From: Octadecabacter sp. B2R22
GTDB lineage: Bacteria; Pseudomonadota; Alphaproteobacteria; Rhodobacterales; Rhodobacteraceae
Assembly (NCBI RefSeq): GCF_018861045.1
Contig: NZ_JAHKQJ010000007.1
Coordinates: 1,271,511 to 1,335,510, forward strand
Direction of reading: 5' to 3'
Length of the DNA stretch: 64,000 bases
Shown: positions 1 to 64,000 of the stretch, one piece after another
Layout: each line of letters opens with the position of its first letter
Position numbering within the stretch: position 1 is the first letter of the stretch
The notes under the pieces: generated by a model
Seen by the model: only the letters and a program-made list of their open reading frames with translations
Databases searched by the model: none
Told to the model about the DNA's origin: nothing
Position numbers and translations under genes: made by a program

Positions 1-2
1 GT

Positions 3-635
3 GGCCTGAGCGACGGGGAACGCGCGTTGATGTTCCCGATCATGGGGGACAGCTTTGTCGCGGATGATGCGTACATGATGGAATTAGGGGTGATCGGAAT
101 GGTGACCCGCACCTACCCGACCCGTCCACAGACGACTTGCCGCGAACGGATCAATCCACCGCCCACAGGCCCGACAATCCAGACCCGCACGGCAGGTGCA
201 GTGGCCTGGACCCATGTGTTAACCAATCCCGACTGGACCCTGCCCGACTACGCCCCCGGCTACCCAGAGGCAATCAACCTGTCAGCGGCGCTTTATTTCG
301 CCCATGAGATGACGCACATCTGGCAATGGCAAAACCGCGCGACAACGGGCTATTCGCCATTCCGCGGATTGGCGGAACACAAACCGGGGGCAGACCCCTA
401 TCTGCTAGAGGCAGACAGTGCCGTCGCGTTTCATGATTTGGGGTATGAGCAACAGGCGGTTTTGATCGAAGAGTTCATCTGCTGTCGCACGCTTGCCCCG
501 AATGGCGCACGCACAGAACGCCTTTATCAGACTTTGTCAGCCGTCATGCCCGTGCAACATCCAGCACAAACCCCAAAGCCCGATGAGGTCTTTGGGGTCT
601 ATGAAGATGCCGATCTGCGCGGGGTTTGCGACTAG
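3..635 (+). CDS. Zinc-binding HExxH protein, vgr-related family (5' end outside window)
   Basis: The reading frame is open to the left edge, so the N-terminus lies outside the window; in-window TTG/ATG codons at 27–32 are probably internal because the preceding codons (GLSDGERAL) resemble the conserved N-terminal part of the family. The key motif is HEMTHIWQWQ near nt 300–332, an HExxH zinc site followed by the Trp/Gln-rich tail typical of alphaproteobacterial proteins labelled 'vgr related'. Two cysteines (ICC) follow about 55 residues later. The biochemical role of the family is not established; a peptidase-like fold is inferred only from the motif. It converges with the next gene and overlaps it by 4 bp. 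Confidence 0.7.
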   Translation, partial: GLSDGERALMFPIMGDSFVADDAYMMELGVIGMVTRTYPTRPQTTCRERINPPPTGPTIQTRTAGAVAWTHVLTNPDWTLPDYAPGYPEAINLSAALYFAHEMTHIWQWQNRATTGYSPFRGLAEHKPGADPYLLEADSAVAFHDLGYEQQAVLIEEFICCRTLAPNGARTERLYQTLSAVMPVQHPAQTPKPDEVFGVYEDADLRGVCD

Positions 636-1273
636 CGCACCGCGAGGTTTGAAACCGATGCGCGGATCGTTGAGTCCGTGTCGTCACTGTCTGCCGATAC
701 TGCGACGCCAACCAATGCACCGATGCTGCCACCAAAGGCAGCGGCGTAGTCACTGGCAAGGTTTACGCTTTCAGAATTGCTGCCCGTTCCAGCGGAGCGC
801 AGGATTACGTTTGCGCCCTGACCAGGTGCGTAGGGAGACTGCTGGATCGCGCCACGCGAATGGTTGCCGCCCCAGACATATTGCAAAATGCGCACGTTGG
901 GGTTGCTGTTAAGCTGACGAATATTCGCGCCTTCCATTGAGGCTGCATCGGCCTCTGGCAAGAAGACGAAATAGACGGAAATATTGCGATCATCCCCGCC
1001 CTTGCGGCGCAAATCTGTTGCTGGGACGGATTGATCGACCGACCAGTTCCAAGACGCCGAAGTAGACCCCCAATCGCCACGCCCCGTGCGCGCCCAAGCA
1101 AGAGACACCCCGCCATCAGATGCGATGCTCATGGATCCACCGTTGAAGGAATAGTCGTTAGAGTTGAACAGTTGCAAACGCTGTTCGTTCCAGTTGCCGC
1201 CAAAGGAAATCGGGCCAGCCGCCGCAGCCGAGGCTGCAAGAACAACAGGAAGAGCAAGAGACAGAATACGCAT
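632..1273 (-). CDS. DUF3047 family exported protein
   Basis: 213 residues. The start at 1273 gives a clean signal peptide (MRILSLALPVVLAASAAAA) and is preceded by AGGTG at a good distance; a longer frame to 1330 adds a non-signal extension and is not preferred. The body carries the DUF3047 hallmarks: a W-rich strand (SLAWARTGRGDWGS), then WNWSVDQ, then DLRRKGGDDRNISVYFVF, and a late GVAVSADSDDT segment, where acidic residues may bind a metal or sugar. It is probably periplasmic. The family has no firmly known activity. It overlaps the convergent upstream gene by 4 bp. Confidence 0.85.
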   Translation of the reverse strand: MRILSLALPVVLAASAAAAGPISFGGNWNEQRLQLFNSNDYSFNGGSMSIASDGGVSLAWARTGRGDWGSTSASWNWSVDQSVPATDLRRKGGDDRNISVYFVFLPEADAASMEGANIRQLNSNPNVRILQYVWGGNHSRGAIQQSPYAPGQGANVILRSAGTGSNSESVNLASDYAAAFGGSIGALVGVAVSADSDDTDSTIRASVSNLAVR

Positions 1274-1357
1274 AAGAACACCTTTCGTTTTGTTGAGAGC
1301 ACGTTGACCCAAACTCGGTGGCAATCTCAATGAAAGGTTACGGTTCTCACGTGAATG

Positions 1358-2317
1358 TCAGGCAGACGCGAGCGCTCGTGATGCAGCCCATAGCGCGTCG
1401 GGCACGTCAATTTCGCCCATTGGTTCTCGGTTTTGGCCGGGAATGCGGGCGCCGTCTTGTTCTGCGACAGCTTGCGCCACGCGGGATAGGCGTGCCGCAA
1501 AATCTGCACCGGGTTCCATCAGAATATAGAACTGGCCAAGGTCATGGGGTTTGCCATCGGGTAGCTTTAACCCGCTGACATCCAGTGAATTAACCGATCC
1601 GGTCATGCCTGCAGCAAGAACTTCGGCCATCAAGCCAAAGCCCCAGCCCTTATAGCCCCCCGCCGACACCAACGCGCCCTTAAGCGCGGCGTCTGGGTCA
1701 GTTGTTGGCTGGCCGTTCACGTCCACAGCCCAGCCGAGCGGTATTTTCTCGCCTGCGGCCTTCGCCATTGTGATCTTGCCCAGAGCCACGGCAGAGGTCG
1801 AGAAATCCCAATGCATTCCGCCATCCGGCAAGGACATCGAAATCGGGTTGGTCCCGATCACGGCCGTGTTGCCATTCGGGGGCGCCACCACAGGGGATGC
1901 ATTGGTAAATCCGATGCCAATCAACCCAGCGGCTGCGATCTGTTCTGTAAAGAACCCAAGCGACGTGCAGGTGTGCGCATGGGCGACGGCCAATGTCGCA
2001 ACACCGTTTTCTTGAGCGGCTTCAATCGCTTGCGCCAAACCACGGCTAAACGCGGGCTGCGCAAACCCGAACCGTGCATCTGCAATCACTTGGCCAGCCT
2101 TCGGGCGGGTCACGACGGGTTCGACCTGCCCGTCCACGCGGCCAGACGCCAGCTGTGTGCAATAGCTTTCAAGGTAGTAAAGCCCGCAGATGACATTGCC
2201 AAAGGCTTCGGCGCGGGCCACGGCGCGGGCCACTTCACCTGCTTGCCACGCACCTGCCCCATGAGAGATCATCGCAGCCTTGGCTACGTCTTCGATTTCG
2301 GAAACGAATACCTTCAT
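1358..2317 (-). CDS. Ldh/malate dehydrogenase-type (YlbA/YiaK family) NAD(P)H oxidoreductase
   Basis: 319 residues, close to the usual 330–350 for the family of non-Rossmann NAD(P)-dependent 2-oxoacid or cyclic imine reductases (malate/ureidoglycolate/delta1-piperidine-2-carboxylate). Visible family blocks are [20 protein letters not shown] in the middle (catalytic His region), [22 protein letters not shown] (cofactor site) and the C-terminal [18 protein letters not shown] block. The exact substrate cannot be read from sequence; an imine (delta1-pyrroline/piperideine-2-carboxylate) reductase is a reasonable guess. Its ATG overlaps the lolD stop by 4 bp (ATGA), so it is translated with the lolC/E-lolD operon although the functions look unrelated. 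Confidence 0.85.
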
Positions 2318-2991
2318 GCGATCAACCCTGCCTCTAATCTCACCGTGCGGTCCATCCGCGCGGCCAGTTCCAAGTTATGCGTTGCAATAAGAGCCGACAG
2401 CCCCGAACTGCGCACCAGTTCCATCAAAGCATCAAAAACGCGATCAGATGTGCCCGGATCAAGGTTTCCCGTTGGTTCATCCGCCAACAGCAATCTCGGC
2501 TTATTGGCCAGCGATCTACAAAACGCGACACGTTGTTGTTCACCACCCGACATCGCGGCGGGCCGGTGATCCGCACGACCATCCACACCCACACGGGTGA
2601 GCAGATCCATGGCGTGGGCCTCAGCTTCGGTCTGAGACACACCATTGGCCAGTTGCGGCAACACGATGTTTTCCAGCGCCGAAAATTCAGGAAGCAGGTG
2701 ATGGAATTGATAGATAAACCCGACATCATTGCGCCGCACCGCCGTGCGTTTGCGGTCCCCCAGCGCGGTCATGTCTTCTCCGCCAATGGCGACCGTGCCC
2801 TCGTCCGGCGTGTCCAATAGCCCTGCGATATGCAGTAACGTTGATTTGCCCGCCCCTGATGGGGCAACCAGCGCAACGACCTCGCCTTTGGCGACTTGCA
2901 AGGACACCCCGCGCAAGACCTGCACTTCGTTTGGCTTACCGTGGTTATACCCTTTGCGAAGGCCATCCAGTTTCAGGGTCAATTCATTCAT
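2314..2991 (-). CDS. lolD: Lipoprotein-releasing ABC transporter ATPase LolD
   Basis: 225 residues, a normal LolD length. It has a Walker A motif (APSGAGKST, about residues 42–50), a Q-loop region with [16 protein letters not shown] (the FHHLLPEF block is characteristic of LolD), the ABC signature MSGGEQQR and Walker [13 protein letters not shown]. It powers extraction of outer-membrane lipoproteins from the inner membrane together with the LolC/E permease encoded just upstream. The start codon overlaps the permease stop by 8 bp, indicating coupled translation, and the downstream Ldh-family gene overlaps by 4 bp. Confidence 0.95.
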
Positions 2992-4315
2992 AGCGCAGCG
3001 CCTCGACAGGGTTCATCCGCGCCGCGCGGCGGGCAGGAAAGATCGTCACGATCCATGACAAGGACAGCGAAAGAACAACCGCCTTGAGCACGTCATCCAG
3101 TTCCAATTTAGCGGGGATCGCATAGATGCCGCGAATAGACGGATCCCACACACCACCGCCGGCCACATAATTAATCAGCGCGAAAATCTGGTCGATGTAA
3201 ATGACAAACAAGCACCCCAATACCACACCCAAGATCGTTCCGATCGTGCCAAGCCCAGCACCACAAATGAAGAAAATCCGCAAAACCGATCCTTCTGTCA
3301 GGCCCATGGTTCGCAGAATACCGATGTCGCGCCCTTTGTTTTTCACCAGCATAATCAAACCGCTAATGATGTTCATCGACGCAATCAGCACCAGAATGGC
3401 CATGATGACAAACATCACATTGTCCTCAACCGTCAGCGCACGCAGATAGGCCCCTTCATTGTCTTTCCACGAATAAAGAAAGCTTTCAGGACCAAGTTCG
3501 AGGTAAAGGGGCTGTATCCATTCATCCACGCGATCTGGGTCTTCCACGTAAATCTCAATCTCGTCATGCATGCCATCGCGGTTGAAAAAGCTCTGCGCAT
3601 CGGCCAGCGGTAGGTACACGCGACTGACGTCCGTCAGGTAGCGCCCCGTTTGAAAGATATATGCCACATCATAGGCCACACGCCGCGGAGAGCGTCCTGC
3701 CGCTGTCTGAACGCCCGTGGCAGACAACAAATTGATCCGGTCCCCGACCTGCACGCCCAGTTTGCGTGCCACACCAGAGCCCAGCGCAATGCCACCGCCC
3801 AAATCATCCGGCCCGAAATCTTCAATCGCGCCTGAGCTGTTTTGCGGATTCAACACCAACGGAATATTCATCAAATCCGTCAACGTGATCCCGTACACTT
3901 GCACAAAGGACGATTGATCCGCCTGAGAGGCAAGCCCTTCGCCGCGCACAATCGGGGCTGCACGTGTAATGCCGTCCAACGTGCTGAGCTGAGCTGCCAA
4001 AACATCGCCGTTTGCAATCGTGTCGATACGGCGGGTCACATCCACGGACTGACCCCCTTGGGTGACGGTCACGGTCTCCATGAAATTCTGGCGCACGGTC
4101 AGATGCGCATTCGCCCCGACGATAGTGTCAACAAAATCAGCGCGAAACCCGCTGCGCACGGCCAAGACCGCGATCAAGGCAAACACGGCCAAGGTAACGC
4201 CAATCAATGAAATCCACGTCATGATACTGACGCCGCCAGTCTCGCGTTTGGCGCGGATATAGCGCCATGCGATCATCCATTCGAAACGGGAAAAGGGGGC
4301 TGTTTTGCCTGCCAT
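2984..4315 (-). CDS. lolC: Lipoprotein-releasing ABC transporter permease, LolC/LolE type
   Basis: 443 residues. Topology fits the family: a cytoplasmic N-terminal amphipathic part ([18 protein letters not shown]), TM1 (about residues 32–52), a large periplasmic domain of about 230 residues, then three C-terminal TMs ([62 protein letters not shown]) ending in the conserved [16 protein letters not shown] tail. Only one permease gene is present, as is usual in alphaproteobacteria where one LolC/E-like (LolF) protein probably dimerises; lolC is used as the common symbol. It is the first gene of the lol operon and lies 143 bp from proS. Confidence 0.92.
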
Positions 4316-4401
4316 TTTGACTGCCTCATTGTTTGCAAAACACCTAACGGGGCTTTGCTAGGCGGGTCAACCACACCATCCTTCACAAAGCCGGATAAGC
4401 G

Positions 4402-4435
4402 AAAGGCGGCAGGCTGATTTCAGCTCGCCGCCTTT
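4402..4435 (-). terminator. Rho-independent-type hairpin downstream of proS
   Basis: A 9-bp inverted repeat (AAAGGCGGC at 4402–4410 and GCCGCCTTT at 4427–4435) encloses a second short stem (GCTGA/TCAGC). It lies 24 bp beyond the proS stop on the same strand, in the gap before lolC. The T tract is short, so termination strength is inferred. Confidence 0.6.
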
Positions 4436-4458
4436 GTCTGTTTGCTCTGTCTTCTGGC

Positions 4459-5808
4459 TTATTTGCCAAGCCCATGGGCTGCATAGATTTCTGCGATTTT
4501 GGCCACGGCGGCTTCCGGTGCCATCTCTTCGCTTTCGCCCGTTTTGCGCGATGTCAGCTCAACCACCCCGTTTTTCAAGCCACGTGGCCCGACTGTGATG
4601 CGCCATGGCAGACCGATCAGGTCCATCGTGCCAAACTTGGCGCCCGCGCGTTCATCACGGTCATCATACAGCGCCTCAAGGCCCAAGCCTTCGATTTGAT
4701 CATAAAGTGACTGACAGGCTGCGTCGGCTTCTTCGTCGCCCTGTTTCAGGTTCACGATGCCTACATGGAAAGGTGTCACGCCTTCTGGCCAGATAATGCC
4801 CTTGTCGTCATGGCTCGCTTCAATGATCGCGCCGAGAAGACGAGACACACCAATCCCGTGTGAGCCCATATGAACAGGTGTTGATTTGCCGTCAGGCCCC
4901 TGCACAGTCGCGCCCATGGCGTCGGAGTATTTGGTACCGAAGTAGAAGATCTGACCAACTTCGATGCCACGCGCCGTGCGGCGGCGATCCTCGGGAACGT
5001 CAGCAAAGAGCGCCTCATCATGGGTTTCGTCAGTACGCGCGTATTTGGTGGTGAATTCTTCCATGACGCCAGCACATTGCGCGACATCATCATAATCGAT
5101 TTCACGATCGCCAAAGCTCAGGTCCGTGACGGCGCTGTCATAGAACACTTCGCTTTCGCCAGTGTCTGCAAGCACGAGGAATTCATGTGTATCGTCCCCC
5201 CCAATCGGGCCGGAATCCGCACGCATCGGGATCGCCTGAAGGCCCATACGCTCATAAGTGCGCAGGTAACTTACGAGGTGACGGTTATACGCATGCAGCG
5301 CGTCTTCTTTGGTCAGATCAAAGTTGTAGCCGTCTTTCATGTAGAATTCGCGACCACGCATGACGCCAAAACGTGGACGGCGTTCGTCGCGGAACTTCCA
5401 CTGAATTTGATAAAGCGTCAGCGGCAATGATTTGTAACTGCTCACATGGCTGCGGAAAATGTCTGTCACCAATTCTTCTGCCGTCGGCGTGAACAACATA
5501 TCATGATCGTTTCGATCCTTGATGCGCAGCAGCTCGTCACCGTAAGCTTCGTATCGCCCGCTTTCACGCCAGAGGTCCGCGCTTTGGATTGTTGGCATCT
5601 GGATGGCAATGTGCCCTGCCCGCGCCTGTTCTTCGTGAACGATCTGTTCGATCCGCTTCAGAACTTTGAACCCCAGTGGCAGCCAAGAATAGATGCCGGC
5701 GCTTGATTGTTTAATCATCCCTGCGCGCAGCATGTACTGGTGGCTGATGATCGTGGCGTCGCGGGGGCTCTCTTTGAGAACGGGCAAGAAATAGCGGCTA
5801 AGGCGCAT
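4459..5808 (-). CDS. proS: Prolyl-tRNA synthetase
   Basis: 449 residues. Charges tRNA-Pro with proline in the cytoplasm. Class II synthetase motifs are visible: motif 1 around [15 protein letters not shown], motif 2 as [22 protein letters not shown], and motif 3 as [16 protein letters not shown], followed by the C-terminal anticodon-binding domain ([19 protein letters not shown]). The length is that of the short alphaproteobacterial ProRS, which lacks the editing insertion found in the ~570-residue E. coli enzyme. It stands alone, with a hairpin downstream and a 167-bp divergent gap to the AI-2E transporter. Confidence 0.97.
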
Positions 5809-5975
5809 CGGTCTACTTTCAATCTAGGTCACAGACGGTTTAGTCAGCCCCTTAACAGAGAGCAAGCCGCGAGGCGCATTGTTCGCGTCATCTGTTCGGG
5901 CAATTACTTGCTTTGCCCCCGCGCCCGCTGCAATTAAGGTCCCAACAAACACCAACCTTATTTGCAGGACAGTTT

Positions 5976-7103
5976 ATGGCCCTCCCATCGCAGAAACAAT
6001 TTCAATACTGGGGCATCGTCGCGGTCGTCTTTGTGCTGGTGATTTGGGGGCTAGGCAACGTCTTGACGCCATTTATCCTTGGCGGCGCGATTGCATACTT
6101 CTTGGACCCTATCGCAGACAGGTTAGAAGAATGGGGCCTCAGCAGGGCCATGTCAACAATTGTGATCACCCTTTCGGGGATCTTCATTTTCTTCTTACTG
6201 TTCTTGCTGGTGGTTCCGACGCTGATTGGCCAATTGGGCCAATTGATCAGCACCATCGGGCAGATCATCGAGAACCTGCCCCAAACTTGGGAAACGTTCA
6301 AAGAATGGCTCACGGGTCGGTTCCCAAGCCTCGACCTAGAGGGCACGTTCATGACCGATCAGCTGGTTAGCCTTGGCAACGCAATTCAGTCACGCGGCGG
6401 GGATTTGGTGACAGCTTTGCTGAATTCGGCGCAGGGGGTCATCAACGTTGTTGTTTTGTTGGTTATCGTGCCCGTCGTGACGTTCTACATGCTGTTGGAC
6501 TGGGATCGCATGATTGCGCAGATCGACGAGTTGCTACCCCGCGATCACGCGGAAACTGTTCGCAGTCTGGCCCGCCAAATCGATAAAACGCTGGCCTCGT
6601 TCATTCGCGGTCAAGGCACAGTTTGTCTGATTTTGGGAACCTACTACGCGATTGCTTTGATGATTGCGGGGCTAAACTTTGGGCTAATCGTCGGGTTCAT
6701 CGCCGGACTGATTTCGTTCATTCCCTACGTCGGGGCCTTGGTTGGCGGCGTTCTTGCGATTGGTCTGGCGCTGTTTCAATGGTGGGGCGGCACCGAAGTT
6801 ATTGACGGTGCGACTGTCGAAGTCGGCATCAACTGGCTGCGCATCGGGATCGTTGCGGCGATCTTTATGCTTGGTCAATTCCTCGAAGGGAACATCCTGA
6901 CGCCCAAACTGGTCGGCAGCTCAGTTGGGCTGCACCCAGTCTGGCTCATTCTGGCTTTGTCAGTCTTTGGCAGTCTGTTTGGCTTTGTGGGCATGTTGAT
7001 CGCAGTCCCTGTGGCCGCTGTCATCGGGGTTTTGGCACGGTTCTTGATCAAGGAATACAAATCTGGCCTGCTTTATAAGGGCCATGTCGGAAAAGACGGC
7101 TAA
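5976..7103 (+). CDS. AI-2E family transporter (PerM/TqsA-like permease)
   Basis: 375 residues from the ATG at 5976, which has GCAGGAC upstream; an in-frame start at 5913 would add 21 unlikely residues. About seven hydrophobic segments are seen (for example IVAVVFVLVIWGLGNVLTPFI and IVITLSGIFIFFLLFLLVVP). The conserved C-terminal blocks of the family are present: GLIVGFIAGLISFIPYVGAL and GNILTPKLVGSSVGLHPVWL. Members export varied small molecules and the substrate here is unknown. It is immediately followed by hdaA with a 20-bp overlap, a gene order familiar in alphaproteobacteria. Confidence 0.92.
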   Translation: MALPSQKQFQYWGIVAVVFVLVIWGLGNVLTPFILGGAIAYFLDPIADRLEEWGLSRAMSTIVITLSGIFIFFLLFLLVVPTLIGQLGQLISTIGQIIENLPQTWETFKEWLTGRFPSLDLEGTFMTDQLVSLGNAIQSRGGDLVTALLNSAQGVINVVVLLVIVPVVTFYMLLDWDRMIAQIDELLPRDHAETVRSLARQIDKTLASFIRGQGTVCLILGTYYAIALMIAGLNFGLIVGFIAGLISFIPYVGALVGGVLAIGLALFQWWGGTEVIDGATVEVGINWLRIGIVAAIFMLGQFLEGNILTPKLVGSSVGLHPVWLILALSVFGSLFGFVGMLIAVPVAAVIGVLARFLIKEYKSGLLYKGHVGKDG

Positions 7104-7776
7104 GATGGCACAGCAACTCACCTTGGATTTACCAGCCGATGTGCGGCTGGGGGCTGAGGATTTCTTTGTCTCGGACGCCAATGAGCAAGCCTTTGCCATG
7201 GTCCTTGCGCCGGAGGCCTGGCCCGATGGCAAGCTCGCGCTCGTTGGGGAACCAAGTTCTGGGAAAACCCATTTAGCACGCCTGTTCGCCAATCAGGTTG
7301 GGGCCAAGATCATTGCGGCCTGCGATGTGCGGCCAGATGCGCCACTTCCGAACGGTCCTTTGGTCGTCGAAGACTGTGATGCCTTGCCCGCTGATAGCGA
7401 AGAATGGCTGTTTCATGCCCACAACCACTTACGAGCGACCAACCAACCATTGCTAATCACGGGACAGACGGCGCCCGCACGCTGGAACATCACCCTGCCC
7501 GATCTGGCCAGTCGCCTCAGCGCAGCCACAACCGTAGCCATCGGCACGCCCGACGCATCGCTCCTGACGGCAGTTCTTCTCAAGCATTTTCAAGACCACC
7601 AACTGTCGCCGACACCCAATGCAATGGTCTACCTCATCAAACACTTGCCGCGCTCCTTCCAAACCGTCGGGAATGTGGTCAATCAGCTCGATCGGGAAGC
7701 ATTGGCGCAATCCAAGGCGCTAACCCGGCCCTTCGTGCGCGCAGTGCTGGACAGTATGGGGGATGATGCGCGATAG
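7084..7776 (+). CDS. hdaA: DnaA regulatory inactivator HdaA (DnaA-like AAA+ protein)
   Basis: 230 residues. This is a DnaA-ATPase-like protein: a degenerate P-loop (LVGEPSSGKTHLARLFANQ), Walker B-like VVEDCDALP, and a box VII-like region (DLASRLSA). Near the N-terminus lies QLTLDLP, which fits the beta-sliding-clamp binding motif that lets Hda stimulate ATP hydrolysis by DnaA after replisome loading. The start at 7084 has an AAGG upstream; an alternative ATG at 7105 (MAQQLTLDL) would place the clamp motif directly at the N-terminus, as in other Hda proteins. Its neighbours (permease before, ppk after) match conserved alphaproteobacterial order. Confidence 0.88.
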   Translation: MSEKTAKMAQQLTLDLPADVRLGAEDFFVSDANEQAFAMVLAPEAWPDGKLALVGEPSSGKTHLARLFANQVGAKIIAACDVRPDAPLPNGPLVVEDCDALPADSEEWLFHAHNHLRATNQPLLITGQTAPARWNITLPDLASRLSAATTVAIGTPDASLLTAVLLKHFQDHQLSPTPNAMVYLIKHLPRSFQTVGNVVNQLDREALAQSKALTRPFVRAVLDSMGDDAR

Positions 7777-7815
7777 TGTCATGTCTCCTTTACAAATTAT
7801 TGGCACAACGCACTG

Positions 7816-9984
7816 ATGACACTTGCAGATTTCCTGACCGCCGATTTCCCCGAACCGCAGCTTTCTGACGGTGATATGACTGGCCCTGGCCGGTTCTTTA
7901 ATCGAGAACTCAGCTGGCTTGGCTTCAACTGGCGGGTTGTCGAAGAAGCGGAAAATGCGCGTGTGCCACTGCTGGAACGCCTGCGGTTCCTGTCGATTTC
8001 GGCCACGAACTTGGATGAATTCTACACTGTCCGCGTAGCTGGTTTGCGCGAACTGGCGCGTGAAGGGCACACAAACCCCTCCATTGATGGTCTCTCCCCT
8101 ACGGAACAGCTGAACCTGATTGATCTGGATGCACGAAACCTGCTTGCCCGCCAGCAGCAGGTTTTCGAAGGTTTGCGGGCTGAAATGGAGGCCGAAAACA
8201 TAAAGATCCTTGAGAGGGACGACCTAACAGACGCCGACCGCGCGCACCTCAAGGACGTGTTTTTCAACAAAGTCTTTCCGGTCCTGTCACCGCTCGCGAT
8301 TGACCCTGCCCACCCCTTCCCGTTTCTTCCCAACGAAGGGTTCGCACTGGCGCTGGAACTGGAGCGCACCAAGGACAAACGCGCCCTGCGGGCCCTACTT
8401 CCTGTGCCGCAACAGGTTGACCGCTATATCGCTTGCCCCTCCACAGACGGCATGCGTTTCTTGCCGCTTGAAGAACTGCTTATCGACAATCTGGCAGGCC
8501 TTTTCCCCGGGTACAAAGTCAAAGGGTCCTGCGCTTTTCGGATTCTGCGCGACAGCGACCTTGAGGTCGAAGACGAAGCCGAAGACCTCGTGCGGGAATT
8601 TGAAACCGCCCTAAAACGTCGTCGCCGCGGTGAAGTTGTTTCCATGCGGGTGTCATCGGGAGCGCCCAAGGGGCTGCGCCAACTCATTATGGATGAACTC
8701 CACGTCACCGAAGCCGAGGTCGTCGAAATTGATGGCATTATCGGTTTGGCGGACGTCAAAGAACTGGTTTTGGATGATCGCGCCGATCTCCTTTGGCCCC
8801 CTTTCGCGCCGCGCGTTCCCGAACGCGTTCAAGACCATGACGGCGACATGTTCGCGGCAATCCGCCAAAAGGACATGCTGCTGCACCACCCCTATGAAAC
8901 CTTCGACATGGTTGTGCGTTTTTTGACCCAAGCGGCCCGCGACCCTGACGTCGTGGCGATCAAACAAACGCTCTACCGCACGTCCAAACGCTCGCCCATC
9001 GTTGAAGCCTTGTGCGAAGCCGCCGAAGACGGGAAATCCGTCACCGCCCTGGTCGAACTCAAGGCGCGTTTCGATGAGGCCGCCAATATTCGCCAGTCGC
9101 GCCGGCTTGAACGTGCGGGCGCGCATGTTGTGTACGGGTTCCTTGACCTCAAGACCCACGCCAAGATCAGCACTGTGGTGCGCCGCGAGGGCGATCAGCT
9201 GGTGACCTACACGCATTATGGCACGGGCAACTATCACCCGATCACCGCCCGCATCTACACCGACCTGAGCTTTTTCACCTGCGACAAGGCCCTGGGGCGC
9301 GATGCCACGAAAGTCTTCAACTACCTGTCCGGCTACGTGCAGCCCGACAACCTCGAAAACCTGTCCATCTCGCCGATGTCCCTGAAATCCAGCCTGCTGG
9401 AGATGATCGCAGCCGAGGCGAAACACGCCCAAAACGGCAAGCCCGCGATGATTTGGGCCAAGATGAACAGCCTTGTAGAAGAAGACGTCATCGATGCGCT
9501 TTACGCCGCCAGCCAAGCGGGCGTGAAAATCAGCCTCGTGGTGCGTGGCATTTGCGGCCTGCGCCCCGGCGTCAAAGGCCTCAGCGACAACATTCGCGTC
9601 AAATCCATTGTCGGCCGCTTCCTCGAACACTCGCGGATCGTTTGTTTCGGCAATGGCTACGGACTGCCGCACAAAAAAGCCCGCGTGTTTTTCTCGTCTG
9701 CTGACTGGATGGGCCGCAACCTGAACCGCCGCGTCGAAACGCTGGTCGAGGTGAACAACAACACCGTAAAAGCCCAGATCGTGAGCCAAATCATGGCGGC
9801 GAACCTTGCTGACGTTGCGCAAAGCTGGATCATGGGGCCTGACGGCAGCTTTACGCGTGCCGAGGTCGAAGATGGCACTTTTGCCTTTAATTGCCACCGC
9901 TTCTTTATGGAAAATCCGTCGCTGTCCGGTCGCGGGTCTGCTGGGGCCGCCGACGTGCCCCAGTTAACCCACACCGAAGACTAG
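7816..9984 (+). CDS. ppk: Polyphosphate kinase 1
   Basis: 722 residues, full length. Reversibly polymerises the gamma-phosphate of ATP into polyphosphate. The N-terminal domain shows FNRELSWLGFNWRVVEEA and ATNLDEFYTVRVAG. The catalytic domains contain THYGTGNYHPITARIYTDLS, with the His that is autophosphorylated in E. coli PPK1, and LEHSRIVCFGNG with the second conserved His. The C-terminus ends shortly after RRVETLVEV. It is followed after 38 bp by the exopolyphosphatase gene on the same strand, so synthesis and degradation are encoded together. Confidence 0.97.
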   Translation: MTLADFLTADFPEPQLSDGDMTGPGRFFNRELSWLGFNWRVVEEAENARVPLLERLRFLSISATNLDEFYTVRVAGLRELAREGHTNPSIDGLSPTEQLNLIDLDARNLLARQQQVFEGLRAEMEAENIKILERDDLTDADRAHLKDVFFNKVFPVLSPLAIDPAHPFPFLPNEGFALALELERTKDKRALRALLPVPQQVDRYIACPSTDGMRFLPLEELLIDNLAGLFPGYKVKGSCAFRILRDSDLEVEDEAEDLVREFETALKRRRRGEVVSMRVSSGAPKGLRQLIMDELHVTEAEVVEIDGIIGLADVKELVLDDRADLLWPPFAPRVPERVQDHDGDMFAAIRQKDMLLHHPYETFDMVVRFLTQAARDPDVVAIKQTLYRTSKRSPIVEALCEAAEDGKSVTALVELKARFDEAANIRQSRRLERAGAHVVYGFLDLKTHAKISTVVRREGDQLVTYTHYGTGNYHPITARIYTDLSFFTCDKALGRDATKVFNYLSGYVQPDNLENLSISPMSLKSSLLEMIAAEAKHAQNGKPAMIWAKMNSLVEEDVIDALYAASQAGVKISLVVRGICGLRPGVKGLSDNIRVKSIVGRFLEHSRIVCFGNGYGLPHKKARVFFSSADWMGRNLNRRVETLVEVNNNTVKAQIVSQIMAANLADVAQSWIMGPDGSFTRAEVEDGTFAFNCHRFFMENPSLSGRGSAGAADVPQLTHTED

Positions 9985-10022
9985 TCTCGCGTTGACTTGG
10001 CAAATCGCACTGGCCATGGTCA

Positions 10023-11630
10023 ATGGGCAAAACCGTAGGGGGGATGATGGGCGAACAAGTGAATACCGGCCAGATCGCAGATGTTGACCACCCCGAATGG
10101 GGCCGTTTTGGTCGCCCTCTTTTTGATAATGAAAAAGCACGTGCACTGTCGCGTGTTGGCGTCATCGACATCGGGTCCAACTCTGTTCGTTTGGTTGTTT
10201 TTGACGGTGCCGCCCGTAGCCCCGCCTATTTTTACAACGAAAAAATCATGGCCGGACTGGGTGCTGGCATGGCCGAAACAGGCCGCCTTAACCCCGAGGG
10301 CCGCGCCCGTGCGCTATCGGCCATCCGCCGTTTTGTGGCCATTGCACAAGGGCTTGGCATTCCGCCTTTGACAGCCGTCGCCACCGCCGCCGTTCGCGAA
10401 GCCAGTGATGGGCCGGACTTTTGCGATGATGTGCAGCGTGAAACCGGCCTTCGTATTTGGGTCATCGATGGTCAAGAAGAGGCACGCTTGTCTGCACAGG
10501 GAGTTCTGCTTGGCTGGCCCGGCAGCTATGGTCTTGTCTGTGATATTGGCGGCTCATCGATGGAACTTGCCGATCTTGCCGAAGGGCGCGTTGGCCGCCG
10601 TGTAACCTCCGCCCTTGGTCCGCTGAAACTGCGTGAGATCAACAGCAAGAAAACCCGCCGTGCCTATATCAAAGACACTGTCGCGGAACTGTTTGAACAA
10701 ATGGGCAGTGAAACAGGCAAGCGCCTGTTCCTTGTGGGCGGGTCGTGGCGAGCTATTGCGCGCATTGATATGGAACGTCGCGGTTATCCGCTCTGGGTGC
10801 TCCACGAATACCGCATGACAGCAAGCCGCCTTTCCAAAACTATGAAATACATCGAAGAAAGCGACCTTCAAGACCTACGGGCACGCTGTGGTATTTCAGA
10901 TTCTCGTATGTCGCTTGTGCCCTATGCCGTTCATGTTTTGCGCGAAGTGGTCAAGCGTTTCAAACCCAAAGACATTGCGGTTTCCAGCTACGGCATCCGC
11001 GAAGGCATGCTCTATGAACAAATGCCCGCCGAATTGCGAGAGCGCGACCCCCTGATCGAGGCCTGCCGCTTTGCAGAAGCCAAAGACGCCCGCCTTCCCG
11101 GTTTCGGGCGCACGCTGTATCACTTCGTCACGCCGCTGTTTGGGCGGGCAACGGCGCAGCGCAAACGCATCATCAAAGCGGCGTGTCTGCTGCACGATGT
11201 CAGCTGGCGCGCGCATCCTGATTACCGCCATGAAGTCGTGTTCGACAACACAACACGCGCCAACTTGGGTGGGTTGAAACACTCCGAGCGGGTATACCTC
11301 GGCATCGCCCTGCTTCACCGCTATACCAAAAACCGGGAAGGATCGCGGTTTGAACCGCTGTTCAATCTTGCCGACCCGCGCGACCAGCTCAGCGCAGAAA
11401 TTCTTGGCAAAGCGATGCGTCTTGGCGCAATGCTTTGGATATCGGCGGACGAACAACCGGGTAAACTGAAATACTCGGCCAAAGCAGGCACATTGGAACT
11501 CGTGCTCAAAGACGCCGCCTCACCGCTCTTTGGGGAGGTCGCTCAGGCGCGGTTTAATGCTTTGGCGGAAGCCCTCAACGTTGAAGGCGAAGTGCGTTTC
11601 AAAGGCAAACGGCGCAAACCTAAGACCTAA
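10023..11630 (+). CDS. ppx: Ppx/GppA-family exopolyphosphatase
   Basis: 535 residues. Degrades polyphosphate and/or pppGpp. It belongs to the ASKHA superfamily: phosphate-1 motif GVIDIGSNSVRLVVFDG (about residues 46–62), phosphate-2 motif CDIGGSSMELADL, and the conserved GIREGML. A C-terminal HD-like helical region contains LLHDVSWRAHPDYRHE. The first 45 residues form a non-catalytic extension, and ATG codons at 10044/10047 are alternative starts. It is directly downstream of ppk. The 3' end overlaps the convergent 122-residue gene by 4 bp. Confidence 0.93.
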   Translation: MGKTVGGMMGEQVNTGQIADVDHPEWGRFGRPLFDNEKARALSRVGVIDIGSNSVRLVVFDGAARSPAYFYNEKIMAGLGAGMAETGRLNPEGRARALSAIRRFVAIAQGLGIPPLTAVATAAVREASDGPDFCDDVQRETGLRIWVIDGQEEARLSAQGVLLGWPGSYGLVCDIGGSSMELADLAEGRVGRRVTSALGPLKLREINSKKTRRAYIKDTVAELFEQMGSETGKRLFLVGGSWRAIARIDMERRGYPLWVLHEYRMTASRLSKTMKYIEESDLQDLRARCGISDSRMSLVPYAVHVLREVVKRFKPKDIAVSSYGIREGMLYEQMPAELRERDPLIEACRFAEAKDARLPGFGRTLYHFVTPLFGRATAQRKRIIKAACLLHDVSWRAHPDYRHEVVFDNTTRANLGGLKHSERVYLGIALLHRYTKNREGSRFEPLFNLADPRDQLSAEILGKAMRLGAMLWISADEQPGKLKYSAKAGTLELVLKDAASPLFGEVAQARFNALAEALNVEGEVRFKGKRRKPKT

Positions 11631-11995
11631 AGGTCAATGACCGCACCATCAGGTTCACGCGGAGTGAAATCGGGCGCATCTGGTTTTCGACGGATAATGA
11701 TATCGCCGTTCGGTAAAACCTCAGGCGTGTCGTAATACCGCACGGAATCAAGAGTTTGGATCATCTCTAGCAAAGCTGGCCCCATCTCGGAGGCGAGCAT
11801 CTCAAGGGCGGGTTCCAGTTCACCCGCAAGGTCCGAAAACTCATCAAGGGTGGGTTCGACCTCATTCATGAAACCGCGAAACAGCAGCTTCGCGCCCTCT
11901 TCCATCAGAGAAAACCCTTCTTCGAAATCACCCTCTTCTTCGGCAAGGGCTGGAAGGGGCAGGCAAAGACAAACGGCGAGGATGAAATGTTTCAT
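11627..11995 (-). CDS. Small exported acidic protein of Rhodobacterales
   Basis: 122 residues. A signal peptide is clear (MKHFILAVCLCLPLPALA, cleavage before EEEG). The mature part is short and acidic, with a repeated Met/Leu/Glu-rich helical section (FSLMEEGAKLLFRGFMNEVEPTLDEF), then YYDTPEVLPNGDIIIRRKPDAP near the C-terminus, which is the best conserved block in related roseobacter proteins. Homologues are sometimes labelled AAA+ ATPase, but no P-loop is present, so that label is not supported. Function is unknown; it probably sits in the periplasm. Confidence 0.75.
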   Translation of the reverse strand: MKHFILAVCLCLPLPALAEEEGDFEEGFSLMEEGAKLLFRGFMNEVEPTLDEFSDLAGELEPALEMLASEMGPALLEMIQTLDSVRYYDTPEVLPNGDIIIRRKPDAPDFTPREPDGAVIDL

Positions 11996-12030
11996 GCGCT
12001 TAATATAGGGTTCTTTGGGCGTTTCTCAAA

Positions 12031-13032
12031 TCAAACCGTCAGATCAAGAACGACGGGGAAATGATCTGACGCCGTCAGCAGCGCGGCACAAAGTTCTTTG
12101 TCATTGAAACACTCGGCATGATCAAAGGGGTGATAAATCGTCCACTCCGCCCCCATGTCGCGCACGGATTGCGAGACCATGATATAATCAAGCAACGCGG
12201 AAAGATAACTCCCTTCCCGATGGTTTTGGAACCGTGCTGTGATCGGCGTTGCACCGATCCGCTGGGACAAAGCCATTCGTGCGTGTGGGTCAAACAGCTG
12301 TTCCCCAGCTCCCTCGCCCAAGACAATCTCAACCCCCGAGCGCCCGAACAGTTTTTCGTATTCGTCCAACCCAGGCCCGTCGTTGAAATCCCCCAAGACG
12401 ACGACATTGTCGCCCGCCGCCAAATGCGCTTCGACGCGGCGACGCAGCCAAATACACTGGGCCAGCTGCTTGCGGCGGTTTTCGATCGAAATGCGCATAA
12501 CGGCGGCATCGTTGCGCGCGCCATGGGGTGCTTTGGATTTGGCATGCACACCGATCAGCCGGAATTCTGTTCCGTCTTTGTGTTTTACCCCCAATTCAAG
12601 GGGCGGTTTGGACCATCGCACCGGATCAGGGTGGGAATCCACATCCAGATCCATCTTGATCGTTCCATCAAAAAACGGCGCACCATCTTCGCGGGGATCA
12701 TGGCGCACGCTCAAAACGTCTGGGTCGTACAAGAACAGAATTTCTTGTTGCGTGTCATTGATATAGCCGATGATAGCTTTACGCGTGCGCAAGCCGAAAC
12801 GCGCCGCAAACCCTTCTAGGGCCGCAACACCATCGCGCCGCGCATGGGAATCCGGCCCTTCGATGACCATGATCCCATCGACGTCCAATGCGGAAAAGAC
12901 TTTACCGATTGCAGCAATCTGATCTCTGCGTTTTACATCCCAACGACCGGACCAACCGCCATCATCCAGCAAGGTCCCCTCATCATTGAAAAGGTGCGAA
13001 AACCATTCAACGTTATAAGTTGCCAGCCTCAC
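12031..13032 (-). CDS. Endonuclease/exonuclease/phosphatase (EEP) family protein
   Basis: 333 residues. Hallmarks of the DNase I-like metal-dependent fold are visible: N-terminal LATYNVEWFSHLF (Asn ligand), VDGIMVIEGPD (Glu ligand), LIGVHAKSKAP, NVVVLGDFNDGPG (Asp/Asn catalytic block) and the C-terminal ASDHFPVVLDL (catalytic His). No signal peptide is seen. The natural substrate (nucleic acid, lipid phosphate or other phosphoester) cannot be told. Its start overlaps the stop of the TerB/DnaJ gene by 4 bp, so the two are co-translated. Confidence 0.9.
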   Translation of the reverse strand: MRLATYNVEWFSHLFNDEGTLLDDGGWSGRWDVKRRDQIAAIGKVFSALDVDGIMVIEGPDSHARRDGVAALEGFAARFGLRTRKAIIGYINDTQQEILFLYDPDVLSVRHDPREDGAPFFDGTIKMDLDVDSHPDPVRWSKPPLELGVKHKDGTEFRLIGVHAKSKAPHGARNDAAVMRISIENRRKQLAQCIWLRRRVEAHLAAGDNVVVLGDFNDGPGLDEYEKLFGRSGVEIVLGEGAGEQLFDPHARMALSQRIGATPITARFQNHREGSYLSALLDYIMVSQSVRDMGAEWTIYHPFDHAECFNDKELCAALLTASDHFPVVLDLTV

Positions 13033-13712
13033 GCCGCACGCTCATTGATTTCATCCCACGCGAGGTTGATCGCAATCATTCTCTTCTCGGCGAGCTTCAC
13101 AGCTTCTTCGGGGACACCACGCGCCATCATCTGATCTGGGTGTGTCTCACGCACCAGTTTGCGCCAGGCACGCCTAATTTCAGTCATCTCTGCATCGGGG
13201 GTCACACCCAAAACATCATATGGGTCACGGTCTGCATCTGGAACAAATTGCGCCCGCAGCCGCTTAAACCGCACATCATCCATCCCAAATATCGCGGCAA
13301 CTTGCGTTAAGAACTGATCCTCATTGGGATGGTAGTGGCCGTCTGCCAATGCAATGTGGAACAACCCTTCCAATAATTCACACAAGGGGGCCGCGTCATC
13401 ATCACCATACATCGCCTTGATTTTGCGTGCATAATCCTCATATCCGGCGACATCAGTACGCGCGAGGTTGAACAAACGACCCGCGTTTTTCTCTTCACCT
13501 TCGGGAATGGTAAATACTTCTCGAAAGGCCGTGACTTCGTCCTTAGTGACCTGCCCATCCGCCTTGGCCATCTTTGCGCCAAGGGCAATGACGGCAATTG
13601 CAAACGCGACCGATCTTTCCGGCGGCGTGCGCAATTTGGCAAATACGTCCGACAGGCTATCGCCTGCGGTAAGAGACGACACAGCGTCAGTAATGCGAGT
13701 CCAGAGTGACAT
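13029..13712 (-). CDS. DjlA-like protein: TerB domain plus C-terminal J domain
   Basis: 227 residues. The N-terminal two thirds form a helical TerB-like domain with the two acidic repeats MAKADGQVTKDEV and IALADGHYHPNED. The last ~65 residues are a J domain (DPYDVLGVTPDAEMTEIRRAWRKL) with an intact HPD tripeptide (ETHPDQM), so it should stimulate a DnaK ATPase. It lacks the N-terminal membrane anchor of E. coli DjlA and is therefore likely cytoplasmic. It is the first gene of a two-gene operon with the EEP gene. Confidence 0.88.
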   Translation of the reverse strand: MSLWTRITDAVSSLTAGDSLSDVFAKLRTPPERSVAFAIAVIALGAKMAKADGQVTKDEVTAFREVFTIPEGEEKNAGRLFNLARTDVAGYEDYARKIKAMYGDDDAAPLCELLEGLFHIALADGHYHPNEDQFLTQVAAIFGMDDVRFKRLRAQFVPDADRDPYDVLGVTPDAEMTEIRRAWRKLVRETHPDQMMARGVPEEAVKLAEKRMIAINLAWDEINERAA

Positions 13713-13743
13713 AACGTGACCTTACCCAAACCGAACGAGGATG

Positions 13744-14220
13744 TCAGAGCCGTTTTTGCATCAAGACAAGGTCCATCCAACGTTCGAACTTCCGGCCCAC
13801 TTGAGGGAGAACCGCGACCTGTTCAAACCCCAGAGCCGCATGGAATGCAACACCCGCCGCGTTCTCGCCGCTGACGCCCGCCCAAAGCGAATGCACTTGC
13901 CGCGCACGGGCATGCTCCATAGCAGCCAGCATCAACGCCCGACCCGCGCCCTGCCCCTTTGCGTCAGGCGCAAGGATAATGGTGTGTTCCATTGTATGGC
14001 GATACCCGACGCCCCCGCGAAACTGATCGTAAGTCACAAAGCCAATAACCTCTCCGGCGACTTCAGCCACAAGAAAACACGGCCGCGCGGCGATCATCTC
14101 GGCCACGTCATCCGCCGATTTGGGAACCGAATTAAACGTCACAACCGTGTCGAGTATCTGCGGAGACCAAAACGCCGCAATCGCAGCGCCGTCGTTTTGC
14201 GTTGCAGGCCGGATAATCAT
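13744..14220 (-). CDS. GNAT-family N-acetyltransferase (phosphinothricin acetyltransferase-like)
   Basis: 158 residues, a normal single GNAT domain. It begins MIIRPATQNDGAAIAAF. The acetyl-CoA binding motif A is LAPDAKGQGAGRALMLAAMEHA, fitting (Q/R)xxGxG/A, and motif B is FHAALGFEQVAVLPQVGRKF; this layout resembles the Pat/Bar and YwnH subfamily. It probably acetylates a small amine such as an amino acid analogue; the substrate is not determinable. The start overlaps the stop of the VOC gene by 4 bp. Confidence 0.88.
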   Translation of the reverse strand: MIIRPATQNDGAAIAAFWSPQILDTVVTFNSVPKSADDVAEMIAARPCFLVAEVAGEVIGFVTYDQFRGGVGYRHTMEHTIILAPDAKGQGAGRALMLAAMEHARARQVHSLWAGVSGENAAGVAFHAALGFEQVAVLPQVGRKFERWMDLVLMQKRL

Positions 14221-14813
14221 AACGTCACCACTTTGTCGCGATGGCGAAACTGCGCAGACAATGAAATTTCATCGTCCTTACGAAACCTCACGCGGTCATC
14301 GGTCAATACGCCTTCAAGTTCGGCAGCGATTGTTTCGGCCAATGGGTGTCGAACAGTCAGCTCTTCAAGAACCACCCCTGTGGAGGGCAACAACTCTCCG
14401 GGCGGGACGTCCGTATCCCACGACAACACCGTCGGAAACCCGCCTCCCATTGGCAAAGTCCCATCAGGCGGCACGCCCATATCCCAGCGCAGATCGCCAC
14501 GTTGCATCGGGACGCGCTGCATTCCGTGCACCAACAACGGGTCCAATACTGAGGGCTCACAAATCCAGTTGGCCAACCGTGGTGGGCCGCTGAAATTATC
14601 CAGATTGAACCACCGTGGAACGGAACATTTAGCGTCGGGATCAATGGCAATCACTTCAAGGTAGATTGACCCCGCCAAACCCAACAGCTTGTTGTGCGTT
14701 CCATAGCGTTCATGTTTGCCACCGTTCAGAAACGTGACACCCAATCGTTCCTCGGCCCACGCGACACCCTCATCCAGCGTTTCCGCCGCAATTGCCAAGT
14801 GGTCCAGCTTCAT
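14217..14813 (-). CDS. VOC-family (glyoxalase-like) protein
   Basis: 198 residues beginning MKLDHLAIAAETLDEGVAWAE with an AAGGAAC ribosome-binding site. The first His is in the usual metal-ligand position, and the KHERYGTHNKLLGLAGSIYLEVIAID block matches the 'glyoxalase-like domain' group. At this length it is not a typical methylmalonyl-CoA epimerase (about 134 residues), so although mcmA is nearby it should not be called mce on sequence alone. It is the first gene in a pair with the GNAT gene. The reaction is unknown. Confidence 0.8.
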   Translation of the reverse strand: MKLDHLAIAAETLDEGVAWAEERLGVTFLNGGKHERYGTHNKLLGLAGSIYLEVIAIDPDAKCSVPRWFNLDNFSGPPRLANWICEPSVLDPLLVHGMQRVPMQRGDLRWDMGVPPDGTLPMGGGFPTVLSWDTDVPPGELLPSTGVVLEELTVRHPLAETIAAELEGVLTDDRVRFRKDDEISLSAQFRHRDKVVTL

Positions 14814-14823
14814 CGTCTGTTCC

Positions 14824-15306
14824 TTAGTTTATCCAAATCCAGACGGCCCAGAATGCGCCGAATATCGTTGGATAGAAACTCGCCGCAAAACCAAACGCGC
14901 GCAAGGGTGGTGAGACGTGATAGCCAATCCAAAACAAAACCCGTGCTACGGCCATCCCGACACCAAGCGCAATGACGGACACGCCGCCAAGGCTAAAACC
15001 GACAAACGGCCAAACAAGCAATGCCAGCACCATCTGTTCAACGGTATTGCTTAACACGCGCTGATCGATGTCCCCGCCGCTTTCTGGCAAAAACGGGTCA
15101 CCATCAATGATATCCCGATCAAAGAACCGCCGCGCGGCAAGCGCACCGATCATCATCGCCATTACGGCACCGGGAATGAGAAACGCGGCTGGGAACGCGA
15201 GTGCTGGCGGTACGAACGGCAAACCCATCCGCAACGGCAACACCACAATCGCGGCAGCCCAAACCGCGCCAAGCGCCATCCCAATCAGGATGAGCGCCCG
15301 TTTCAC
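14824..15306 (-). CDS. Integral membrane protein, four TM segments
   Basis: 160 residues with a GTG start at 15304–15306 that overlaps the mcmA stop (GTGA). Four hydrophobic spans are seen: [81 protein letters not shown] and the C-terminal [21 protein letters not shown]. This is the MAPEG-like layout seen in small alphaproteobacterial membrane proteins, but no diagnostic motif is seen and family membership is uncertain. It is translationally coupled to methylmalonyl-CoA mutase, with no obvious functional reason. Confidence 0.8.
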
Positions 15307-17429
15307 CCCTTCGCGTCGCGAATGAGGCGCAGAATGTCCTGCGCCGCCTTCGGGATATTGGTGCCAGGTCCAAAGATCGCTTTTACGCCCGCATTTTTCA
15401 GGAAGTCATAATCTTGCTGCGGGATGACCCCGCCACAGATAACCAGAATATCCTCTGCGTCCGCGGCCTTCAAAGCTTCGATCAGTTTCGGAGCAAGCGT
15501 CTTATGCCCAGCCGCCTGCGATGAAATACCGATGACGTGCACATCGTTATCAACGGCGTCTTGCGCGGCTTCTTCCGGTGTTTGGAACAACGGGCCGACG
15601 TCCACATCGAAACCGATGTCGGCAAACGCAGTCGCGATGACTTTCGCGCCGCGATCGTGGCCATCTTGGCCCATCTTCACAACCAACATACGCGGGCGAC
15701 GCCCCTCGGCTTCGGCGAAGTCTTCAACGTCCTTCTGGATCGCGGCAAAGCCTTCGTCGCCTTCATATGCGGCGCCGTAAACACCAGCCAGTGTTTTGAC
15801 TTCCGCACGGTGACGTCCAAACTCTTTTTCCATAGCCATGCTGATTTCTCCAACCGTTGCACGATGGCGGGCCGCTTCGATAGCGGCTTCCAAAAGGTTG
15901 CCCCCTTCACGGGCGCGGCGTTCAACTTCGGCCAAGGCCGCGTCACACGCGGCCTGATCACGGGTGGACCGGATTTGAGCCAACCGCGCGACCTGCGCTT
16001 CGCGCACCGCGACGTTATCAACATCAAGAATGTCGATCGGGTCTTCTTTGTCCAAACGATACTTGTTCACGCCAACGATCACTTCGTCACCACGATCGAT
16101 CATCGCCTGTCGTTTGGCCGCAGATTCTTCGATCCGCAGTTTCGGCATGCCGGACGCCACGGCCTTTGTCATGCCGCCCATTTCTTCGACTTCTTCGATG
16201 ATCTTCCAGGCTTCTTCCGCAAGATCAGACGTCAGTTTTTCAACATAATAAGACCCAGCCAATGGATCGACTACGTTGGTCACGCCGGTTTCTTCTTGCA
16301 AAATCAGCTGGGTGTTACGCGCAATGCGTGAACTGAATTCAGTCGGCAAAGCGATCGCTTCGTCCAAGGCGTTGGTGTGCAGGGACTGGGTTCCGCCCAG
16401 AACGGCCGCCATTGCTTCATAAGCGGTGCGCACGACGTTGTTGTAGGGGTCTTGTTCTTGCAGGGACACGCCAGAAGTCTGGCAGTGTGTCCGCAGCATG
16501 GATGACTTTTCGGATTTCGGTTCGAACTCCGCCATAATACGGGACCACAACAGACGCGCGGCCCGCAGTTTTGCAGCTTCCATGAAGAAGTTCATGCCAA
16601 TGGCAAAGAAGAACGACAGACGCGGTGCGAATTTGTCCACGTCCATGCCGCGCGCAATCGCGGTGCGCACGTATTCGCGCCCGTCCGCCAGCGTAAAGGC
16701 AAGTTCCTGCACCAAGTTCGCACCGGCTTCTTGCATGTGATAGCCGGAGATCGAGATCGAGTTGAACTTCGGCATCTCATTGGCTGTGTATTCAATAATA
16801 TCCGCGACCAGCTGCATCGATGGCTCTGGCGGATACACGTAGGTGTTGCGCACCATGAATTCTTTCAGAATATCATTCTGAATGGTCCCCGACAGAACCG
16901 AACGATCATGGCCCTGCTCTTCGCCCGCGACGATAAAGTTCGCCAAAATCGGGATAACGGCCCCGTTCATCGTCATCGACACACTGACCTTATCCAGTGG
17001 AATGCCGTCAAACAGGATTTTCATATCCTCAACGCTGTCAATCGCGACGCCTGCCTTGCCAACGTCACCAACCACACGTTCGTGGTCACTGTCGTAGCCA
17101 CGGTGTGTGGCCAAATCGAAGGCAACAGACACGCCCTGCTGACCTGCAGCCAGTGCTTTGCGGTAAAATGCGTTGGATTCTTCAGCTGTGGAAAAGCCCG
17201 CATATTGGCGGATCGTCCATGGGCGCCCAGCATACATCGTCGCCTTCACGCCGCGCGTGAACGGTGCTTCACCCGGAAGCGAACCAAGATGGTCAACGCC
17301 AGCCAAATCGTCGGCTCCGTAAACCGGTTGAACATCAATCCCTTCGATGGTGTTCCATGTCAGGTCATCTAGTGGTCGCCCACGTAGTTCAGCTTGCGCC
17401 TGTTCGGCCCAGTCCTTCTTCGATCCCAT
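15303..17429 (-). CDS. mcmA: Methylmalonyl-CoA mutase
   Basis: 708 residues, single-chain form. Converts (R)-methylmalonyl-CoA to succinyl-CoA, the last step of propionyl-CoA assimilation. The N-terminal TIM barrel carries [21 protein letters not shown] and [10 protein letters not shown]. The C-terminal B12 domain carries the base-off cobalamin motif [11 protein letters not shown] (DxHxxG), then [11 protein letters not shown] and [13 protein letters not shown]. It overlaps the upstream sulfotransferase-like gene by 41 bp and the downstream membrane-protein gene by 4 bp. pccA lies 2.5 kb upstream on the same strand, giving a carboxylase-mutase cluster. Confidence 0.97.
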
Positions 17430-18417
17430 TTTGTCGTCCTCTCAATGGCACCGCGTATTTTACGCTGGTGCGGGTCACGTCAGCCCTGTCAGGCCGAATT
17501 TCAGGCATTGTTTGCCCGTTAACTTGTGCGGCTTTCGAACTTGGAGTGGGCGTTGGCCGCCCATCTACGAAAGCCGCCATTCCTTGTGCGCCACTCGCCA
17601 ACCAAGCAAGGTCGCGGCGATATTCAGCCCGTAAAACCGCCGTCTGCTCATCGTCAAAAGGCATCCAATGCGCCCCCGTTTCCAACGGGCCACCCTCAAT
17701 CGGCGCCTCGCCCCGGAGCGCTAGAATTTCGTTCATCTGCCACACGTTACAGCTGCGGCTATGCCACGCATCGCCCCCATCAAGCCCGCGACAATCGCCC
17801 CCCCACAGCACACCAAGTTGGCGTGCGGGCGATCCTGCCATGCGTTCAAACGGCCAGACGAACAGGTCTGCGTCAGGGAACGTCAGGGAAATATCTCGAA
17901 TGACGTGGCGCCAGCGGCGCGGTTGGGTCGTCAAGAAATCGAGGAGATCGACGCTCGGGGTCGGCGCACCACGCGTGACCAGCCGCGACAGGCACGACGT
18001 CCAATAGGCCTCGTAGCTGCGGATGCCAAACCCGATGCGCAGCTTGCGCCCCTCGAACGCGGGCTTAAAGCGCATCAAACGTTCGCTCAGCAAAGGATAA
18101 AGCCGCGTGTCAGAGACATTGCCCCGCATAGACCCGATAAGGTTCTCTTCGCTGATTAAAAGACCATTTTGGCCAGCGCGGTCCAGCCGTTCGATTTCGA
18201 CCCTCATCCGGCCAATAGATCGAACCGCTTTGCGTTCATCCTCAAGCGTGATCGAGGCGGGATGCCGCACCATGCCCGCCATCAGCCCATCACGTGTGCG
18301 CTTGGGCGTCCAGCTTGTGAGGCCGCGTTGGGCCAGCCGCACGCGGTTGCTCCAAAGATACTTTTGAAACGATGTCGAGGCGCTTCTGTGCGCCCCAAGA
18401 TGTAGCATGACGTCCAT
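17389..18417 (-). CDS. Sulfotransferase-like P-loop protein, paralogue 1
   Basis: 342 residues from the ATG at 18415–18417, which gives [21 protein letters not shown], a PAPS 5'-phosphosulfate-binding-like loop at the very N-terminus. The longer open frame up to 19071 runs antisense through the DUF4174 gene and is rejected. A second family block is [15 protein letters not shown], then [19 protein letters not shown]. It overlaps the start of mcmA by 41 bp. It is clearly related to the gene at 19068–19880. A role in sulfating a glycan or lipid is possible but not shown. Confidence 0.75.
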
Positions 18418-18595
18418 TGACCAGCGCCCCCATTGGATGAAACTGGACCGTGCGATTGCGCAGTCCTGACGTTTCCCAATGCAATGGGCTGTGTTCCTGA
18501 CCATATGGTTAATGCTAAAAATGTCATGGTCTTGGGTCGATTGCCCCTTAGTCTTTGGGTCCAGTGCACCTATATCGTAATCAAAGGGGAGCAGA

Positions 18596-19063
18596 ATGGT
18601 CCGACTATTAGCCTTATTATCATTGGTCTTATGGGCCTCGGCGGGCACCGCACAAGACGACGTTGAACCCGGCGTTCTAGACCAGTGGAATGCCGATAAA
18701 ACGCTCTCATTTGATGCAATTTCTGCGGATATTAACGACTTTGTCTGGGTCGCACGCCCTGTTGTCGTCTTTGCGGACAGCCCCAATGACCCGCGCTTCA
18801 TCCAGCAAATGGAGCTGCTGCGCGATCGTGCGGACGATCTTGCGGAGCGCGATGTTGTCATTTTGACGGACACCGACCCTGATGCACAAAGCGCGCTGCG
18901 CATGCGATTGCGCCCGCGCGGGTTTATGCTGGTCATCATCGGCAAGGACGGTGAGGTCGAACTGCGCAAACCTGCCCCTTGGACCGTGCGTGAAATCACC
19001 CGTTCCATCGACAAGATGCCACTTCGGCAACAAGAAATCGAAGACAGACGCGCAGAACCGTAA
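18596..19063 (+). CDS. DUF4174 exported protein
   Basis: 155 residues with AAAGGGGAGC upstream of the ATG and a signal peptide (MVRLLALLSLVLWASAGTAQ). The mature part fits DUF4174, a thioredoxin-like-fold family of unknown role: FVWVARPVVVFADSPNDPRF at the start, ERDVVILTDTDP in the middle and RPRGFMLVIIGKDGEVELRKPAPW at the end. No CxxC redox pair is present. The gene points against its neighbours and sits between the two sulfotransferase-like paralogues, ending 4 bp from the second one. Confidence 0.85.
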   Translation: MVRLLALLSLVLWASAGTAQDDVEPGVLDQWNADKTLSFDAISADINDFVWVARPVVVFADSPNDPRFIQQMELLRDRADDLAERDVVILTDTDPDAQSALRMRLRPRGFMLVIIGKDGEVELRKPAPWTVREITRSIDKMPLRQQEIEDRRAEP

Positions 19064-19067
19064 TCCA

Positions 19068-19880
19068 TCACGCCTGCCCTCCGGCCCAGTTGACGCCATC
19101 AGTCTTACGCAGTCGGCGAAGGTGTCGATTATAGCGATGAGTCAAATGCTTGCGTTCTTCGGGATCAAACACATCAGGTCGCGGTGTCTTCGCCTTTCGG
19201 GCGTTGATTTTCCCGTCCGGAACAACAACCTGATCGGCGTCTAACCCTGTGATCGCAGCACAAATCTGCACGGTCTGTGCTTCAAGATCTTCCTGCTGCC
19301 AAAGCAACATAGGTGAATCTGGCCATATTTTTGCGACATCGCGAACCACTTCGGGCCAACCGCGCCGACTGTCTAACAAGGTGTCTCTCGCGGTCTCTCG
19401 CGGAGGCGCGCTCTTGCCGACCTGTGGTAGATAATGAAACGCAGAGGTCCAGACCGCCCCATAGTCGCGCACGCCCATCGCGATGCGGTCGGGCGATTGT
19501 GGTAACAGGCTATCATAGGCTGCAAGACGCTGAGCGACATCGCCATAAAACACACCCGAACGAAAGTTATTGCCCATAGAGCCCATCAGGTTCTCTTCGG
19601 ACAAAACCAGAGTGTTGACCCCGCGTGCGCGTTCGGCAGCCGCATCTTCTGTGATCTGAGACGCCAAGGCGTCCAAGGCAACAGCAGCCGCCTTATCGAT
19701 AGGCTCGGCATCGTCATCCAGGCGCCGCGTGGTTGCTTGAAACCCTTCGGTATCTCGCAATCGCCGCGGCCCCCAAATGGCAACACCACAATCCGGATGT
19801 GCCGCAATCGTCGCCGTAATCGTGCGTTCAACCATGGTTGATCCGGTGCGATGGGCGCCAATATGCAGCACAAGGTCCAA
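19068..19880 (-). CDS. Sulfotransferase-like P-loop protein, paralogue 2
   Basis: 270 residues. It begins MDLVLHIGAHRTGSTMVERT, the same N-terminal P-loop layout as the gene at 17389–18417, and shares LVLSEENLMGSMGNNF and IAMGVRDYGAVWTSAFHYLP with it. It is about 70 residues shorter, the difference lying in the C-terminal part. It starts 4 bp after pccA ends and is therefore very likely in the same transcript. PAPS-dependent sulfation is an inference from the loop only; the acceptor is unknown. Confidence 0.78.
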   Translation of the reverse strand: MDLVLHIGAHRTGSTMVERTITATIAAHPDCGVAIWGPRRLRDTEGFQATTRRLDDDAEPIDKAAAVALDALASQITEDAAAERARGVNTLVLSEENLMGSMGNNFRSGVFYGDVAQRLAAYDSLLPQSPDRIAMGVRDYGAVWTSAFHYLPQVGKSAPPRETARDTLLDSRRGWPEVVRDVAKIWPDSPMLLWQQEDLEAQTVQICAAITGLDADQVVVPDGKINARKAKTPRPDVFDPEERKHLTHRYNRHLRRLRKTDGVNWAGGQA

Positions 19881-19884
19881 AGGG

Positions 19885-21930
19885 TTACTCGAATTCCATA
19901 ATCACATCATCAACGGACAGGCTGTCGCCCGCGGCCGCATTGATCTTCGTGACCGTGGCTTTCTTCTCGGCGCGCAAGATGTTTTCCATCTTCATTGCCT
20001 CGACAGTGCACAGAACCTGGCCATCTTCGACCTCGTCGCCAACTTCGACATCAACCTTCACGATCAATCCCGGCATTGGGCACAGCAACATCTTGGATGT
20101 GTCCGGCGGCAATTTTTCTGGCATCAAGGCGGCCATATCGGCCTGCAAACGCGAACGTACAAACACCTTTAGGTCGGCACCACGATTGCGAATACGGAAC
20201 CCATGCGTTGCTTTGCCCACTTTAAGAACCAATGGCTCGCCATCGACGGACATGGACGCAATGCTCATGCCTGGGGTCCAAGTGCCCTCAACCCGCAGTG
20301 TTGTCCCATCGTTGAATGCGACGTCCGCCCCATTTTGATCGGCATCCAACACCACTTCATGTTCAACACCCTGCAACGTCACAACGGCTTTGTTGTCCAC
20401 GTGGCGGGTATGATTATCCATACGGCCCGTAACACGCGTGCGACGGATTTCAGCGACGCGGTGCATTGCTGCACAAGTGGCTGCGATCCGTTTGATCTCA
20501 CCGTCAGGCAGCGTGACACCTTCGAACCCTTCGGGGTATTCTTCCTCGATAAAGGCGGTTGTCATGTTACCGGACGTGAATTTCTCGTGGTCATACACGG
20601 CGGACAGGAATGGGATGTTGTGGCCGATGCCCTCAACCTCAAACGTATCCAAGGCCACGCGCATTTCTTCGATCGCTTCGGCACGGGTCGGTGCCCATGT
20701 GCAGAGCTTGGCAATCATCGGGTCATAATACATGGAGATCTCGCCCCCATCATAAACGCCCGTGTCATTGCGCACGGCATGTTTGCCTTCTGGCGCATCG
20801 CCCTGCCATTTGCCATTGGTAACCAATGGGCCCGCCGCAACTTCGGATGGCGGACGGTACGTGGTCAAACGGCCAATGGACGGCAAGAAACCACGATATG
20901 GGTCTTCGGCGTAAAGGCGGCTTTCCATCGCCCAGCCTGTCAAAGTCACATCCTTCTGCGCGAGGCTGAGCTTTTCGCCGTAGGCAACGCGGATCATCTG
21001 TTCGACCAGATCAACACCTGTGATCAGCTCAGTCACAGGGTGTTCCACCTGCAAACGTGTGTTCATCTCGAGGAAGTAGAAATTGCGATCCCCATCAACG
21101 ATGAATTCCACAGTACCCGCAGATGCATAATCAACAGCCTTGGCCAGCGCGACGGACTGTTCGCCCATGGCTTTACGGGTCGCCTCATCCAAGAACGGGC
21201 TTGGCGCTTCTTCGATGACCTTTTGCTGACGGCGCTGGATCGAACATTCGCGCTCGCCTAGATAGATACCGTTGCCGTGGCTGTCGCACAAAACCTGAAT
21301 TTCGATGTGACGTGGCTGGGTGACAAATTTCTCGATGAAAATCCGGTCATCCCCAAAAGAGTTCGCCGCTTCGTTCTTGGAGGACTGGAACCCTTCGCGG
21401 GCACCATCATCATCCCATGCAATCCGCATGCCCTTACCACCGCCACCAGCAGAGGCTTTGATCATCACAGGATAGCCGATCTGTTGACTGATCTTCACAG
21501 CTTCTTCGGCGTCCTCGATCAGGCCCATATGGCCCGGAACAGTGCTTACATCCGCATCTTGGGCAATCTTCTTGGACGTAATCTTATCGCCCATTTTTTC
21601 AATCGCGCCCTTAGGTGGCCCGATAAAGGCAACGCCTGCGGCTTCAAGTGCTTCTGCGAACTTGGAATTCTCAGACAAGAACCCATACCCCGGGTGCACA
21701 GCTTCGGCGCCGGTCTGTTTGATGGCGTCCATGATCTTGTCGATCACGATATAGGATTGATTTGCTGGGGGCGGACCAATGTGTACCGCTTCGTCCGCCA
21801 TTTTGACGTGCAACGCATTGCGGTCCGCATCAGAATAAACGGCAACGGTTTTGATGCCCATCTTACGTGCTGTCTTAATGACGCGGCAGGCGATCTCACC
21901 TCGGTTGGCGATCAGAATTTTCTTGAACAT
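19885..21930 (-). CDS. pccA: Propionyl-CoA (acetyl-CoA) carboxylase alpha subunit
   Basis: 681 residues from the ATG at 21928–21930 (MFKKILIANRGEIACRVI), preceded by AAGGGGC; a frame start at 21951 adds seven unlikely residues. The biotin carboxylase domain has the ATP-grasp glycine loop (KASAGGGGKGMR) and EMNTRLQVEHPVTE. A BT interaction domain follows, and then the biotinyl domain with EAMKMENI, where the Lys carries biotin. It works with PccB to carboxylate propionyl-CoA to (S)-methylmalonyl-CoA. A strong hairpin separates it from the lipoprotein gene upstream. Confidence 0.97.
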   Translation of the reverse strand: MFKKILIANRGEIACRVIKTARKMGIKTVAVYSDADRNALHVKMADEAVHIGPPPANQSYIVIDKIMDAIKQTGAEAVHPGYGFLSENSKFAEALEAAGVAFIGPPKGAIEKMGDKITSKKIAQDADVSTVPGHMGLIEDAEEAVKISQQIGYPVMIKASAGGGGKGMRIAWDDDGAREGFQSSKNEAANSFGDDRIFIEKFVTQPRHIEIQVLCDSHGNGIYLGERECSIQRRQQKVIEEAPSPFLDEATRKAMGEQSVALAKAVDYASAGTVEFIVDGDRNFYFLEMNTRLQVEHPVTELITGVDLVEQMIRVAYGEKLSLAQKDVTLTGWAMESRLYAEDPYRGFLPSIGRLTTYRPPSEVAAGPLVTNGKWQGDAPEGKHAVRNDTGVYDGGEISMYYDPMIAKLCTWAPTRAEAIEEMRVALDTFEVEGIGHNIPFLSAVYDHEKFTSGNMTTAFIEEEYPEGFEGVTLPDGEIKRIAATCAAMHRVAEIRRTRVTGRMDNHTRHVDNKAVVTLQGVEHEVVLDADQNGADVAFNDGTTLRVEGTWTPGMSIASMSVDGEPLVLKVGKATHGFRIRNRGADLKVFVRSRLQADMAALMPEKLPPDTSKMLLCPMPGLIVKVDVEVGDEVEDGQVLCTVEAMKMENILRAEKKATVTKINAAAGDSLSVDDVIMEFE

Positions 21931-21952
21931 TGGTAGCCCCTTAGAATGCAAA

Positions 21953-21984
21953 ACCGCCGCACAGGGTCATCCCTGAGCGGCGGT
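21953..21984 (-). terminator. Strong rho-independent terminator after the glycine-zipper lipoprotein gene
   Basis: Perfect 8-bp outer stem (ACCGCCGC at 21953–21960, GCGGCGGT at 21977–21984) with a further 5-bp inner stem (CAGGG/CCCTG) and a TCAT loop. Read on the minus strand, the 3' arm runs into TTTTG. It lies 35 bp past the lipoprotein stop and 22 bp before the pccA start codon. Confidence 0.8.
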
Positions 21985-22019
21985 CATTAGTCGTGATTGC
22001 CCCGAAAGGCGTTGTTAGA

Positions 22020-22223
22020 TTAGCGGCAGACGCTGGTAACTTCGTCGCAAAGCGCGCCAGCCGCGCCACCAACGAGTGCCCCAGTGACAGGATCGACACC
22101 TGTTGCGTCTGCGAGAACTGCACCTGCGGCAGCGCCGGCAAGGCCGCGTTCAAGGTCGTTGTCGAGACATGCCGAAAGCGACGCAATGGCGCCAACAGCG
22201 AGAATAAGACGGATATGTTGCAT
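22020..22223 (-). CDS. Small glycine-zipper lipoprotein
   Basis: 67 residues. Type II signal peptide with lipobox LSAC (MQHIRLILAVGAIASLSAC), so it is predicted to be lipidated at the Cys. The mature peptide is a short glycine/alanine-rich zipper (GLAGAAAGAVLADATG…GALVGGAAGALC), a pattern seen in small envelope lipoproteins. A perfect TATAAT on the minus strand lies 27 bp upstream and a strong terminator follows, so it is probably a single-gene transcript. Role unknown. Confidence 0.82.
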   Translation of the reverse strand: MQHIRLILAVGAIASLSACLDNDLERGLAGAAAGAVLADATGVDPVTGALVGGAAGALCDEVTSVCR

Positions 22224-22249
22224 AGGTTACTGCCCTTATTTTGCTTTGT

Positions 22250-22255
22250 ATTATA
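22250..22255 (-). promoter_or_regulatory. Candidate -10 box (TATAAT) of the small lipoprotein gene
   Basis: A perfect TATAAT on the minus strand lies 27 bp before the ATG at 22223. No convincing TTGACA is seen at the usual spacing, so only the -10 element is claimed. Confidence 0.35.
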
Positions 22256-22352
22256 AGGCGCAGAATCTGCCCTTTGCGCAGTTAACACAAGCGTTTTTTG
22301 CGCACACAAGCGTGAACGGCGCAAATCCCCCGTCACACATTGCAATAAGAGT

Positions 22353-22383
22353 GTCGGTCTGAACCCAAAGGGATCAGACCGAC
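22353..22383 (-). terminator. Hairpin, possible terminator of the gene at 22570–22941
   Basis: Perfect 10-bp stem with an 11-nt loop. No clean T tract follows on either strand (ACTCTTATT on minus), so it may instead be an RNA-stabilising or protein-binding structure. Confidence 0.35.
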
Positions 22384-22569
22384 GAGGGGAAGGGTAACGG
22401 TATTGACAATTTAAGCCGTCCAGATTGCTGGGCTGTCCGGCTACAAGTTGAGATTTGCACAAGCGATCCGACCTGTCATTCGACTTCTGCGCGGGGGGCG
22501 TAGATTGGGCCATTTCCCGCCAAAGTTGCAAAACAGTCGGCCAAAAACCGCGCATGTGAGGGCTTACCA

Positions 22570-22941
22570 TCATGACTGCCCCGGCGCCCAATCAGGGCGA
22601 AAAATCTCTGGAAAGGATTGTTCGGTGCGTTTTAGATCGAGCTTTAGCAGTGCGTCATAGCTCTCGGGATCAAAGGGATCCTCTGCTGGGATGACCTCAC
22701 GCCCGAAGACGAAGTTCAATCGCCCTGCATCCAGATTGCCGCGCTCAAACGGCTGATCCCCGAAGTGTTCTTTCAGGGCCCACATAAACCCTTCGTCCGC
22801 ACGGCGATCGGCCGGACGACGGTCCGCATAGCGTTCGCGTTGGAACAGCTTGGGAGGCAGACCCTTTTTGACGGGACGCCGGATTGTGAACTGAAAATCG
22901 GAGCTCGGAAGGCGGCTTGGAAATCCGCGGTGCTTTTCCAT
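22570..22941 (-). CDS. Conserved hypothetical protein (123 aa)
   Basis: 123 residues from the ATG at 22941 (GTG at 22944 also possible), with GGGGGG upstream. It has no signal peptide or TM segment and is rich in Arg/Asp/Phe/Pro, with FTIRRPVKKGLPPKLFQRERYADRRPADRRADEGFMWALKEHFGDQPFERG as the likely conserved core. It resembles roseobacter proteins of unknown function near pcc genes, but I do not recognise a named family. It is probably co-transcribed with the 50-residue lipoprotein upstream. Confidence 0.6.
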   Translation of the reverse strand: MEKHRGFPSRLPSSDFQFTIRRPVKKGLPPKLFQRERYADRRPADRRADEGFMWALKEHFGDQPFERGNLDAGRLNFVFGREVIPAEDPFDPESYDALLKLDLKRTEQSFPEIFRPDWAPGQS

Positions 22942-23007
22942 CACGCAGCCCCCCGAGAAACGGACGCGTGAGTTGGGACAGGCGTCGCCGCCTGCCCCGA
23001 ACGTCGA

Positions 23008-23160
23008 TTAGTTGTACTTGCCGGTGAAAGTCGGCTCGATCGTGACTGGAACCGGGTCAACGACCACGAATTCTTCGACGTCACTTGCGTTGTTCGCGCC
23101 ACATGCTGCCATAACGGCAAGCAGGGACACGGCAAAAAGGCTCTTGATGCTCTTAGACAT
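23008..23160 (-). CDS. Very small lipoprotein (50 aa)
   Basis: The frame encodes 50 residues: MSKSIKSLFAVSLLAVMAAC followed by GANNASDVEEFVVVDPVPVT and a C-terminal IEPTFTGKYN. A type II signal peptide with lipobox MAAC is obvious, and a GGAGAC ribosome-binding site lies 7 nt before the ATG. The VVVDPVPVTIEPTFTGKY tail resembles small Rhodobacterales lipoproteins. It is easily missed by annotation because of size. It lies in the pccB–pccA interval on the same strand. Function is unknown. Confidence 0.8.
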   Translation of the reverse strand: MSKSIKSLFAVSLLAVMAACGANNASDVEEFVVVDPVPVTIEPTFTGKYN

Positions 23161-23377
23161 GTTTGTCTCCTGTCTCTGTTTTCCACACGAGTTGGACCGG
23201 CATTGCGTCGGTTCCCCCGTGCATTTTGAGGGTAGGCCACTTGGGTGTAACCTCGTGGAAAACTACAAGAACGGCGGCGCAAAAGATACGATCCGGAAAT
23301 CGACGCCCAAGCCTGTGACTCAGCCGCTACAAAACCCCCATTGGGTGAGCTTTGCCGCGCAACATATTGTGGATGCA

Positions 23378-23791
23378 TCAATATTCCTCCCAGATACAGG
23401 TGTCATTTTCGGGCCGAAAAATCTCGAAAAACTGCAAAACGTCAGGATTATCTTCACCAAATGGAATATCCATTGCTGACATCGACAGCACGATTTGACG
23501 TGGCTCTAGGCCATTTGCGCCCAACACAGGCATGACTTGTTCGTCGCAAACAACCTGAAAATCATTCGCGACATCCATGTACGTAAACGCATCGCCGATT
23601 TGCGGCGCCAGGAACCGGAACCGCACAATGTCTCCGTCCATCTCCGAGATGAACTCGAGAAAAGACAACGCCTGCCCAGATGGCACTTGAATGCCATCTG
23701 CCGCAGCAACCGATGTGGTTGAGATCAAGAAACCACAAATCAATCCAAAAATTGCTGCGGGCATTTGAGGATTAAAGTGGGATATTGTCAT
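23378..23791 (-). CDS. DUF6497-like exported protein
   Basis: 137 residues from the ATG at 23789–23791, which has GGAAGAAGC upstream; it overlaps the pccB stop by 20 bp, suggesting coupling. A signal peptide ([20 protein letters not shown]) is followed by the conserved block [21 protein letters not shown], then [11 protein letters not shown] and the C-terminal [17 protein letters not shown]. Two Cys in the mature region (VCDEQV and TCIW) could form a disulfide. This matches a Rhodobacterales-restricted family of unknown role, probably periplasmic. An internal ATG at 23764 is an alternative start. Confidence 0.75.
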
Positions 23792-25304
23792 GCTTCTTCC
23801 AAGGCATCTGCGCCTGTTTTCCGCGCAAACCGGCAAAGGCACGGCACAAACGACGACGCGTGTTGCGTGGTGTAATCACCTCGTCGATGAAACCACGTTC
23901 CGCTGCAACAAATGGGTTCGCAAAACGGTCCTCATAGTCTTTGGTATGAGCCGCCGTCTTTTCAGGGTCATCAAGATCAGCGCGGTGGATAATCTCCGTT
24001 GCGCCCTTGGCCCCCATCACAGCGATCTCGGCCGTTGGCCACGCGTAGTTCAAATCACCCTTCATGTGTTTGGACGACATAACAACGTAAGCCCCGCCGT
24101 AAGCCTTGCGGGTAATGACTGTGACTTTTGGCACCGTCGCTTCGCCATAGGCGAACAACAGTTTCGCGCCATGTTTGATTACGCCGTTATATTCCTGCGT
24201 CACGCCCGGCAAGAAGCCTGGAACATCCACAAGGGTCAGGATCGGAATTTCGAAAGCATCACAGAACCGCACAAACCGAGACGCCTTACGCGCGCTATCG
24301 ATATCCAGAACGCCCGCAAGAACCATTGGCTGGTTGGCCACAACGCCAACAGTCTGCCCTTCAAGGCGAATGAACCCTGTCAGCATATTGCCCGCGAAAT
24401 CCGCCTGAATTTCATAGAAGTCGCCTTCATCGGCGACTTTATGGATCAGCTCTTTCATGTCGTACGGCTGGTTCGGGTTGTCAGGGATCAACGTATCAAG
24501 GCTCTCCTCGACGCGATCAACCTCATCAAAGAATGGGCGTACTGGCGGCTTCTGACGGTTATTAAGCGGCAAGAAGTCAAACAAGCGGCGCACTTCGGCG
24601 ATCGCTTCGACGTCGTTTTCAAACGCACCATCAGCAACAGAGGACTTTTTGGTATGCGTGCTCGCCCCACCCAATTCCTCGGCGGTAACAACCTCATTGG
24701 TCACGGTTTTAACAACGTCTGGACCGGTGACAAACATGTAGGAGCTGTCTTTAACCATGAAGATAAAGTCGGTCATCGCAGGCGAGTAAACCGCGCCACC
24801 CGCACATGGCCCCATAATCAAGCTGATCTGCGGCACAACGCCGGATGCCATAATATTGCGTTGGAAAATGTCGCCGTATCCGCCGAGCGCGTCGACACCT
24901 TCCTGAATACGCGCACCGCCGGAATCGTTGATCCCGATGATCGGCGCGCCGTTTTGCATCGCCATGTCCATGATTTTAACGATCTTAGCAGCGTGCGTCG
25001 CCGAAACCGATCCACCCAGTACCGTAAAGTCCTGTGCGTAAACATAGGTTTGGCGCCCGTTGATCGTGCCCCACCCTGTAACAACGCCATCCCCTGCAGG
25101 GCGCGTCTTTTCCATACCGAAATCGATGCTACGGTGGGAAACGAACGTGTCGTATTCCTCAAAGGACCCTTCATCCAACAGCAAATCAATGCGTTCGCGT
25201 GCCGTCAGTTTCCCTTTGGCGTGCTGACTGTCGATGCGTTTCTGCCCACCGCCCATGCGCGCTGCTTCGCGACGGGTTTCAAGCTCTTTAAGGATGTCTG
25301 TCAT
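23772..25304 (-). CDS. pccB: Propionyl-CoA carboxylase beta subunit
   Basis: 510 residues, carboxyltransferase subunit. The N-terminal crotonase-like half has [24 protein letters not shown] and [16 protein letters not shown]; the C-terminal half has [27 protein letters not shown] and [10 protein letters not shown]. It has AAGGGAC before the ATG. It pairs with PccA, which is 1.8 kb downstream behind four small genes rather than adjacent. The upstream region carries several TTTGCAAA-type half sites that fit control by PccR. Confidence 0.97.
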
Positions 25305-25374
25305 GGAATTGTCCCTTTAATTTGACGCGTAAACTAACCTCTTTCGGGCTGAGTTCCGAGTCTCATTCCGCAAA

Positions 25375-25429
25375 TTTGCAAAATTCGTGATTAGCAAGCT
25401 ATCGAAATTGCAAACCTGCAAAATTTGCA
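25375..25429. promoter_or_regulatory. Cluster of TTTGCAAA-type sites upstream of pccB (candidate PccR operator)
   Basis: A perfect TTTGCAAA palindrome lies at 25375–25382, ATTGCAAA at 25407–25414, and an inverted repeat TGCAAA-A-TTTGCA at 25417–25429. The same core appears twice before pccR. From memory of Rhodobacter sphaeroides work, the ScfR-family regulator PccR recognises paired TTTGCAAA elements at pccB; assignment here is by motif and context. The sites sit between pccB and the divergent MFS gene, so both could be affected. Confidence 0.65.
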
Positions 25430-25487
25430 CCACGTGTTTCTTTCGCAAGCCATAGACCTTTCCAAAGGACAGGCATAGGTATTCATC

Positions 25488-26723
25488 ATGTCAAAAGCCG
25501 CAAACTCCGCACCGATTGTCCGTTTTCTGGACCGCACAACTCCGCCCCATATCGCGACCTTGATCCTCATGGCCGGCGTCGGGGCATTGTCGTTGAACGT
25601 GTTCCTACCCTCGCTGCCCTCAATGGCCGAGCATTTCGGCGTTGAGTATGGCCTAATACAGCTGTCGGTCTCGGCCTATCTGGCAACAACAGCCATCGTC
25701 CAAATCTTGATCGGGCCAATTTCGGATCGCTATGGCCGCAGACCTGTCGTCCTTGGTACGGTCGCAATCTTTACCCTCGCCAGCCTCGGCGCTGTGCTTG
25801 CGCCAAACTTCACGGTGTTCTTGATTTGCCGCCTACTCCAAACAGCGATCGCAACGGCATTTGCCATCAGCCGTGCGGTCGTGCGCGATATGGTTCCTCA
25901 GGATCAGGCGGCATCGATGATCGGATACGTGACAATGGGCATGTCGATCGTGCCCATGCTGGGGCCAGCAGCAGGCGGCGTTCTTGACGAGGTCTTTGGC
26001 TGGCAGGCGTCTTTCTTGCTGCTTGCAGGCAGTGGATTTCTTCTGTTGCTGCTGTGCTTCTTCGATCAAGGCGAGACGTTTACCAAACGTGAAGGCGGAT
26101 TTGCAGCGCAGGTCCGTGAATACCCTGACCTGCTGACGTCGCAGAGGTTCTGGGCTTACTGTCTGGCCGCCGCATTCTCATCAGGCGCCTTCTTTGCATA
26201 CCTTGGGGGCGCACCCTTCGTCGGCTCCGAGGTCTTCAAACTCGACCCATCACAACTTGGCATCTACTTTGGCGCGCCGGCTGTAGGCTATTTGGTTGGC
26301 AATGGCGTGTCCGGGCGTTTTTCGGTGCGGATCGGTGTCAACAAAATGGTCCTGTACGGGGCCGTGATAACAGCCATTGGTATGGCGCTTTTGCTTTTGA
26401 GTGACTTGGCTGGCTTTGTTCATCCCCTTGTTTTCTTTGGCTTCATGATCTTCATCGGGCTGGGCAACGGCATCCTTCTACCAAACGCAAATGCTGGGAT
26501 GCTTTCGGTGCGCCCCGCCCTTGCGGGGTCCGCAGCAGGTCTTGGCGGCGCGTTCATGATCGGTGGCGGGGCTGCATTGTCCGTAATCGCAGGATTCATT
26601 CTGGGCCCTGAAACCGGCGCACGCCCACTGATCGTGTTGATGTTATTGACCACGCTGGCATCTGTTGTCTGCGGCATTTGGGGGATCAGGCGCGCGCGTC
26701 GTGTCGCTGCCGAAATCCTCTAG
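25488..26723 (+). CDS. MFS transporter, Bcr/CflA drug-efflux family
   Basis: 411 residues and 12 predicted TM helices. The loop 2–3 MFS signature is ISDRYGRRPVVLG; motif C-like GPAAGGVLDEVFGWQASFLLLAG in TM5 is typical of H+ antiporters of the Bcr/CflA group. The substrate is unknown. It is divergent from pccB across the TTTGCAAA cluster and ends 54 bp before pccR on the same strand, so co-regulation with propionate metabolism is possible but unproven. Confidence 0.92.
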   Translation: MSKAANSAPIVRFLDRTTPPHIATLILMAGVGALSLNVFLPSLPSMAEHFGVEYGLIQLSVSAYLATTAIVQILIGPISDRYGRRPVVLGTVAIFTLASLGAVLAPNFTVFLICRLLQTAIATAFAISRAVVRDMVPQDQAASMIGYVTMGMSIVPMLGPAAGGVLDEVFGWQASFLLLAGSGFLLLLLCFFDQGETFTKREGGFAAQVREYPDLLTSQRFWAYCLAAAFSSGAFFAYLGGAPFVGSEVFKLDPSQLGIYFGAPAVGYLVGNGVSGRFSVRIGVNKMVLYGAVITAIGMALLLLSDLAGFVHPLVFFGFMIFIGLGNGILLPNANAGMLSVRPALAGSAAGLGGAFMIGGGAALSVIAGFILGPETGARPLIVLMLLTTLASVVCGIWGIRRARRVAAEIL

Positions 26724-26737
26724 CCCTCGACTCGTGA

Positions 26738-26768
26738 CTTTGCAAAGTCTATTAACTGCTTTGCAAAG
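26738..26768 (+). promoter_or_regulatory. Two CTTTGCAAAG palindromes in front of pccR (autoregulatory operator)
   Basis: Identical 10-bp perfect palindromes at 26738–26747 and 26759–26768 are 21 bp apart centre to centre, two helical turns, on the same DNA face. The second abuts the ribosome-binding site (GGGGGAG) of pccR, so binding would block its own expression. Confidence 0.75.
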
Positions 26769-26777
26769 GGGGAGATC

Positions 26778-28199
26778 ATGGCCGCACAAAAACTATATGC
26801 TGGTGCAAAACTGCGCGAGCTGCGGGGCCGTATTGGCCTGACGCAAAAGGGCTTCGCCGAAAAGCTTGGCGTGTCCCTGCCCTATCTCAACCAGATGGAA
26901 AACAATAACCGTCCCGTGTCGACGACCGTCGTTCTGGCCCTTGCGCAGGAGTTCGGGTTTGATGTCACCGAACTGCAATCCGGCGACGAAGCCCGCTTGG
27001 TCGGTGATATGCGTGAAGCGCTTGCCGATCCGGTTTTTAGCGGCCCCACACCACCCCTCGCCGATCTCAGGCTCGCGGCCTCCAACGCCCCAGCACTCGC
27101 TCGTGCTTTCCTTGATTTGCACAGCGCCTATCGTCAAACCCATGAGCGCCTCGCGTCCTTGGATGAGGCGTTGGGCCGCGAAGATAGCCGCCTTCAACCC
27201 TCCCCCTGGGAAGAGGTTCGGGATTTCTTTCATTATTGCGACAACTACATCGACGCCGTGGACCGCGCCGCAGAGCGGTTTGCACTCAAAGCCGCCGAAA
27301 ATGACGGTGGAAACATCGAAACTGCCGCCCGCAAAGCCTTGGCCGAAAGCGGCGTCCGCGTGGTTTTAAAGGACGATCCGTCGTCCAGCGCTGACGCCAT
27401 TCGCCATTATGATCCAGCCAGCCGGACATTGACCCTTTCCACCAAAGCCGCCCCGACAACCCAACGGTTTCAGCTGCTTTTACAGGTCGCGTTAATTAAG
27501 CAAGCAAAGCTGCTAGACGCGACTTTGGACTTCGCGAAATTCCAGTCCCCCCAAGCCCGCAGCATCGCGATGGTCGGCTTGGCAAACTACTTTGCCGGTG
27601 CGGCCCTCATGCCTTACGGCGCGTTCTTGGCTGCCGCACAATCCACCCGCCACGATCTGGAGCGGTTGGCGGATCAGTTCGGTGCCTCACTGGAACAAGT
27701 CGCCCACCGCCTATCAACCTTGCAGCGCCCTGGGGCCAAAGGCATCCCGTTTTTCTTTGTGCGTGTTGATCCTGCAGGCACCATTACCAAACGCCACTCG
27801 GCAACAACGCTGCAATTCGCGCGGTTTGGCGGCGCTTGTCCGTTGTGGAATGTGCATGGTGCCTTTGAAACACCAGGCCGTTGGCTGCGACAATTGGCTG
27901 AAACGCCAGACGGCGTGCGGTATTTTTGCCTTGCGCGTGATGTCAGCAAACCTGGCGGGTCATGGGGCACACCGACTCGGCGATATGCCATTGGGCTGGG
28001 CTGCGAAGTCAAACACGCGGGCGCATTGGTTTACGCCGACCATATGATGACAGATCAAGCAGAAGCCTTTGAACCGATTGGTATTTCCTGTCGAATATGC
28101 GAACGCCGCGCCTGTCCGCATCGCTCTGTGCCACCATTGGAACGGCAACTCAGAGTCGACCCGAACGAGCGTGGCATGCTGCCGTATCAGGTTGACTAA
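26778..28199 (+). CDS. pccR: Short-chain fatty acyl-CoA regulator (ScfR family), PccR
   Basis: 473 residues. The N-terminal XRE-type HTH (residues ~9–66: LRELRGRIGLTQKGFAEKLGVSLPYLNQMENNNRPVS) is followed by an IrrE/ImmA-like middle region without a clear HExxH and a C-terminal domain with four Cys (GISCRICERRACPHRSVPP), the usual layout of the ScfR group. Members sense acyl-CoA esters and control propionyl-CoA or acetate assimilation genes. Location beside pccB, and matching operators upstream of both genes, support the PccR assignment. The 3' end overlaps the ydcH-like gene by 4 bp. Confidence 0.92.
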   Translation: MAAQKLYAGAKLRELRGRIGLTQKGFAEKLGVSLPYLNQMENNNRPVSTTVVLALAQEFGFDVTELQSGDEARLVGDMREALADPVFSGPTPPLADLRLAASNAPALARAFLDLHSAYRQTHERLASLDEALGREDSRLQPSPWEEVRDFFHYCDNYIDAVDRAAERFALKAAENDGGNIETAARKALAESGVRVVLKDDPSSSADAIRHYDPASRTLTLSTKAAPTTQRFQLLLQVALIKQAKLLDATLDFAKFQSPQARSIAMVGLANYFAGAALMPYGAFLAAAQSTRHDLERLADQFGASLEQVAHRLSTLQRPGAKGIPFFFVRVDPAGTITKRHSATTLQFARFGGACPLWNVHGAFETPGRWLRQLAETPDGVRYFCLARDVSKPGGSWGTPTRRYAIGLGCEVKHAGALVYADHMMTDQAEAFEPIGISCRICERRACPHRSVPPLERQLRVDPNERGMLPYQVD

Positions 28200-28432
28200 G
28201 CGTTTAACGCCGCAAAGATTTCGTCTTTCAACTTCATCCGCTCTTTGCGCATCTGCTGCATATGGGCGTCATCTGTCGGCTCAATGTCAGTTTCGGCGCG
28301 GTGCACGGCACGGTTCACTTCGTGGTAGGCTTCGCTGAGCTTTGCAAAGTGCGCATCTGATTGTTTCAGGGCGCTGATTTTGTCGCCAAACTCAGGGAAT
28401 TCTTCGTGCAGTTCATGGGGTGTATGAGACAT
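28196..28432 (-). CDS. YdcH family (DUF465) small protein
   Basis: 78 residues, almost entirely helical. DUF465 pattern: HELHEEFPEFGDKISALKQSDAHFAKLSEAYHEVNRAVHRAE, then a short acidic linker and MRKERMKLKDEIFAAL. It is cytoplasmic by prediction. The function of the family is not known. It converges with pccR and overlaps its end by 4 bp. Confidence 0.9.
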   Translation of the reverse strand: MSHTPHELHEEFPEFGDKISALKQSDAHFAKLSEAYHEVNRAVHRAETDIEPTDDAHMQQMRKERMKLKDEIFAALNA

Positions 28433-28522
28433 TTCTTGATCCTCCAGTATGTTTCGAAACCAAGCTAGACTGGTTCAAAAAGCTCAACTCTGATCTGGAT
28501 CAAAGAAAAACGAACTCTGGAA

Positions 28523-29176
28523 TTAATTTCGTGCCGCGCGCCAGCCAGCTGCGCGGGCCTCGGCCTCGGTGCAGAACCAGCGCTCACCGTTGGCTTCATT
28601 GATGCGCGTGTTATCGTAATCGCCGTTGTGCGGCATGTGATAGATCCGGCCCGAGCCCGATATATTGCCTTTGATGATGCAGCTTGAATTGGGGGAAACA
28701 AAACCTTCGCCCATCGTGCGTTGTTCAGCACGAAATTCCGCCGGGGTTTGCATGTCGCTCGACCACAGTCCGAGCCCACGCACCTGAGCCGCCTTTTCCG
28801 CCAGATCGTAATCCATAGAATACTGACGATACGCCTCGGCAAGGCCGTCGGACACGATGATTTCGTTCACGTTGCGCCCATCGATAAAACAACGCCCAAC
28901 AATGCGACCGTATCGATCAACGTCGACTTCTTCACAGGTTGCGATCTGCCCTTCGAACCGATCCCGAAGTTCGTCACGCACGAACGCACCGCAGGCCCAT
29001 TCACCCCGTTGAGGATGGGTACAGGTCTGGTCAACCTCGGGCGCGTCGATGCCATGCAAGCGCACACGGGCATCCCCAACATGAAAAGTATCCCCATCCA
29101 CGACATGAACAGGGCCTTGAACATCAGCAAGACAGGGCGTCGCAAGACACAACAATAAGTAGGTTAATCGAAGCAT
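28523..29176 (-). CDS. Secreted thermonuclease (SNase) family protein
   Basis: 217 residues. Signal peptide MLRLTYLLLCLATPCLA, then an SNase-like OB fold: VHVVDGDTFHVGDARVRLHGIDAPE (metal/catalytic Asp and Arg), RYGRIVGRCFIDGRNVNEIIVSDGLAEAYRQY, and GLGLWSSD. The C-terminal 55 residues hold the small SGSGRIYHMPHNGDYDNTRI / GERWFCTEAEARAAGW module common behind such nucleases. It probably degrades extracellular or periplasmic nucleic acid. The ATG abuts a perfect 7-bp hairpin (29176–29193), which could restrict translation. Confidence 0.9.
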   Translation of the reverse strand: MLRLTYLLLCLATPCLADVQGPVHVVDGDTFHVGDARVRLHGIDAPEVDQTCTHPQRGEWACGAFVRDELRDRFEGQIATCEEVDVDRYGRIVGRCFIDGRNVNEIIVSDGLAEAYRQYSMDYDLAEKAAQVRGLGLWSSDMQTPAEFRAEQRTMGEGFVSPNSSCIIKGNISGSGRIYHMPHNGDYDNTRINEANGERWFCTEAEARAAGWRAARN

Positions 29177-29193
29177 CCCACTACATAGTGGGA
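29176..29193 (-). promoter_or_regulatory. Hairpin immediately 5' of the thermonuclease start codon
   Basis: TCCCACT (29176–29182) and AGTGGGA (29187–29193) form a perfect 7-bp stem with a 4-nt loop. On the coding strand the 3' arm ends on the A of the ATG and contains the only purine-rich stretch that could act as ribosome-binding site. It could be a protein operator, a betA terminator or an RNA translation lock; none is proven. Confidence 0.4.
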
Positions 29194-29230
29194 CCTAATA
29201 CGCCTTTGCAAGTATTTCCTAAACAACAGG

Positions 29231-30874
29231 TTAACGCTGTTCGGTTTGCCAATTTGGATGCAGCCACGGTTCATCATTCGCAGGTGGCAAAGGTGCCTTG
29301 CCCAAGATGTGATCGGCCATTTTCTCACCCACCATGATTGACGGCGCGTTCAGGTTCCCGTTGGTGATGCGCGGAAAGATCGAGCTGTCCGCAACGCGCA
29401 GGTTTTGAACGCCAATGACCCGCCCTTCTGGGTCAACCACCGCCGTCGGATCATCCGCGCGGCCCATTTTGCAAGTACCGCAGGGATGATACGCGCTTTC
29501 GACATGTTCGCGGATGACCGCATCCAACGCGTCATCGCTTTGGGCATCCACACCGGGGATCAATTCTTCGCCGCGATAAGGTGCAAATGCATCTTGGCCG
29601 AAAATCTCTCGGGTCAGGCGGATACAGTTGCGAAATTCATCCCAGTCATCCGGATGCGACATATAGTTAAAGAAAATCCGCGGCGCGTCGTCAGGATCGT
29701 TAGACGTCAACGTAACCTCGCCACGTGATTTTGAGCGCATCGGCCCAACGTGGGCCTGAAACCCTTCGCGCGCGCCACCGCCATCATAGCGCACAGCAAT
29801 CGGAAGGAAGTGAAACTGAATATCAGGATAGTCCAATCCCGCACGCGACCGAATGAAACCAGCGGCTTCGAACTGATTTGATGCACCCACGCCTGATTTT
29901 GTAAAGAACCAGCGCGCACCGACCAAGGCTTTGCGCAAGATTGGCCAGTATTTGTAAAGGCTGTGTCGCCCCTTCGCGGCCATCTGCACGTAGAGTTCAA
30001 GGTGGTCCTGAAGGTTTTGACCGACCCCAGCACGGTCAGCGACCACCTCGATCCCATGTTCAGCCAGATGTTCAGCCGGCCCGATCCCCGACAACATCAA
30101 AAGCTTTGGCGAATTGATCGCCGAGGCCGCGATGATGACTTCGTTATGGGCCATCACTTCTCGGCCATCGGTCAGCGCCACGCCAGTCGCCCGACCGGCG
30201 TTCAGTATCACACGCGCTGCCGTGCCGCGTACAACTTCACACTTTCCGGACGCCTGTGCAGGTCGCAAATAGGCAGACGCAGCCGACCAACGTTTACCCT
30301 TCCAGATCGTCGCATCAAAGGGACCGAACCCTTCTTGCTGCTCGCCATTGTAATCTGACGTCAACTGATAGCCCGCTTGACCACCGGCCTTGATGAACGC
30401 ACGGGTCAGCGGGTTCGTTCCAGGTCCACGGGTGACGTGCAACGGGCCACCTTTGCCGCGCCAGTCAGGATCACCACCGCGACCCCCTGAGTGCCAGTCT
30501 TCCATGCGTTTGAAATAGGGCAGCACATCGGCATAAGCCCAGCCATCCGCCCCTTGATCCGCCCAATGATCATAGTCGCGGGCATGGCCGCGCACATAGA
30601 TCATGCCGTTGATCGAACTTGATCCGCCAACAACCTTGCCCCTCGGACAGGCCAATTCGCGCCCGTCAAGATTGGGTTCGGGTTCAGACCGATACCCCCA
30701 ATCATACAGGCTCATGTTCATCGGATAAGACAGTGCCGCTGGCATATTGATAAGAGGGCCGATGTCACTGCCGCCCGTTTCAATCACCATGACGGACTTG
30801 CCCGCCTCGGTCAGCCGGAATGCCATCGTGCAGCCAGCGCTGCCTGCTCCGATTATGACGTAATCTGCCTCCAT
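29231..30874 (-). CDS. betA: Choline dehydrogenase
   Basis: 547 residues, a GMC-family FAD oxidoreductase. The ADP-binding motif is at the N-terminus ([18 protein letters not shown]), GMC signature 1 is [20 protein letters not shown] and signature 2 is [23 protein letters not shown]-like ([19 protein letters not shown]); the C-terminal [13 protein letters not shown] carries the active-site His. Oxidises choline to betaine aldehyde at the inner membrane. It is the last gene of betI-betC-betB-betA and starts 1 bp after betB ends. Confidence 0.96.
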
Positions 30875-32332
30875 TTAGAACGGTGCCTCAACTGGGCCCA
30901 TTCCAACGTAGACCGATTTCATTTGGCTATAATGCTCAATCGCCGCCTTAGAATTTTCGCGGCCAACGCCGGACAGTTTTGTACCGCCAAATGGGGCCTC
31001 AACAGGGGCAAGGTTGTAGGTATTGATGTAGGTCGTTCCCGCCTCAAACCCTGCGACCATGCGGTGCGCGCGTGTCAGGTCTTGAGTAAAGACCCCCGCC
31101 GCGAGCCCAAAGTCCGTGGCATTCGCGCGCTTCAGAACATCCGCTTCGTCATCAAAGTCTAGAACGCTGAGCACGGGGCCGAAAATCTCATCCGTGGCGA
31201 TTGTCATATCATCTGTAACATCAGCAAAAACAGTGGGTTGCAGATAGTAACCTTGCGTACCCTCACGCTTTCCACCCGCAACCAAACGCGCGCCTTGTTC
31301 CAACCCCTTGGCAATGAACCCTTGCACGATTTCCATCTGACGCCCTGATACCATCGGCCCGAAGTTCACAGATTCATCCAGCGGGTCGCCCATTTTGACA
31401 CCCTTAAGACGTTCGGTCAGGCGCTTAAGAAATGCCTCTTTGATGCCGCTTTGCACGAAAACCCGCGTGCCGTTGGAACAGACCTGACCAGAACTGTAGA
31501 AGTTCCCTAAGATCGCACCAGAAACGGCGTCCTCAAGGTTTGCATCATCGAAAATCACGATGGGGGATTTGCCGCCCAATTCCATTGTCACATGACGGAT
31601 ACCTTCTGCCGCTGCGGCGTATACCTTGCGGCCCGTCGGCACCGATCCTGTCAGCGAGACCTTGTCAACACGCGGATCGGTGATCAGTGCCGCACCAACA
31701 TCGCCCATGCCCTGAACGACATTATAAATGCCAGCAGGCGCGCCGGCCTCGTGCAGGATTTCGGCGACCTTCAATGCGCAAAGCGGCGTCATTTCTGATG
31801 GCTTAAAGATCATCGAATTGCCGCAAGCCAACGCAGGTGCGCCTTTCCAAGCAGCGATCTGGGTTGGGTAGTTCCAAGCGCCAATGCCGACACAAACGCC
31901 AAGCGCTTCGCGGCGTGTATAGACAAAATCATCGCCCAACTGGATGTGCTCTCCGGTTAGGGCGCCAGCCAATCCGCCGAAATATTCCAATGCGCCCGCA
32001 GCAGACGTGGCGTCTGCAACAAGTGTTTCTTGCAACGGTTTACCGGTATCGTTGGTTTCAAGAATGCTCAGGTCGCGATTACGCTCACGGATAATGTCGG
32101 CTGCACGGCGCAGCACGCGGCCACGTTCCGTTCCGCTCATCGCGGCCCATGCTTTTTGGGCGCGTTTTGCAGCCGCCAAGGCCTGTTCGATGATCGCAGG
32201 GGTCGCGGCATGCACTAACGCGATTTGTTCCTCGGATACGGGGCAAATCACGGGGATCGGCGTGCCAGCCGTGTCTTCTACATATTGGCCGTCAATGAAA
32301 TGGCTGGCTGTGGGTTGGATATCATAAGGCAT
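30875..32332 (-). CDS. betB: Betaine aldehyde dehydrogenase
   Basis: 485 residues, ALDH superfamily. NAD-site [13 protein letters not shown]-like ([18 protein letters not shown]), catalytic Glu in [15 protein letters not shown], catalytic Cys in [14 protein letters not shown], and C-terminal [25 protein letters not shown] typical of BetB. Oxidises betaine aldehyde to glycine betaine with NAD+. It is packed tightly between betA and betC. Confidence 0.97.
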
Positions 32333-32335
32333 ATT

Positions 32336-33844
32336 TTATTCTCCGCGGGGAAAGCGTTGATTTTCTTCAAGAACATTCAGGTCCATGTGATTGCGCATGT
32401 AGCGTTCAGACGCTTTTTGCAGCGGCTGGTGGTCCCATGGGTAATAGTCGCCGTTGCGCAAAGCCTCATAAACCACCCAGCGACGGGCCTGACTTTCGCG
32501 AACGGCCGCGTCAAAGGCATCAAGATCCCAACGCGCTTCGGATTTGGCACGCAATTGGTCCAAAGTACCTTGATGTTTTGCAACTTCCGCAAGGTTGTTC
32601 AGCTCATGGGGGTCGGCCTCAATTTCAAATAATTGATCTGGGTCGAGCGCACAGCGCGTGTATTTCCATTTCCCATACCGCAGGCACACCAATGGGGCAT
32701 ATGACCCTTCGGCGGCGTATTCCATTGCCACCGGTTCGTTCCGCTCAACCCCGTTTGCCAACGGCACGAGAGACATGCCTTCGGTCCACGGCATGACTTC
32801 TTCCATGGATACACCCGCAAGATCACACAGCGTTGGCGTCACATCGATATTGGATACAGGCGTGTCGATTAAACCCGCAGGAACGTCTGGGCCACAGACC
32901 ATCAAAGGCACCCGCGCAGATCCTTCATAGAATGACATTTTAAACCAAAGTCCGCGTTCGCCCAGCATGTCACCGTGATCAGCCACAAACAGGATGGTCG
33001 CCTCTTGGCGGGTGTCTTCAAGCGTTTGTAAAACCTCACCAATTTTATCATCCAGATAGGAAATATTGGCGAAATAGGCGCGGCGCGCACGGCGCACTTG
33101 ATCCTCGGTAATCTCGAAATTCTCGTGATCGTTGGCATCTAAGATACGCTGGGAATGGGCGTCTTGATCCTCATAGGGGATCGGGCCGATCTCGGGCAGC
33201 AGATGTTCGCAATCTTCATAGAGGTCCCAGTATTTCTTGCGGGCCACATATGGGTCATGGGGGTGGGTAAACGAAACCGTCAGGCACCACGGGCGGGCAT
33301 CATGCCCCCGTGCAAGATCATAAAGCTTTCGGGTCGCGTTGTAGCAAACCTCGTCATCGTATTCCATTTGGTTGGTAATTTCGGCGACCCCTGCCCCCGT
33401 AACCGACCCCATATTGTGATACCACCAATCGATGCGTTCACCCGGTTTTCGGTAATCCGGCGTCCAACCAAAGTCAGGCGGATAGATGTCTGTGGTCAGC
33501 CGTTCTTCGAACCCGTGCAACTGATCTGGTCCGACAAAATGCATCTTTCCGGACAGACAGGTTTGATATCCTGCGCGGCGCAGATGGTGTGCATAGGTAG
33601 GGATAGAGGATGCAAACTCCGCTGCGTTGTCATAGACTTGCGTACGGGATGGTAATTGCCCCGACATAAACGACGCCCGCCCCGGCGCGCACAGTGGCGA
33701 CGCGGTATAAGCATTTTTGAAACGGGCGGATTTGGCGGCCAGTTTCTTCAGGTTCGGGGCATGTAGCCAATCTGCTGGACCATCTGGAAACAAAGTTCCA
33801 TTCAGCTGATCGACCATGATGATAAGGATATTCTGCGAGGTCAT
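32336..33844 (-). CDS. betC: Choline-sulfatase
   Basis: 502 residues from the ATG at 33842–33844 (MTSQNILIIMVDQL), which has CAGGAGC upstream; an in-frame TTG at 33850 lacks that spacing. The sulfatase signature CxPxR is SPLCAPGRASFMSGQLPSRT with Cys ~52, the residue converted to formylglycine; metal-ligand blocks include MVDQ, VADHGDMLGERGLWFK and SFTHPHDPY. The C-terminus has the choline-sulfatase-type SQARRWVVYEALRNGDYYPWDHQP. Releases choline from choline-O-sulfate, feeding BetA and BetB. It starts 2 bp after betI ends. Confidence 0.96.
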   Translation of the reverse strand: MTSQNILIIMVDQLNGTLFPDGPADWLHAPNLKKLAAKSARFKNAYTASPLCAPGRASFMSGQLPSRTQVYDNAAEFASSIPTYAHHLRRAGYQTCLSGKMHFVGPDQLHGFEERLTTDIYPPDFGWTPDYRKPGERIDWWYHNMGSVTGAGVAEITNQMEYDDEVCYNATRKLYDLARGHDARPWCLTVSFTHPHDPYVARKKYWDLYEDCEHLLPEIGPIPYEDQDAHSQRILDANDHENFEITEDQVRRARRAYFANISYLDDKIGEVLQTLEDTRQEATILFVADHGDMLGERGLWFKMSFYEGSARVPLMVCGPDVPAGLIDTPVSNIDVTPTLCDLAGVSMEEVMPWTEGMSLVPLANGVERNEPVAMEYAAEGSYAPLVCLRYGKWKYTRCALDPDQLFEIEADPHELNNLAEVAKHQGTLDQLRAKSEARWDLDAFDAAVRESQARRWVVYEALRNGDYYPWDHQPLQKASERYMRNHMDLNVLEENQRFPRGE

Positions 33845-33846
33845 GA

Positions 33847-34416
33847 TCAAGCTCCTGTGAGACGCTCAAGGGCGCGCAGTGCGGTAGCCTCGACATGTTT
33901 GGGGTCACTGGTTTGGGCGAGAGCCGCCCGCAAATACAGCCCATCAATCAAGGCCGACAACGTTTCGGCATCCTCAACAGGCGTTGACGATAACGGACGC
34001 AGTGCATGGGTCAGGTTTGACAGCAACCGCTGCTGGTACAGCCGCAATAGGCGATGCATTTCTGGCTGCGTTGTCGCCTGCGCATAAAGGGTCATCCAAG
34101 CGCTCACCGTCGCCGGATCAAAACAGGACGGCGCGAAATTGGCAGAAATCAAGGCCTCGGCGCGGGCGCGCGGGGTATGGGCCGCACGTAGCTTGCTGCG
34201 CACCTCGGTCCCGAAATCGCGCAAGATGTGGCGCATCGCAGCGAGAAAGATTTGATCCTTCCCACCAAAATAGTGGTGCGCCAAAGCCGAAGACATTCCT
34301 GCCTCTTTGGCGATCTGGCTTACGGTGACGTCCAGCGACCCTTGCGCGCCGATCACATCAATCGTCGCCTGCACCAAAGCCGCGCGGCGGATCGGTTCCA
34401 TTCCAAGTTTCGGCAT
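33847..34416 (-). CDS. betI: Choline-responsive TetR-family repressor BetI
   Basis: 189 residues. N-terminal TetR HTH (residues ~10–55: RRAALVQATIDVIGAQGSLDVTVSQIAKEAGMSSALAHHYFGGKD), with the C-terminal ligand domain typical of BetI (SAWMTLYAQATTQPEMHRLLRLYQQRLLSNL). It represses its own bet operon and is released by choline. First gene of betICBA. Two palindromes just upstream (34432–34447 and 34459–34472) are candidate binding sites. Confidence 0.95.
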   Translation of the reverse strand: MPKLGMEPIRRAALVQATIDVIGAQGSLDVTVSQIAKEAGMSSALAHHYFGGKDQIFLAAMRHILRDFGTEVRSKLRAAHTPRARAEALISANFAPSCFDPATVSAWMTLYAQATTQPEMHRLLRLYQQRLLSNLTHALRPLSSTPVEDAETLSALIDGLYLRAALAQTSDPKHVEATALRALERLTGA

Positions 34417-34431
34417 GCCGCCCCCTATTAC

Positions 34432-34447
34432 TAATGTCCGGACGTTA
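34432..34447. promoter_or_regulatory. Near-perfect palindrome upstream of betI
   Basis: TAATGTCC/GGACGTTA, one mismatch in a 16-bp dyad, 15 bp before the betI start codon. It may be one half of a double BetI operator. Confidence 0.45.
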
Positions 34448-34458
34448 AGTTGTTTTTA

Positions 34459-34472
34459 ATTGACTCGTCAAT
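34459..34472. promoter_or_regulatory. Candidate BetI operator (ATTGAC-TC-GTCAAT)
   Basis: A perfect 6-bp inverted repeat with a 2-bp spacer, flanked by ATCAATAA. It resembles the TTGA…TCAA dyads bound by BetI in other proteobacteria. It lies 43 bp upstream of betI, in the gap shared with the divergent LRR lipoprotein gene. Confidence 0.6.
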
Positions 34473-34588
34473 CAATAAAAGATCCCAGCATACGTTTGCC
34501 ATATCACGCCCATAAACCGCGCTGGACTTGTAAGGGGGGCTGTGGGGGGCCATGCTGGCGGAATTATAAGAAAGAAAGCTTATTTCAG

Positions 34589-35308
34589 ATGCGAGTAATC
34601 CCCTTAACAGTCGCCTTTGCCGTTTTGTCATCCTGCCAAATGACCGACCCCGGCTCTCAGGTCACAACAAGAGAAGAACGTCTCTTGCTTGGGCGGACAG
34701 TGATCGACGACTGTGTGCGGTCCGAATGCGGGCGGCTGAACCTCGACAGTCAATTGGTCGAAGATTACACCCCCGTTGCACAAATGAGCCACGTTACAGC
34801 ACTCATGACGAGCTACACAAATTTCAGCAATTTGTCGGACATCGCCGCAATGTCGCAATTGAAAGAGCTCCACATCGGGGTGACCCAAGTGAGCGATCTG
34901 AGCGGCCTTAGCAACTTCCCGAACCTGCGCCTTTTGCATGCACAAGGCCTATCAGTCGACGACTTTAGCCCTATCGGCCAGCTGCGACATCTTGAAGAAC
35001 TTGCCATTGGTGCAAATTTTGTTGGTGATCTTTCGTTTGTGCAAGAATTGCGCTCGCTCAAAGATCTAAATCTGGACGGTGCCGACGTGACGTCCCTCGC
35101 AGGATTGCGCAATCACCCGTCAATTGAGCGACTGGACTTCGTGGATGCAACGCTGCCCGATGATTTCTCTGTCCTGCGCAGCTTGCCGAAATTACGTCAG
35201 ATATCTGTTTCCGAATGGCCGCTGAACGAAGACCAAAAATTGGTCATCGACGCGTTACGGGACACCGGCGTTGAGGTGCTCGTCGAAGCGTTAATGATCG
35301 TTTGCTAG
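34589..35308 (+). CDS. Leucine-rich-repeat lipoprotein
   Basis: 239 residues from the ATG at 34589; this start yields a lipoprotein signal MRVIPLTVAFAVLSSC, whereas the frame upstream to 34460 has no signal. From about residue 75 onward there are at least five ~22-residue repeats of internalin type (LKELHIGVTQVSDLSGLSNF; LRLLHAQGLSVDDFSPIGQL; LEELAIGANFVGDLSFVQEL; LKDLNLDGADVTSLAGLRNH; IERLDFVDATLPDDFSVLRS). Such repeats bind proteins, so a surface or periplasmic adhesin/binding role is possible. Divergent from betI; converges with soxG (4-bp overlap). Confidence 0.78.
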   Translation: MRVIPLTVAFAVLSSCQMTDPGSQVTTREERLLLGRTVIDDCVRSECGRLNLDSQLVEDYTPVAQMSHVTALMTSYTNFSNLSDIAAMSQLKELHIGVTQVSDLSGLSNFPNLRLLHAQGLSVDDFSPIGQLRHLEELAIGANFVGDLSFVQELRSLKDLNLDGADVTSLAGLRNHPSIERLDFVDATLPDDFSVLRSLPKLRQISVSEWPLNEDQKLVIDALRDTGVEVLVEALMIVC

Positions 35309-35847
35309 GCATTCGCCCGTGCGGCCATGTTTTCAGCGGCCTGTTCAAGCTCATGCGCCAGCGTTGCAGCCATGGAGCGCATGACCATCACTTCGAATGA
35401 ATGCGCGCCAACACGGGTGATGCTCGCGGTCATGTGACCAACCAAGGTGCGTGCCGTGTGGCCGGATTTGAACTGACTGTTCCGCAAATCAACAGGCGTG
35501 AGCCGTGCCAAGACAGCGGCGGCATCAACACCGTCAATCCGCACAATCGCCCAAGCGTCCGATTGATCGATACAGGCGGCACCTTTTAGATCTGGGCAGT
35601 TCGCCCCGATCAGCAAAGCCTGCCCAATGCCACACCAAACGGCCCGTGCGCCCGTGCCAACGGCGCGGTTGGGGGCGGGAAACGTTACCCCTAAAGCGTC
35701 CTTCAAAGCGGCGGATACGGCTTTCGTCTGTCCCGCATATGGCGCGATCAATGTGATCGACGCGGGTTCGACTTCGGCCAGATCAACAGCGCCGATCGTT
35801 TTGGGCAGCAGCCCCATGCACGGAGATTTCGCAATCAGTTTAACCAC
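35305..35847 (-). CDS. soxG: Sarcosine oxidase gamma subunit
   Basis: 180 residues from a GTG at 35845–35847 that overlaps the soxA stop by 8 bp; AAGGGGGA lies just upstream, making this better than the TTG at 35871. Family features: GVTFPAPNRAVGTGARAVWCGIGQALLIG, DQSDAWAIVRIDG, and LTPVDLRNSQFKSGHTARTLVGHM. The small subunit of the heterotetrameric enzyme that oxidatively demethylates sarcosine to glycine, yielding 5,10-methylene-THF. Last gene of the operon. Confidence 0.92.
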   Translation of the reverse strand: MVKLIAKSPCMGLLPKTIGAVDLAEVEPASITLIAPYAGQTKAVSAALKDALGVTFPAPNRAVGTGARAVWCGIGQALLIGANCPDLKGAACIDQSDAWAIVRIDGVDAAAVLARLTPVDLRNSQFKSGHTARTLVGHMTASITRVGAHSFEVMVMRSMAATLAHELEQAAENMAARANA

Positions 35848-38767
35848 GGGCCAGTCCCCCTTCTGGATCAAAGAACCCAGGGTGACAGACTTCGCATAGG
35901 GTCCGCACGTCGCGCAGGTGATCCACCAACATCACATGTTCACCGTATCGGTTCGGCCCATCTTTGATGAACGCAAGGCCAAGGTCGTGGCCAAGGGTCG
36001 GCGAAAAACATACCGACGTGACATAGCCCTGAGAGTTCAGACGCACAGCATCCGCCCCTTCGACGAAAAGATGCGCACCAGAGGTGAGTTTTCCATCCGC
36101 CTCGACAGGTTTTAGGCCAACAAGCTGTTCGCGCTGAGAATCAAGCAACCCTTCGCGGCGCGAGGCGGCGTTGCCGATACAGTCTTTCTTCTGGCTCACC
36201 ATCCGGTCAAACCCGATATCAAACGCAGTTGTGCGACCGTGGATTTCCGCGTGGGTGATGAACCCCTTTTCGATCCGCATAACGTTGAGCGCTTCCATTC
36301 CGTAAGCGCCGCCACCCATGGCTTCGGCTTGTGCAGTTAACTGCCCGAAAAGGGACGCGCCATAACGGGACGGGACGGCAATTTCATAAGCATGTTCCCC
36401 CGAAAACGAGATGCGGAACAACCGCCCCTGAACACCGCTGATCCCAACGGACCCGCACGCCATGAACGGCCAGCTGTCATTGTCGATTTCATCGTCCAAA
36501 ATCGTGTTCAACAAATCCCGTGATTTCAGGCCAGCAACAGCAAATTGCGCCCATTGTTCGGTCACGCTGGCAAATCGGACATCAAGATCAGGCCGCAGCG
36601 CTTGAGACACCCAATCAAGGTGGCGCATGACTTGGCCCGCTGCCGCGGTCGTCGTCGTCATCACATAGTGGTTTGGCCCCAAACGCGCCGTGGTGCCGTC
36701 ATCCATCACATGGCCGTCCTCGCGCAGCATCAACCCATATCGCACGCGGTTTTCCTTCAGCGTGGAAAACGTATTGCAGTAGACGAAATCTAAAAACGCA
36801 GCAGCGTCCGGCCCTTGAATGTCGATCTTGCCCAAGGTGCTAACATCACAAATCCCGACTGCGCCGCGCACCATCGCGACCTCGCGGTTGCAACTTTCAA
36901 GCCAAGTTTCCTCACCAGAACGCGGGAAATAACTGGGGCGATACCACAGTCCCGCCTCGATCATCGGCGCGCCTCGGCTGGTAGTGGCGTGGTGCGAAGT
37001 CATCAACCGTTCAGGTGCAAACCCGTGCCCTTGTGATCCAGCCCCCATAGCAGCAATTGCAACGGGCGAATACGGCGGGCGGAAGGTCGTCGTGCCCGTT
37101 TCAGGAATGCCCCGTCCAGTCGCATCCGCCAGCACCGCCAAAGCCGCAACGTTCGAATTTTTGCCCTGATCCGTCGCCATGCCCTGCGTGGTGTAGCGTT
37201 TCATGTGTTCCACGCTGCGGAAATTTTCCAACGCCGCAAGCCGGATGTCTTTGACGGTCACGTCATTCTGAAAATCCAGCCACTTGCGGCCTTTCCCTTC
37301 GACTTGCCACAGCGGTTCGATCCTGTACGGCGTGTCATCGGCGCTTGGCGTTTCTACATCAGTAGAATTCACCCCAAGATCGGCCAAGATGCCTTGCGCA
37401 GTATCGATCCCATCTTGAAGACAGCCGAGCGTGGAAAAGACACCATTCGCCGCCCCCGCAACGGACATATTCGGCACGGACCCTTCGGTGGGAACAAAGC
37501 TAAGGATGTCATCAGACCAAGTGGGGCGCCCGTTCATGTGGCATGTCAAATGCACAGCCGGGTTCCAACCGCCCGACATCGCAAGGCAATCTGTCGCGAT
37601 TTCTTCGGTGCCGCCCGCGTGCTGAACCGTGATCGATGTCAGCCCATGCCGCCCCTTCGTGGCGATCACTTGCCCGCCTTTGAGCAAAGGGTAATCGCCC
37701 AGTGCATGTGCGCTGTCACGGCTGTCGATCACACCAGCCACCGTCACTCCAGCGTCGATGAAATCCAGCGCCGTGCGGTGGGCGTCGTCATTGTTGGCAA
37801 ACACTGTGACCGCCTGCCCCGGCGCCACGCCCCATCGGTTCAAATAGCTGCGCACCGCGCCCGCTGTCATGATACCGGGGCGATCATTGTTCGGGAACGC
37901 AATGGGACGTTCCAATGCACCAGCACACAGGATCGAACGTTTTGCCACGATCCGCCAAAAACACTCGCGCGGGCCTGTCCGGTCGGCACGGTGATGCCCG
38001 ACCCGTTCGAGCGCGCTGTAGGTCCCCTGATCATAGGCCCCTGTGACGGTCGTGCGCGGCATGAGGCGCACGTTTTCCATGGCGTTCAACGCGGCAATCT
38101 GTTCCGCCGCCCAATCAGCCCCTGCCTGCCCATCCACGTCATAGGTTTCGGCCAACAAACGGCCACCCATGCGACTGTCCTCGTCCGCGAGGATAACATC
38201 CAGCCCAGCGCGTGCCGCCGTCAAAGCCGCCATAATCCCAGCAGGCCCCGCGCCAATCACCAGCACATCACAATGCGCAAAGGCCTTTTCGTAGGTGTCC
38301 TCGTTGGTTTCACCCGACAAAGCGCCAAGCCCAGCGGCGCGCCGAATGATGGGTTCATAGACCTTTTCCCAGAACGCTTTGGGCCACATAAATGTTTTGT
38401 AATAGAACCCAGCACTCAAAAACGGGGACATCAGGTCGTTCACCGCCATGACGTCGTTTTTCAATGACGGCCAAGCATTTTGTGATCGCGCCTCTAGCCC
38501 GTCATATAGTTCCTGTGTGGTGGCGCGGATGTTAGGGTCTTGCCCAGCGCCCTTCCCGATGGTCACCAGAGCGTTTGGCTCTTCTGATCCGGCCGACAGT
38601 ACCCCACGCGGGCGATGATATTTGAACGAGCGGCCCACCAAACGCTGCCCATTGGCGAGCAATGCCGCCGCCAAGGTATCGCCTTCACGCCCCTGATATT
38701 CTTGCCCGTCAAACGTGAACGTCAACGGTGCGCCGTTCGCATTTAGACCTTTGCCCTGAACCCTCAT
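35840..38767 (-). CDS. soxA: Sarcosine oxidase alpha subunit
   Basis: 975 residues from the ATG at 38765–38767 (MRVQGKGLNANGAPLTFTFDG); the frame up to 38839 overlaps soxD and is not the start. It has an N-terminal ferredoxin-like NADH-binding cap (SFKYHRPRGVLSAGSEEPNALV), the NAD+ site VLVIGAGPAGIMAALTAARAGLDV, and a C-terminal aminomethyltransferase (GcvT-like) half with PSYFPRSGEETWLES and CDVSTLGKIDIQGPDAAAFLDFV. It overlaps soxD by 4 bp and soxG by 8 bp. Confidence 0.96.
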   Translation of the reverse strand: MRVQGKGLNANGAPLTFTFDGQEYQGREGDTLAAALLANGQRLVGRSFKYHRPRGVLSAGSEEPNALVTIGKGAGQDPNIRATTQELYDGLEARSQNAWPSLKNDVMAVNDLMSPFLSAGFYYKTFMWPKAFWEKVYEPIIRRAAGLGALSGETNEDTYEKAFAHCDVLVIGAGPAGIMAALTAARAGLDVILADEDSRMGGRLLAETYDVDGQAGADWAAEQIAALNAMENVRLMPRTTVTGAYDQGTYSALERVGHHRADRTGPRECFWRIVAKRSILCAGALERPIAFPNNDRPGIMTAGAVRSYLNRWGVAPGQAVTVFANNDDAHRTALDFIDAGVTVAGVIDSRDSAHALGDYPLLKGGQVIATKGRHGLTSITVQHAGGTEEIATDCLAMSGGWNPAVHLTCHMNGRPTWSDDILSFVPTEGSVPNMSVAGAANGVFSTLGCLQDGIDTAQGILADLGVNSTDVETPSADDTPYRIEPLWQVEGKGRKWLDFQNDVTVKDIRLAALENFRSVEHMKRYTTQGMATDQGKNSNVAALAVLADATGRGIPETGTTTFRPPYSPVAIAAMGAGSQGHGFAPERLMTSHHATTSRGAPMIEAGLWYRPSYFPRSGEETWLESCNREVAMVRGAVGICDVSTLGKIDIQGPDAAAFLDFVYCNTFSTLKENRVRYGLMLREDGHVMDDGTTARLGPNHYVMTTTTAAAGQVMRHLDWVSQALRPDLDVRFASVTEQWAQFAVAGLKSRDLLNTILDDEIDNDSWPFMACGSVGISGVQGRLFRISFSGEHAYEIAVPSRYGASLFGQLTAQAEAMGGGAYGMEALNVMRIEKGFITHAEIHGRTTAFDIGFDRMVSQKKDCIGNAASRREGLLDSQREQLVGLKPVEADGKLTSGAHLFVEGADAVRLNSQGYVTSVCFSPTLGHDLGLAFIKDGPNRYGEHVMLVDHLRDVRTLCEVCHPGFFDPEGGLARG

Positions 38768-39027
38768 GGCTTTGCCTTTTGTGCCAGTTCTGCGCCATAA
38801 ACTTCGTGCGTGACCGTGTTGCGGTGCACCACGATCCACGCACCGCAGCCCGCTTCATGGTGCCAAAGATCACGGGTGTCCCCAGCTGGATTGTCACGAT
38901 TATGCAGGTAATCATCCCATGCAGCGTCGCCCGCTTCCCGCGCTGGGCGGTCCAAGGTCACAGCGGCCCCTTGGTAGTAAAACTCGCGACGGTCCCGTTC
39001 TCCGCACAAAGGACAAGGCAAACGCAT
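38764..39027 (-). CDS. soxD: Sarcosine oxidase delta subunit
   Basis: 87 residues from the ATG at 39025–39027, with GGAGG 5 nt upstream; the longer frame to 39225 runs over the lipoprotein gene. The zinc-binding CPLCGERDRREF motif at the N-terminus and the later WHHEAGCGAWIVVHRNTVTHEV are diagnostic. Binds Zn and stabilises the alphabetagammadelta complex. A diverged partial copy of its first ~38 codons lies at 39478–39627. Confidence 0.95.
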   Translation of the reverse strand: MRLPCPLCGERDRREFYYQGAAVTLDRPAREAGDAAWDDYLHNRDNPAGDTRDLWHHEAGCGAWIVVHRNTVTHEVYGAELAQKAKP

Positions 39028-39028
39028 A

Positions 39029-39451
39029 TCAGCCTCCGCAACTTCGCAGGGTCGATGCACCAATGACGATGCCGTCACTGCCAACGGTGCGGACTTGGTA
39101 GGCGTTGCCGAACTGGAACACATCTGCATCGCCTGAGGCTTTGTTGCAAAACCCCGTAACAAAGCCCTGAGAGGCGACGTCATGCAGTGCGCGTTTCTGG
39201 ACAGTTTCCAAACCCGCCGCGCCAATTGGCAATTTCAGATCAAACACCACAAGTGCACCAGCGGCTTGAACATTGCCCAAGGTTACACCTCCGCCAAAAT
39301 CCTGCCCAATCGCCGGCGCCATGCCTTGCACCATCAATCCAGACATAAGGCATGCCTGTGGGTTTTGGCATGGCTCTGACTGCGGCACTGCGGTGCACGC
39401 CGCTAAAACGGTTAGACCTAGAACGGAAACGATACGACGAATGAAAACCAA
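39029..39451 (-). CDS. Lipoprotein inside the sarcosine oxidase operon, copy B
   Basis: 140 residues if translation starts at the TTG at 39449–39451, which has AAAAGGAG 8 nt upstream; a GTG at 39478 is the alternative. Lipobox LAAC (VSVLGLTVLAAC). The C-terminal part (FGNAYQVRTVGSDGIVIGASTLRSC) lines up with the end of the lipoprotein at 39637–40056 (GGRFRINMTDPSNTIIATTTISNC), so the two look like old paralogues. It ends 1 bp from the soxD start and supplies that gene's Shine-Dalgarno. The role in sarcosine metabolism, if any, is unknown. Confidence 0.72.
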   Translation of the reverse strand: MVFIRRIVSVLGLTVLAACTAVPQSEPCQNPQACLMSGLMVQGMAPAIGQDFGGGVTLGNVQAAGALVVFDLKLPIGAAGLETVQKRALHDVASQGFVTGFCNKASGDADVFQFGNAYQVRTVGSDGIVIGASTLRSCGG

Positions 39452-39477
39452 TTTAGATGCTCCTTTTAGAAATTTCA

Positions 39478-39627
39478 CTAATGAAGATTATGTTGTGAGC
39501 CAGTGCCCTCTTCGTCCCACGCGCCCGCCCCAGCATCACTCGCAGGACGATCCAAAGCAACAGCCGCGCCTTGGTCGAAAAATTCGCTGCGGTCCCGATC
39601 TCCGCATATGAGGCAAGGCAGGCGCAT
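39478..39627 (-). pseudogene. Chimeric soxD-head/soxB-tail remnant (duplication junction)
   Basis: A 49-codon open frame from ATG 39625–39627 to TAG 39478–39480. Residues 1–37 (MRLPCLICGDRDRSEFFDQG then AAVALDRPASDAGAGAW) match the SoxD N-terminus including CxxC; residues 38–49 (DEEGTGSQHNLH) are the exact C-terminus of SoxB. The frame is intact across the joint. It lacks the SoxD C-terminal His/Cys block and has no good ribosome-binding site, so it is scored as a remnant, although a peptide could still be made. It is flanked on both sides by paralogous lipoprotein genes, as expected for the novel joint of a tandem duplication. Confidence 0.85.
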
Positions 39628-39636
39628 GAGTTTTTC

Positions 39637-40056
39637 TTAGCAGTTGGAAATCGTTGTGGTTGCGATGATTGTATTGCTTGGGTCCGTCATATTGATCCGG
39701 AACCTGCCACCAGCATCAATGAACTCACGAGACAGCGCATCCTCACATTGGCCATCCCGGAGAACGCTGCGAAGGTAGCCCTGCAATTCACCGCGGCGGT
39801 ATTGGCGCAAGATGTCCGAAAGCCTCTTGTTTACAACGAGCACACCTGTGACAGTATTTCCAGAGCGGGACGTCGGTCCAAAGGTCACATCTGGAGAGAG
39901 CTGCTGCCCTTGGCGACTACTGAGCCTCGCAACGATCTCGTCACCAGATGCAATCATTGCAGGTGAAGGCTCAGTCGGAGTCGTTGTTGTTGACATTGTC
40001 GTTGTCTGGCACGCTGCAAGGCCGAGAATAAATAAGAAGGTAGTAACGAAACGCAT
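39637..40056 (-). CDS. Lipoprotein inside the sarcosine oxidase operon, copy A
   Basis: 139 residues. Signal with lipobox LAAC (MRFVTTFLFILGLAAC), then a Thr-rich linker (QTTTMSTTTTPTEPSP) and a compact domain ending in Cys (SNC). GGAGAG precedes the ATG by about 9 nt. It lies between soxB (34 bp away) and the chimeric remnant. It shares a C-terminal pattern with the lipoprotein at 39029–39451. Function unknown. Confidence 0.78.
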   Translation of the reverse strand: MRFVTTFLFILGLAACQTTTMSTTTTPTEPSPAMIASGDEIVARLSSRQGQQLSPDVTFGPTSRSGNTVTGVLVVNKRLSDILRQYRRGELQGYLRSVLRDGQCEDALSREFIDAGGRFRINMTDPSNTIIATTTISNC

Positions 40057-40090
40057 TTAGGTGTCTCTCCAATAGTGAATTTAAGTTGAG

Positions 40091-41356
40091 TTAGTGTAAG
40101 TTGTGTTGAGAGCCCGTGCCCTCTTCATCCAAAAGCCCGACGCCCGTACGGAACCGATCGAGGCGGAATTTGGCTGCGGGCTCATGATGGCGATCTTGGG
40201 CAATAAGATGAGCATACGAAAAACCTGACCCAGGCACGGCCTTGAACCCGCCGTAGCACCAACCGCAATTGAGATAGAGCCCTTCGATCCCTGACTTATC
40301 AATAATGGGCGATCCGTCAGCGGACATGTCCATTATGCCACCCCATGACCGCAGGACCTTTGCCTTGCCAATAGCGGGCATCAGCGTCATCGCAGCATCC
40401 ATCACATGTTCGGCCATGGGCAGATTGCCCCGCGCCGCATAGGAGGCATAAAAGTCCAGATCCCCGCCAAACACCAACCCGCCTTTGTCCGACTGGCTGA
40501 TGTAGAAGTGCCCCATGCCAAAGCTGACAACCGTATCAAGGATCGGCTTCAGCCCTTCGGACACAAACGCCTGCAAGATGTGGCTTTCAATTGGTAGGCG
40601 CAGGCCCGCCATCTGCGCGACCTCCCCCGAACGGCCAGCGACAACGATTGCAACTTTCTTGGCGCGGATCGCACCGCGCGTGGTCTGCACGCCTTTGACA
40701 ACACCGCCTTCGATATCAATGCCCGTCACTTCGCAATTCTGAATCAGATCGACGCCGCGCTGGTCTGCGCCGCGCGCATAGCCCCACGCAACGGCATCAT
40801 GGCGCGCCGTGCCGCCCCGTTTGTGCAAAAGGCCGCCGTAGACAGGAAACCGGACGTTATCGAAATCAATAAACGGAACATGCTCGCGCACGGCCTCACG
40901 GTCCAAAAGCTCTGCATCATCGCCTTGGTTGATCATCGCATTGCCGCGCCGCGCAAAGGCATCACGTTGGCCGTCAGAGTGAAACAGGTTCAGCACACCG
41001 CGTTGCGACATCATCGTGTTGTAGTTGAGATCTTGTTCCATCCCCTCCCAGAGCTTCAGGGAATGAGAGTAAAATTCGGAATTTCCAGGAAGCAGGTAGT
41101 TTGCCCGAACGATCGTTGTATTACGGCCCACATTGCCGCCGCCCAGATAGCCCTTTTCGAGTACCGCAACATTGGTGATGCCGTGTTCTTTTGCCAAATA
41201 GTAAGCTGTCGACAATCCATGGCCGCCGCCACCGATGACAATCACATCGTATTCAGGCTTAGGGTCTGGGTTGCGCCAAACAGGTTTCCACCCTTTGTGC
41301 CCCATCAGCCCTTCTTTGATGACCTTTAGTCCGGAATAGCCGCTGAACAATCCCAT
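40091..41356 (-). CDS. soxB: Sarcosine oxidase beta subunit
   Basis: 421 residues from the ATG at 41354–41356 (MGLFSGYSGLKVIKEGL), with AAGGGGATG upstream; the frame to 41455 is too long for the family. DAO-type FAD site YDVIVIGGGGHGLSTAYYLAKEHG, the FMN-attachment region HGI…GRNTTIVRANYLLP, and C-terminal GLYLNCGWCYGGFKAVPGSG. It is the catalytic flavoprotein subunit. First gene of the operon; its last 12 residues are repeated in the chimeric remnant downstream. Confidence 0.96.
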   Translation of the reverse strand: MGLFSGYSGLKVIKEGLMGHKGWKPVWRNPDPKPEYDVIVIGGGGHGLSTAYYLAKEHGITNVAVLEKGYLGGGNVGRNTTIVRANYLLPGNSEFYSHSLKLWEGMEQDLNYNTMMSQRGVLNLFHSDGQRDAFARRGNAMINQGDDAELLDREAVREHVPFIDFDNVRFPVYGGLLHKRGGTARHDAVAWGYARGADQRGVDLIQNCEVTGIDIEGGVVKGVQTTRGAIRAKKVAIVVAGRSGEVAQMAGLRLPIESHILQAFVSEGLKPILDTVVSFGMGHFYISQSDKGGLVFGGDLDFYASYAARGNLPMAEHVMDAAMTLMPAIGKAKVLRSWGGIMDMSADGSPIIDKSGIEGLYLNCGWCYGGFKAVPGSGFSYAHLIAQDRHHEPAAKFRLDRFRTGVGLLDEEGTGSQHNLH

Positions 41357-41495
41357 AACATCCCCTTGCTTGCTCCAAACCCTAGCCAAGCCAGCGGCAA
41401 CCGCAATGCCGCATTTCGACAAAAGCGGTTCTGACCGCGACCTGCCCAGCGCCAAGTGGTAAAGTCAAAACTCCAAGGGCACAGCAACACCCCTC

Positions 41496-41525
41496 GAAAA
41501 AAGGGCAGACGCATGCGCCTGCCCT
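41496..41525 (-). terminator. Rho-independent terminator of the glutamate dehydrogenase gene
   Basis: Stem AGGGCAG (41502–41508) with CTGCCCT (41519–41525), followed on the minus strand by a run of six T. It lies 24 bp past the stop of the dehydrogenase gene. Confidence 0.8.
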
Positions 41526-41548
41526 CGTTTTTGACGTCAAAGGGGGTG

Positions 41549-42991
41549 CTAAAGACCTTTTGCGCGATAGCTTTTGGCGACGCGGTCAATCGACACCAGA
41601 TAGGCTGCCGTGCGTAGATCATGCACATCATCGCGGGCATGCCAAACCTCACGCATGGCTTGGTAGGCCGTGCGCATCGTGTCATCCAGCCCAGAACGCA
41701 CGAGTTCCAACTCGTCCGCGCCACGCAGATACTTGCCCTTAAAGTCCGGCGTCATCGACCATTGATCGCCCAGATGCTTGCTGAGGCGTTCAAGCTCTCC
41801 CACGATCAATTCGTGGCGGCTTTCTTCTTGGCGACGCTGCATGCGACCAAACCGGATGTGACTGAGGTTTTTGACCCATTCAAAATAGGACACCGTCACA
41901 CCGCCCGCGTTGGCATACATATCCGGAATGATAACCGTGCCCTTGTCTCGCAGGATATCATCGGCGCCCGCCGTAACCGGCCCGTTCGCGGCTTCAATGA
42001 TCAGCGGCGCTTTGATATTGGCGGCATTGGTCAGGTTGATGACCCCTTCGAGAGCAGCTGGGATCAGAATGTCGCAATCCTGCTCCAGAACCGACGCGCC
42101 GTCTTCAACATATGTCGCATCAGGGTAGCCCTTTACGCCACCGTGTTTGACGATCCATGCATGGACAGCTTCGACGTCGATCCCATTGGGATCAGACAGG
42201 GCACCATCGCGTTCAATAATCCCCGTGATCAGGCTGCCGTCTTCTGAGCGCAGGAACGACGCGGCATGATAGCCCACGTTGCCCAACCCCTGAACGACAA
42301 CACGTTTACCGTCCAGCTTGCCCGAAAGGCCCGCCTTCTTGATGTCTTCCGGGTGGCGGAAGAATTCTTGAAGCGCATATTGCACGCCCCTCCCCGTTGC
42401 CTCGACGCGGCCCTGAATACCGCCGGCATTGGTCGGTTTACCTGTGACACAGGCCGCCGCATTGATGTCCGTCGTGTTCATGCGGCGATACTGATCCGCG
42501 ATCCAAGCCATTTCACGTTCGCCCGTGCCCATATCCGGCGCAGGCACGTTTTGGGATGGGTGAATCAGATCGCGCTTGGCGAGCTCATAAGCGAAGCGGC
42601 GTGTAATCCGCTCCATCTCGTCCTCATTCCATTCGCGCGGGTCAATGCACAAGCCACCTTTGGATCCGCCAAAGGGCGTTTCGACCAATGCGCATTTGTA
42701 AGTCATCAAGGCGGCCAATGCCTCAACCTCGTTTTGGTTCACGCCCGTGGAAAAGCGAATGCCGCCTTTCACAGGTTCCATATGTTCGGAGTGCACGGAA
42801 CGATAACCGGTAAACGTTTCAATCTTACCGCGCAGACGTACCCCGAAACGGACCGTGTAGGTCGCATTACAGACGCGGATTTTTTCTTCGAGCCCTAACG
42901 GCAAGTCCATAAGCGCGACTGCGCGGTTAAACATAATATCAACGCTTTCGCGAAAAGAGGGTTCTTTCACGTGTTCAGTTTGGGTGCTCAC
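41549..42991 (-). CDS. gdhA: Glutamate dehydrogenase (Glu/Leu/Phe/Val family)
   Basis: 480 residues from the GTG at 42989–42991, which has AAAGGA 6 nt upstream; an ATG at 43006 is possible but then the ribosome-binding site would lie in the coding region. Catalytic-Lys region VETPFGGSKGGLCIDPREWN, DMGTGEREMAWIADQY, and the NAD(P) site VVVQGLGNVGYHAASFL. Interconverts glutamate and 2-oxoglutarate plus ammonia. Single gene with its own terminator, flanked by a 380-bp divergent gap. Confidence 0.94.
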   Translation of the reverse strand: MSTQTEHVKEPSFRESVDIMFNRAVALMDLPLGLEEKIRVCNATYTVRFGVRLRGKIETFTGYRSVHSEHMEPVKGGIRFSTGVNQNEVEALAALMTYKCALVETPFGGSKGGLCIDPREWNEDEMERITRRFAYELAKRDLIHPSQNVPAPDMGTGEREMAWIADQYRRMNTTDINAAACVTGKPTNAGGIQGRVEATGRGVQYALQEFFRHPEDIKKAGLSGKLDGKRVVVQGLGNVGYHAASFLRSEDGSLITGIIERDGALSDPNGIDVEAVHAWIVKHGGVKGYPDATYVEDGASVLEQDCDILIPAALEGVINLTNAANIKAPLIIEAANGPVTAGADDILRDKGTVIIPDMYANAGGVTVSYFEWVKNLSHIRFGRMQRRQEESRHELIVGELERLSKHLGDQWSMTPDFKGKYLRGADELELVRSGLDDTMRTAYQAMREVWHARDDVHDLRTAAYLVSIDRVAKSYRAKGL

Positions 42992-43372
42992 GAGGGGTCC
43001 TTTCATGACTTATACACCGACCGCCTAAGCGGAAAATCCTGATGCCAGGTTAACCAACCTTGAGCGGTGAAATCAGCTTAACCACGATTCGCTTAAAAAT
43101 TGGGCAATTTAATTTGGCGGTAAGAAATTTTCTGCCTGCCTCGTCAATCCAGAAGGCGGACGGTCCCAAACCGCCCCCCCACGGGCCATCCAATCGTCTT
43201 CGAACTGACGACAATCCGAGAAAAAGGGTTGAACCGTCCCAGAAATGGCGACGTGTTAACCAGTTGTCGCCGCAATTCGCCCTAATTCTGCCATTTGCCA
43301 ATGTTCTAAGGACTTCAACCAGTAGGACGAGTCCGATTCCGCATTTCGCGTCGGGGCTTTGAGGATAATGAG
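42992..43372. other. Divergent intergenic region between gdhA and the TadG-like gene
   Basis: About 380 bp with no supported gene; short frames on both strands here have no family features and no ribosome-binding site. It must hold the promoters of both flanking genes. A GAGGATAATGAG ribosome-binding region lies at its right end. No strong hairpin or repeat was seen. Confidence 0.6.
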
Positions 43373-45259
43373 ATGAAACATATGTTAAACCCAATCAAAA
43401 CGACCCAAAACGCCGTGTCACGGCATCTTGGACGTTTCCGCAAAGACGACGAAGGCGCGATGATCATCTTCTCGCTGATTTTGTTTGTGTTGATTTTGAC
43501 ATTTGGCGGCATGGCCGTTGACTTGATGCGCTTCGAGACAACGCGTGCAAAACTGCAAGCCACATTGGACCGCGCGACACTTGCTGCTGCGGACCTCGAT
43601 CAGACGGAAGCACCCGCCGATATTGTTATCGACTATTTCACCAAGGCTGGAATGATCGACTTCTTGGACGGCGACCCGATCGTCGAAGAGGGCATCAACT
43701 ACCGTGTTGTAACAGCCAACGCCAAAGTTGACATGCCACTGTTTTTCTTTGACCTACCCAACGTCTTTTTGACCCCGTTTAACGCCGGCCTGTCGACTTT
43801 CACCGTTGTGGGTGCCTCCACTGCCGAAGAACGTGTGACCGACGTCGAAGTGTCCCTTATTTTGGACGTCTCCGGCTCAATGTCGCGCAACGAACGTATC
43901 GAGAACCTGCGCCCAGCGGCACGTACATTTGTGTCGACCGTATTGGCAAACAACACCAATGCGCCAAACGGGCTGATCACAATATCCATCGTTCCATACT
44001 CTGCGGTTGTGAACCCTGGGCAGGATATCATTAACACCGGTAATCTGCTTATCGATCGCACTCATCACTATTCAACGTGCCCATTGTTCGAAAATGACGC
44101 GCTCTTTGAAACAACTGAGCTTGATCTGGATTTCGCTTACCCGCACGTGGCGCACTTTGACCCTGATTGGTATTCTTCCGACGCTGAGCCGATTGGGAAT
44201 CCATGGTGCCACGACCACGAGAATGATATGAACGCCATCGTTCCGCTGTCGACAGACGAAGACCTGTTGCATGACGCGATTGATGCCCTTGAACCATATG
44301 GCAACACGGCCATTGATATGGGCATGAAGTGGGGCGTCGCCCTGCTTGACCCAAGCACACAGGCCATCGTGACTGCACTGGCGGCTGACAGCGATTCAAG
44401 TGTTCCAGCCATCGCGGACGGTCGCCCTCAAGCCCACGACCAGGGCGACATCGCAAAAGTCATCGTTCTGATGACCGACGGCTCGAACACGCAGCAGTAC
44501 GACCTGTATGATCGCTTCAAGAACAACATGTCTTATATCTGGTTTGACCTCGACAACTACCAGACAGATTACGAAGACATGAATCTTGAGGACGTCCACC
44601 GCAGCTACATTTCTGTCCAGTACGATGGACTTAGAACGCCATATTACTATGAGGACGACCGTTTCTACGTCGGCACGAACTCCAACTCGACACGTTTTAG
44701 AACCTATCCGCAGGGTTTCTCGTCTAACGCCGAATACGTTGCCGCGCGGGAAGCTGGATCTATCCTCACGACCGTCGAAGGCATGGGGAACCGCTATACA
44801 AACAACGTCCACCAAGCGTCTTGGCAGGAGCTGTTTGCGACGTGGGAATACAACCGCGTAAACAACGACCTGCTGTCTCGTGCGAAAAGCCATGGCGCTA
44901 TTCCGAACAGTGCAGGTACGGCCTGGGCACGCGACGAATACGGTAACTACCTATACGATGCATACGGTGACCCTATTGTGATTTACTATGCCGACTACAA
45001 CGACGCAGATTCCTCAATCGACTACGATATCGTAGATAGCGGCGAGGCAGATGATCGCCTGTCCGACATCTGTGAGGCAGCACGCGATCAAGGCATCATT
45101 ATCTATACAGTTGCGTTTGAAGCGCCATACGGCGGCCAGACAGCGCTTTCGGATTGTGCCAGCTCTCCGAGCCACTACTTCGATGTGGACGGCGCAGACA
45201 TCACCGATGCGTTCTCCTCTATCGCGTCTGACATTCGCGCTCTCAAATTGACCCAGTAA
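43373..45259 (+). CDS. TadG-like pilus assembly protein with von Willebrand A domain
   Basis: 628 residues. One TM segment near the N-terminus (MIIFSLILFVLILTFGGMAV, residues 30–49) following RFRKDDEGA, as in TadE/TadG prepilin-like proteins. A VWA domain follows, with an intact MIDAS start DVSGSM at residues 165–170, the Thr/Asp region (VIVLMTDGSNTQ) and the end IIIYTVAFEAPYGGQ. A long Tyr/Asp/Asn-rich insertion occupies about residues 385–550. It probably binds divalent metal and a partner protein at the envelope. First of three genes on one strand (8–11 bp gaps). Confidence 0.85.
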   Translation: MKHMLNPIKTTQNAVSRHLGRFRKDDEGAMIIFSLILFVLILTFGGMAVDLMRFETTRAKLQATLDRATLAAADLDQTEAPADIVIDYFTKAGMIDFLDGDPIVEEGINYRVVTANAKVDMPLFFFDLPNVFLTPFNAGLSTFTVVGASTAEERVTDVEVSLILDVSGSMSRNERIENLRPAARTFVSTVLANNTNAPNGLITISIVPYSAVVNPGQDIINTGNLLIDRTHHYSTCPLFENDALFETTELDLDFAYPHVAHFDPDWYSSDAEPIGNPWCHDHENDMNAIVPLSTDEDLLHDAIDALEPYGNTAIDMGMKWGVALLDPSTQAIVTALAADSDSSVPAIADGRPQAHDQGDIAKVIVLMTDGSNTQQYDLYDRFKNNMSYIWFDLDNYQTDYEDMNLEDVHRSYISVQYDGLRTPYYYEDDRFYVGTNSNSTRFRTYPQGFSSNAEYVAAREAGSILTTVEGMGNRYTNNVHQASWQELFATWEYNRVNNDLLSRAKSHGAIPNSAGTAWARDEYGNYLYDAYGDPIVIYYADYNDADSSIDYDIVDSGEADDRLSDICEAARDQGIIIYTVAFEAPYGGQTALSDCASSPSHYFDVDGADITDAFSSIASDIRALKLTQ

Positions 45260-45270
45260 GGACCACTGTG

Positions 45271-45843
45271 ATGACACATGGTTTCACTTCAATTGGACGT
45301 TTCCTTCGGGGATTCCGCCGCGGCGAAGACGGCGGACCAACGATCGAATTTTGCATCATGTTCATCCCGTTCATGATCCTGACGATTTCGGCGTTCGAAC
45401 TCGGCCTGCTGACAACCCGTCACGTGATGCTTGAACGCGGCTTGGATATGGCTATCCGAGAAGTCCGCTTGAACACGGGTAGCATCATCGACGAGGATGA
45501 TTTGAAAGTCATGGTATGCAATGCTGCCGGCCTTATCCCTGTATGCACCGATAGACTGCGTCTGGAGATGGTCACAGTCGATCTGCGAACAACCAATGGT
45601 GTAGGCGCAGGTAAAGTAGACCCCGTTCCAGAATGCATCGACAGTTCCGATCCCTTTGCGCGCGATATCGAGTTTAACAATGGTCTTCCGAACCAAATGA
45701 TGTTCGTGCGCGCCTGCGCCCGCGCCGCACCTATGTTCCCAGACTACGGGCTTGGTTGGTTTCTGTCGCGCATGGCCGACGACGACAGTGACCGCTACTA
45801 CCGCCTAGTTGCGACGTCAGCCTTCGTGATGGAGCCGCTCTAA
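45271..45843 (+). CDS. TadE/TadG-like pilus assembly protein
   Basis: 190 residues from the ATG at 45271 (AAGGA 8 nt upstream; a GTG at 45268 is also usable). N-terminal basic/Gly motif RGFRRGEDGGPTIEFCIMFIPFMILTISAFELGLL is the TadE-type single TM with the Glu at position +5-like. The rest is a periplasmic domain with four or more Cys (CNAAGLIPVCTD, PECIDS, RACARAAP). Minor pseudopilin or assembly role is inferred from the family. Confidence 0.82.
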   Translation: MTHGFTSIGRFLRGFRRGEDGGPTIEFCIMFIPFMILTISAFELGLLTTRHVMLERGLDMAIREVRLNTGSIIDEDDLKVMVCNAAGLIPVCTDRLRLEMVTVDLRTTNGVGAGKVDPVPECIDSSDPFARDIEFNNGLPNQMMFVRACARAAPMFPDYGLGWFLSRMADDDSDRYYRLVATSAFVMEPL

Positions 45844-45844
45844 C

Positions 45845-46444
45845 ATGTTGAAGTTCATCAAAAATCGCTTAGCCAAGTTGCGGCGCGACGATGAAGGATC
45901 TGTCGTCATTGAATCGGTGATCATGTTTCCGACGCTGTTTGTGGTCGTCATGGCAACATTCGTTTTCTTCGACGCGTTTCGAAATCAGTCCATCAATCTA
46001 AAGGCCAACTATACGATCGCGGACTCACTGAGCCGTCAAACGGACTACATCACCAATACGTTTATGACGAATACATGGCTAATGCACCGTTTCCTCACGT
46101 CGTCTCCAAACCTGACGCGCCTGCGTATAAGCGTGATCGACTACGATGCCGATACAGACTCGCACAGCGTTGTCTGGTCCCGCGCCAAAGGCGGTGGAGA
46201 CGATTATAACGACACCTCAATTGCAACGATCGGTTTGGTCAAAACCGACATCCCGATCATGCCAAACAACGAGATTCTCATCGTTGTGCAAACCTCAGTT
46301 GACTTTGCGCCCTACTACGCAATCGGCCTTGAGGGGTTCACCTTTGAGAACACCACCTATACCCGCCACCGTTGGTCGCCAAATAACCTATGTTACAGCG
46401 TCAACGGCACGGACAGCGGTCGTATTTGCCCAGGCGACAGCTAA
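45845..46444 (+). CDS. TadE-like pilus assembly protein
   Basis: 199 residues. N-terminal RRDDEGSVVIESVIMFPTLFVVVMATFVFFDAF is the prepilin-like TM with conserved Glu. The periplasmic part is Asp/Thr/Asn-rich and has a single Cys pair (NLCYSVNG…GRICPGDS) at the C-terminus. It starts 1 bp after the previous gene ends. Together with the two genes upstream it forms a TadE/G-like cluster without the Tad secretion ATPase or Flp pilin in the window. Confidence 0.82.
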   Translation: MLKFIKNRLAKLRRDDEGSVVIESVIMFPTLFVVVMATFVFFDAFRNQSINLKANYTIADSLSRQTDYITNTFMTNTWLMHRFLTSSPNLTRLRISVIDYDADTDSHSVVWSRAKGGGDDYNDTSIATIGLVKTDIPIMPNNEILIVVQTSVDFAPYYAIGLEGFTFENTTYTRHRWSPNNLCYSVNGTDSGRICPGDS

Positions 46445-46473
46445 AACCGATAGATTGGTCTGGTGTGGTGTGC

Positions 46474-46941
46474 TTATCGCTGAACGCGAAGCGCGATCTG
46501 TTCGGCCATAAAGCGGGCTGAACCAGACGGCGTGACGCCGCCCACGCCGATACGCTTTGAATACCGCCACCACAGGCCGGGTGCCCAAGCGCGCTCGCCA
46601 CTTTCGCGAAGGCGCAATACAAATCCGTGCGACGGTTTGAAGGCGAATGCACCACGGTCAATCGCTGCAATGTTATCAAGCCGCGTCAGGACATGACCCG
46701 TTGTATCGCGCAGGTCTGTTTCGGTCAGGACCAGCCCAACCAAAGTCGCGCGGCGCAGTCGTTCGGCGACAACCAGTGCCCCTGCGCCGAGCAGGACAAG
46801 GAATAACTGCCACCCAAAAGAAGGCGGCTGCTTGAACGCCAGCAAGATCAACAGCGCGCCAAGGGCAAAAACCGTCCCGTAAGCGAAAATTCGACGCCCT
46901 GCCGAGGCAGAAAGGGTCGCGATGGGGTCTTGTTCTGACAT
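46474..46941 (-). CDS. Membrane protein with two N-terminal TM segments
   Basis: 155 residues from the ATG at 46939–46941, which has GGAGG 4–8 nt upstream; the frame to 46953 starts inside that site. Two TM segments (IFAYGTVFALGALLILLAF and QLFLVLLGAGALVVAERL) are followed by a ~90-residue cytoplasmic part (TETDLRDTTGHVLTRLDNIAAIDRGAFAFKPSHGFVLRL) that looks like a small beta-rich PH-like domain. Homologues are common in Rhodobacterales; function unknown. Converges with the TadE gene. Confidence 0.78.
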   Translation of the reverse strand: MSEQDPIATLSASAGRRIFAYGTVFALGALLILLAFKQPPSFGWQLFLVLLGAGALVVAERLRRATLVGLVLTETDLRDTTGHVLTRLDNIAAIDRGAFAFKPSHGFVLRLRESGERAWAPGLWWRYSKRIGVGGVTPSGSARFMAEQIALRVQR

Positions 46942-46997
46942 GTTTGCCTCCATTGGATCGCTTCCCTTTAAAGCTGCAAGGCGCCCAAGAAAAGCGA

Positions 46998-47204
46998 TTA
47001 GCGTGGTGGCACGACCTCATAACCCGGTTCTTCGGGCTCATTATCGTCTATTTCAGCTGGAAAACCCGGTGCGGTGATATTGAGCCCAGTGACCGCATCG
47101 GTATCAAGATCATGCACACGTAGATCAAACCCGTTGCGCAAAATGGCCCCCGCGAGCTTTCCGCCAACTTATCCCAATCCAATAAATCCAACTTTCATCG
47201 TCAT
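46998..47204 (-). pseudogene. Decayed NAD-binding dehydrogenase (6PGDH/HIBADH-type) fragment
   Basis: On the minus strand an intact ribosome-binding site (AAGGGAG) and start codons at 47204/47198 lead into MKVGFIGLG, then TAA at 47169–47171, then in the same frame VGGKLAGAILRNGFDLRVHD and 35 more codons to TAA at 46998–47000. The GxGxxGG dinucleotide fold of the beta-hydroxyacid dehydrogenase family is interrupted by the stop exactly at its centre, and the remaining ~230 residues of the enzyme are missing. The downstream tail (PGFPAEIDDNEPEEPGYEVVPPR) does not resemble the family. Confidence 0.8.
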
Positions 47205-47424
47205 CTCCCTTGTTTCCCCATTGCTCGAATGTCACCGGAGTCACCTCTGCTCTAAACGCGGCTCTTCACACCCTGCCCACAAATAAATCCGCTTGCCGAG
47301 ATTGGTTCACATCTGCCACGCACACCTACAATCATGTGCGGCGAAGCCGCGCCGCCCGACGACTGCGCACCTTGTTCACACGCACGTGCACATCTATGGT
47401 CTGGCCAACTTTATCGGATACCTT

Positions 47425-47703
47425 ATGCGTTTGACTGCCTTCCTGTTGATGACCCTGTCCGCTTGCACCCAATTTCCGGAGCTTGACGGCACAATCGCGC
47501 CCGAACTGGTGCAGGGCGCAGCACCCGATCTGATCCCCCTTGGGCCACTTTTATTGCAAGCAGAAGCCGCTGATCAGGGCGCCGCTGAGGTCGAAACAGA
47601 AATTTCGCCGCGCCTTGCAAACCTGCGCGGGCGCGCAGCGGGCTTGCGTGGGCCCGTCATTGCGCCTGCCATTCGCGCGAGAATGCTGCGCGGTGTGCGT
47701 TGA
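47425..47703 (+). CDS. Small lipoprotein next to hom
   Basis: 92 residues from the ATG at 47425, which creates a lipobox (MRLTAFLLMTLSAC); the 44-residue N-terminal extension of the longer frame is not signal-like. The mature part is Ala/Leu-rich and helical (FPELDGTIAPELVQGAAPDLIPLGPLLLQA … LRGRAAGLRGPVIAPAIRARM), a form conserved beside homoserine dehydrogenase in many Rhodobacterales. Function unknown. 71 bp before hom. Confidence 0.78.
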   Translation: MRLTAFLLMTLSACTQFPELDGTIAPELVQGAAPDLIPLGPLLLQAEAADQGAAEVETEISPRLANLRGRAAGLRGPVIAPAIRARMLRGVR

Positions 47704-47774
47704 AGTCTTGCCCCGCTCGCGCTAACAGGCTGTAAATCACCGCTTCGGCCAATCTTCTTAAAAGGACGCCCGTT

Positions 47775-49061
47775 ATGACCACTCCTCTTCGTCTTGGTAT
47801 CGCTGGCCTTGGAACTGTTGGCGTGGGTGTTGTGCGTATCATTCGCCAGCACGCAGCCCTGCTTGAGGCACGAACTGGGCGCTCCATTGCGATTTCAGCC
47901 GTGTCCGCGCGATCAAAAGACAAAGACCGCGGTGTGCCGCTGACTGATTACGCATGGGAAGACGACCCCGTCGCACTGGCAAAACGTGATGACGTTGATG
48001 TCTTTGTTGAACTCATGGGCGGCGACGAAGGCCCTGCCAAAGACGCCACAGAAGCGGCGATCGCGGCAGGCAAAGATGTGGTCACTGCAAACAAAGCCAT
48101 GCTCGCCCACCACGGTCAGGCCTTGGCCGAAGCCGCCGAAGCCGCTGGCAAAGTCATTCGCTACGAAGCCGCCGTCGCTGGCGGCATCCCCGTGATGAAA
48201 GCCCTGACCGAAGGTCTGGCGGGCAATGACATCAGCCGTGTTATGGGTGTGATGAACGGCACCTGTAACTACATCCTCACCCAGATGCAGGCGACCCGTC
48301 AGGGCTACAATGCGCTTTTTGATGAGGCCGACAAGCTCGGCTACCTCGAAGCAGACCCAAATCTGGATGTTGGCGGTATTGATGCTGGCCACAAACTGGC
48401 GCTGTTGTCTTCGGTTGCGTTTGGCACACAAGTTGATTTCGATGCGGTCGAACTTGAAGGCATTCAGGCGATCACCCTTGAGGACATCGACGCGGCCCAC
48501 GACATGGGGTTCCGTATCAAACTGCTTGGTGTAGCCCAGATGACGGGCCGCGGCCTTGAACAACGGATGTCTCCATGTCTCGTTCCAGCAAGCTCGCCTC
48601 TAGGGCAACTTGAAGGCGGCACCAATATGGTGGTTATCGAAGGCGACAGCGTAGGCCAAATCGTATTGCGCGGTGCAGGCGCGGGCGAAGGCCCAACCGC
48701 CAGTGCTGTGATGTCTGATGTCATTGATATCGCACGTGGCTTGCGTCTGGCGACCTTTGGCCAACCGGCCACAACCCTTCGTAAGGCGCGCCCTGCGAAA
48801 GCAGCCGTTCCCGCGCCCTACTATCTGCGCTTCCAGCTCGTCGACAAACCCGGTGCGCTTGCGAAAGTGGCTGCGGTCTTGGGCGATGCCGGTGTCTCTA
48901 TCGATCGGATGCGCCAATACGGCCATGCCGACACGGCAGCGCCTGTGTTGATCGTCACCCACAAAGTCACCCGCACAGCCTTGGACGAAGCCCTTAGCGC
49001 AATGGACAAATCCGTTGTGCAAGGTGACCCCGTCGCCATTCGCATCGAAGAAGTCGAATAG
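47775..49061 (+). CDS. hom: Homoserine dehydrogenase
   Basis: 428 residues. Rossmann motif RLGIAGLGTVGVGVVRII at the N-terminus, the ELMGG and VVTANKAMLAHHG blocks, the catalytic region VMNGTCNYILTQM and DEADKLGYLEADPNLDVGGIDAGHKLALL, and a C-terminal ACT domain (FQLVDKPGALAKVAAVLGDAGVSI) that usually gives threonine feedback. Reduces aspartate semialdehyde to homoserine. Preceded by AAAGGA. It is monofunctional, without an aspartokinase domain. Confidence 0.97.
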   Translation: MTTPLRLGIAGLGTVGVGVVRIIRQHAALLEARTGRSIAISAVSARSKDKDRGVPLTDYAWEDDPVALAKRDDVDVFVELMGGDEGPAKDATEAAIAAGKDVVTANKAMLAHHGQALAEAAEAAGKVIRYEAAVAGGIPVMKALTEGLAGNDISRVMGVMNGTCNYILTQMQATRQGYNALFDEADKLGYLEADPNLDVGGIDAGHKLALLSSVAFGTQVDFDAVELEGIQAITLEDIDAAHDMGFRIKLLGVAQMTGRGLEQRMSPCLVPASSPLGQLEGGTNMVVIEGDSVGQIVLRGAGAGEGPTASAVMSDVIDIARGLRLATFGQPATTLRKARPAKAAVPAPYYLRFQLVDKPGALAKVAAVLGDAGVSIDRMRQYGHADTAAPVLIVTHKVTRTALDEALSAMDKSVVQGDPVAIRIEEVE

Positions 49062-49092
49062 CGTTACCCGCAATTGCTGCTAGTGTGAGGGC

Positions 49093-50313
49093 ATGAAGAC
49101 CGCCCTCACCCGCAATATCACGCTCTATCGCTGGTCACGTTTCTTGCGCAGCTTGACCTTTTGGCAAGCCGTTTGGTTTCTGTATTTTCAAGACATCCTG
49201 TCGGGCGCTCAAGCGATATTGCTTTATGCCGTCTATGACGTTGCGACGACGCTGCTGGAGGTCCCGTCTGGCTACATGTCGGATCGGTTGGGGCGCCGTT
49301 TTACTCTGATCGCCAGCGCCTGCGCGGCAGTTACAGGCACCGCTTTACTGGCGATAGGCGACAGTTTTGTGGTTTTCGCTTTGGGGCAGGTCTTGATTGG
49401 TATGGGCGCTGCTTTTGCAAGCGGCACGGATGAAGCCATGCTTTACGAAAGTCTGGCCGCGATTGACCGCGCCGACGAGGTTGAGACCCAAGAAGTGATC
49501 GCGTGGCGGTATTCTTTCATTGCCCTCGCCGTGTCTGCGGTCACCGGCGGCGTATTGGCGTTGATCTCGCCCGCTTTACCGTTCGGAGCCAGCGCAGTCG
49601 CGCTGCTGGGCCTGATCTGGGTCACGTTGCGATTTGTTGAGCCACCGCGCGAAACGGCCATGGCTGAAGGCGCGGAGCTGCTGCGTGTGTCCCATCTGGG
49701 CGCGAACTTTCGTAATCCAGTCCTGCTATGGTTCTTTGCACTCACCGTGCTGATGTATGGGTTCAGCCATTTGCCATTTGTGTTTGGCCAACCGTTTATC
49801 CTTGCGACACTCAATGACATCGGGTTCGCAGCATCCGCGCCGTTGGTCAGCGGGGTCATCACTGCCTTAATGATGGGCATTTCCGTCATTGCGTCGTTGT
49901 TCGCCCTGCGTCTGCGCCGTGCGTTCGGCCTACCCCTTCTCTTGTTGGCGGCCTTTGGCCTACAAATCGCGATATCCGGCGTCATGGCTTTGACCGAAAG
50001 TGCGATCGTGTTGGTGTTCTTAATGCTGCGCATGGTGCCCGATGCCTTATCGCGCCCGTTCATTTTGGGTCGCATTCAACCCCTGCTGAGCGATGACAGT
50101 CGTGCAACTTGGCTGTCTCTCAAAAGTTTCGTGGGGAGATTAGCCTTTGCATCCGCTTTATGGATCGGTGCGATCAATGCAAACGACGTAGGGCAACTGC
50201 CCTATGCGGACATTCGAGCCATCCTCAGCGTGGCTGTGTTGATCGGCCTAATCGCCCTGACTGGCCTCGCGATGTCGGCACGCAGGATCGAAATTGAGGC
50301 GCCAGAGAAATAG
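49093..50313 (+). CDS. MFS transporter
   Basis: 406 residues, ~12 TM helices. The MFS loop 2–3 motif is SDRLGRRFTLI after the TM2 segment. It lacks drug-exporter motif C, and the N-terminus (MKTALTRNITLYRWSRFLRSLTFWQAVWFLYFQDILSG) resembles the group of bacterial MFS proteins with unknown substrates. It lies between hom and glpX on the same strand, with 31- and 81-bp gaps; no functional link is evident. Confidence 0.88.
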   Translation: MKTALTRNITLYRWSRFLRSLTFWQAVWFLYFQDILSGAQAILLYAVYDVATTLLEVPSGYMSDRLGRRFTLIASACAAVTGTALLAIGDSFVVFALGQVLIGMGAAFASGTDEAMLYESLAAIDRADEVETQEVIAWRYSFIALAVSAVTGGVLALISPALPFGASAVALLGLIWVTLRFVEPPRETAMAEGAELLRVSHLGANFRNPVLLWFFALTVLMYGFSHLPFVFGQPFILATLNDIGFAASAPLVSGVITALMMGISVIASLFALRLRRAFGLPLLLLAAFGLQIAISGVMALTESAIVLVFLMLRMVPDALSRPFILGRIQPLLSDDSRATWLSLKSFVGRLAFASALWIGAINANDVGQLPYADIRAILSVAVLIGLIALTGLAMSARRIEIEAPEK

Positions 50314-50394
50314 CCGCCAGGTGTTAGCGCTCACAGTGTTGCATCTGCCTAAGGCAACCCGATAAGCCGACAGGAACAAACAAAGGATCTTTTC

Positions 50395-51354
50395 ATGCCA
50401 ATTGCTGATTTTAATGACCGTATGCTTTCCCTTGGCCTTGCCCGTGTTTCCGAGGCCGCGGCCTTGGCCAGCGCGACCCTCATCGGGCGCGGTGACGAAA
50501 AAGCCGCCGACCAAGCGGCAGTTAACGCCATGCGCGAGCAGCTCAACAAGCTCGACATTGCGGGCGTGGTTGTCATCGGCGAAGGCGAACGCGACGAAGC
50601 ACCGATGTTGTTCATCGGCGAAGAAGTCGGATCAGGCAAAGGCCCGGGTGTTGATATTGCGCTGGACCCGCTGGAAGGCACGACACTCACAGCAAAAGAC
50701 ATGCCAAACGCATTGACCGTGATCGCCATGGGCCCGCGCGGATCGATGTTGCACGCACCTGACGTCTATATGGACAAACTGGCAATTGGCCCGGGCTTTC
50801 GCGACGGCGTCGTGACCATGGACATGTCCCCAAGCGAGCGTGTTTCAGCACTTGCAGCGGCTAAAGGGTGTTCGACCGATGATATTACAGTCTGCGTTTT
50901 GGAACGCCCCCGCCACGAAGCGATGATCGCCGAACTGCGCGGCACTGGCGCTGCCATTCGCCTGATCACAGACGGAGACGTTGCTGGCGTAATGCACTGC
51001 GCTGAATCTGCCACGACAGGTATCGACATGTACATGGGCAGCGGCGGCGCACCCGAAGGCGTTCTGGCGGCTGCGGCACTGAAATGCATGGGCGGGCAGA
51101 TGTTTGGCAAACTCTTGTTCCGCAATGACGATGAACGTGGTCGCGCAACGAAGGCTGGCATCACCAACTTTGACCGAGTCTACACTCGTGATGACATGGT
51201 GACGTCTGACGTGATTTTTGCAGCTACGGGCGTGACTGATGGATCCCTATTGCAGGGCATCAAACGCGAGCCAGGTTTCTTGACGGCCGAAACGATCCTG
51301 ATGCGATCCAAAACGGGTTCCGTGCGCCGCATGACATATCGCAACCCTGTTTAA
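50395..51354 (+). CDS. glpX: Fructose-1,6-bisphosphatase class II
   Basis: 319 residues. GlpX family: RVSEAAALASATLIGRGDEKAADQAAVNAMR, metal-binding VVIGEGERDEAPML and DIALDPLEGTTLTAKDMPNALTVIAMG, and the C-terminal FAATGVTDGSLLQGIK. Hydrolyses fructose 1,6-bisphosphate in gluconeogenesis, which fits growth on propionate and betaine derivatives. AAAGGA lies before the ATG. A perfect hairpin repeat follows the gene. Confidence 0.96.
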   Translation: MPIADFNDRMLSLGLARVSEAAALASATLIGRGDEKAADQAAVNAMREQLNKLDIAGVVVIGEGERDEAPMLFIGEEVGSGKGPGVDIALDPLEGTTLTAKDMPNALTVIAMGPRGSMLHAPDVYMDKLAIGPGFRDGVVTMDMSPSERVSALAAAKGCSTDDITVCVLERPRHEAMIAELRGTGAAIRLITDGDVAGVMHCAESATTGIDMYMGSGGAPEGVLAAAALKCMGGQMFGKLLFRNDDERGRATKAGITNFDRVYTRDDMVTSDVIFAATGVTDGSLLQGIKREPGFLTAETILMRSKTGSVRRMTYRNPV

Positions 51355-51387
51355 GATCTGACGATCTGCGCTTGCAGCGGGCGGGTG

Positions 51388-51450
51388 GCCCGAAATTCTA
51401 CGAATTTCGGGCAGCCTTCGGCGAGGATACTTAAGAACCAAAGAAGATGG
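51388..51450 (+). repeat. Rhodobacterales-type intergenic hairpin repeat
   Basis: A perfect 11-bp inverted repeat (GCCCGAAATTC at 51388–51398, GAATTTCGGGC at 51402–51412, 3-nt loop) is followed by AGCCTTCGGCGAGGATACTT and AAGAACCAAAGAAG. This stem plus 'CCTTCGGCG-GGATAcTT…AAGAA' tail is a pattern seen after genes in many Rhodobacterales. It probably terminates or stabilises the glpX transcript. Confidence 0.65.
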
Positions 51451-51491
51451 GACGTGGCGAATCTGGCAACAGGAGCTTAGGATTGGCTGCG

Positions 51492-53258
51492 ATGAATGAT
51501 AGCCCAAGTACCCCCCGCGCATTTCTTGATGTTTCCGAGTCCAGCTCTGGGCGCTGTTGGGTTGGCCCCAGCGTCGAAGATGACCGTTTGGCCGAAGCCA
51601 TGGTGCAGGACACTGGCCTGCCTTTGCCTGTTTGCCGCACACTAGTGCGGCGTGGAGTGCCCTCGACCGAGGCGGCTGCATTCTTGGCTCCGACCTTACG
51701 CGACTTGATGCCGGACCCACGATCCATGAAGGACATGGAACCCGCTGCGGCACGGATTGTAGCAGCGGCTCAGGCCCGCCAGAGAATTGCGATCTTTGCA
51801 GATTATGACGTTGATGGTGGCACGTCTGCCGCATTGTTGATCGACTGGTTACGCGGGTTTGACCTGCGCCCGACGCTTTATGTCCCAGACCGGATCGACG
51901 AGGGGTATGGCCCCAACGATGAGGCAATGGCCGCCCTCGCCAAAGACAACGACCTTATTATTTGCGTCGATTGCGGCACGCTGTCTCATGGCCCGATTGA
52001 GGCCGCCAAGGGCGCCGACGTCCTTGTTCTCGATCACCACTTAGGTGGGGAAACCCTGCCCGATGCGTTGGCCGTGGTGAACCCGAACAGACAAGATGAA
52101 AGCGGCGATCTGGCCCATCTTTGTGCCGCTGGTGTTGTGTTCCTCGCGCTGGTAGAAGCAAACCGTCAGCTACGTGAGGCCGGGAAGAAGACACCCGACC
52201 TGATGTCACTTCTGGACCTGGTTGCGCTCGGCACTGTGGCGGACGTTGCACCGCTTGTCGGGGTAAACCGTGCCTTTGTGCGTCAGGGACTTACGGTGAT
52301 GGCGCGACGTCAAAGGGTCGGCATAACGGCACTGGCAGACGTGGCACGAATGGACACAGCCCCCAGTTCTTATCACCTTGGGTTCTTGCTTGGGCCCCGC
52401 GTTAACGCAGGCGGTCGCATTGGCAAGGCGGACCTTGGCGCGCGCCTGTTGGCCACGACGGATCCTCGCGAAGCCCAAGCCATGGCAGACAGGTTGGACC
52501 AGCTCAACACGGAGCGCCGCGACATCGAATCAGCCGTTCGTGACATGGCCCTTGAGCAGATCGAGACTCGCGGCAAAACTGGGCCCCTTGTTTGGGCTGC
52601 CGGAGAAGGCTGGCACCCCGGTGTTGTCGGCATTGTTGCTTCGCGCCTGAAGGAAGCGACCAACCGCCCCGCGATTGTGATCGGCATGGATGGGGACGAA
52701 GGTAAGGGGTCTGGCCGATCTGTTACGGGTATCGACCTTGGGGCTGCGATTCAGCGTTGTGCCGCTGAGGGGCTTTTGATCAAGGGCGGCGGGCATAAAA
52801 TGGCCGCCGGACTGACCGTGGCGCGCGATAAACTTGATGCCGCGATGGAGCGCCTGTCGGAACTGCTTGGTAAACAGGGGGCTGGCGATATCGGGCCAGC
52901 TGACCTCAAGGTGGATGGGTTGCTCATGCCCGGTGCCGCAACGGTGGAACTTATCGAGCAAATCGAACAAGCAGGGCCTTTTGGCGCCGGAGCAGCCGCC
53001 CCGCGCTTTGTCTTTCCCGACTGCACCATCAATTTCACCAAGGTTGTTGGCGCGAACCACTTGAAGGTGACTTTTGGGGACGGAATTTCCGCACGCATCG
53101 ATGCGATCGCCTTTGGTGCGATGGATGGTCCCATAGGCCCAATGCTACAAGGCCATAACGGCGCACGGTTCCACCTTGCGGGTCGTTTGGAAATCAACAC
53201 ATGGCAGGGCCGACAGAGCCCACAACTGCGTCTGGAAGACGCTGCACCAGCCTCGTGA
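51492..53258 (+). CDS. recJ: Single-stranded-DNA-specific 5'-3' exonuclease RecJ
   Basis: 588 residues from the ATG at 51492 (MNDSPSTPRAFLDVSES); an in-frame ATG at 51447 adds 15 residues. DHH-family motifs: IFADYDVDGGTSAALL (motif I), LIICVDCGTLSHGPI (II), VLVLDHHLGGETLPDALAVVNPNR (III), and the DHHA1 motif GGGHKMAAGLTVARDKL. A C-terminal OB-fold-like part ends the protein. Acts in recombination and mismatch repair. It directly precedes the tRNA-Glu integration site. Confidence 0.97.
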   Translation: MNDSPSTPRAFLDVSESSSGRCWVGPSVEDDRLAEAMVQDTGLPLPVCRTLVRRGVPSTEAAAFLAPTLRDLMPDPRSMKDMEPAAARIVAAAQARQRIAIFADYDVDGGTSAALLIDWLRGFDLRPTLYVPDRIDEGYGPNDEAMAALAKDNDLIICVDCGTLSHGPIEAAKGADVLVLDHHLGGETLPDALAVVNPNRQDESGDLAHLCAAGVVFLALVEANRQLREAGKKTPDLMSLLDLVALGTVADVAPLVGVNRAFVRQGLTVMARRQRVGITALADVARMDTAPSSYHLGFLLGPRVNAGGRIGKADLGARLLATTDPREAQAMADRLDQLNTERRDIESAVRDMALEQIETRGKTGPLVWAAGEGWHPGVVGIVASRLKEATNRPAIVIGMDGDEGKGSGRSVTGIDLGAAIQRCAAEGLLIKGGGHKMAAGLTVARDKLDAAMERLSELLGKQGAGDIGPADLKVDGLLMPGAATVELIEQIEQAGPFGAGAAAPRFVFPDCTINFTKVVGANHLKVTFGDGISARIDAIAFGAMDGPIGPMLQGHNGARFHLAGRLEINTWQGRQSPQLRLEDAAPAS

Positions 53259-53289
53259 AATTTTCTGCAATTTAATGCAAAGAAACTAC

Positions 53290-53318
53290 TTGCGTGTCTG
53301 AAGAGGTTTCCCTAAATA
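53290..53318 (+). promoter_or_regulatory. Candidate sigma-70 promoter of tRNA-Glu
   Basis: TTGCGT (53290–53295), a 17-bp spacer and TAAATA (53313–53318), ending 17 bp before the tRNA. Spacing and position are ideal for a tRNA promoter. Confidence 0.5.
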
Positions 53319-53335
53319 CGCCCTCACCAACGAGC

Positions 53336-53410
53336 GGTCCCTTCGTCTATCGGTTAGGACGCCAGGTTTTCAACCTGGAAAGAGGGGTTCGATTCCCCTA
53401 GGGACTGCCA
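53336..53410 (+). tRNA. tRNA-Glu (anticodon TTC), CCA encoded
   Basis: A full cloverleaf is visible: acceptor GGTCCCT with AGGGACT (one G-T pair), D-arm region CGTCTATCGGTTAGGACG, anticodon stem CCAGG/CCTGG with loop TTTTCAA giving TTC, T-arm AGGGG-TTCGATT-CCCCT, then G-CCA. It is the likely attachment site of the element that follows: the integrase gene ends 80 bp from its 3' end. Confidence 0.95.
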
Positions 53411-53489
53411 TTGGTGCTTTCAACATATTGAGTTTCCTTATCTTTCTTTTCTGGGTGTCCAACCACCTAGTAAGGTTGGACATTGCTTG

Positions 53490-54521
53490 TTAATTTTCAG
53501 TACTTGATAGCTTCGCCATTCCGCTCGCGGCCATCTTAGCTCGGTTCGCCGTAACAACGTATTCTGCAGCCTGACTCGTATCCGAATGAGCCAGGTAAGA
53601 TGCGATTTCCCATTCCGTAGCCCCGTGCTCAGCGAGCCTGGTCGCGCCGGCTTTACGGAGGCCATGGGAGTTTGCACTCGGAATATTTAAGCCCGCTTCA
53701 ACTGTCCGAGCTTTAAACCAGTTGCCATAACTTTCAGCTTTGTAAGCACGTCCGCCGGAATGCGTCAGAAACAGGAACTGATCTCGCGAGACTAGGTCTA
53801 GCTCCTTCTGCAAATCTGGAAGGATCGGCAACGTGGTTGCTACGGTCGTTTTTCCACGCGCATAGCTGATTGTGCTATTCTTGACGTTCCCCCAACCCAA
53901 TCGGACCAAGTCCTGTCGAGCGGCACCGGTATTCAGCGCCAACTCCAACGCGAGTCGTGGTTTGGTCCCGCTTGAGTGTTTTCTACGAAAAACAGCAATG
54001 TCCTCATCAGACCAGGTATAAAAACCGAGACTGTTTTCTTTACGCTTTACGGCACGGCGGGCAGGGTTGATTTCGAGCCCAAACCCTTCATCAATTGCGA
54101 AGTTGAAAAGACGACTGCAGTTCTTTTTGACCTTGTTGGCCGCCGCAGGCCCCTCCTTTCGCTTCATGACTGCTTCGATATGGCGCTTTTCAAATGATTT
54201 GAAAGGCAGACCACCAACTGCTTTCATCAACCAGTCCAGCTCTCCTCTCAGAACCTTCTTCGACGAGTCAGCTAAGTTGCCATATTTAATTGACATCAAG
54301 TACTGCTCGCACAGCCAATTCATGGTGCCAGGCTCAGCTCTCAATTTCTTTTCGTTGGCAATGCCCGCAACAGCATTTTCATATGCCTTGCGAAATTCAA
54401 CGGATCCGTAGTCTCCATGTAAGTAGCACGAGTGTGTTTTCCGGCGGTAACGCCATCGTACTTTGCCGTGCCTATCTGTGACTCGCGTCACGCCGGGGAA
54501 CGGGTTCTTACGCTTTCTCAT
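53490..54521 (-). CDS. Tyrosine-type site-specific integrase
   Basis: 343 residues from the ATG at 54519–54521, which overlaps the stop of the HTH gene (ATGA); the upstream in-frame start at 54539 is less likely. N-terminal SAM-like core-binding domain (residues ~70–165), then the catalytic domain with Arg in NTGAARQDLVRLGW, HGLRKAGATRLAEHG (HxxR), an AHSD in the H/W position and Tyr in AAEYVVTA. It integrates the element into the neighbouring tRNA-Glu. It lies at the extreme left of the element, reading toward the tRNA, the standard arrangement. Confidence 0.93.
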   Translation of the reverse strand: MRKRKNPFPGVTRVTDRHGKVRWRYRRKTHSCYLHGDYGSVEFRKAYENAVAGIANEKKLRAEPGTMNWLCEQYLMSIKYGNLADSSKKVLRGELDWLMKAVGGLPFKSFEKRHIEAVMKRKEGPAAANKVKKNCSRLFNFAIDEGFGLEINPARRAVKRKENSLGFYTWSDEDIAVFRRKHSSGTKPRLALELALNTGAARQDLVRLGWGNVKNSTISYARGKTTVATTLPILPDLQKELDLVSRDQFLFLTHSGGRAYKAESYGNWFKARTVEAGLNIPSANSHGLRKAGATRLAEHGATEWEIASYLAHSDTSQAAEYVVTANRAKMAASGMAKLSSTEN

Positions 54522-54772
54522 GCGATCAACCGATCGCATGGGTTATAGGCTTGAACCTCATCCGCCTCTGGTAAGCAAAACAATGCGTCGTCCAAGTCGT
54601 TTCGAAGCCATACCTTGACACCCTCCCCCAACACACGCGGTTGAGGAAAAACACCGTTCTCCACCATCTTAACGAAATAAGTCGCGCTGACGCCGCAATA
54701 TACGGCTGCATCAGCACGCCGAAGCGCGGCTGGGATTGCTCTTAGCTGTTGTAAATTCTTTGTCATCGTCAT
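54518..54772 (-). CDS. Excisionase/AlpA-like helix-turn-helix protein
   Basis: 84 residues. A winged-HTH of the MerR/excisionase type: LRRADAAVYCGVSATYFVKMVENGVFPQPRVLGEGVKVWLRNDLDDAL, where the Trp in the wing and the 'R.LG..V.W…DLD.AL' pattern match AlpA/excisionase-like proteins. It probably controls excision direction or integrase expression. It overlaps the integrase start and the stop of the upstream gene by 4 bp each, forming a three-gene operon. Confidence 0.82.
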   Translation of the reverse strand: MTMTKNLQQLRAIPAALRRADAAVYCGVSATYFVKMVENGVFPQPRVLGEGVKVWLRNDLDDALFCLPEADEVQAYNPCDRLIA

Positions 54773-55431
54773 GTCCGCAAAATCTGCCCCAAACCTACGA
54801 TAGTTTGGTGTGTGATAGTAAATTCCCTCCGGAGATCACCGGGTGGATCAAATTTTTCAGAAGTTCCGTATATGATTGTTTCCAACAAATCGTCGCAACC
54901 AATGCTAACTTCGGCAGAAGGCTCCGGTCCGGTCAACCTGACCGACAATTCCCATGTCCCTTCACTCCGAAGCCCGTTGATTGAACTATCAGGTCGTCGG
55001 TCGCCTACAGCTTTCTCCAGCGCGCCAGATTGAGCAGAAAAAATCAGTGCATCAATCATATCGACCAATGAATGATCAAGACTCAAGTTGTTGATTGCCG
55101 GCAGTCCCATCCCGGCTGCGGTAGCTGGTTCACGATAGTCAAATACCGTTACCATAGACCGGCCGTGACGTACTGAGTTGCGTTGAACACGACTTGTGAG
55201 GACACTGTATTTCTTAAAGGATTCAGCAGCACTTTTTGCAGGTCCACCGCTTGCAATAGCGATCAGCAGATTTGCAGCATCGTGAGAGTCCATCATGGCG
55301 GCAGAGCTGCCTCTTCCGACCTTTTTCCGAAGCCCCGCTTCAGAAAGCGAACGGTCGAAAGCCCGGACAAAGACATCCGTCTCGCCCAAGACGTTAGCCA
55401 TGCACTTCACAAGATCACCTGGATTCGCCAT
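54769..55431 (-). CDS. Unknown protein at head of integrase operon
   Basis: 220 residues, no signal peptide or TM. N-terminal half looks helical and DNA-binding-like (VKCMANVLGETDVFVRAFDRSLSEAGLRKKVGRGSSAAMMDSHDAANLLIAIA), resembling the start of small integrative-element regulators; the C-terminal half is beta-rich (WELSVRLTGPEPSAEVSIGCDDLLETIIYG). I do not recognise a named family. The 4-bp overlap with the excisionase-like gene implies it works with integration or excision, perhaps as the element's repressor. Confidence 0.7.
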   Translation of the reverse strand: MANPGDLVKCMANVLGETDVFVRAFDRSLSEAGLRKKVGRGSSAAMMDSHDAANLLIAIASGGPAKSAAESFKKYSVLTSRVQRNSVRHGRSMVTVFDYREPATAAGMGLPAINNLSLDHSLVDMIDALIFSAQSGALEKAVGDRRPDSSINGLRSEGTWELSVRLTGPEPSAEVSIGCDDLLETIIYGTSEKFDPPGDLRREFTITHQTIVGLGQILRT

Positions 55432-55779
55432 GTTCGCTCCTTTTCTCCATTTGATATAAAAGCAAATGGGAGGAGGTGCAACCCCATTAGATTCTAAATC
55501 ATTCTTGCTGGTTCACAATTTGGAGCCAAGGGTCAGCGATCAGGACGCGTTCATCTGTGCTCGCTCCGTGAGGCTGGCAACCAGGATGTCCGAGCCGCAG
55601 GCGGTAAGGTGAATACAGGGAGGGCGGAAACCGGACGTTCGCCGCAGTTGCGAAGTATTAGCTCACCGTGTGAGAAAGCAGACGTTCGGCAACACGTGGC
55701 ACTTTCCACCGCAGCGACAGTCGGCTGTGAGCCCACACCGGCCATTGACGTATGTGACAATACGCATCACTGTTTCCCT
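55432..55779. other. Non-coding stretch between the integrase operon and the exported protein gene
   Basis: About 350 bp without a supported gene. It contains GGACGTTCGCCGC and CAGACGTTCGGC, variants of a short 'nnGACGTTcgsc' word also seen at 57339–57352, suggesting decayed repetitive spacer DNA. The promoter of the integrase operon should be at its left end. Confidence 0.45.
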
Positions 55780-56334
55780 ATGAAGTCTTTTAGTTTGCCG
55801 CTTACATTGTCGACCTGCGCCTTGGCTGTGTCAATTCTCATAGCTGGAGAAGCTCGCTCAGAAAACCACGCGTCGGTTGAGATTGAAATTGTAGGTTTCG
55901 TTGATGAAAGTCGTATCGCTCTCGTAGAGGAACTTTATGACAGATTTCTAGCTGGTCCCATTCCATTGAGGGATGATCAAGCCTCTGCTGGTCTAAGTGT
56001 TGCCGAGGGCGTCATTTTCTATATGGGGCCAGAAATAGTTGAGAACGGTCGGTTTGTTCCTCCCGAAGGAGTGTTTATCTCGCCTCAACAACTCGAGGTG
56101 ATGAGTGAGAAGCGTTTCACCGATGGTATGTGCCGCGTCGAGAACCTGACATTCCTCCGAGACGGGCGTCGACTGGTATTACTGGTCGACGATAGCAATA
56201 CTCCTCCACCGTTAGAATTGACGCATTGCGTTCTTATTGCATTCGCAAGTGCGTTAGGTGCCGAAACCCACCTAATCAATGAACTATCAGTCAGCGAACT
56301 CTCGGTTTTAGTTGATGGCTTGAAGAGGCGCTAA
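55780..56334 (+). CDS. Exported protein of unknown function
   Basis: 184 residues from the ATG at 55780, giving a signal peptide (FSLPLTLSTCALAVSILIAGEARS); the 57-residue upstream extension of the frame is not signal-like. The mature region (VEIEIVGFVDESRIALVEELYDRFLAGPIPLRDDQ … MCRVENLTFLRDGRRLVLLVDDSNTPPPLELTHCVLIAFASALGAE) has one Cys pair that could be bridged. It resembles secreted DUF2927-like proteins only vaguely and is left unnamed. Cargo of the element. Confidence 0.65.
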   Translation: MKSFSLPLTLSTCALAVSILIAGEARSENHASVEIEIVGFVDESRIALVEELYDRFLAGPIPLRDDQASAGLSVAEGVIFYMGPEIVENGRFVPPEGVFISPQQLEVMSEKRFTDGMCRVENLTFLRDGRRLVLLVDDSNTPPPLELTHCVLIAFASALGAETHLINELSVSELSVLVDGLKRR

Positions 56335-56536
56335 CGGCGGCTTCGTCCGCACTTTAACTGTTCATGCGCGGTGCAGCGAAAGGCACTTGATCCTGAACCA
56401 GCCGTTAGTGGATCACGCGGCGAAGGTGTCAGGAGAGCCCAGAGTACCCGATGCTGCGTATGGCACCAATGTCGGCTTACGTCTTGAATACTTAGGTTCT
56501 CCAAGCGTGTGGCCAATATTTGGTGCATTGAGAAGA

Positions 56537-57280
56537 TTACTCTTCAAACCAACCAGTTTGCAAAGCTCGTGCCCAATCGCGCCGTTCGTTTAAGAGAGCG
56601 CAATCACTGGCTTGCTTGGCATCGTAGAGAACAGAACGGAAAGTGACGTTCCATTCACCATGGTGCCTTTCTAGCAACGCATAAGAAGCGTTCGGTGTGC
56701 CCGTCTGCATATAATGGTAGACGGGCATGTCATCGTCGTACGCCGGACATCCAACACTGCCGGGGTTCACGATAACACGACCATCCGGCAAACGAACGCA
56801 TCGCGGAATGTGAGTGTGCGCGCACAGGATGAGGCTCGCGTCCACGCCATCTGCCTCCGCCTTCACTTCCGCCAAGCTTGCTGGACGTACAACTCCATTA
56901 TTTTCCACTCGTTCAAGCCAATAGGTCGAGTCGCTTCTTGGGGTTGCATGGCACAAGAAGACGTCGTCAAAGACAGTCCGCGTTGTTGGAAGATCAGCTA
57001 TCCATTGCAGGTGTTGTTCCGACAATTGATCTAGGGCCACTCGGTCCGAAGGCCCCATATTAGTTGGGTCTTGTTCGATGAGGTATCTGTCATGATTACC
57101 TCGAACCGATGCAAAATCACGCTCCATTAGAATAGACGCAGTCTTTGCAGCGTCGATGGGCCCACTAAAGAAATCTCCAAGATTCACAGCATCTGTAACC
57201 CCAAGAGCATCCATGTCCTGAAGCACTGCCTCGAGGGCAAATGAGTTTCCGTGTATATCAGCTAAAACTGCAAACTTCAT
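56537..57280 (-). CDS. Metallophosphoesterase (YfcE/MJ0936-like)
   Basis: 247 residues. Calcineurin-like fold: DIHGNSFALEAVL (DxH), NLGDFFSGP (GD), VRGNHDRYL (GNHD), ILCAHTHIPRC (GHxH variant, CAHTHIP) and VNPGSVGCPAYDDD. All metal ligands are present. The substrate is a phosphodiester or phosphoprotein of unknown identity. Stand-alone cargo gene with a weak ribosome-binding site (AAAGATG). Confidence 0.9.
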   Translation of the reverse strand: MKFAVLADIHGNSFALEAVLQDMDALGVTDAVNLGDFFSGPIDAAKTASILMERDFASVRGNHDRYLIEQDPTNMGPSDRVALDQLSEQHLQWIADLPTTRTVFDDVFLCHATPRSDSTYWLERVENNGVVRPASLAEVKAEADGVDASLILCAHTHIPRCVRLPDGRVIVNPGSVGCPAYDDDMPVYHYMQTGTPNASYALLERHHGEWNVTFRSVLYDAKQASDCALLNERRDWARALQTGWFEE

Positions 57281-57623
57281 CTTTAGATATCCATATCCAC
57301 CACCGTCACGGCTAAAGCTTAAAACACGAGTAAGCAGACGTTAAGGCCGGAGCAGAAAACGGTCACTTCGTCCCGCTTTGCGGCCATCCATGTGCGTAAA
57401 ATGCTGCAAGAGCCTGTCAATGTCCGCTTTAGAGAAGCCGCGCCGCAATAACCGAACCTACGGCGAATGTCCGCTAAGGGCCGTGAGTGCTCAAGAAAAC
57501 CACGGTCACGAGTTTTTCAGATCACTGTTCTATTGTCGATAAGCGCGGAAAAATGCTGTGGCGGTATTGATTTACAAAAACGGCCTCATATTGAATCAGT
57601 ACAACAACAGAAAGTGACAACAA
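57281..57623. other. Non-coding stretch in the element
   Basis: About 340 bp. No frame with a ribosome-binding site and no family features. GCAGACGTTAAGGCCGGAGC at 57339–57352 and following bases resemble the GACGTT words at 55628–55690, so this may be decayed repeated spacer DNA. No terminator-type hairpin was found. Confidence 0.4.
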
Positions 57624-57902
57624 ATGTACGACATTGATGCCGAAGAAATGGCAAACGAAAAACGCCAAGATGAATTAATGCTAACGTTCGAGCATGACAT
57701 GCAAAAGATGCGCGATTTGGCGGGGCAAAACACGGGTGTGTCCGGTATCTGCGCGAGTATCGTTGCATGCGTAGAGAATAAGGCCGGAACATTCGAGACG
57801 TCAGACCTGCGTACGCTCGATCGGCAAAATCGTGCAATCGCTCTGCGCTTGATTGAAGTGATGTGTACGCCATCGATGGTCCCAGACAGCTTCAGATTGT
57901 AA
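57624..57902 (+). CDS. Small hypothetical protein (92 aa)
   Basis: 92 residues, beginning MYDIDAEEMANEKRQDELML, preceded by CAGAAAGTGACAACAA, a weak ribosome-binding site. Predicted mostly helical: an acidic N-terminal half with Met-rich heptads (FEHDMQKMRDLAGQ) and a C-terminal helix (DLRTLDRQNRAIALRLIEVM). No known family recognised. It precedes the mobilization region on the same strand. Confidence 0.5.
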   Translation: MYDIDAEEMANEKRQDELMLTFEHDMQKMRDLAGQNTGVSGICASIVACVENKAGTFETSDLRTLDRQNRAIALRLIEVMCTPSMVPDSFRL

Positions 57903-58088
57903 TAGATAAAGGCGGAGCGAAGGCCCCGCCAGGGCACAGGGGTTTGGGGAGTGTGAACGACGCCCAACACTTCACGTGAGTGATCGCCAGACAGGCTCCC
58001 CAGACGGGGCCTCCATGGAATGGCCGAACGATGAGTTGTTTAGTTTTGCTCGCAAAACCGATTTGTGGCCCCATTGGGTCAAATCGCA

Positions 58089-58114
58089 ACTCTATAGTCA
58101 GTCCACTATAGAGT
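58089..58114. other. Candidate oriT palindrome for the MobV relaxase
   Basis: A perfect 9-bp inverted repeat, ACTCTATAG (58089–58097) and CTATAGAGT (58106–58114), with an 8-nt loop, 74 bp upstream of the relaxase gene. MobV-type origins (pMV158 group) are AT-rich palindromes containing TATAG/CTATA just before the mob gene, so position and composition fit. No nick site is proven. Confidence 0.6.
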
Positions 58115-58187
58115 AATGATTTCCAGATTTCTGAAAGTTATGAAGTAGCATTTCGCACTTTCACAGCTTGCGCGTATCTAATGGTCT

Positions 58188-59300
58188 ATGGGACCACAGT
58201 TCGCACATATGCAGGCATTCAGCATCAAGCCTAACCGTCAGGGTAACAGCATCGAACAAGTGCTGGCTGAAGCCATTCGTGAAGCCAAATTTTCCACTCA
58301 CATCGACGATCCAAAGCCACCCACCATAATTTATGGTGTTGACCTTCCAACGCTGAAAACCCTGCATGATGAGATGCTCGACCAGCGAAAGGTCGAAGTA
58401 AAGATAAAGGGCAAAGTACGTTATCGAGCGATCAGAAAAGACCGGAATACGTTGATGACAGTGATCTCTTCCTTCCCAGTCCGCATTGCTGACCTCGACA
58501 AAGATGGGACCGGTGAGACACGCCGGTTGTATGAGAAATGGAAGAAACTCAACACCAATCATTTGAAAAATCTTTTCGGGGACAAACTCAAAACCGTTAT
58601 CGAACACACCGACGAGGAATACCCCCACCTGCACGCATACATTCTTCCAGACGATGACCCAGGAGCATTTGCAAATGCGCTCCACCCTGGGGAAGTCGCC
58701 AAAGCTGATGCTGCCAAGAAAGCCAAATCCGAGGGCCTGACAGGCGAAGCGATCAACAAGGTTGCCAACAAAGGCTATCAGGCGGCTATGAGCGGTTGGC
58801 AGGATGACTTCTATGAAGCTGTCGGCGCTCCATGTGCCTTGACCCGTGATGGCCCTAAAAGAACCCGTAAAACGCGTGCGAGGTGGCAAGCTGAGAAGAT
58901 CGCGGCAAGAGCCACCGCTGATGTCATTGAAAAGAACCAGACTGAGACAAAGGCACTGGAATTGGAAGCCCGCGCTTTACGCACTCAGTCTGATACTCTC
59001 GATGATGCCGAAGATGAGAACGAGGCTGCTCGCAAGGAAATTGAGGAAGATCGCGCAATCATCGCGAGAGATCGCCAGAAATTGAATGAGGATCGCAAAA
59101 GGCTGAATGCAGACCGTGCCAAATTCAAAAAGACAATCGACAAGGTGAAAGATGGAATTCAGCGCATCTTCGATGTGGTGGCCGATAAGCTTGGTGTATC
59201 AATTGCGGGGGTTCCAAGAGTACTTGAGGCCATGAAAATCCTCATCGACGCTGCTGATGATCTGGACGCAGTCGAGCCGGATGATGAGCCCAGCTTATAA
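58188..59300 (+). CDS. MobV/Pre family relaxase (plasmid recombination/mobilization protein)
   Basis: 370 residues. N-terminal domain up to ~residue 200, with VISSFP and the diagnostic metal site VIEHTDEEYPHLHAYILPDDD (HxDExxPHxH) around residues 137–157. The C-terminal third is a long coiled coil (KALELEARALRTQSDTLDDAEDENEAARKEIEEDRAIIARDRQKLNEDRKRL), as in Pre/Mob proteins. It should nick oriT and carry the strand in trans-mobilization. Start could also be the ATG at 58209 (MQAFSIKPNR); neither has a strong ribosome-binding site. Confidence 0.85.
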   Translation: MGPQFAHMQAFSIKPNRQGNSIEQVLAEAIREAKFSTHIDDPKPPTIIYGVDLPTLKTLHDEMLDQRKVEVKIKGKVRYRAIRKDRNTLMTVISSFPVRIADLDKDGTGETRRLYEKWKKLNTNHLKNLFGDKLKTVIEHTDEEYPHLHAYILPDDDPGAFANALHPGEVAKADAAKKAKSEGLTGEAINKVANKGYQAAMSGWQDDFYEAVGAPCALTRDGPKRTRKTRARWQAEKIAARATADVIEKNQTETKALELEARALRTQSDTLDDAEDENEAARKEIEEDRAIIARDRQKLNEDRKRLNADRAKFKKTIDKVKDGIQRIFDVVADKLGVSIAGVPRVLEAMKILIDAADDLDAVEPDDEPSL

Positions 59301-59662
59301 CAAGCCCTTCGCGGGATCGTCATATGCAGCCCAAACTGCTCCGAAGAGATCGGCAGCACCATCAACCCTGCAGATTTAGAGGAGATGATCATTTATCAAA
59401 AAGGCCATCCAAAACTTTTGCACATTGCTGAAACCGCGCTCTCAGCAATGTGCTTTCGATCCGTCGTAACAGTGCTCGCTAGCGCTGCGCCCTATTACCG
59501 CCGTTCGACCGGGACACCCGGACCCGTGCCCAAAGAAGCGGCCGCAGAAGGGTAAGTGGGGATGTCAGTGAAAGTAGACGTTTGCTATACATTGTCTGAC
59601 GTCAGCGCCTAAGTGATCCGCCTTTCCGCATTTATGTTTTGCTGATCAAGTCGCTCGCGCTC
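59301..59662. other. Intergenic region between relaxase and methyltransferase with hairpin
   Basis: About 360 bp separating the convergent relaxase and methyltransferase genes; no gene supported. Holds an 11-bp perfect inverted repeat (CACATTGCTGA at 59421–59431, TCAGCAATGTG at 59442–59452, 10-nt loop). Confidence 0.55.
59421..59452. terminator. Hairpin between relaxase and methyltransferase genes
   Basis: Perfect 11-bp stem, 10-nt loop, in a convergent gap; a bidirectional terminator is the likeliest role. It is followed by CTTTCG on the plus strand rather than a T run, so strength is uncertain. Confidence 0.45.
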
Positions 59663-60742
59663 TCATCCAGGAACCCCAAGTGAGCGTGCAATCGAAGTCA
59701 GGATCGCCTCAGCAAACAAAGGATTCACACTATTTCCAATCATCCGATGCGAGTGCCATTTAGTGGGGTGGAAGTCGAACCAATCAGGAAACCCCTGAAT
59801 CCTTGCTGCTTCACGCACCGAGACCACACGTGGGGACACATGATGGATCGGGCGAGCGGATTGAAAAGAACCTTTATCAACACCTGTTCCAGCACGTAAC
59901 GTCCGAGCAGGTTCGTTGGGGTTTAATCGAAAAAACCGGCTTACCTTCTCCGTTTTACCTTGTGGAGTGGCTGAGAACCGACTCTCTACTTCTGGCGAAT
60001 GCTTCGTCGCCTCAAAGCCGCTTACACGACAATCAGAGTGTGCGTTAAGTTTGCAAGCGTCACCCAAATCTACAGACCTGCGATTGATGAACCTCACATA
60101 TGGACTATCAACCAGCCCAACTTCGGCGACATCTGTAGTTCCCGGCTCTGGTAAACCCTCCAATGCTTGGCTCACTGTCGCAGGGGCACGTCGGTTTTTA
60201 TTGATCATTCCAAATGAAATTGGATCAACATCAGTCGGATCGTAGCCGATCACCAGAACACGTTTTCTACGCGTCGCCGCTCCGAAATCTGCTGCATCCA
60301 AAACAGAAGGCGTCAGAACAACATAACTGCTTGGCACCCGTTGCAGAGCTCGTTCGAGTAGCTGAAAACTAGACTTGCTGAGCAGCCCAGGAACATTTTC
60401 CATCATGAAAGCTCGAGGCTTCAGATCAGATACAATTTGGAAAAACCGATCAAGAAGGTCATTTCTTGGATCACTTTGATTTCGTTTACCTATGTAGCTA
60501 AAACCTTGACATGGCGGTCCGCCAATCACAAGGTCTGGCCTACCGCTATAGAGCGAGTTGATCGCTGCGGAATCAACTTTTGACAGGTCAAGCTTGGCAG
60601 TTTTACAGTGTGGGAAATTCTTTGAGTGAGCGGCAGCAGCATGATCATCCAGTTCGACAGCCAAATTTGGCGACAAGCCGGCTCGGGCAGCACCAAGTGA
60701 GAGGCCGCCACAGCCAGCAAAGAGATCGATTACAGTTACCAT
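59663..60742 (-). CDS. DNA (cytosine-5-)-methyltransferase
   Basis: 359 residues with AAGGAG before the ATG. All core C5-MTase motifs are seen: I VIDLFAGCGGLSLGA, IV GGPPCQGFSYIG (catalytic Cys), VI MMENVPGL, VIII ATRRKRVLVIG, IX EPARTLRAG, X HRMIGNSVNPLFAEAI; the target-recognition region lies between VIII and IX (about residues 170–260). Site specificity cannot be read. It is divergent from the GHKL ATPase across 102 bp. Association of such enzymes with GHKL/MORC ATPases is known from comparative genomics of restriction-modification systems. Confidence 0.95.
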   Translation of the reverse strand: MVTVIDLFAGCGGLSLGAARAGLSPNLAVELDDHAAAAHSKNFPHCKTAKLDLSKVDSAAINSLYSGRPDLVIGGPPCQGFSYIGKRNQSDPRNDLLDRFFQIVSDLKPRAFMMENVPGLLSKSSFQLLERALQRVPSSYVVLTPSVLDAADFGAATRRKRVLVIGYDPTDVDPISFGMINKNRRAPATVSQALEGLPEPGTTDVAEVGLVDSPYVRFINRRSVDLGDACKLNAHSDCRVSGFEATKHSPEVESRFSATPQGKTEKVSRFFRLNPNEPARTLRAGTGVDKGSFQSARPIHHVSPRVVSVREAARIQGFPDWFDFHPTKWHSHRMIGNSVNPLFAEAILTSIARSLGVPG

Positions 60743-60844
60743 AGTTACTCCTTAGAATATATAGTCAGAAGTGTCGATCGGAAAACATCAGACGACACCT
60801 AGGAAGAACATGAATTTCACTCTCCGACATTTAAGGGCGGGCCA
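60743..60844. promoter_or_regulatory. Divergent promoter region, methyltransferase / GHKL ATPase
   Basis: 102 bp must hold both promoters. AT-rich (AGAATATATAGTC near 60754). Such shared short gaps are typical of restriction-modification control regions; no clear C-box-like dyad was found. Confidence 0.45.
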
Positions 60845-62242
60845 ATGACAATAAGAACAATCGAAGCAGGGCCATCAAAAAGATTTTTCGTCGAGATGTT
60901 ACCGCGTGATATCAGCCTAGAATATGCGGTCCTAGACCTAATCGACAACAGCCTTGATGGAGCAATTCGTCAGCGGATTGATGACATCCGACTTCGTCGC
61001 GGCGAGCCCTATAAAGGTCTGCATTGCAAACTCAGCTTTTCCGAAACTGAATTTCAGATCACGGATAACTGTGGTGGCATACCCGCTGATAGGATCGACG
61101 CAGCCCTGAAGCTAGGTAGAGATGACCCAAATATTGACAACGACAAGCCGACGATTGGTATGTACGGCATCGGAATGAAGCGATCAATTTTCAAGATTAG
61201 CGCTGACTCAACCGTTGTTTCGAAGAGCGACACGATCACGACCCGTGTTAACTATGATGAAACGTGGATGAACCCTGAAAACCCTGACTGGACGCTAGAC
61301 CTGGAAGAAACGCCACCGGATGGCGGCGAGCTCGGCGTCACTATTTCCGCAAATAAGCTCTGGCCAAATATCTCGAGAACGTTCGCGTCCCAAAGCTTCT
61401 TTGACGACCTCACGAGAAAGATCTCGAGATACTACGCATATGTAATTGCAAAAGGTTTTAAGATCTTTGTTAACGACAAAGAAATACCGGCATTGCCAGT
61501 AGAATTTAAACTCGATGATGCAGTGATTTCACCTTTTTACTACGAAGCGGTTGCAGAAAAGGTCAACGTCAAAGTCATTGTTGGATTGTTCCGGAAGTTG
61601 ACCAAAGAAGATGAACGGGAAGAAGCCATATCCTCAAATGACGGTTTAGAAGCAGGAGACCTTAAGGCTGGGATTACCGTCGTTTGCAATGACCGTGTGA
61701 TCACATATGCAGACACCTCATCAGTGACTGGCTGGGGGATGGGGAATGTTCCAAGATACCACCCACAGTTTCGATCAATCACCGGCATAATAATCTTCGA
61801 GTCCGACGATGCTAGAACGCTTCCCGTATCCACAACCAAGGGGGCTTTAGATTTAGATGACCGTGCCTACGTCGTTGGACTTAACGCTGCTATGGAGGGA
61901 ATAAAGACACATACAGATTACACGAACCGAACCAAAGGCCGCGAGAGCGCGACCGATACGCCAATTCAATCAGCCCCTAAACTCTCCATCGCGCAAGTAA
62001 CCCAATCACTTAGCTCTTCTGCTAGAGCAGTTCGACATTCAAACGGTAAGGCAAGAAAGGTTGTTCCCACCCTTCCAGAGATTAAGCGCACAGCCCCGAT
62101 AGGCCGAATAGCTTTCAGCAGAGATAAGGCAGAGATCGAACGTGTAGCAGAGCTGCTTGGTCTCAGCACCAGCGAAAAGCCCGGAGTAGTCGGTGAACAA
62201 GTTTGGACTGACTTGGCCCGAAAGCTTGGAGTTATAGACTGA
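60845..62242 (+). CDS. GHKL ATPase (MORC/MutL-like), R-M-associated
   Basis: 465 residues. N-terminal GHKL ATPase: N-box AVLDLIDNSLDGAI (~residues 28–41), G1 ITDNCGGIPADRID, G2 IGMYGIGMKRSIFKIS; the residue in the usual catalytic Glu place is Asp (VLDLIDN). A central S5-like/MutL-type domain follows (residues ~180–340), then a low-complexity linker and a basic C-terminal segment (GKARKVVPTLPEIKRTAPIGR … TSEKPGVVGEQVWTDLARKLGV). Its stop TGA overlaps the next ATG by 1 nt. The family of ATP-binding proteins with this IDNSxDG / DNCGGI signature occurs beside DNA methyltransferases. Confidence 0.85.
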   Translation: MTIRTIEAGPSKRFFVEMLPRDISLEYAVLDLIDNSLDGAIRQRIDDIRLRRGEPYKGLHCKLSFSETEFQITDNCGGIPADRIDAALKLGRDDPNIDNDKPTIGMYGIGMKRSIFKISADSTVVSKSDTITTRVNYDETWMNPENPDWTLDLEETPPDGGELGVTISANKLWPNISRTFASQSFFDDLTRKISRYYAYVIAKGFKIFVNDKEIPALPVEFKLDDAVISPFYYEAVAEKVNVKVIVGLFRKLTKEDEREEAISSNDGLEAGDLKAGITVVCNDRVITYADTSSVTGWGMGNVPRYHPQFRSITGIIIFESDDARTLPVSTTKGALDLDDRAYVVGLNAAMEGIKTHTDYTNRTKGRESATDTPIQSAPKLSIAQVTQSLSSSARAVRHSNGKARKVVPTLPEIKRTAPIGRIAFSRDKAEIERVAELLGLSTSEKPGVVGEQVWTDLARKLGVID

Positions 62243-63222
62243 TGCCAAGCAATTATACGACCCGACCGAACAAACATGTCGACAGGGAGCTCTTCGTCGA
62301 TTTGGTTGGCTGTACAGTTTCAAATACTCAAATTGAGAGGTGTGCATACATTTCGATGGGTGGGCCGCAGATGACCGATCACATTGCTATGTATAGGCGC
62401 AACGGGATATCGAAGCTTTACTCGTTTGACTTGGAAAGCAACATTGTACTTCGACAACAGTTCAACGCTCCCACACAGAACACACAATGTAAAACTCATA
62501 CTGCCGCTGAGCTACCAGCAAAACTTAATGACATAGGTCACGACCTAGATATTGATCAGTTTATTGTTTGGTTTGACTTCACTGGAGCCAGGGAACGCGG
62601 ATCTCAGCTCGCCGATTTTCAAGCCCTTCTACAGGCACTTTCACCTGGAGATATCGCGCGGGTCGCGCTGGATGCATCCCTCCCTTCAGAAAAATTAAAA
62701 GCTGAATTGTCTAAGGAAATCCAGGATCATCATTTTCCAGCAATGAATGCTCTCCTGGGACGAGAATTCGGAAACTTCCATCCAGAGAATTTCACATTAA
62801 CGTCGCAAAATGACATGTCTAAGTATTTGTCTGCCTGTATTCAGCATCTTTGTGATCGAGCTACCGAATTGCACCCAAGTGGACAAATTTCTTATCGCCC
62901 AATGCTGCAGACCTACTATGCAGATAGTTCGCCGATGTTTACAGTGACAATTCTCATTCAAAACGCACAAGGTGAACCCGCAGCCCCGAATGGTTTTTGT
63001 TATTTGGCCACTGATTGGAACGACATCGAGAACCTAGAAGTTCCCGAACTCACAGCTCGAGAAAAGTCCTACTTGGATCGCCTGCTCGATCGTGATGCTG
63101 CAGGTTTGACAGGTGAGTTAGGATATGAAATCGCGCGCGCCGCACAGATGTCACGACAATGGGACTCGTTTAAAAAGTTTCACCGCTTTTTACCTCAGTT
63201 TCAGCACGTCGAATTAAAGTAG
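62242..63222 (+). CDS. Unknown partner of the GHKL ATPase
   Basis: 326 residues, start codon overlapping the ATPase stop by 1 nt (TGATG), so translation is coupled. It has a Rossmann-like central part: CAYISMGGPQMTDHIAMYRRNGISKLYSFDLE resembles a nucleotide/SAM-fold first strand and loop with following acidic strand, and FIVWFDFTGARERGSQLADFQALLQAL an acidic fourth strand (DFTG). No methyltransferase catalytic motif (NPPY/DPPY/PC) is present, and no PD-(D/E)xK or HNH is visible. Similar two-gene pairs are seen in bacteria but I cannot name a function. Confidence 0.7.
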   Translation: MPSNYTTRPNKHVDRELFVDLVGCTVSNTQIERCAYISMGGPQMTDHIAMYRRNGISKLYSFDLESNIVLRQQFNAPTQNTQCKTHTAAELPAKLNDIGHDLDIDQFIVWFDFTGARERGSQLADFQALLQALSPGDIARVALDASLPSEKLKAELSKEIQDHHFPAMNALLGREFGNFHPENFTLTSQNDMSKYLSACIQHLCDRATELHPSGQISYRPMLQTYYADSSPMFTVTILIQNAQGEPAAPNGFCYLATDWNDIENLEVPELTAREKSYLDRLLDRDAAGLTGELGYEIARAAQMSRQWDSFKKFHRFLPQFQHVELK

Positions 63223-63387
63223 TTTCGTTTGCCCAAAGCAACCAACGTATCTTTCGCCCGGCTAAAATTTGCGGCTATTATCCAGGTTGGCGAGGTCGTC
63301 GCGTGGACGTTTTAGCGCGCATTCGTACAAGTCTGCGCGTGACTGGGAAAAGATTGCCATGTGGCACCTGAGATTATGAAATGAAAT

Positions 63388-63465
63388 TGGTAGGAATGGC
63401 GGGATTTGAACCCGCGCTGACGACACTTATAAGGTGCCCGCTCTTACCACCTGAGCTACACTCCC
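63388..63465 (-). tRNA. tRNA-Ile (anticodon TAT), CCA encoded
   Basis: Cloverleaf on the minus strand: acceptor GGGAGTG/CATTCCT (two G-T pairs), D-stem GCTC/GAGC, anticodon stem GGCAC/GTGTC with loop CTTATAA so that U33 precedes TAT, a 6-nt variable loop, T-stem GCGGG/CCCGC with loop TTCAAAT, then A-CCA. Anticodon TAT reads AUA (Ile). Most bacteria read AUA with a lysidine-modified CAT tRNA, so TAT is uncommon outside mobile DNA and phages. Lies in the mobile element. Confidence 0.88.
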
Positions 63466-63522
63466 GCTTACATACAGCGGAAGCTTGATATTCGCGCTTT
63501 GCGCAGAAAGTGTTTTCTCACG

Positions 63523-63735
63523 TCAGTCATCACCCTGCACCCTTGCATCACGATCGCGCGCCTCGTCAAGCAATCGAGTCCGTTCTTTGTGATCTCTGAT
63601 GAGTTCTTCAGCGTAAGCCTGCATAGCTGATTCAAGTTCTGGTGTCAGATTCGGTTGCATCTTCGGCGGCTGTGGTGGCAGTTTTGGCCCGATGAAATTC
63701 CGTTGTTCTTCCATCATTTCATCAAGCGTTTGCAT
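63523..63735 (-). CDS. Small hypothetical protein in element
   Basis: 70 residues from the ATG at 63733–63735 (MQTLDEMMEEQRNFIGPKLP), which has GGAG 8 nt upstream; an ATG at 63756 and a TTG at 63810 are longer choices. Pro-rich linker (PKLPPQPPKMQPNLTPE) followed by a charged helix (LESAMQAYAEELIRDHKERTRLLDEARDRDARVQG). No family recognised; composition suits a phage/plasmid accessory protein. It is probably co-transcribed with the partial gene upstream (gap ~68 bp). Confidence 0.55.
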   Translation of the reverse strand: MQTLDEMMEEQRNFIGPKLPPQPPKMQPNLTPELESAMQAYAEELIRDHKERTRLLDEARDRDARVQGDD

Positions 63736-63803
63736 GCGTACATCTCCATCAATCATTTGCGACGAACTTACCCCCCATCCCGGTAGCCCAAGATAGCTTT
63801 TGA

Positions 63804-64000
63804 CTACCAAGGCTCAACCACACACTCGTCTTCCTCAAATTCAGCATCGTCAGCATGAATACGAAGTCTTCGTTCCTGCTCATCTAGCCGCTCATTTTGC
63901 GCATCCACCCACTCTCGCACGTCCATGCGATCCCAGCCGCTTCCGTATTGCAATGCATACTCGGACCAGTTTGCGACACGCTCTCTAGTTAAATCAATCA
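63804..64000 (-). CDS. Partial hypothetical protein (5' end outside window)
   Basis: The minus-strand frame is open to the right edge and ends at TAG 63804–63806. The visible 65 codons read IDLTRERVANWSEYALQYGS, then GWDRMDVREWVDAQNERLDE and QERRLRIHADDAEFEEDECVVEPW. The Trp/acid-rich, highly charged composition with no hydrophobic segment looks like a small cytoplasmic element-borne protein. No family recognised; the start lies beyond 64000. Confidence 0.5.
   Translation of the reverse strand, partial: IDLTRERVANWSEYALQYGSGWDRMDVREWVDAQNERLDEQERRLRIHADDAEFEEDECVVEPW

Follow-up and report, generated by a model that had tools for sequence, protein, structure and literature searches.

A C5-cytosine DNA methyltransferase (C5-MTase), a MORC-family GHKL ATPase and a partner with a methyltransferase fold form a conserved, co-varying set that is found on mobile elements and at a known defence hotspot. 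Judged by sequence and genomic setting, the module is probably a restriction-modification (R-M)-like defence against phages or plasmids, carried as cargo by an integrative element. The copy analysed here lies in a 64,000-nucleotide stretch of the Octadecabacter sp. B2R22 genome (the window; Table 1). Coordinates and translations agree with the sequence-only reading of this locus in its three-gene layout, its 102-bp intergenic gap, its GHKL motifs (IDNSLDG, DNCGGI and GIGMKRS) and the overlap of stop and start codons, in which the TGA of the ATPase (62240-62242) and the ATG of the partner share one base. The C5-MTase supplies the DNA methyltransferase gene of a type II R-M system through its PF00145 match (1.3e-55), and it is the only PF00145 match in the host genome at E <= 0.001. 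No restriction-nuclease domain was found among the 11 element ORFs scanned with Pfam, and a search of the host genome gave no Vsr; a nuclease that is unlinked or of unrecognised type may still be present.

Table 1 Features of the module and its element, in window numbering
Feature	Position	Strand	Basis or description
tRNA-Glu (TTC), integration site	53336..53410	+	ARAGORN
attL, 23-bp direct repeat at the tRNA-Glu 3' end	53394..53416	+	repeat pair; empty site in relative
Tyrosine integrase of the element	53490..54539	-	Pfam Phage_integrase 1.1e-13
MobV/Mob_Pre-like relaxase	58188..59300	+	NCBIfam MobV 3.1e-10, 40.4 bits (cut-off 100); Pfam Mob_Pre 20.7 bits (cut-off 25.5)
C5-MTase	59663..60742	-	359 aa; Pfam PF00145 (DNA_methylase) 1.3e-55; PADLOC MTase_II 1.2e-92
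C5-MTase/GHKL divergent intergenic region	60743..60844	.	102 bp
MORC-type GHKL ATPase	60845..62242	+	465 aa; HATPase_c_3 3.7e-13; MORC signature GITVVCNDRVI at residue 276; N-box Asp31/Asn35
Partner, PF20553 Methyltransf_35	62242..63222	+	326 aa; predicted class I SAM-methyltransferase fold
attR, second 23-bp copy	65807-65829		outside the window

The three genes are cargo of a 12.4-kb element integrated at tRNA-Glu, and this element is missing from the closest relative examined, which shows the empty site. The element is integrative and probably mobilisable, with a relaxase call for which both profile scores fall under their curated cut-offs.

The partner had been taken for the undescribed piece of the locus and a possible home for the missing nuclease, and this view was not supported. 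It matches PF20553 (Methyltransf_35) at 3.8e-55 and 187.9 bits, against a curated cut-off of 27, as do all 89 members of the partner alignment at E up to 0.1, and its structure model (mean pLDDT 93.2) has a class I SAM-methyltransferase fold. For the O-methyltransferase activity that the family name suggests, a look for data on substrate or function gave none. The partner is thus a predicted class I SAM-methyltransferase-fold protein of a named Pfam family. Of the earlier statement that it lacks classical nuclease and methyltransferase motifs, the nuclease half stands, with no Pfam nuclease family matched at E up to 1, and the methyltransferase half does not. Among its relatives, a single stray GIY_YIG_2 match (0.039) was seen in 1 of 89. 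The fold matches shown are mostly SAM methyltransferases; judged by title, a probable spermidine synthase is among the exceptions, as are DUF-titled entries. The absence of nucleases from these lists leaves room for another activity. A hidden nuclease was rejected on these fold matches, the lack of a Pfam nuclease and the lack of any match by sequence in the PDB set at E up to 1. RNA methyltransferases (Trm1, RlmJ and others) account for many of the top VIA-align matches. Trm1 ranks first, yet an assignment as Trm1 was rejected for want of sequence support: TRM (PF02005) was matched by none of the 89 relatives at E up to 0.1. The likeness is one of fold; hhalign of the partner against a narrow set of 8 cyanobacterial Trm1 sequences gave a probability of 0.1 of 100, similar to the 0.2 of the C5 and GHKL controls. 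A BFVD search returned viral proteins resembling methyltransferases and nothing closer.

Kinship of the ATPase with the MORC lineage of Iyer and colleagues, proposed from the sequence alone, was supported by the motif GhXhhpXXRhl, which appears in the S5 domain as GITVVCNDRVI. The protein combines a GHKL domain with an S5-like domain, as prokaryotic MORC proteins do, and has the expected R-M-type neighbourhood. At the aligned position the signature occurs in 86 of 89 relatives, as compared to 6 of 1780 shuffled sequences and 3 of 280 C5 or partner ORFs. By Foldseek E-value, Hsp90/TRAP1 ranks first, ahead of MORC. The aspartate in place of the usual catalytic glutamate in the N-box is real (D31). 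It is no local oddity, because 88 of 89 aligned relatives share it, and a reading as a degenerate catalytic residue was rejected since the Asp is family-wide. Second GHKL genes in the surveyed loci likewise have an N-box that starts with Asp (8/8).

Recurrence was surveyed across 103 non-redundant loci, 63 of which are flanked by 4.5 kb or more on each side (full-flank). The ATPase has the partner next to it in 97 of the 103, in a survey whose seed alignment held solely ATPase loci possessing the partner; 90 loci have a C5-MTase within 5 kb and 35 have Vsr. The full-flank counts are 62, 55 and 23, respectively, and partner and C5-MTase are both present in 54/63, so that the anticipated three-gene co-occurrence does recur. 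Vsr is absent within 5 kb from 40 of the 63 full-flank loci, including 32 of the 55 with a C5-MTase, and HNH matches occur in L043 and L049. Searches seeded with the partner led to seven sites beyond the window genome (G039, G605, G368, G469, G566, a plasmid and a phage), and all seven have the ATPase next door. Distance correlations (n=84) were 0.83 for GHKL-partner, 0.43 for GHKL-C5 and 0.42 for partner-C5, each exceeded in 0 of 1000 permutations, values that shared descent alone could raise. ATPase and partner co-vary tightly, and the C5-MTase does so loosely. Other companions in at least three loci, under family names that are partly our own reading, are integrases, P2 structural and replication genes, phage or regulator families, a ParB/methyltransferase-like family and three minor nuclease-like families.

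The family is sparsely distributed. Had the pair usually occurred without the methyltransferase and in core contexts, a defence role would have lost its footing. This is not the overall pattern and applies in part to a few loci, such as the cyanobacterial L032, L034 and L041, which have no C5-MTase within 5 kb and other C5-MTases elsewhere in their genomes; the neighbours of L041 read as ordinary genes. G566, for which the search gave no C5-MTase, has an N6_N4_Mtase, an SNF2 helicase and a NOV_C protein next to the pair. An N6/N4 enzyme in this position would be predicted if a different DNA mark could fill the role.

The defence-type and mobile contexts foreseen for such a module were also found. 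In P2 prophages it sits between the portal and replication endonuclease genes, with this version present in the hotspot in 45 of 5426 E. coli genomes; its genes are annotated there as ATP-binding protein, O-methyltransferase and DNA cytosine methyltransferase. The site next to the P2 portal gene is a published defence hotspot (PMC9519451), and in phage KL3 it is occupied by an EcoRII-type restriction module with Vsr (PMC3091744). The module is also carried by the Pf phage PfAC20, and Tn7-like genes occur at L035, L046 and L052. The Microvirga plasmid pR24_2 has the pair within a DISARM locus, flanked by drmA and by a gene with an MmeI-like annotation, and L090 has a similar gene order. A PADLOC scan of 145 of 219 near and 145 of 158 far neighbour proteins gave defence matches in both sets, and these were not clearly more frequent beside the module, in a comparison that covers the first 25 families (of 127 and 117) and has no random background.

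Several published systems resemble the module in part. In 2008, Iyer, Abhiman and Aravind predicted that MORC/methylase operons are parts of restriction systems (PMC2292703), and the present family shares with these operons the MORC motif, C5-MTase and Vsr neighbours and lateral mobility. A minority of the published neighbourhoods contain methylases or restriction enzymes and no helicase (PMC2292703). The window locus differs in having no recognised helicase or nuclease. In the text covered here, that paper does not mention the PF20553 partner, which may be one of the uncharacterised X/Z domains of its figure 2. What the present analysis adds to the 2008 prediction is a partner conserved across loci, a core that often has no nuclease, and the genomic contexts. 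The HEF_HK/Response_reg_2 pair of Bellieny-Rabelo et al. (2021) also joins a GHKL gene to a conserved partner, often with a C5-MTase upstream and Vsr or HNH nearby, but Response_reg_2 has a receiver fold, unlike the methyltransferase fold here (PMC8011034), and identity with that system was rejected because no window protein matched PF19191 or PF19192 at E up to 1. No gene resembling drmA, drmB, drmC or drmD was seen among the listed ORFs of the window element or its 11 Pfam-scanned ORFs, and the link to DISARM is the position of the pair in pR24_2 and L090. The GHKL domain has weak local similarity to MzaB of the MZA system (PADLOC 3.6e-7), an assignment rejected at 22.9 bits in NCBIfam (cut-off 850) and with the PADLOC model matched by 4 of 89 relatives (E up to 0.001). 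VcSduA (paraMORC3/Shedu) of Vibrio cholerae is a proven phage defence that requires ATPase activity; it has a GHKL ATPase like that of the window, but fused to a DUF4263 nuclease, and none is recognised in the window ATPase (PMC12137116). No paper on the three-gene set was found by titles and abstract starts, and no literature on Methyltransf_35, in searches that covered chiefly openly available main texts. The main text of Rousset 2022 uses none of the terms methyltransferase, methylase, GHKL and HATPase.

MORC, MutL and Topo VI B are ATP-driven dimeric clamps that close on DNA. By analogy, the ATPase of the module would close on DNA in the same manner, with the C5-MTase marking self DNA and the partner acting as a subunit of the ATPase complex that may provide SAM binding and recognition, or modify nucleic acid. 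Where the mark is missing, the ATPase-partner complex would block the DNA; it may direct cutting as well in loci that have gained a nuclease gene, be it Vsr, HNH or another. No enzyme is assigned to the restriction step, because Vsr is lacking near the majority of the full-flank C5-MTase loci and in the host genome. Since the three-gene form in the window has no recognised nuclease, the final step is more likely to be a block through entrapment or looping, or else reliance on a nuclease of the host. Tentatively, and with a rather low probability, restriction may be wholly nuclease-free, the MORC clamp and partner sensing the missing C5-methyl mark and silencing DNA by topological entrapment.

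The evidence was also weighed against functions other than restriction. The C5-MTase and partner may instead modify the DNA of their carrier with the aid of the ATPase, so that it evades host restriction, and mount no attack on foreign DNA. The occurrence of the module in prophages, in a Pf phage and on integrative elements, the presence of two methyltransferase folds and the lack of Vsr within 5 kb in 32/55 loci are consistent with such protection. To our knowledge, however, simple methylation requires no MORC-type ATPase, and Vsr in 35/103 loci, the HNH matches in L043 and L049, and placement of the pair in a DISARM locus and the P2 defence hotspot also argue against it, leaving a purely protective cassette rather unlikely.

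The resemblance of the partner to RNA methyltransferases in many of its best VIA-align matches, the overlap of its gene with that of the ATPase and the gain that mobile carriers draw from addiction point toward an abortive-infection or addiction device, in which a harmful RNA or DNA methyltransferase is restrained by the C5 mark and kills the cell upon infection or loss of that mark; we consider this improbable. A role in repair or genome maintenance, with a MutL-like ATPase and Vsr-type nucleases mending 5-methylcytosine deamination damage, would fit Vsr as the commonest companion nuclease and a Caulobacter Vsr-like protein tied to a solitary C5-MTase (PMC12907096). Such a role is very unlikely, given that no Vsr was found in the genome of the window or within 5 kb in 40/63 full-flank loci, and that the family is sparse and located on mobile elements.

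The preferred reading as an R-M-like defence bears on how these loci are annotated and tested. Since no PADLOC-DB 2.0.0 model matched the partner at E up to 1, we infer that such loci are probably reported as incomplete systems with a methyltransferase alone, as was the locus in the PfAC20 paper (PMC11878078). The compact form in E. coli P2 prophages allows the 2008 restriction prediction to be tested directly in a laboratory strain, and the conserved partner, now defined, belongs in any test of bacterial MORC function. In plants and animals, MORC ATPases silence transposons. If the nuclease-free reading is true, the module would be a bacterial counterpart of eukaryotic MORC silencing in which the mark is read in the opposite sense.

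The candidate defence module consists of a C5-methyltransferase, a MORC-type GHKL ATPase and a 326-aa partner protein, whose coordinates and reading frames in the sequence-only reading were all correct. The stop codon of the GHKL gene shares its final base with the start of the partner ORF. That reading had found no methyltransferase feature in the partner, which is wrong: the protein matches the Pfam family PF20553, which carries the title "Putative O-methyltransferase".

Features of the window module and its element, with module loci elsewhere (L prefixes, coordinates of surveyed loci)
Feature	Position	Strand	Match or remark
C5-methyltransferase	59663-60742	-	Pfam DNA_methylase, 1.3e-55
Gap, C5-methyltransferase to GHKL gene			102 bp
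GHKL ATPase	60845-62242	+	Pfam HATPase_c_3, 3.7e-13
Partner ORF, 326 aa	62242-63222	+	Pfam PF20553 Methyltransf_35, 3.8e-55
Integrated element	53394-65829		12.4 kb; right end outside window
23-bp repeat, first copy	53394-53416		3' end of tRNA-Glu
23-bp repeat, second copy	65807-65829		
Calcineurin-like phosphoesterase	56537-57280	-	Metallophos_2, 3.3e-16
tRNA-Ile, anticodon TAT	63388-63465	-	
ATPase-partner pair in DISARM locus	L008:8558-10972		Microvirga pR24_2
Pair with N6_N4 methyltransferase	L014:8780-16352		
Second MORC-like GHKL protein	L026:8234-9874		C-terminal Hypoth_Ymh (PF09509)

Leaving aside the window genome, a reverse search using the partner or PF20553 as query returned seven places (G039, G605, G368, G469, G566, a Microvirga plasmid and phage PfAC20), and the ATPase lay directly beside the partner in all seven. 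Five of these places have a C5-methyltransferase no more than about 1.5 kb from the pair; the Microvirga plasmid has one about 7.6 kb upstream, still in the same locus, and none was found in G566. PF20553 is sparse: within the class it occurs in 2 of 289 genomes, and within the phylum in 5 of 398, both counts taking in the window genome. For a broader survey, a genome-contig search seeded with four ATPases yielded 175 relatives. The best 80 of them, 54 loci from viral contigs, the window and seven loci found earlier gave 142 loci in 103 clusters at 80% ATPase identity. Counts were made on cluster representatives, misses included, and are biased in that every seed locus had the partner: it adjoined the ATPase in 97/103 representatives (62/63 of those with at least 4.5 kb on both sides, hereafter full-flank loci), with one partner, in L033, counted as present yet broken into two ORFs. 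A C5-methyltransferase lay within 5 kb in 90/103 (55/63 full-flank), and partner and C5-methyltransferase occurred together in 86/103 (54/63). The nuclease Vsr was present in 35/103 (23/63) and a second GHKL gene in 8/103 (5/63); the second protein in L026 ends in a Hypoth_Ymh domain.

Across 84 three-gene loci, pairwise distances correlated at 0.83 for ATPase-partner, 0.43 for ATPase-C5 and 0.42 for partner-C5, values that are inflated by shared descent, although their order is still informative. None of 1000 permutations reached the observed value for any pair, and among distant pairs only the correlations dropped to 0.64, 0.20 and 0.17, respectively. By this order, ATPase and partner move as one unit, with the methyltransferase more exchangeable. 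The latter was placed downstream convergent in 44 loci, upstream co-directional in 28, upstream divergent, as in the window, in 7, and downstream co-directional in 5.

Eight of the 63 full-flank loci lacked a C5-methyltransferase within 5 kb. It lies farther upstream in L090 and in L087, which clusters with the DISARM locus, and the host genomes of five others (L032, L034, L041, L080 and L083) carry 4 to 13 C5-methyltransferase matches elsewhere. In the eighth, L014 of genome G566, an N6_N4_Mtase, a NOV_C protein and an SNF2-type helicase, all divergent from the pair, stand beside it, and no C5-methyltransferase was found in the genome. One further full-flank locus, L147, has ATPase, C5-methyltransferase and Vsr without the partner.

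The window module is cargo of a tRNA-Glu-integrated element, as its 23-bp repeats and the flanks of G710 demonstrate: in this closest of the relatives examined (adjacent 603-aa protein 98% identical), the flanks abut and overlap by exactly 23 bp. Besides the module, the repeats enclose an integrase, a relaxase-like protein and a 591-aa protein whose match to Rep_1 falls under that family's cut-off. The element also holds a tRNA-Ile gene of the rarer, AUA-decoding type and, beside the module, a calcineurin-like phosphoesterase. Stretches of about 71-87% identity to the element directly follow the same att sequence in L175 (G706).

Other carriers are diverse. A relative of the portal gene of P2-like locus L100 occurs in 22 loci (5 clusters), and by megablast, which misses more distant versions of the module, 45 of 5426 complete E. 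coli genomes have a region about 78% DNA-identical to that of L100. In the one E. coli P2 locus inspected, the space between portal gene and replication endonuclease holds no RefSeq-annotated genes other than the three of the module. The region adjoining the P2 portal gene is described as a defence hotspot (Vassallo et al., PMC9519451), and P2-like phage KL3 has an EcoRII-type endonuclease, Vsr and a C5-methylase downstream of its portal gene (PMC3091744). Pf phage PfAC20 carries the module; its source paper reports a cytosine methyltransferase only (PMC11878078). The modules of L035, L046 and L052 stand next to Tn7-like transposition genes and appear to be Tn7-type cargo, with TnsA and TniQ of L035 Pfam-confirmed and TnsB/TnsC labelled by us; each locus also has a second, longer MORC-like GHKL gene. 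On Microvirga pR24_2 the pair sits within an annotated DISARM locus, with an MmeI-like gene on one side and drmA on the other, an arrangement that may represent a DISARM subtype; a C5-methyltransferase and Vsr stand at the start of that locus. In L018, the nearest relative found, a TIR protein and a MobA_MobL relaxase are encoded close to the module.

Besides Vsr, three small nuclease-like families each recur in 3-4 loci. The first matches HNH_2 (L043 checked), the second has a weak HNH_5 match under its cut-off (L049), and the third (L010), with no Pfam match, is judged by sequence only to be putatively PD-(D/E)xK-like. Because Vsr is absent within 5 kb in 32 of the 55 full-flank loci with a C5-methyltransferase, the E. 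coli P2 version inspected has three annotated genes only, and a search of the window genome for Vsr found none, a nuclease is either an optional extra or present but not recognised.

Gene content, gene overlap, co-variation, folds, mobility and contexts are established by these data, and we read the module as a restriction-modification-like defence. The exchangeable methyltransferase would mark DNA as self. DNA without the mark would be the target of the ATPase and its tightly linked partner, presumably by clamping, with putative SAM use by the partner and a presumed harmful step. The single genome with an N6/N4 enzyme in place of the C5-methyltransferase fits this marking logic. A protective cassette, an abortive device or a repair role is less likely.

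Bacterial MORCs have been predicted in restriction-type operons, some with methylases and without a helicase (Iyer et al. 2008, PMC2292703), and the general kind of system is therefore already known. The sections of that study covered here do not name the partner, and our literature search found no paper on the PF20553 partner or on the three-gene set.
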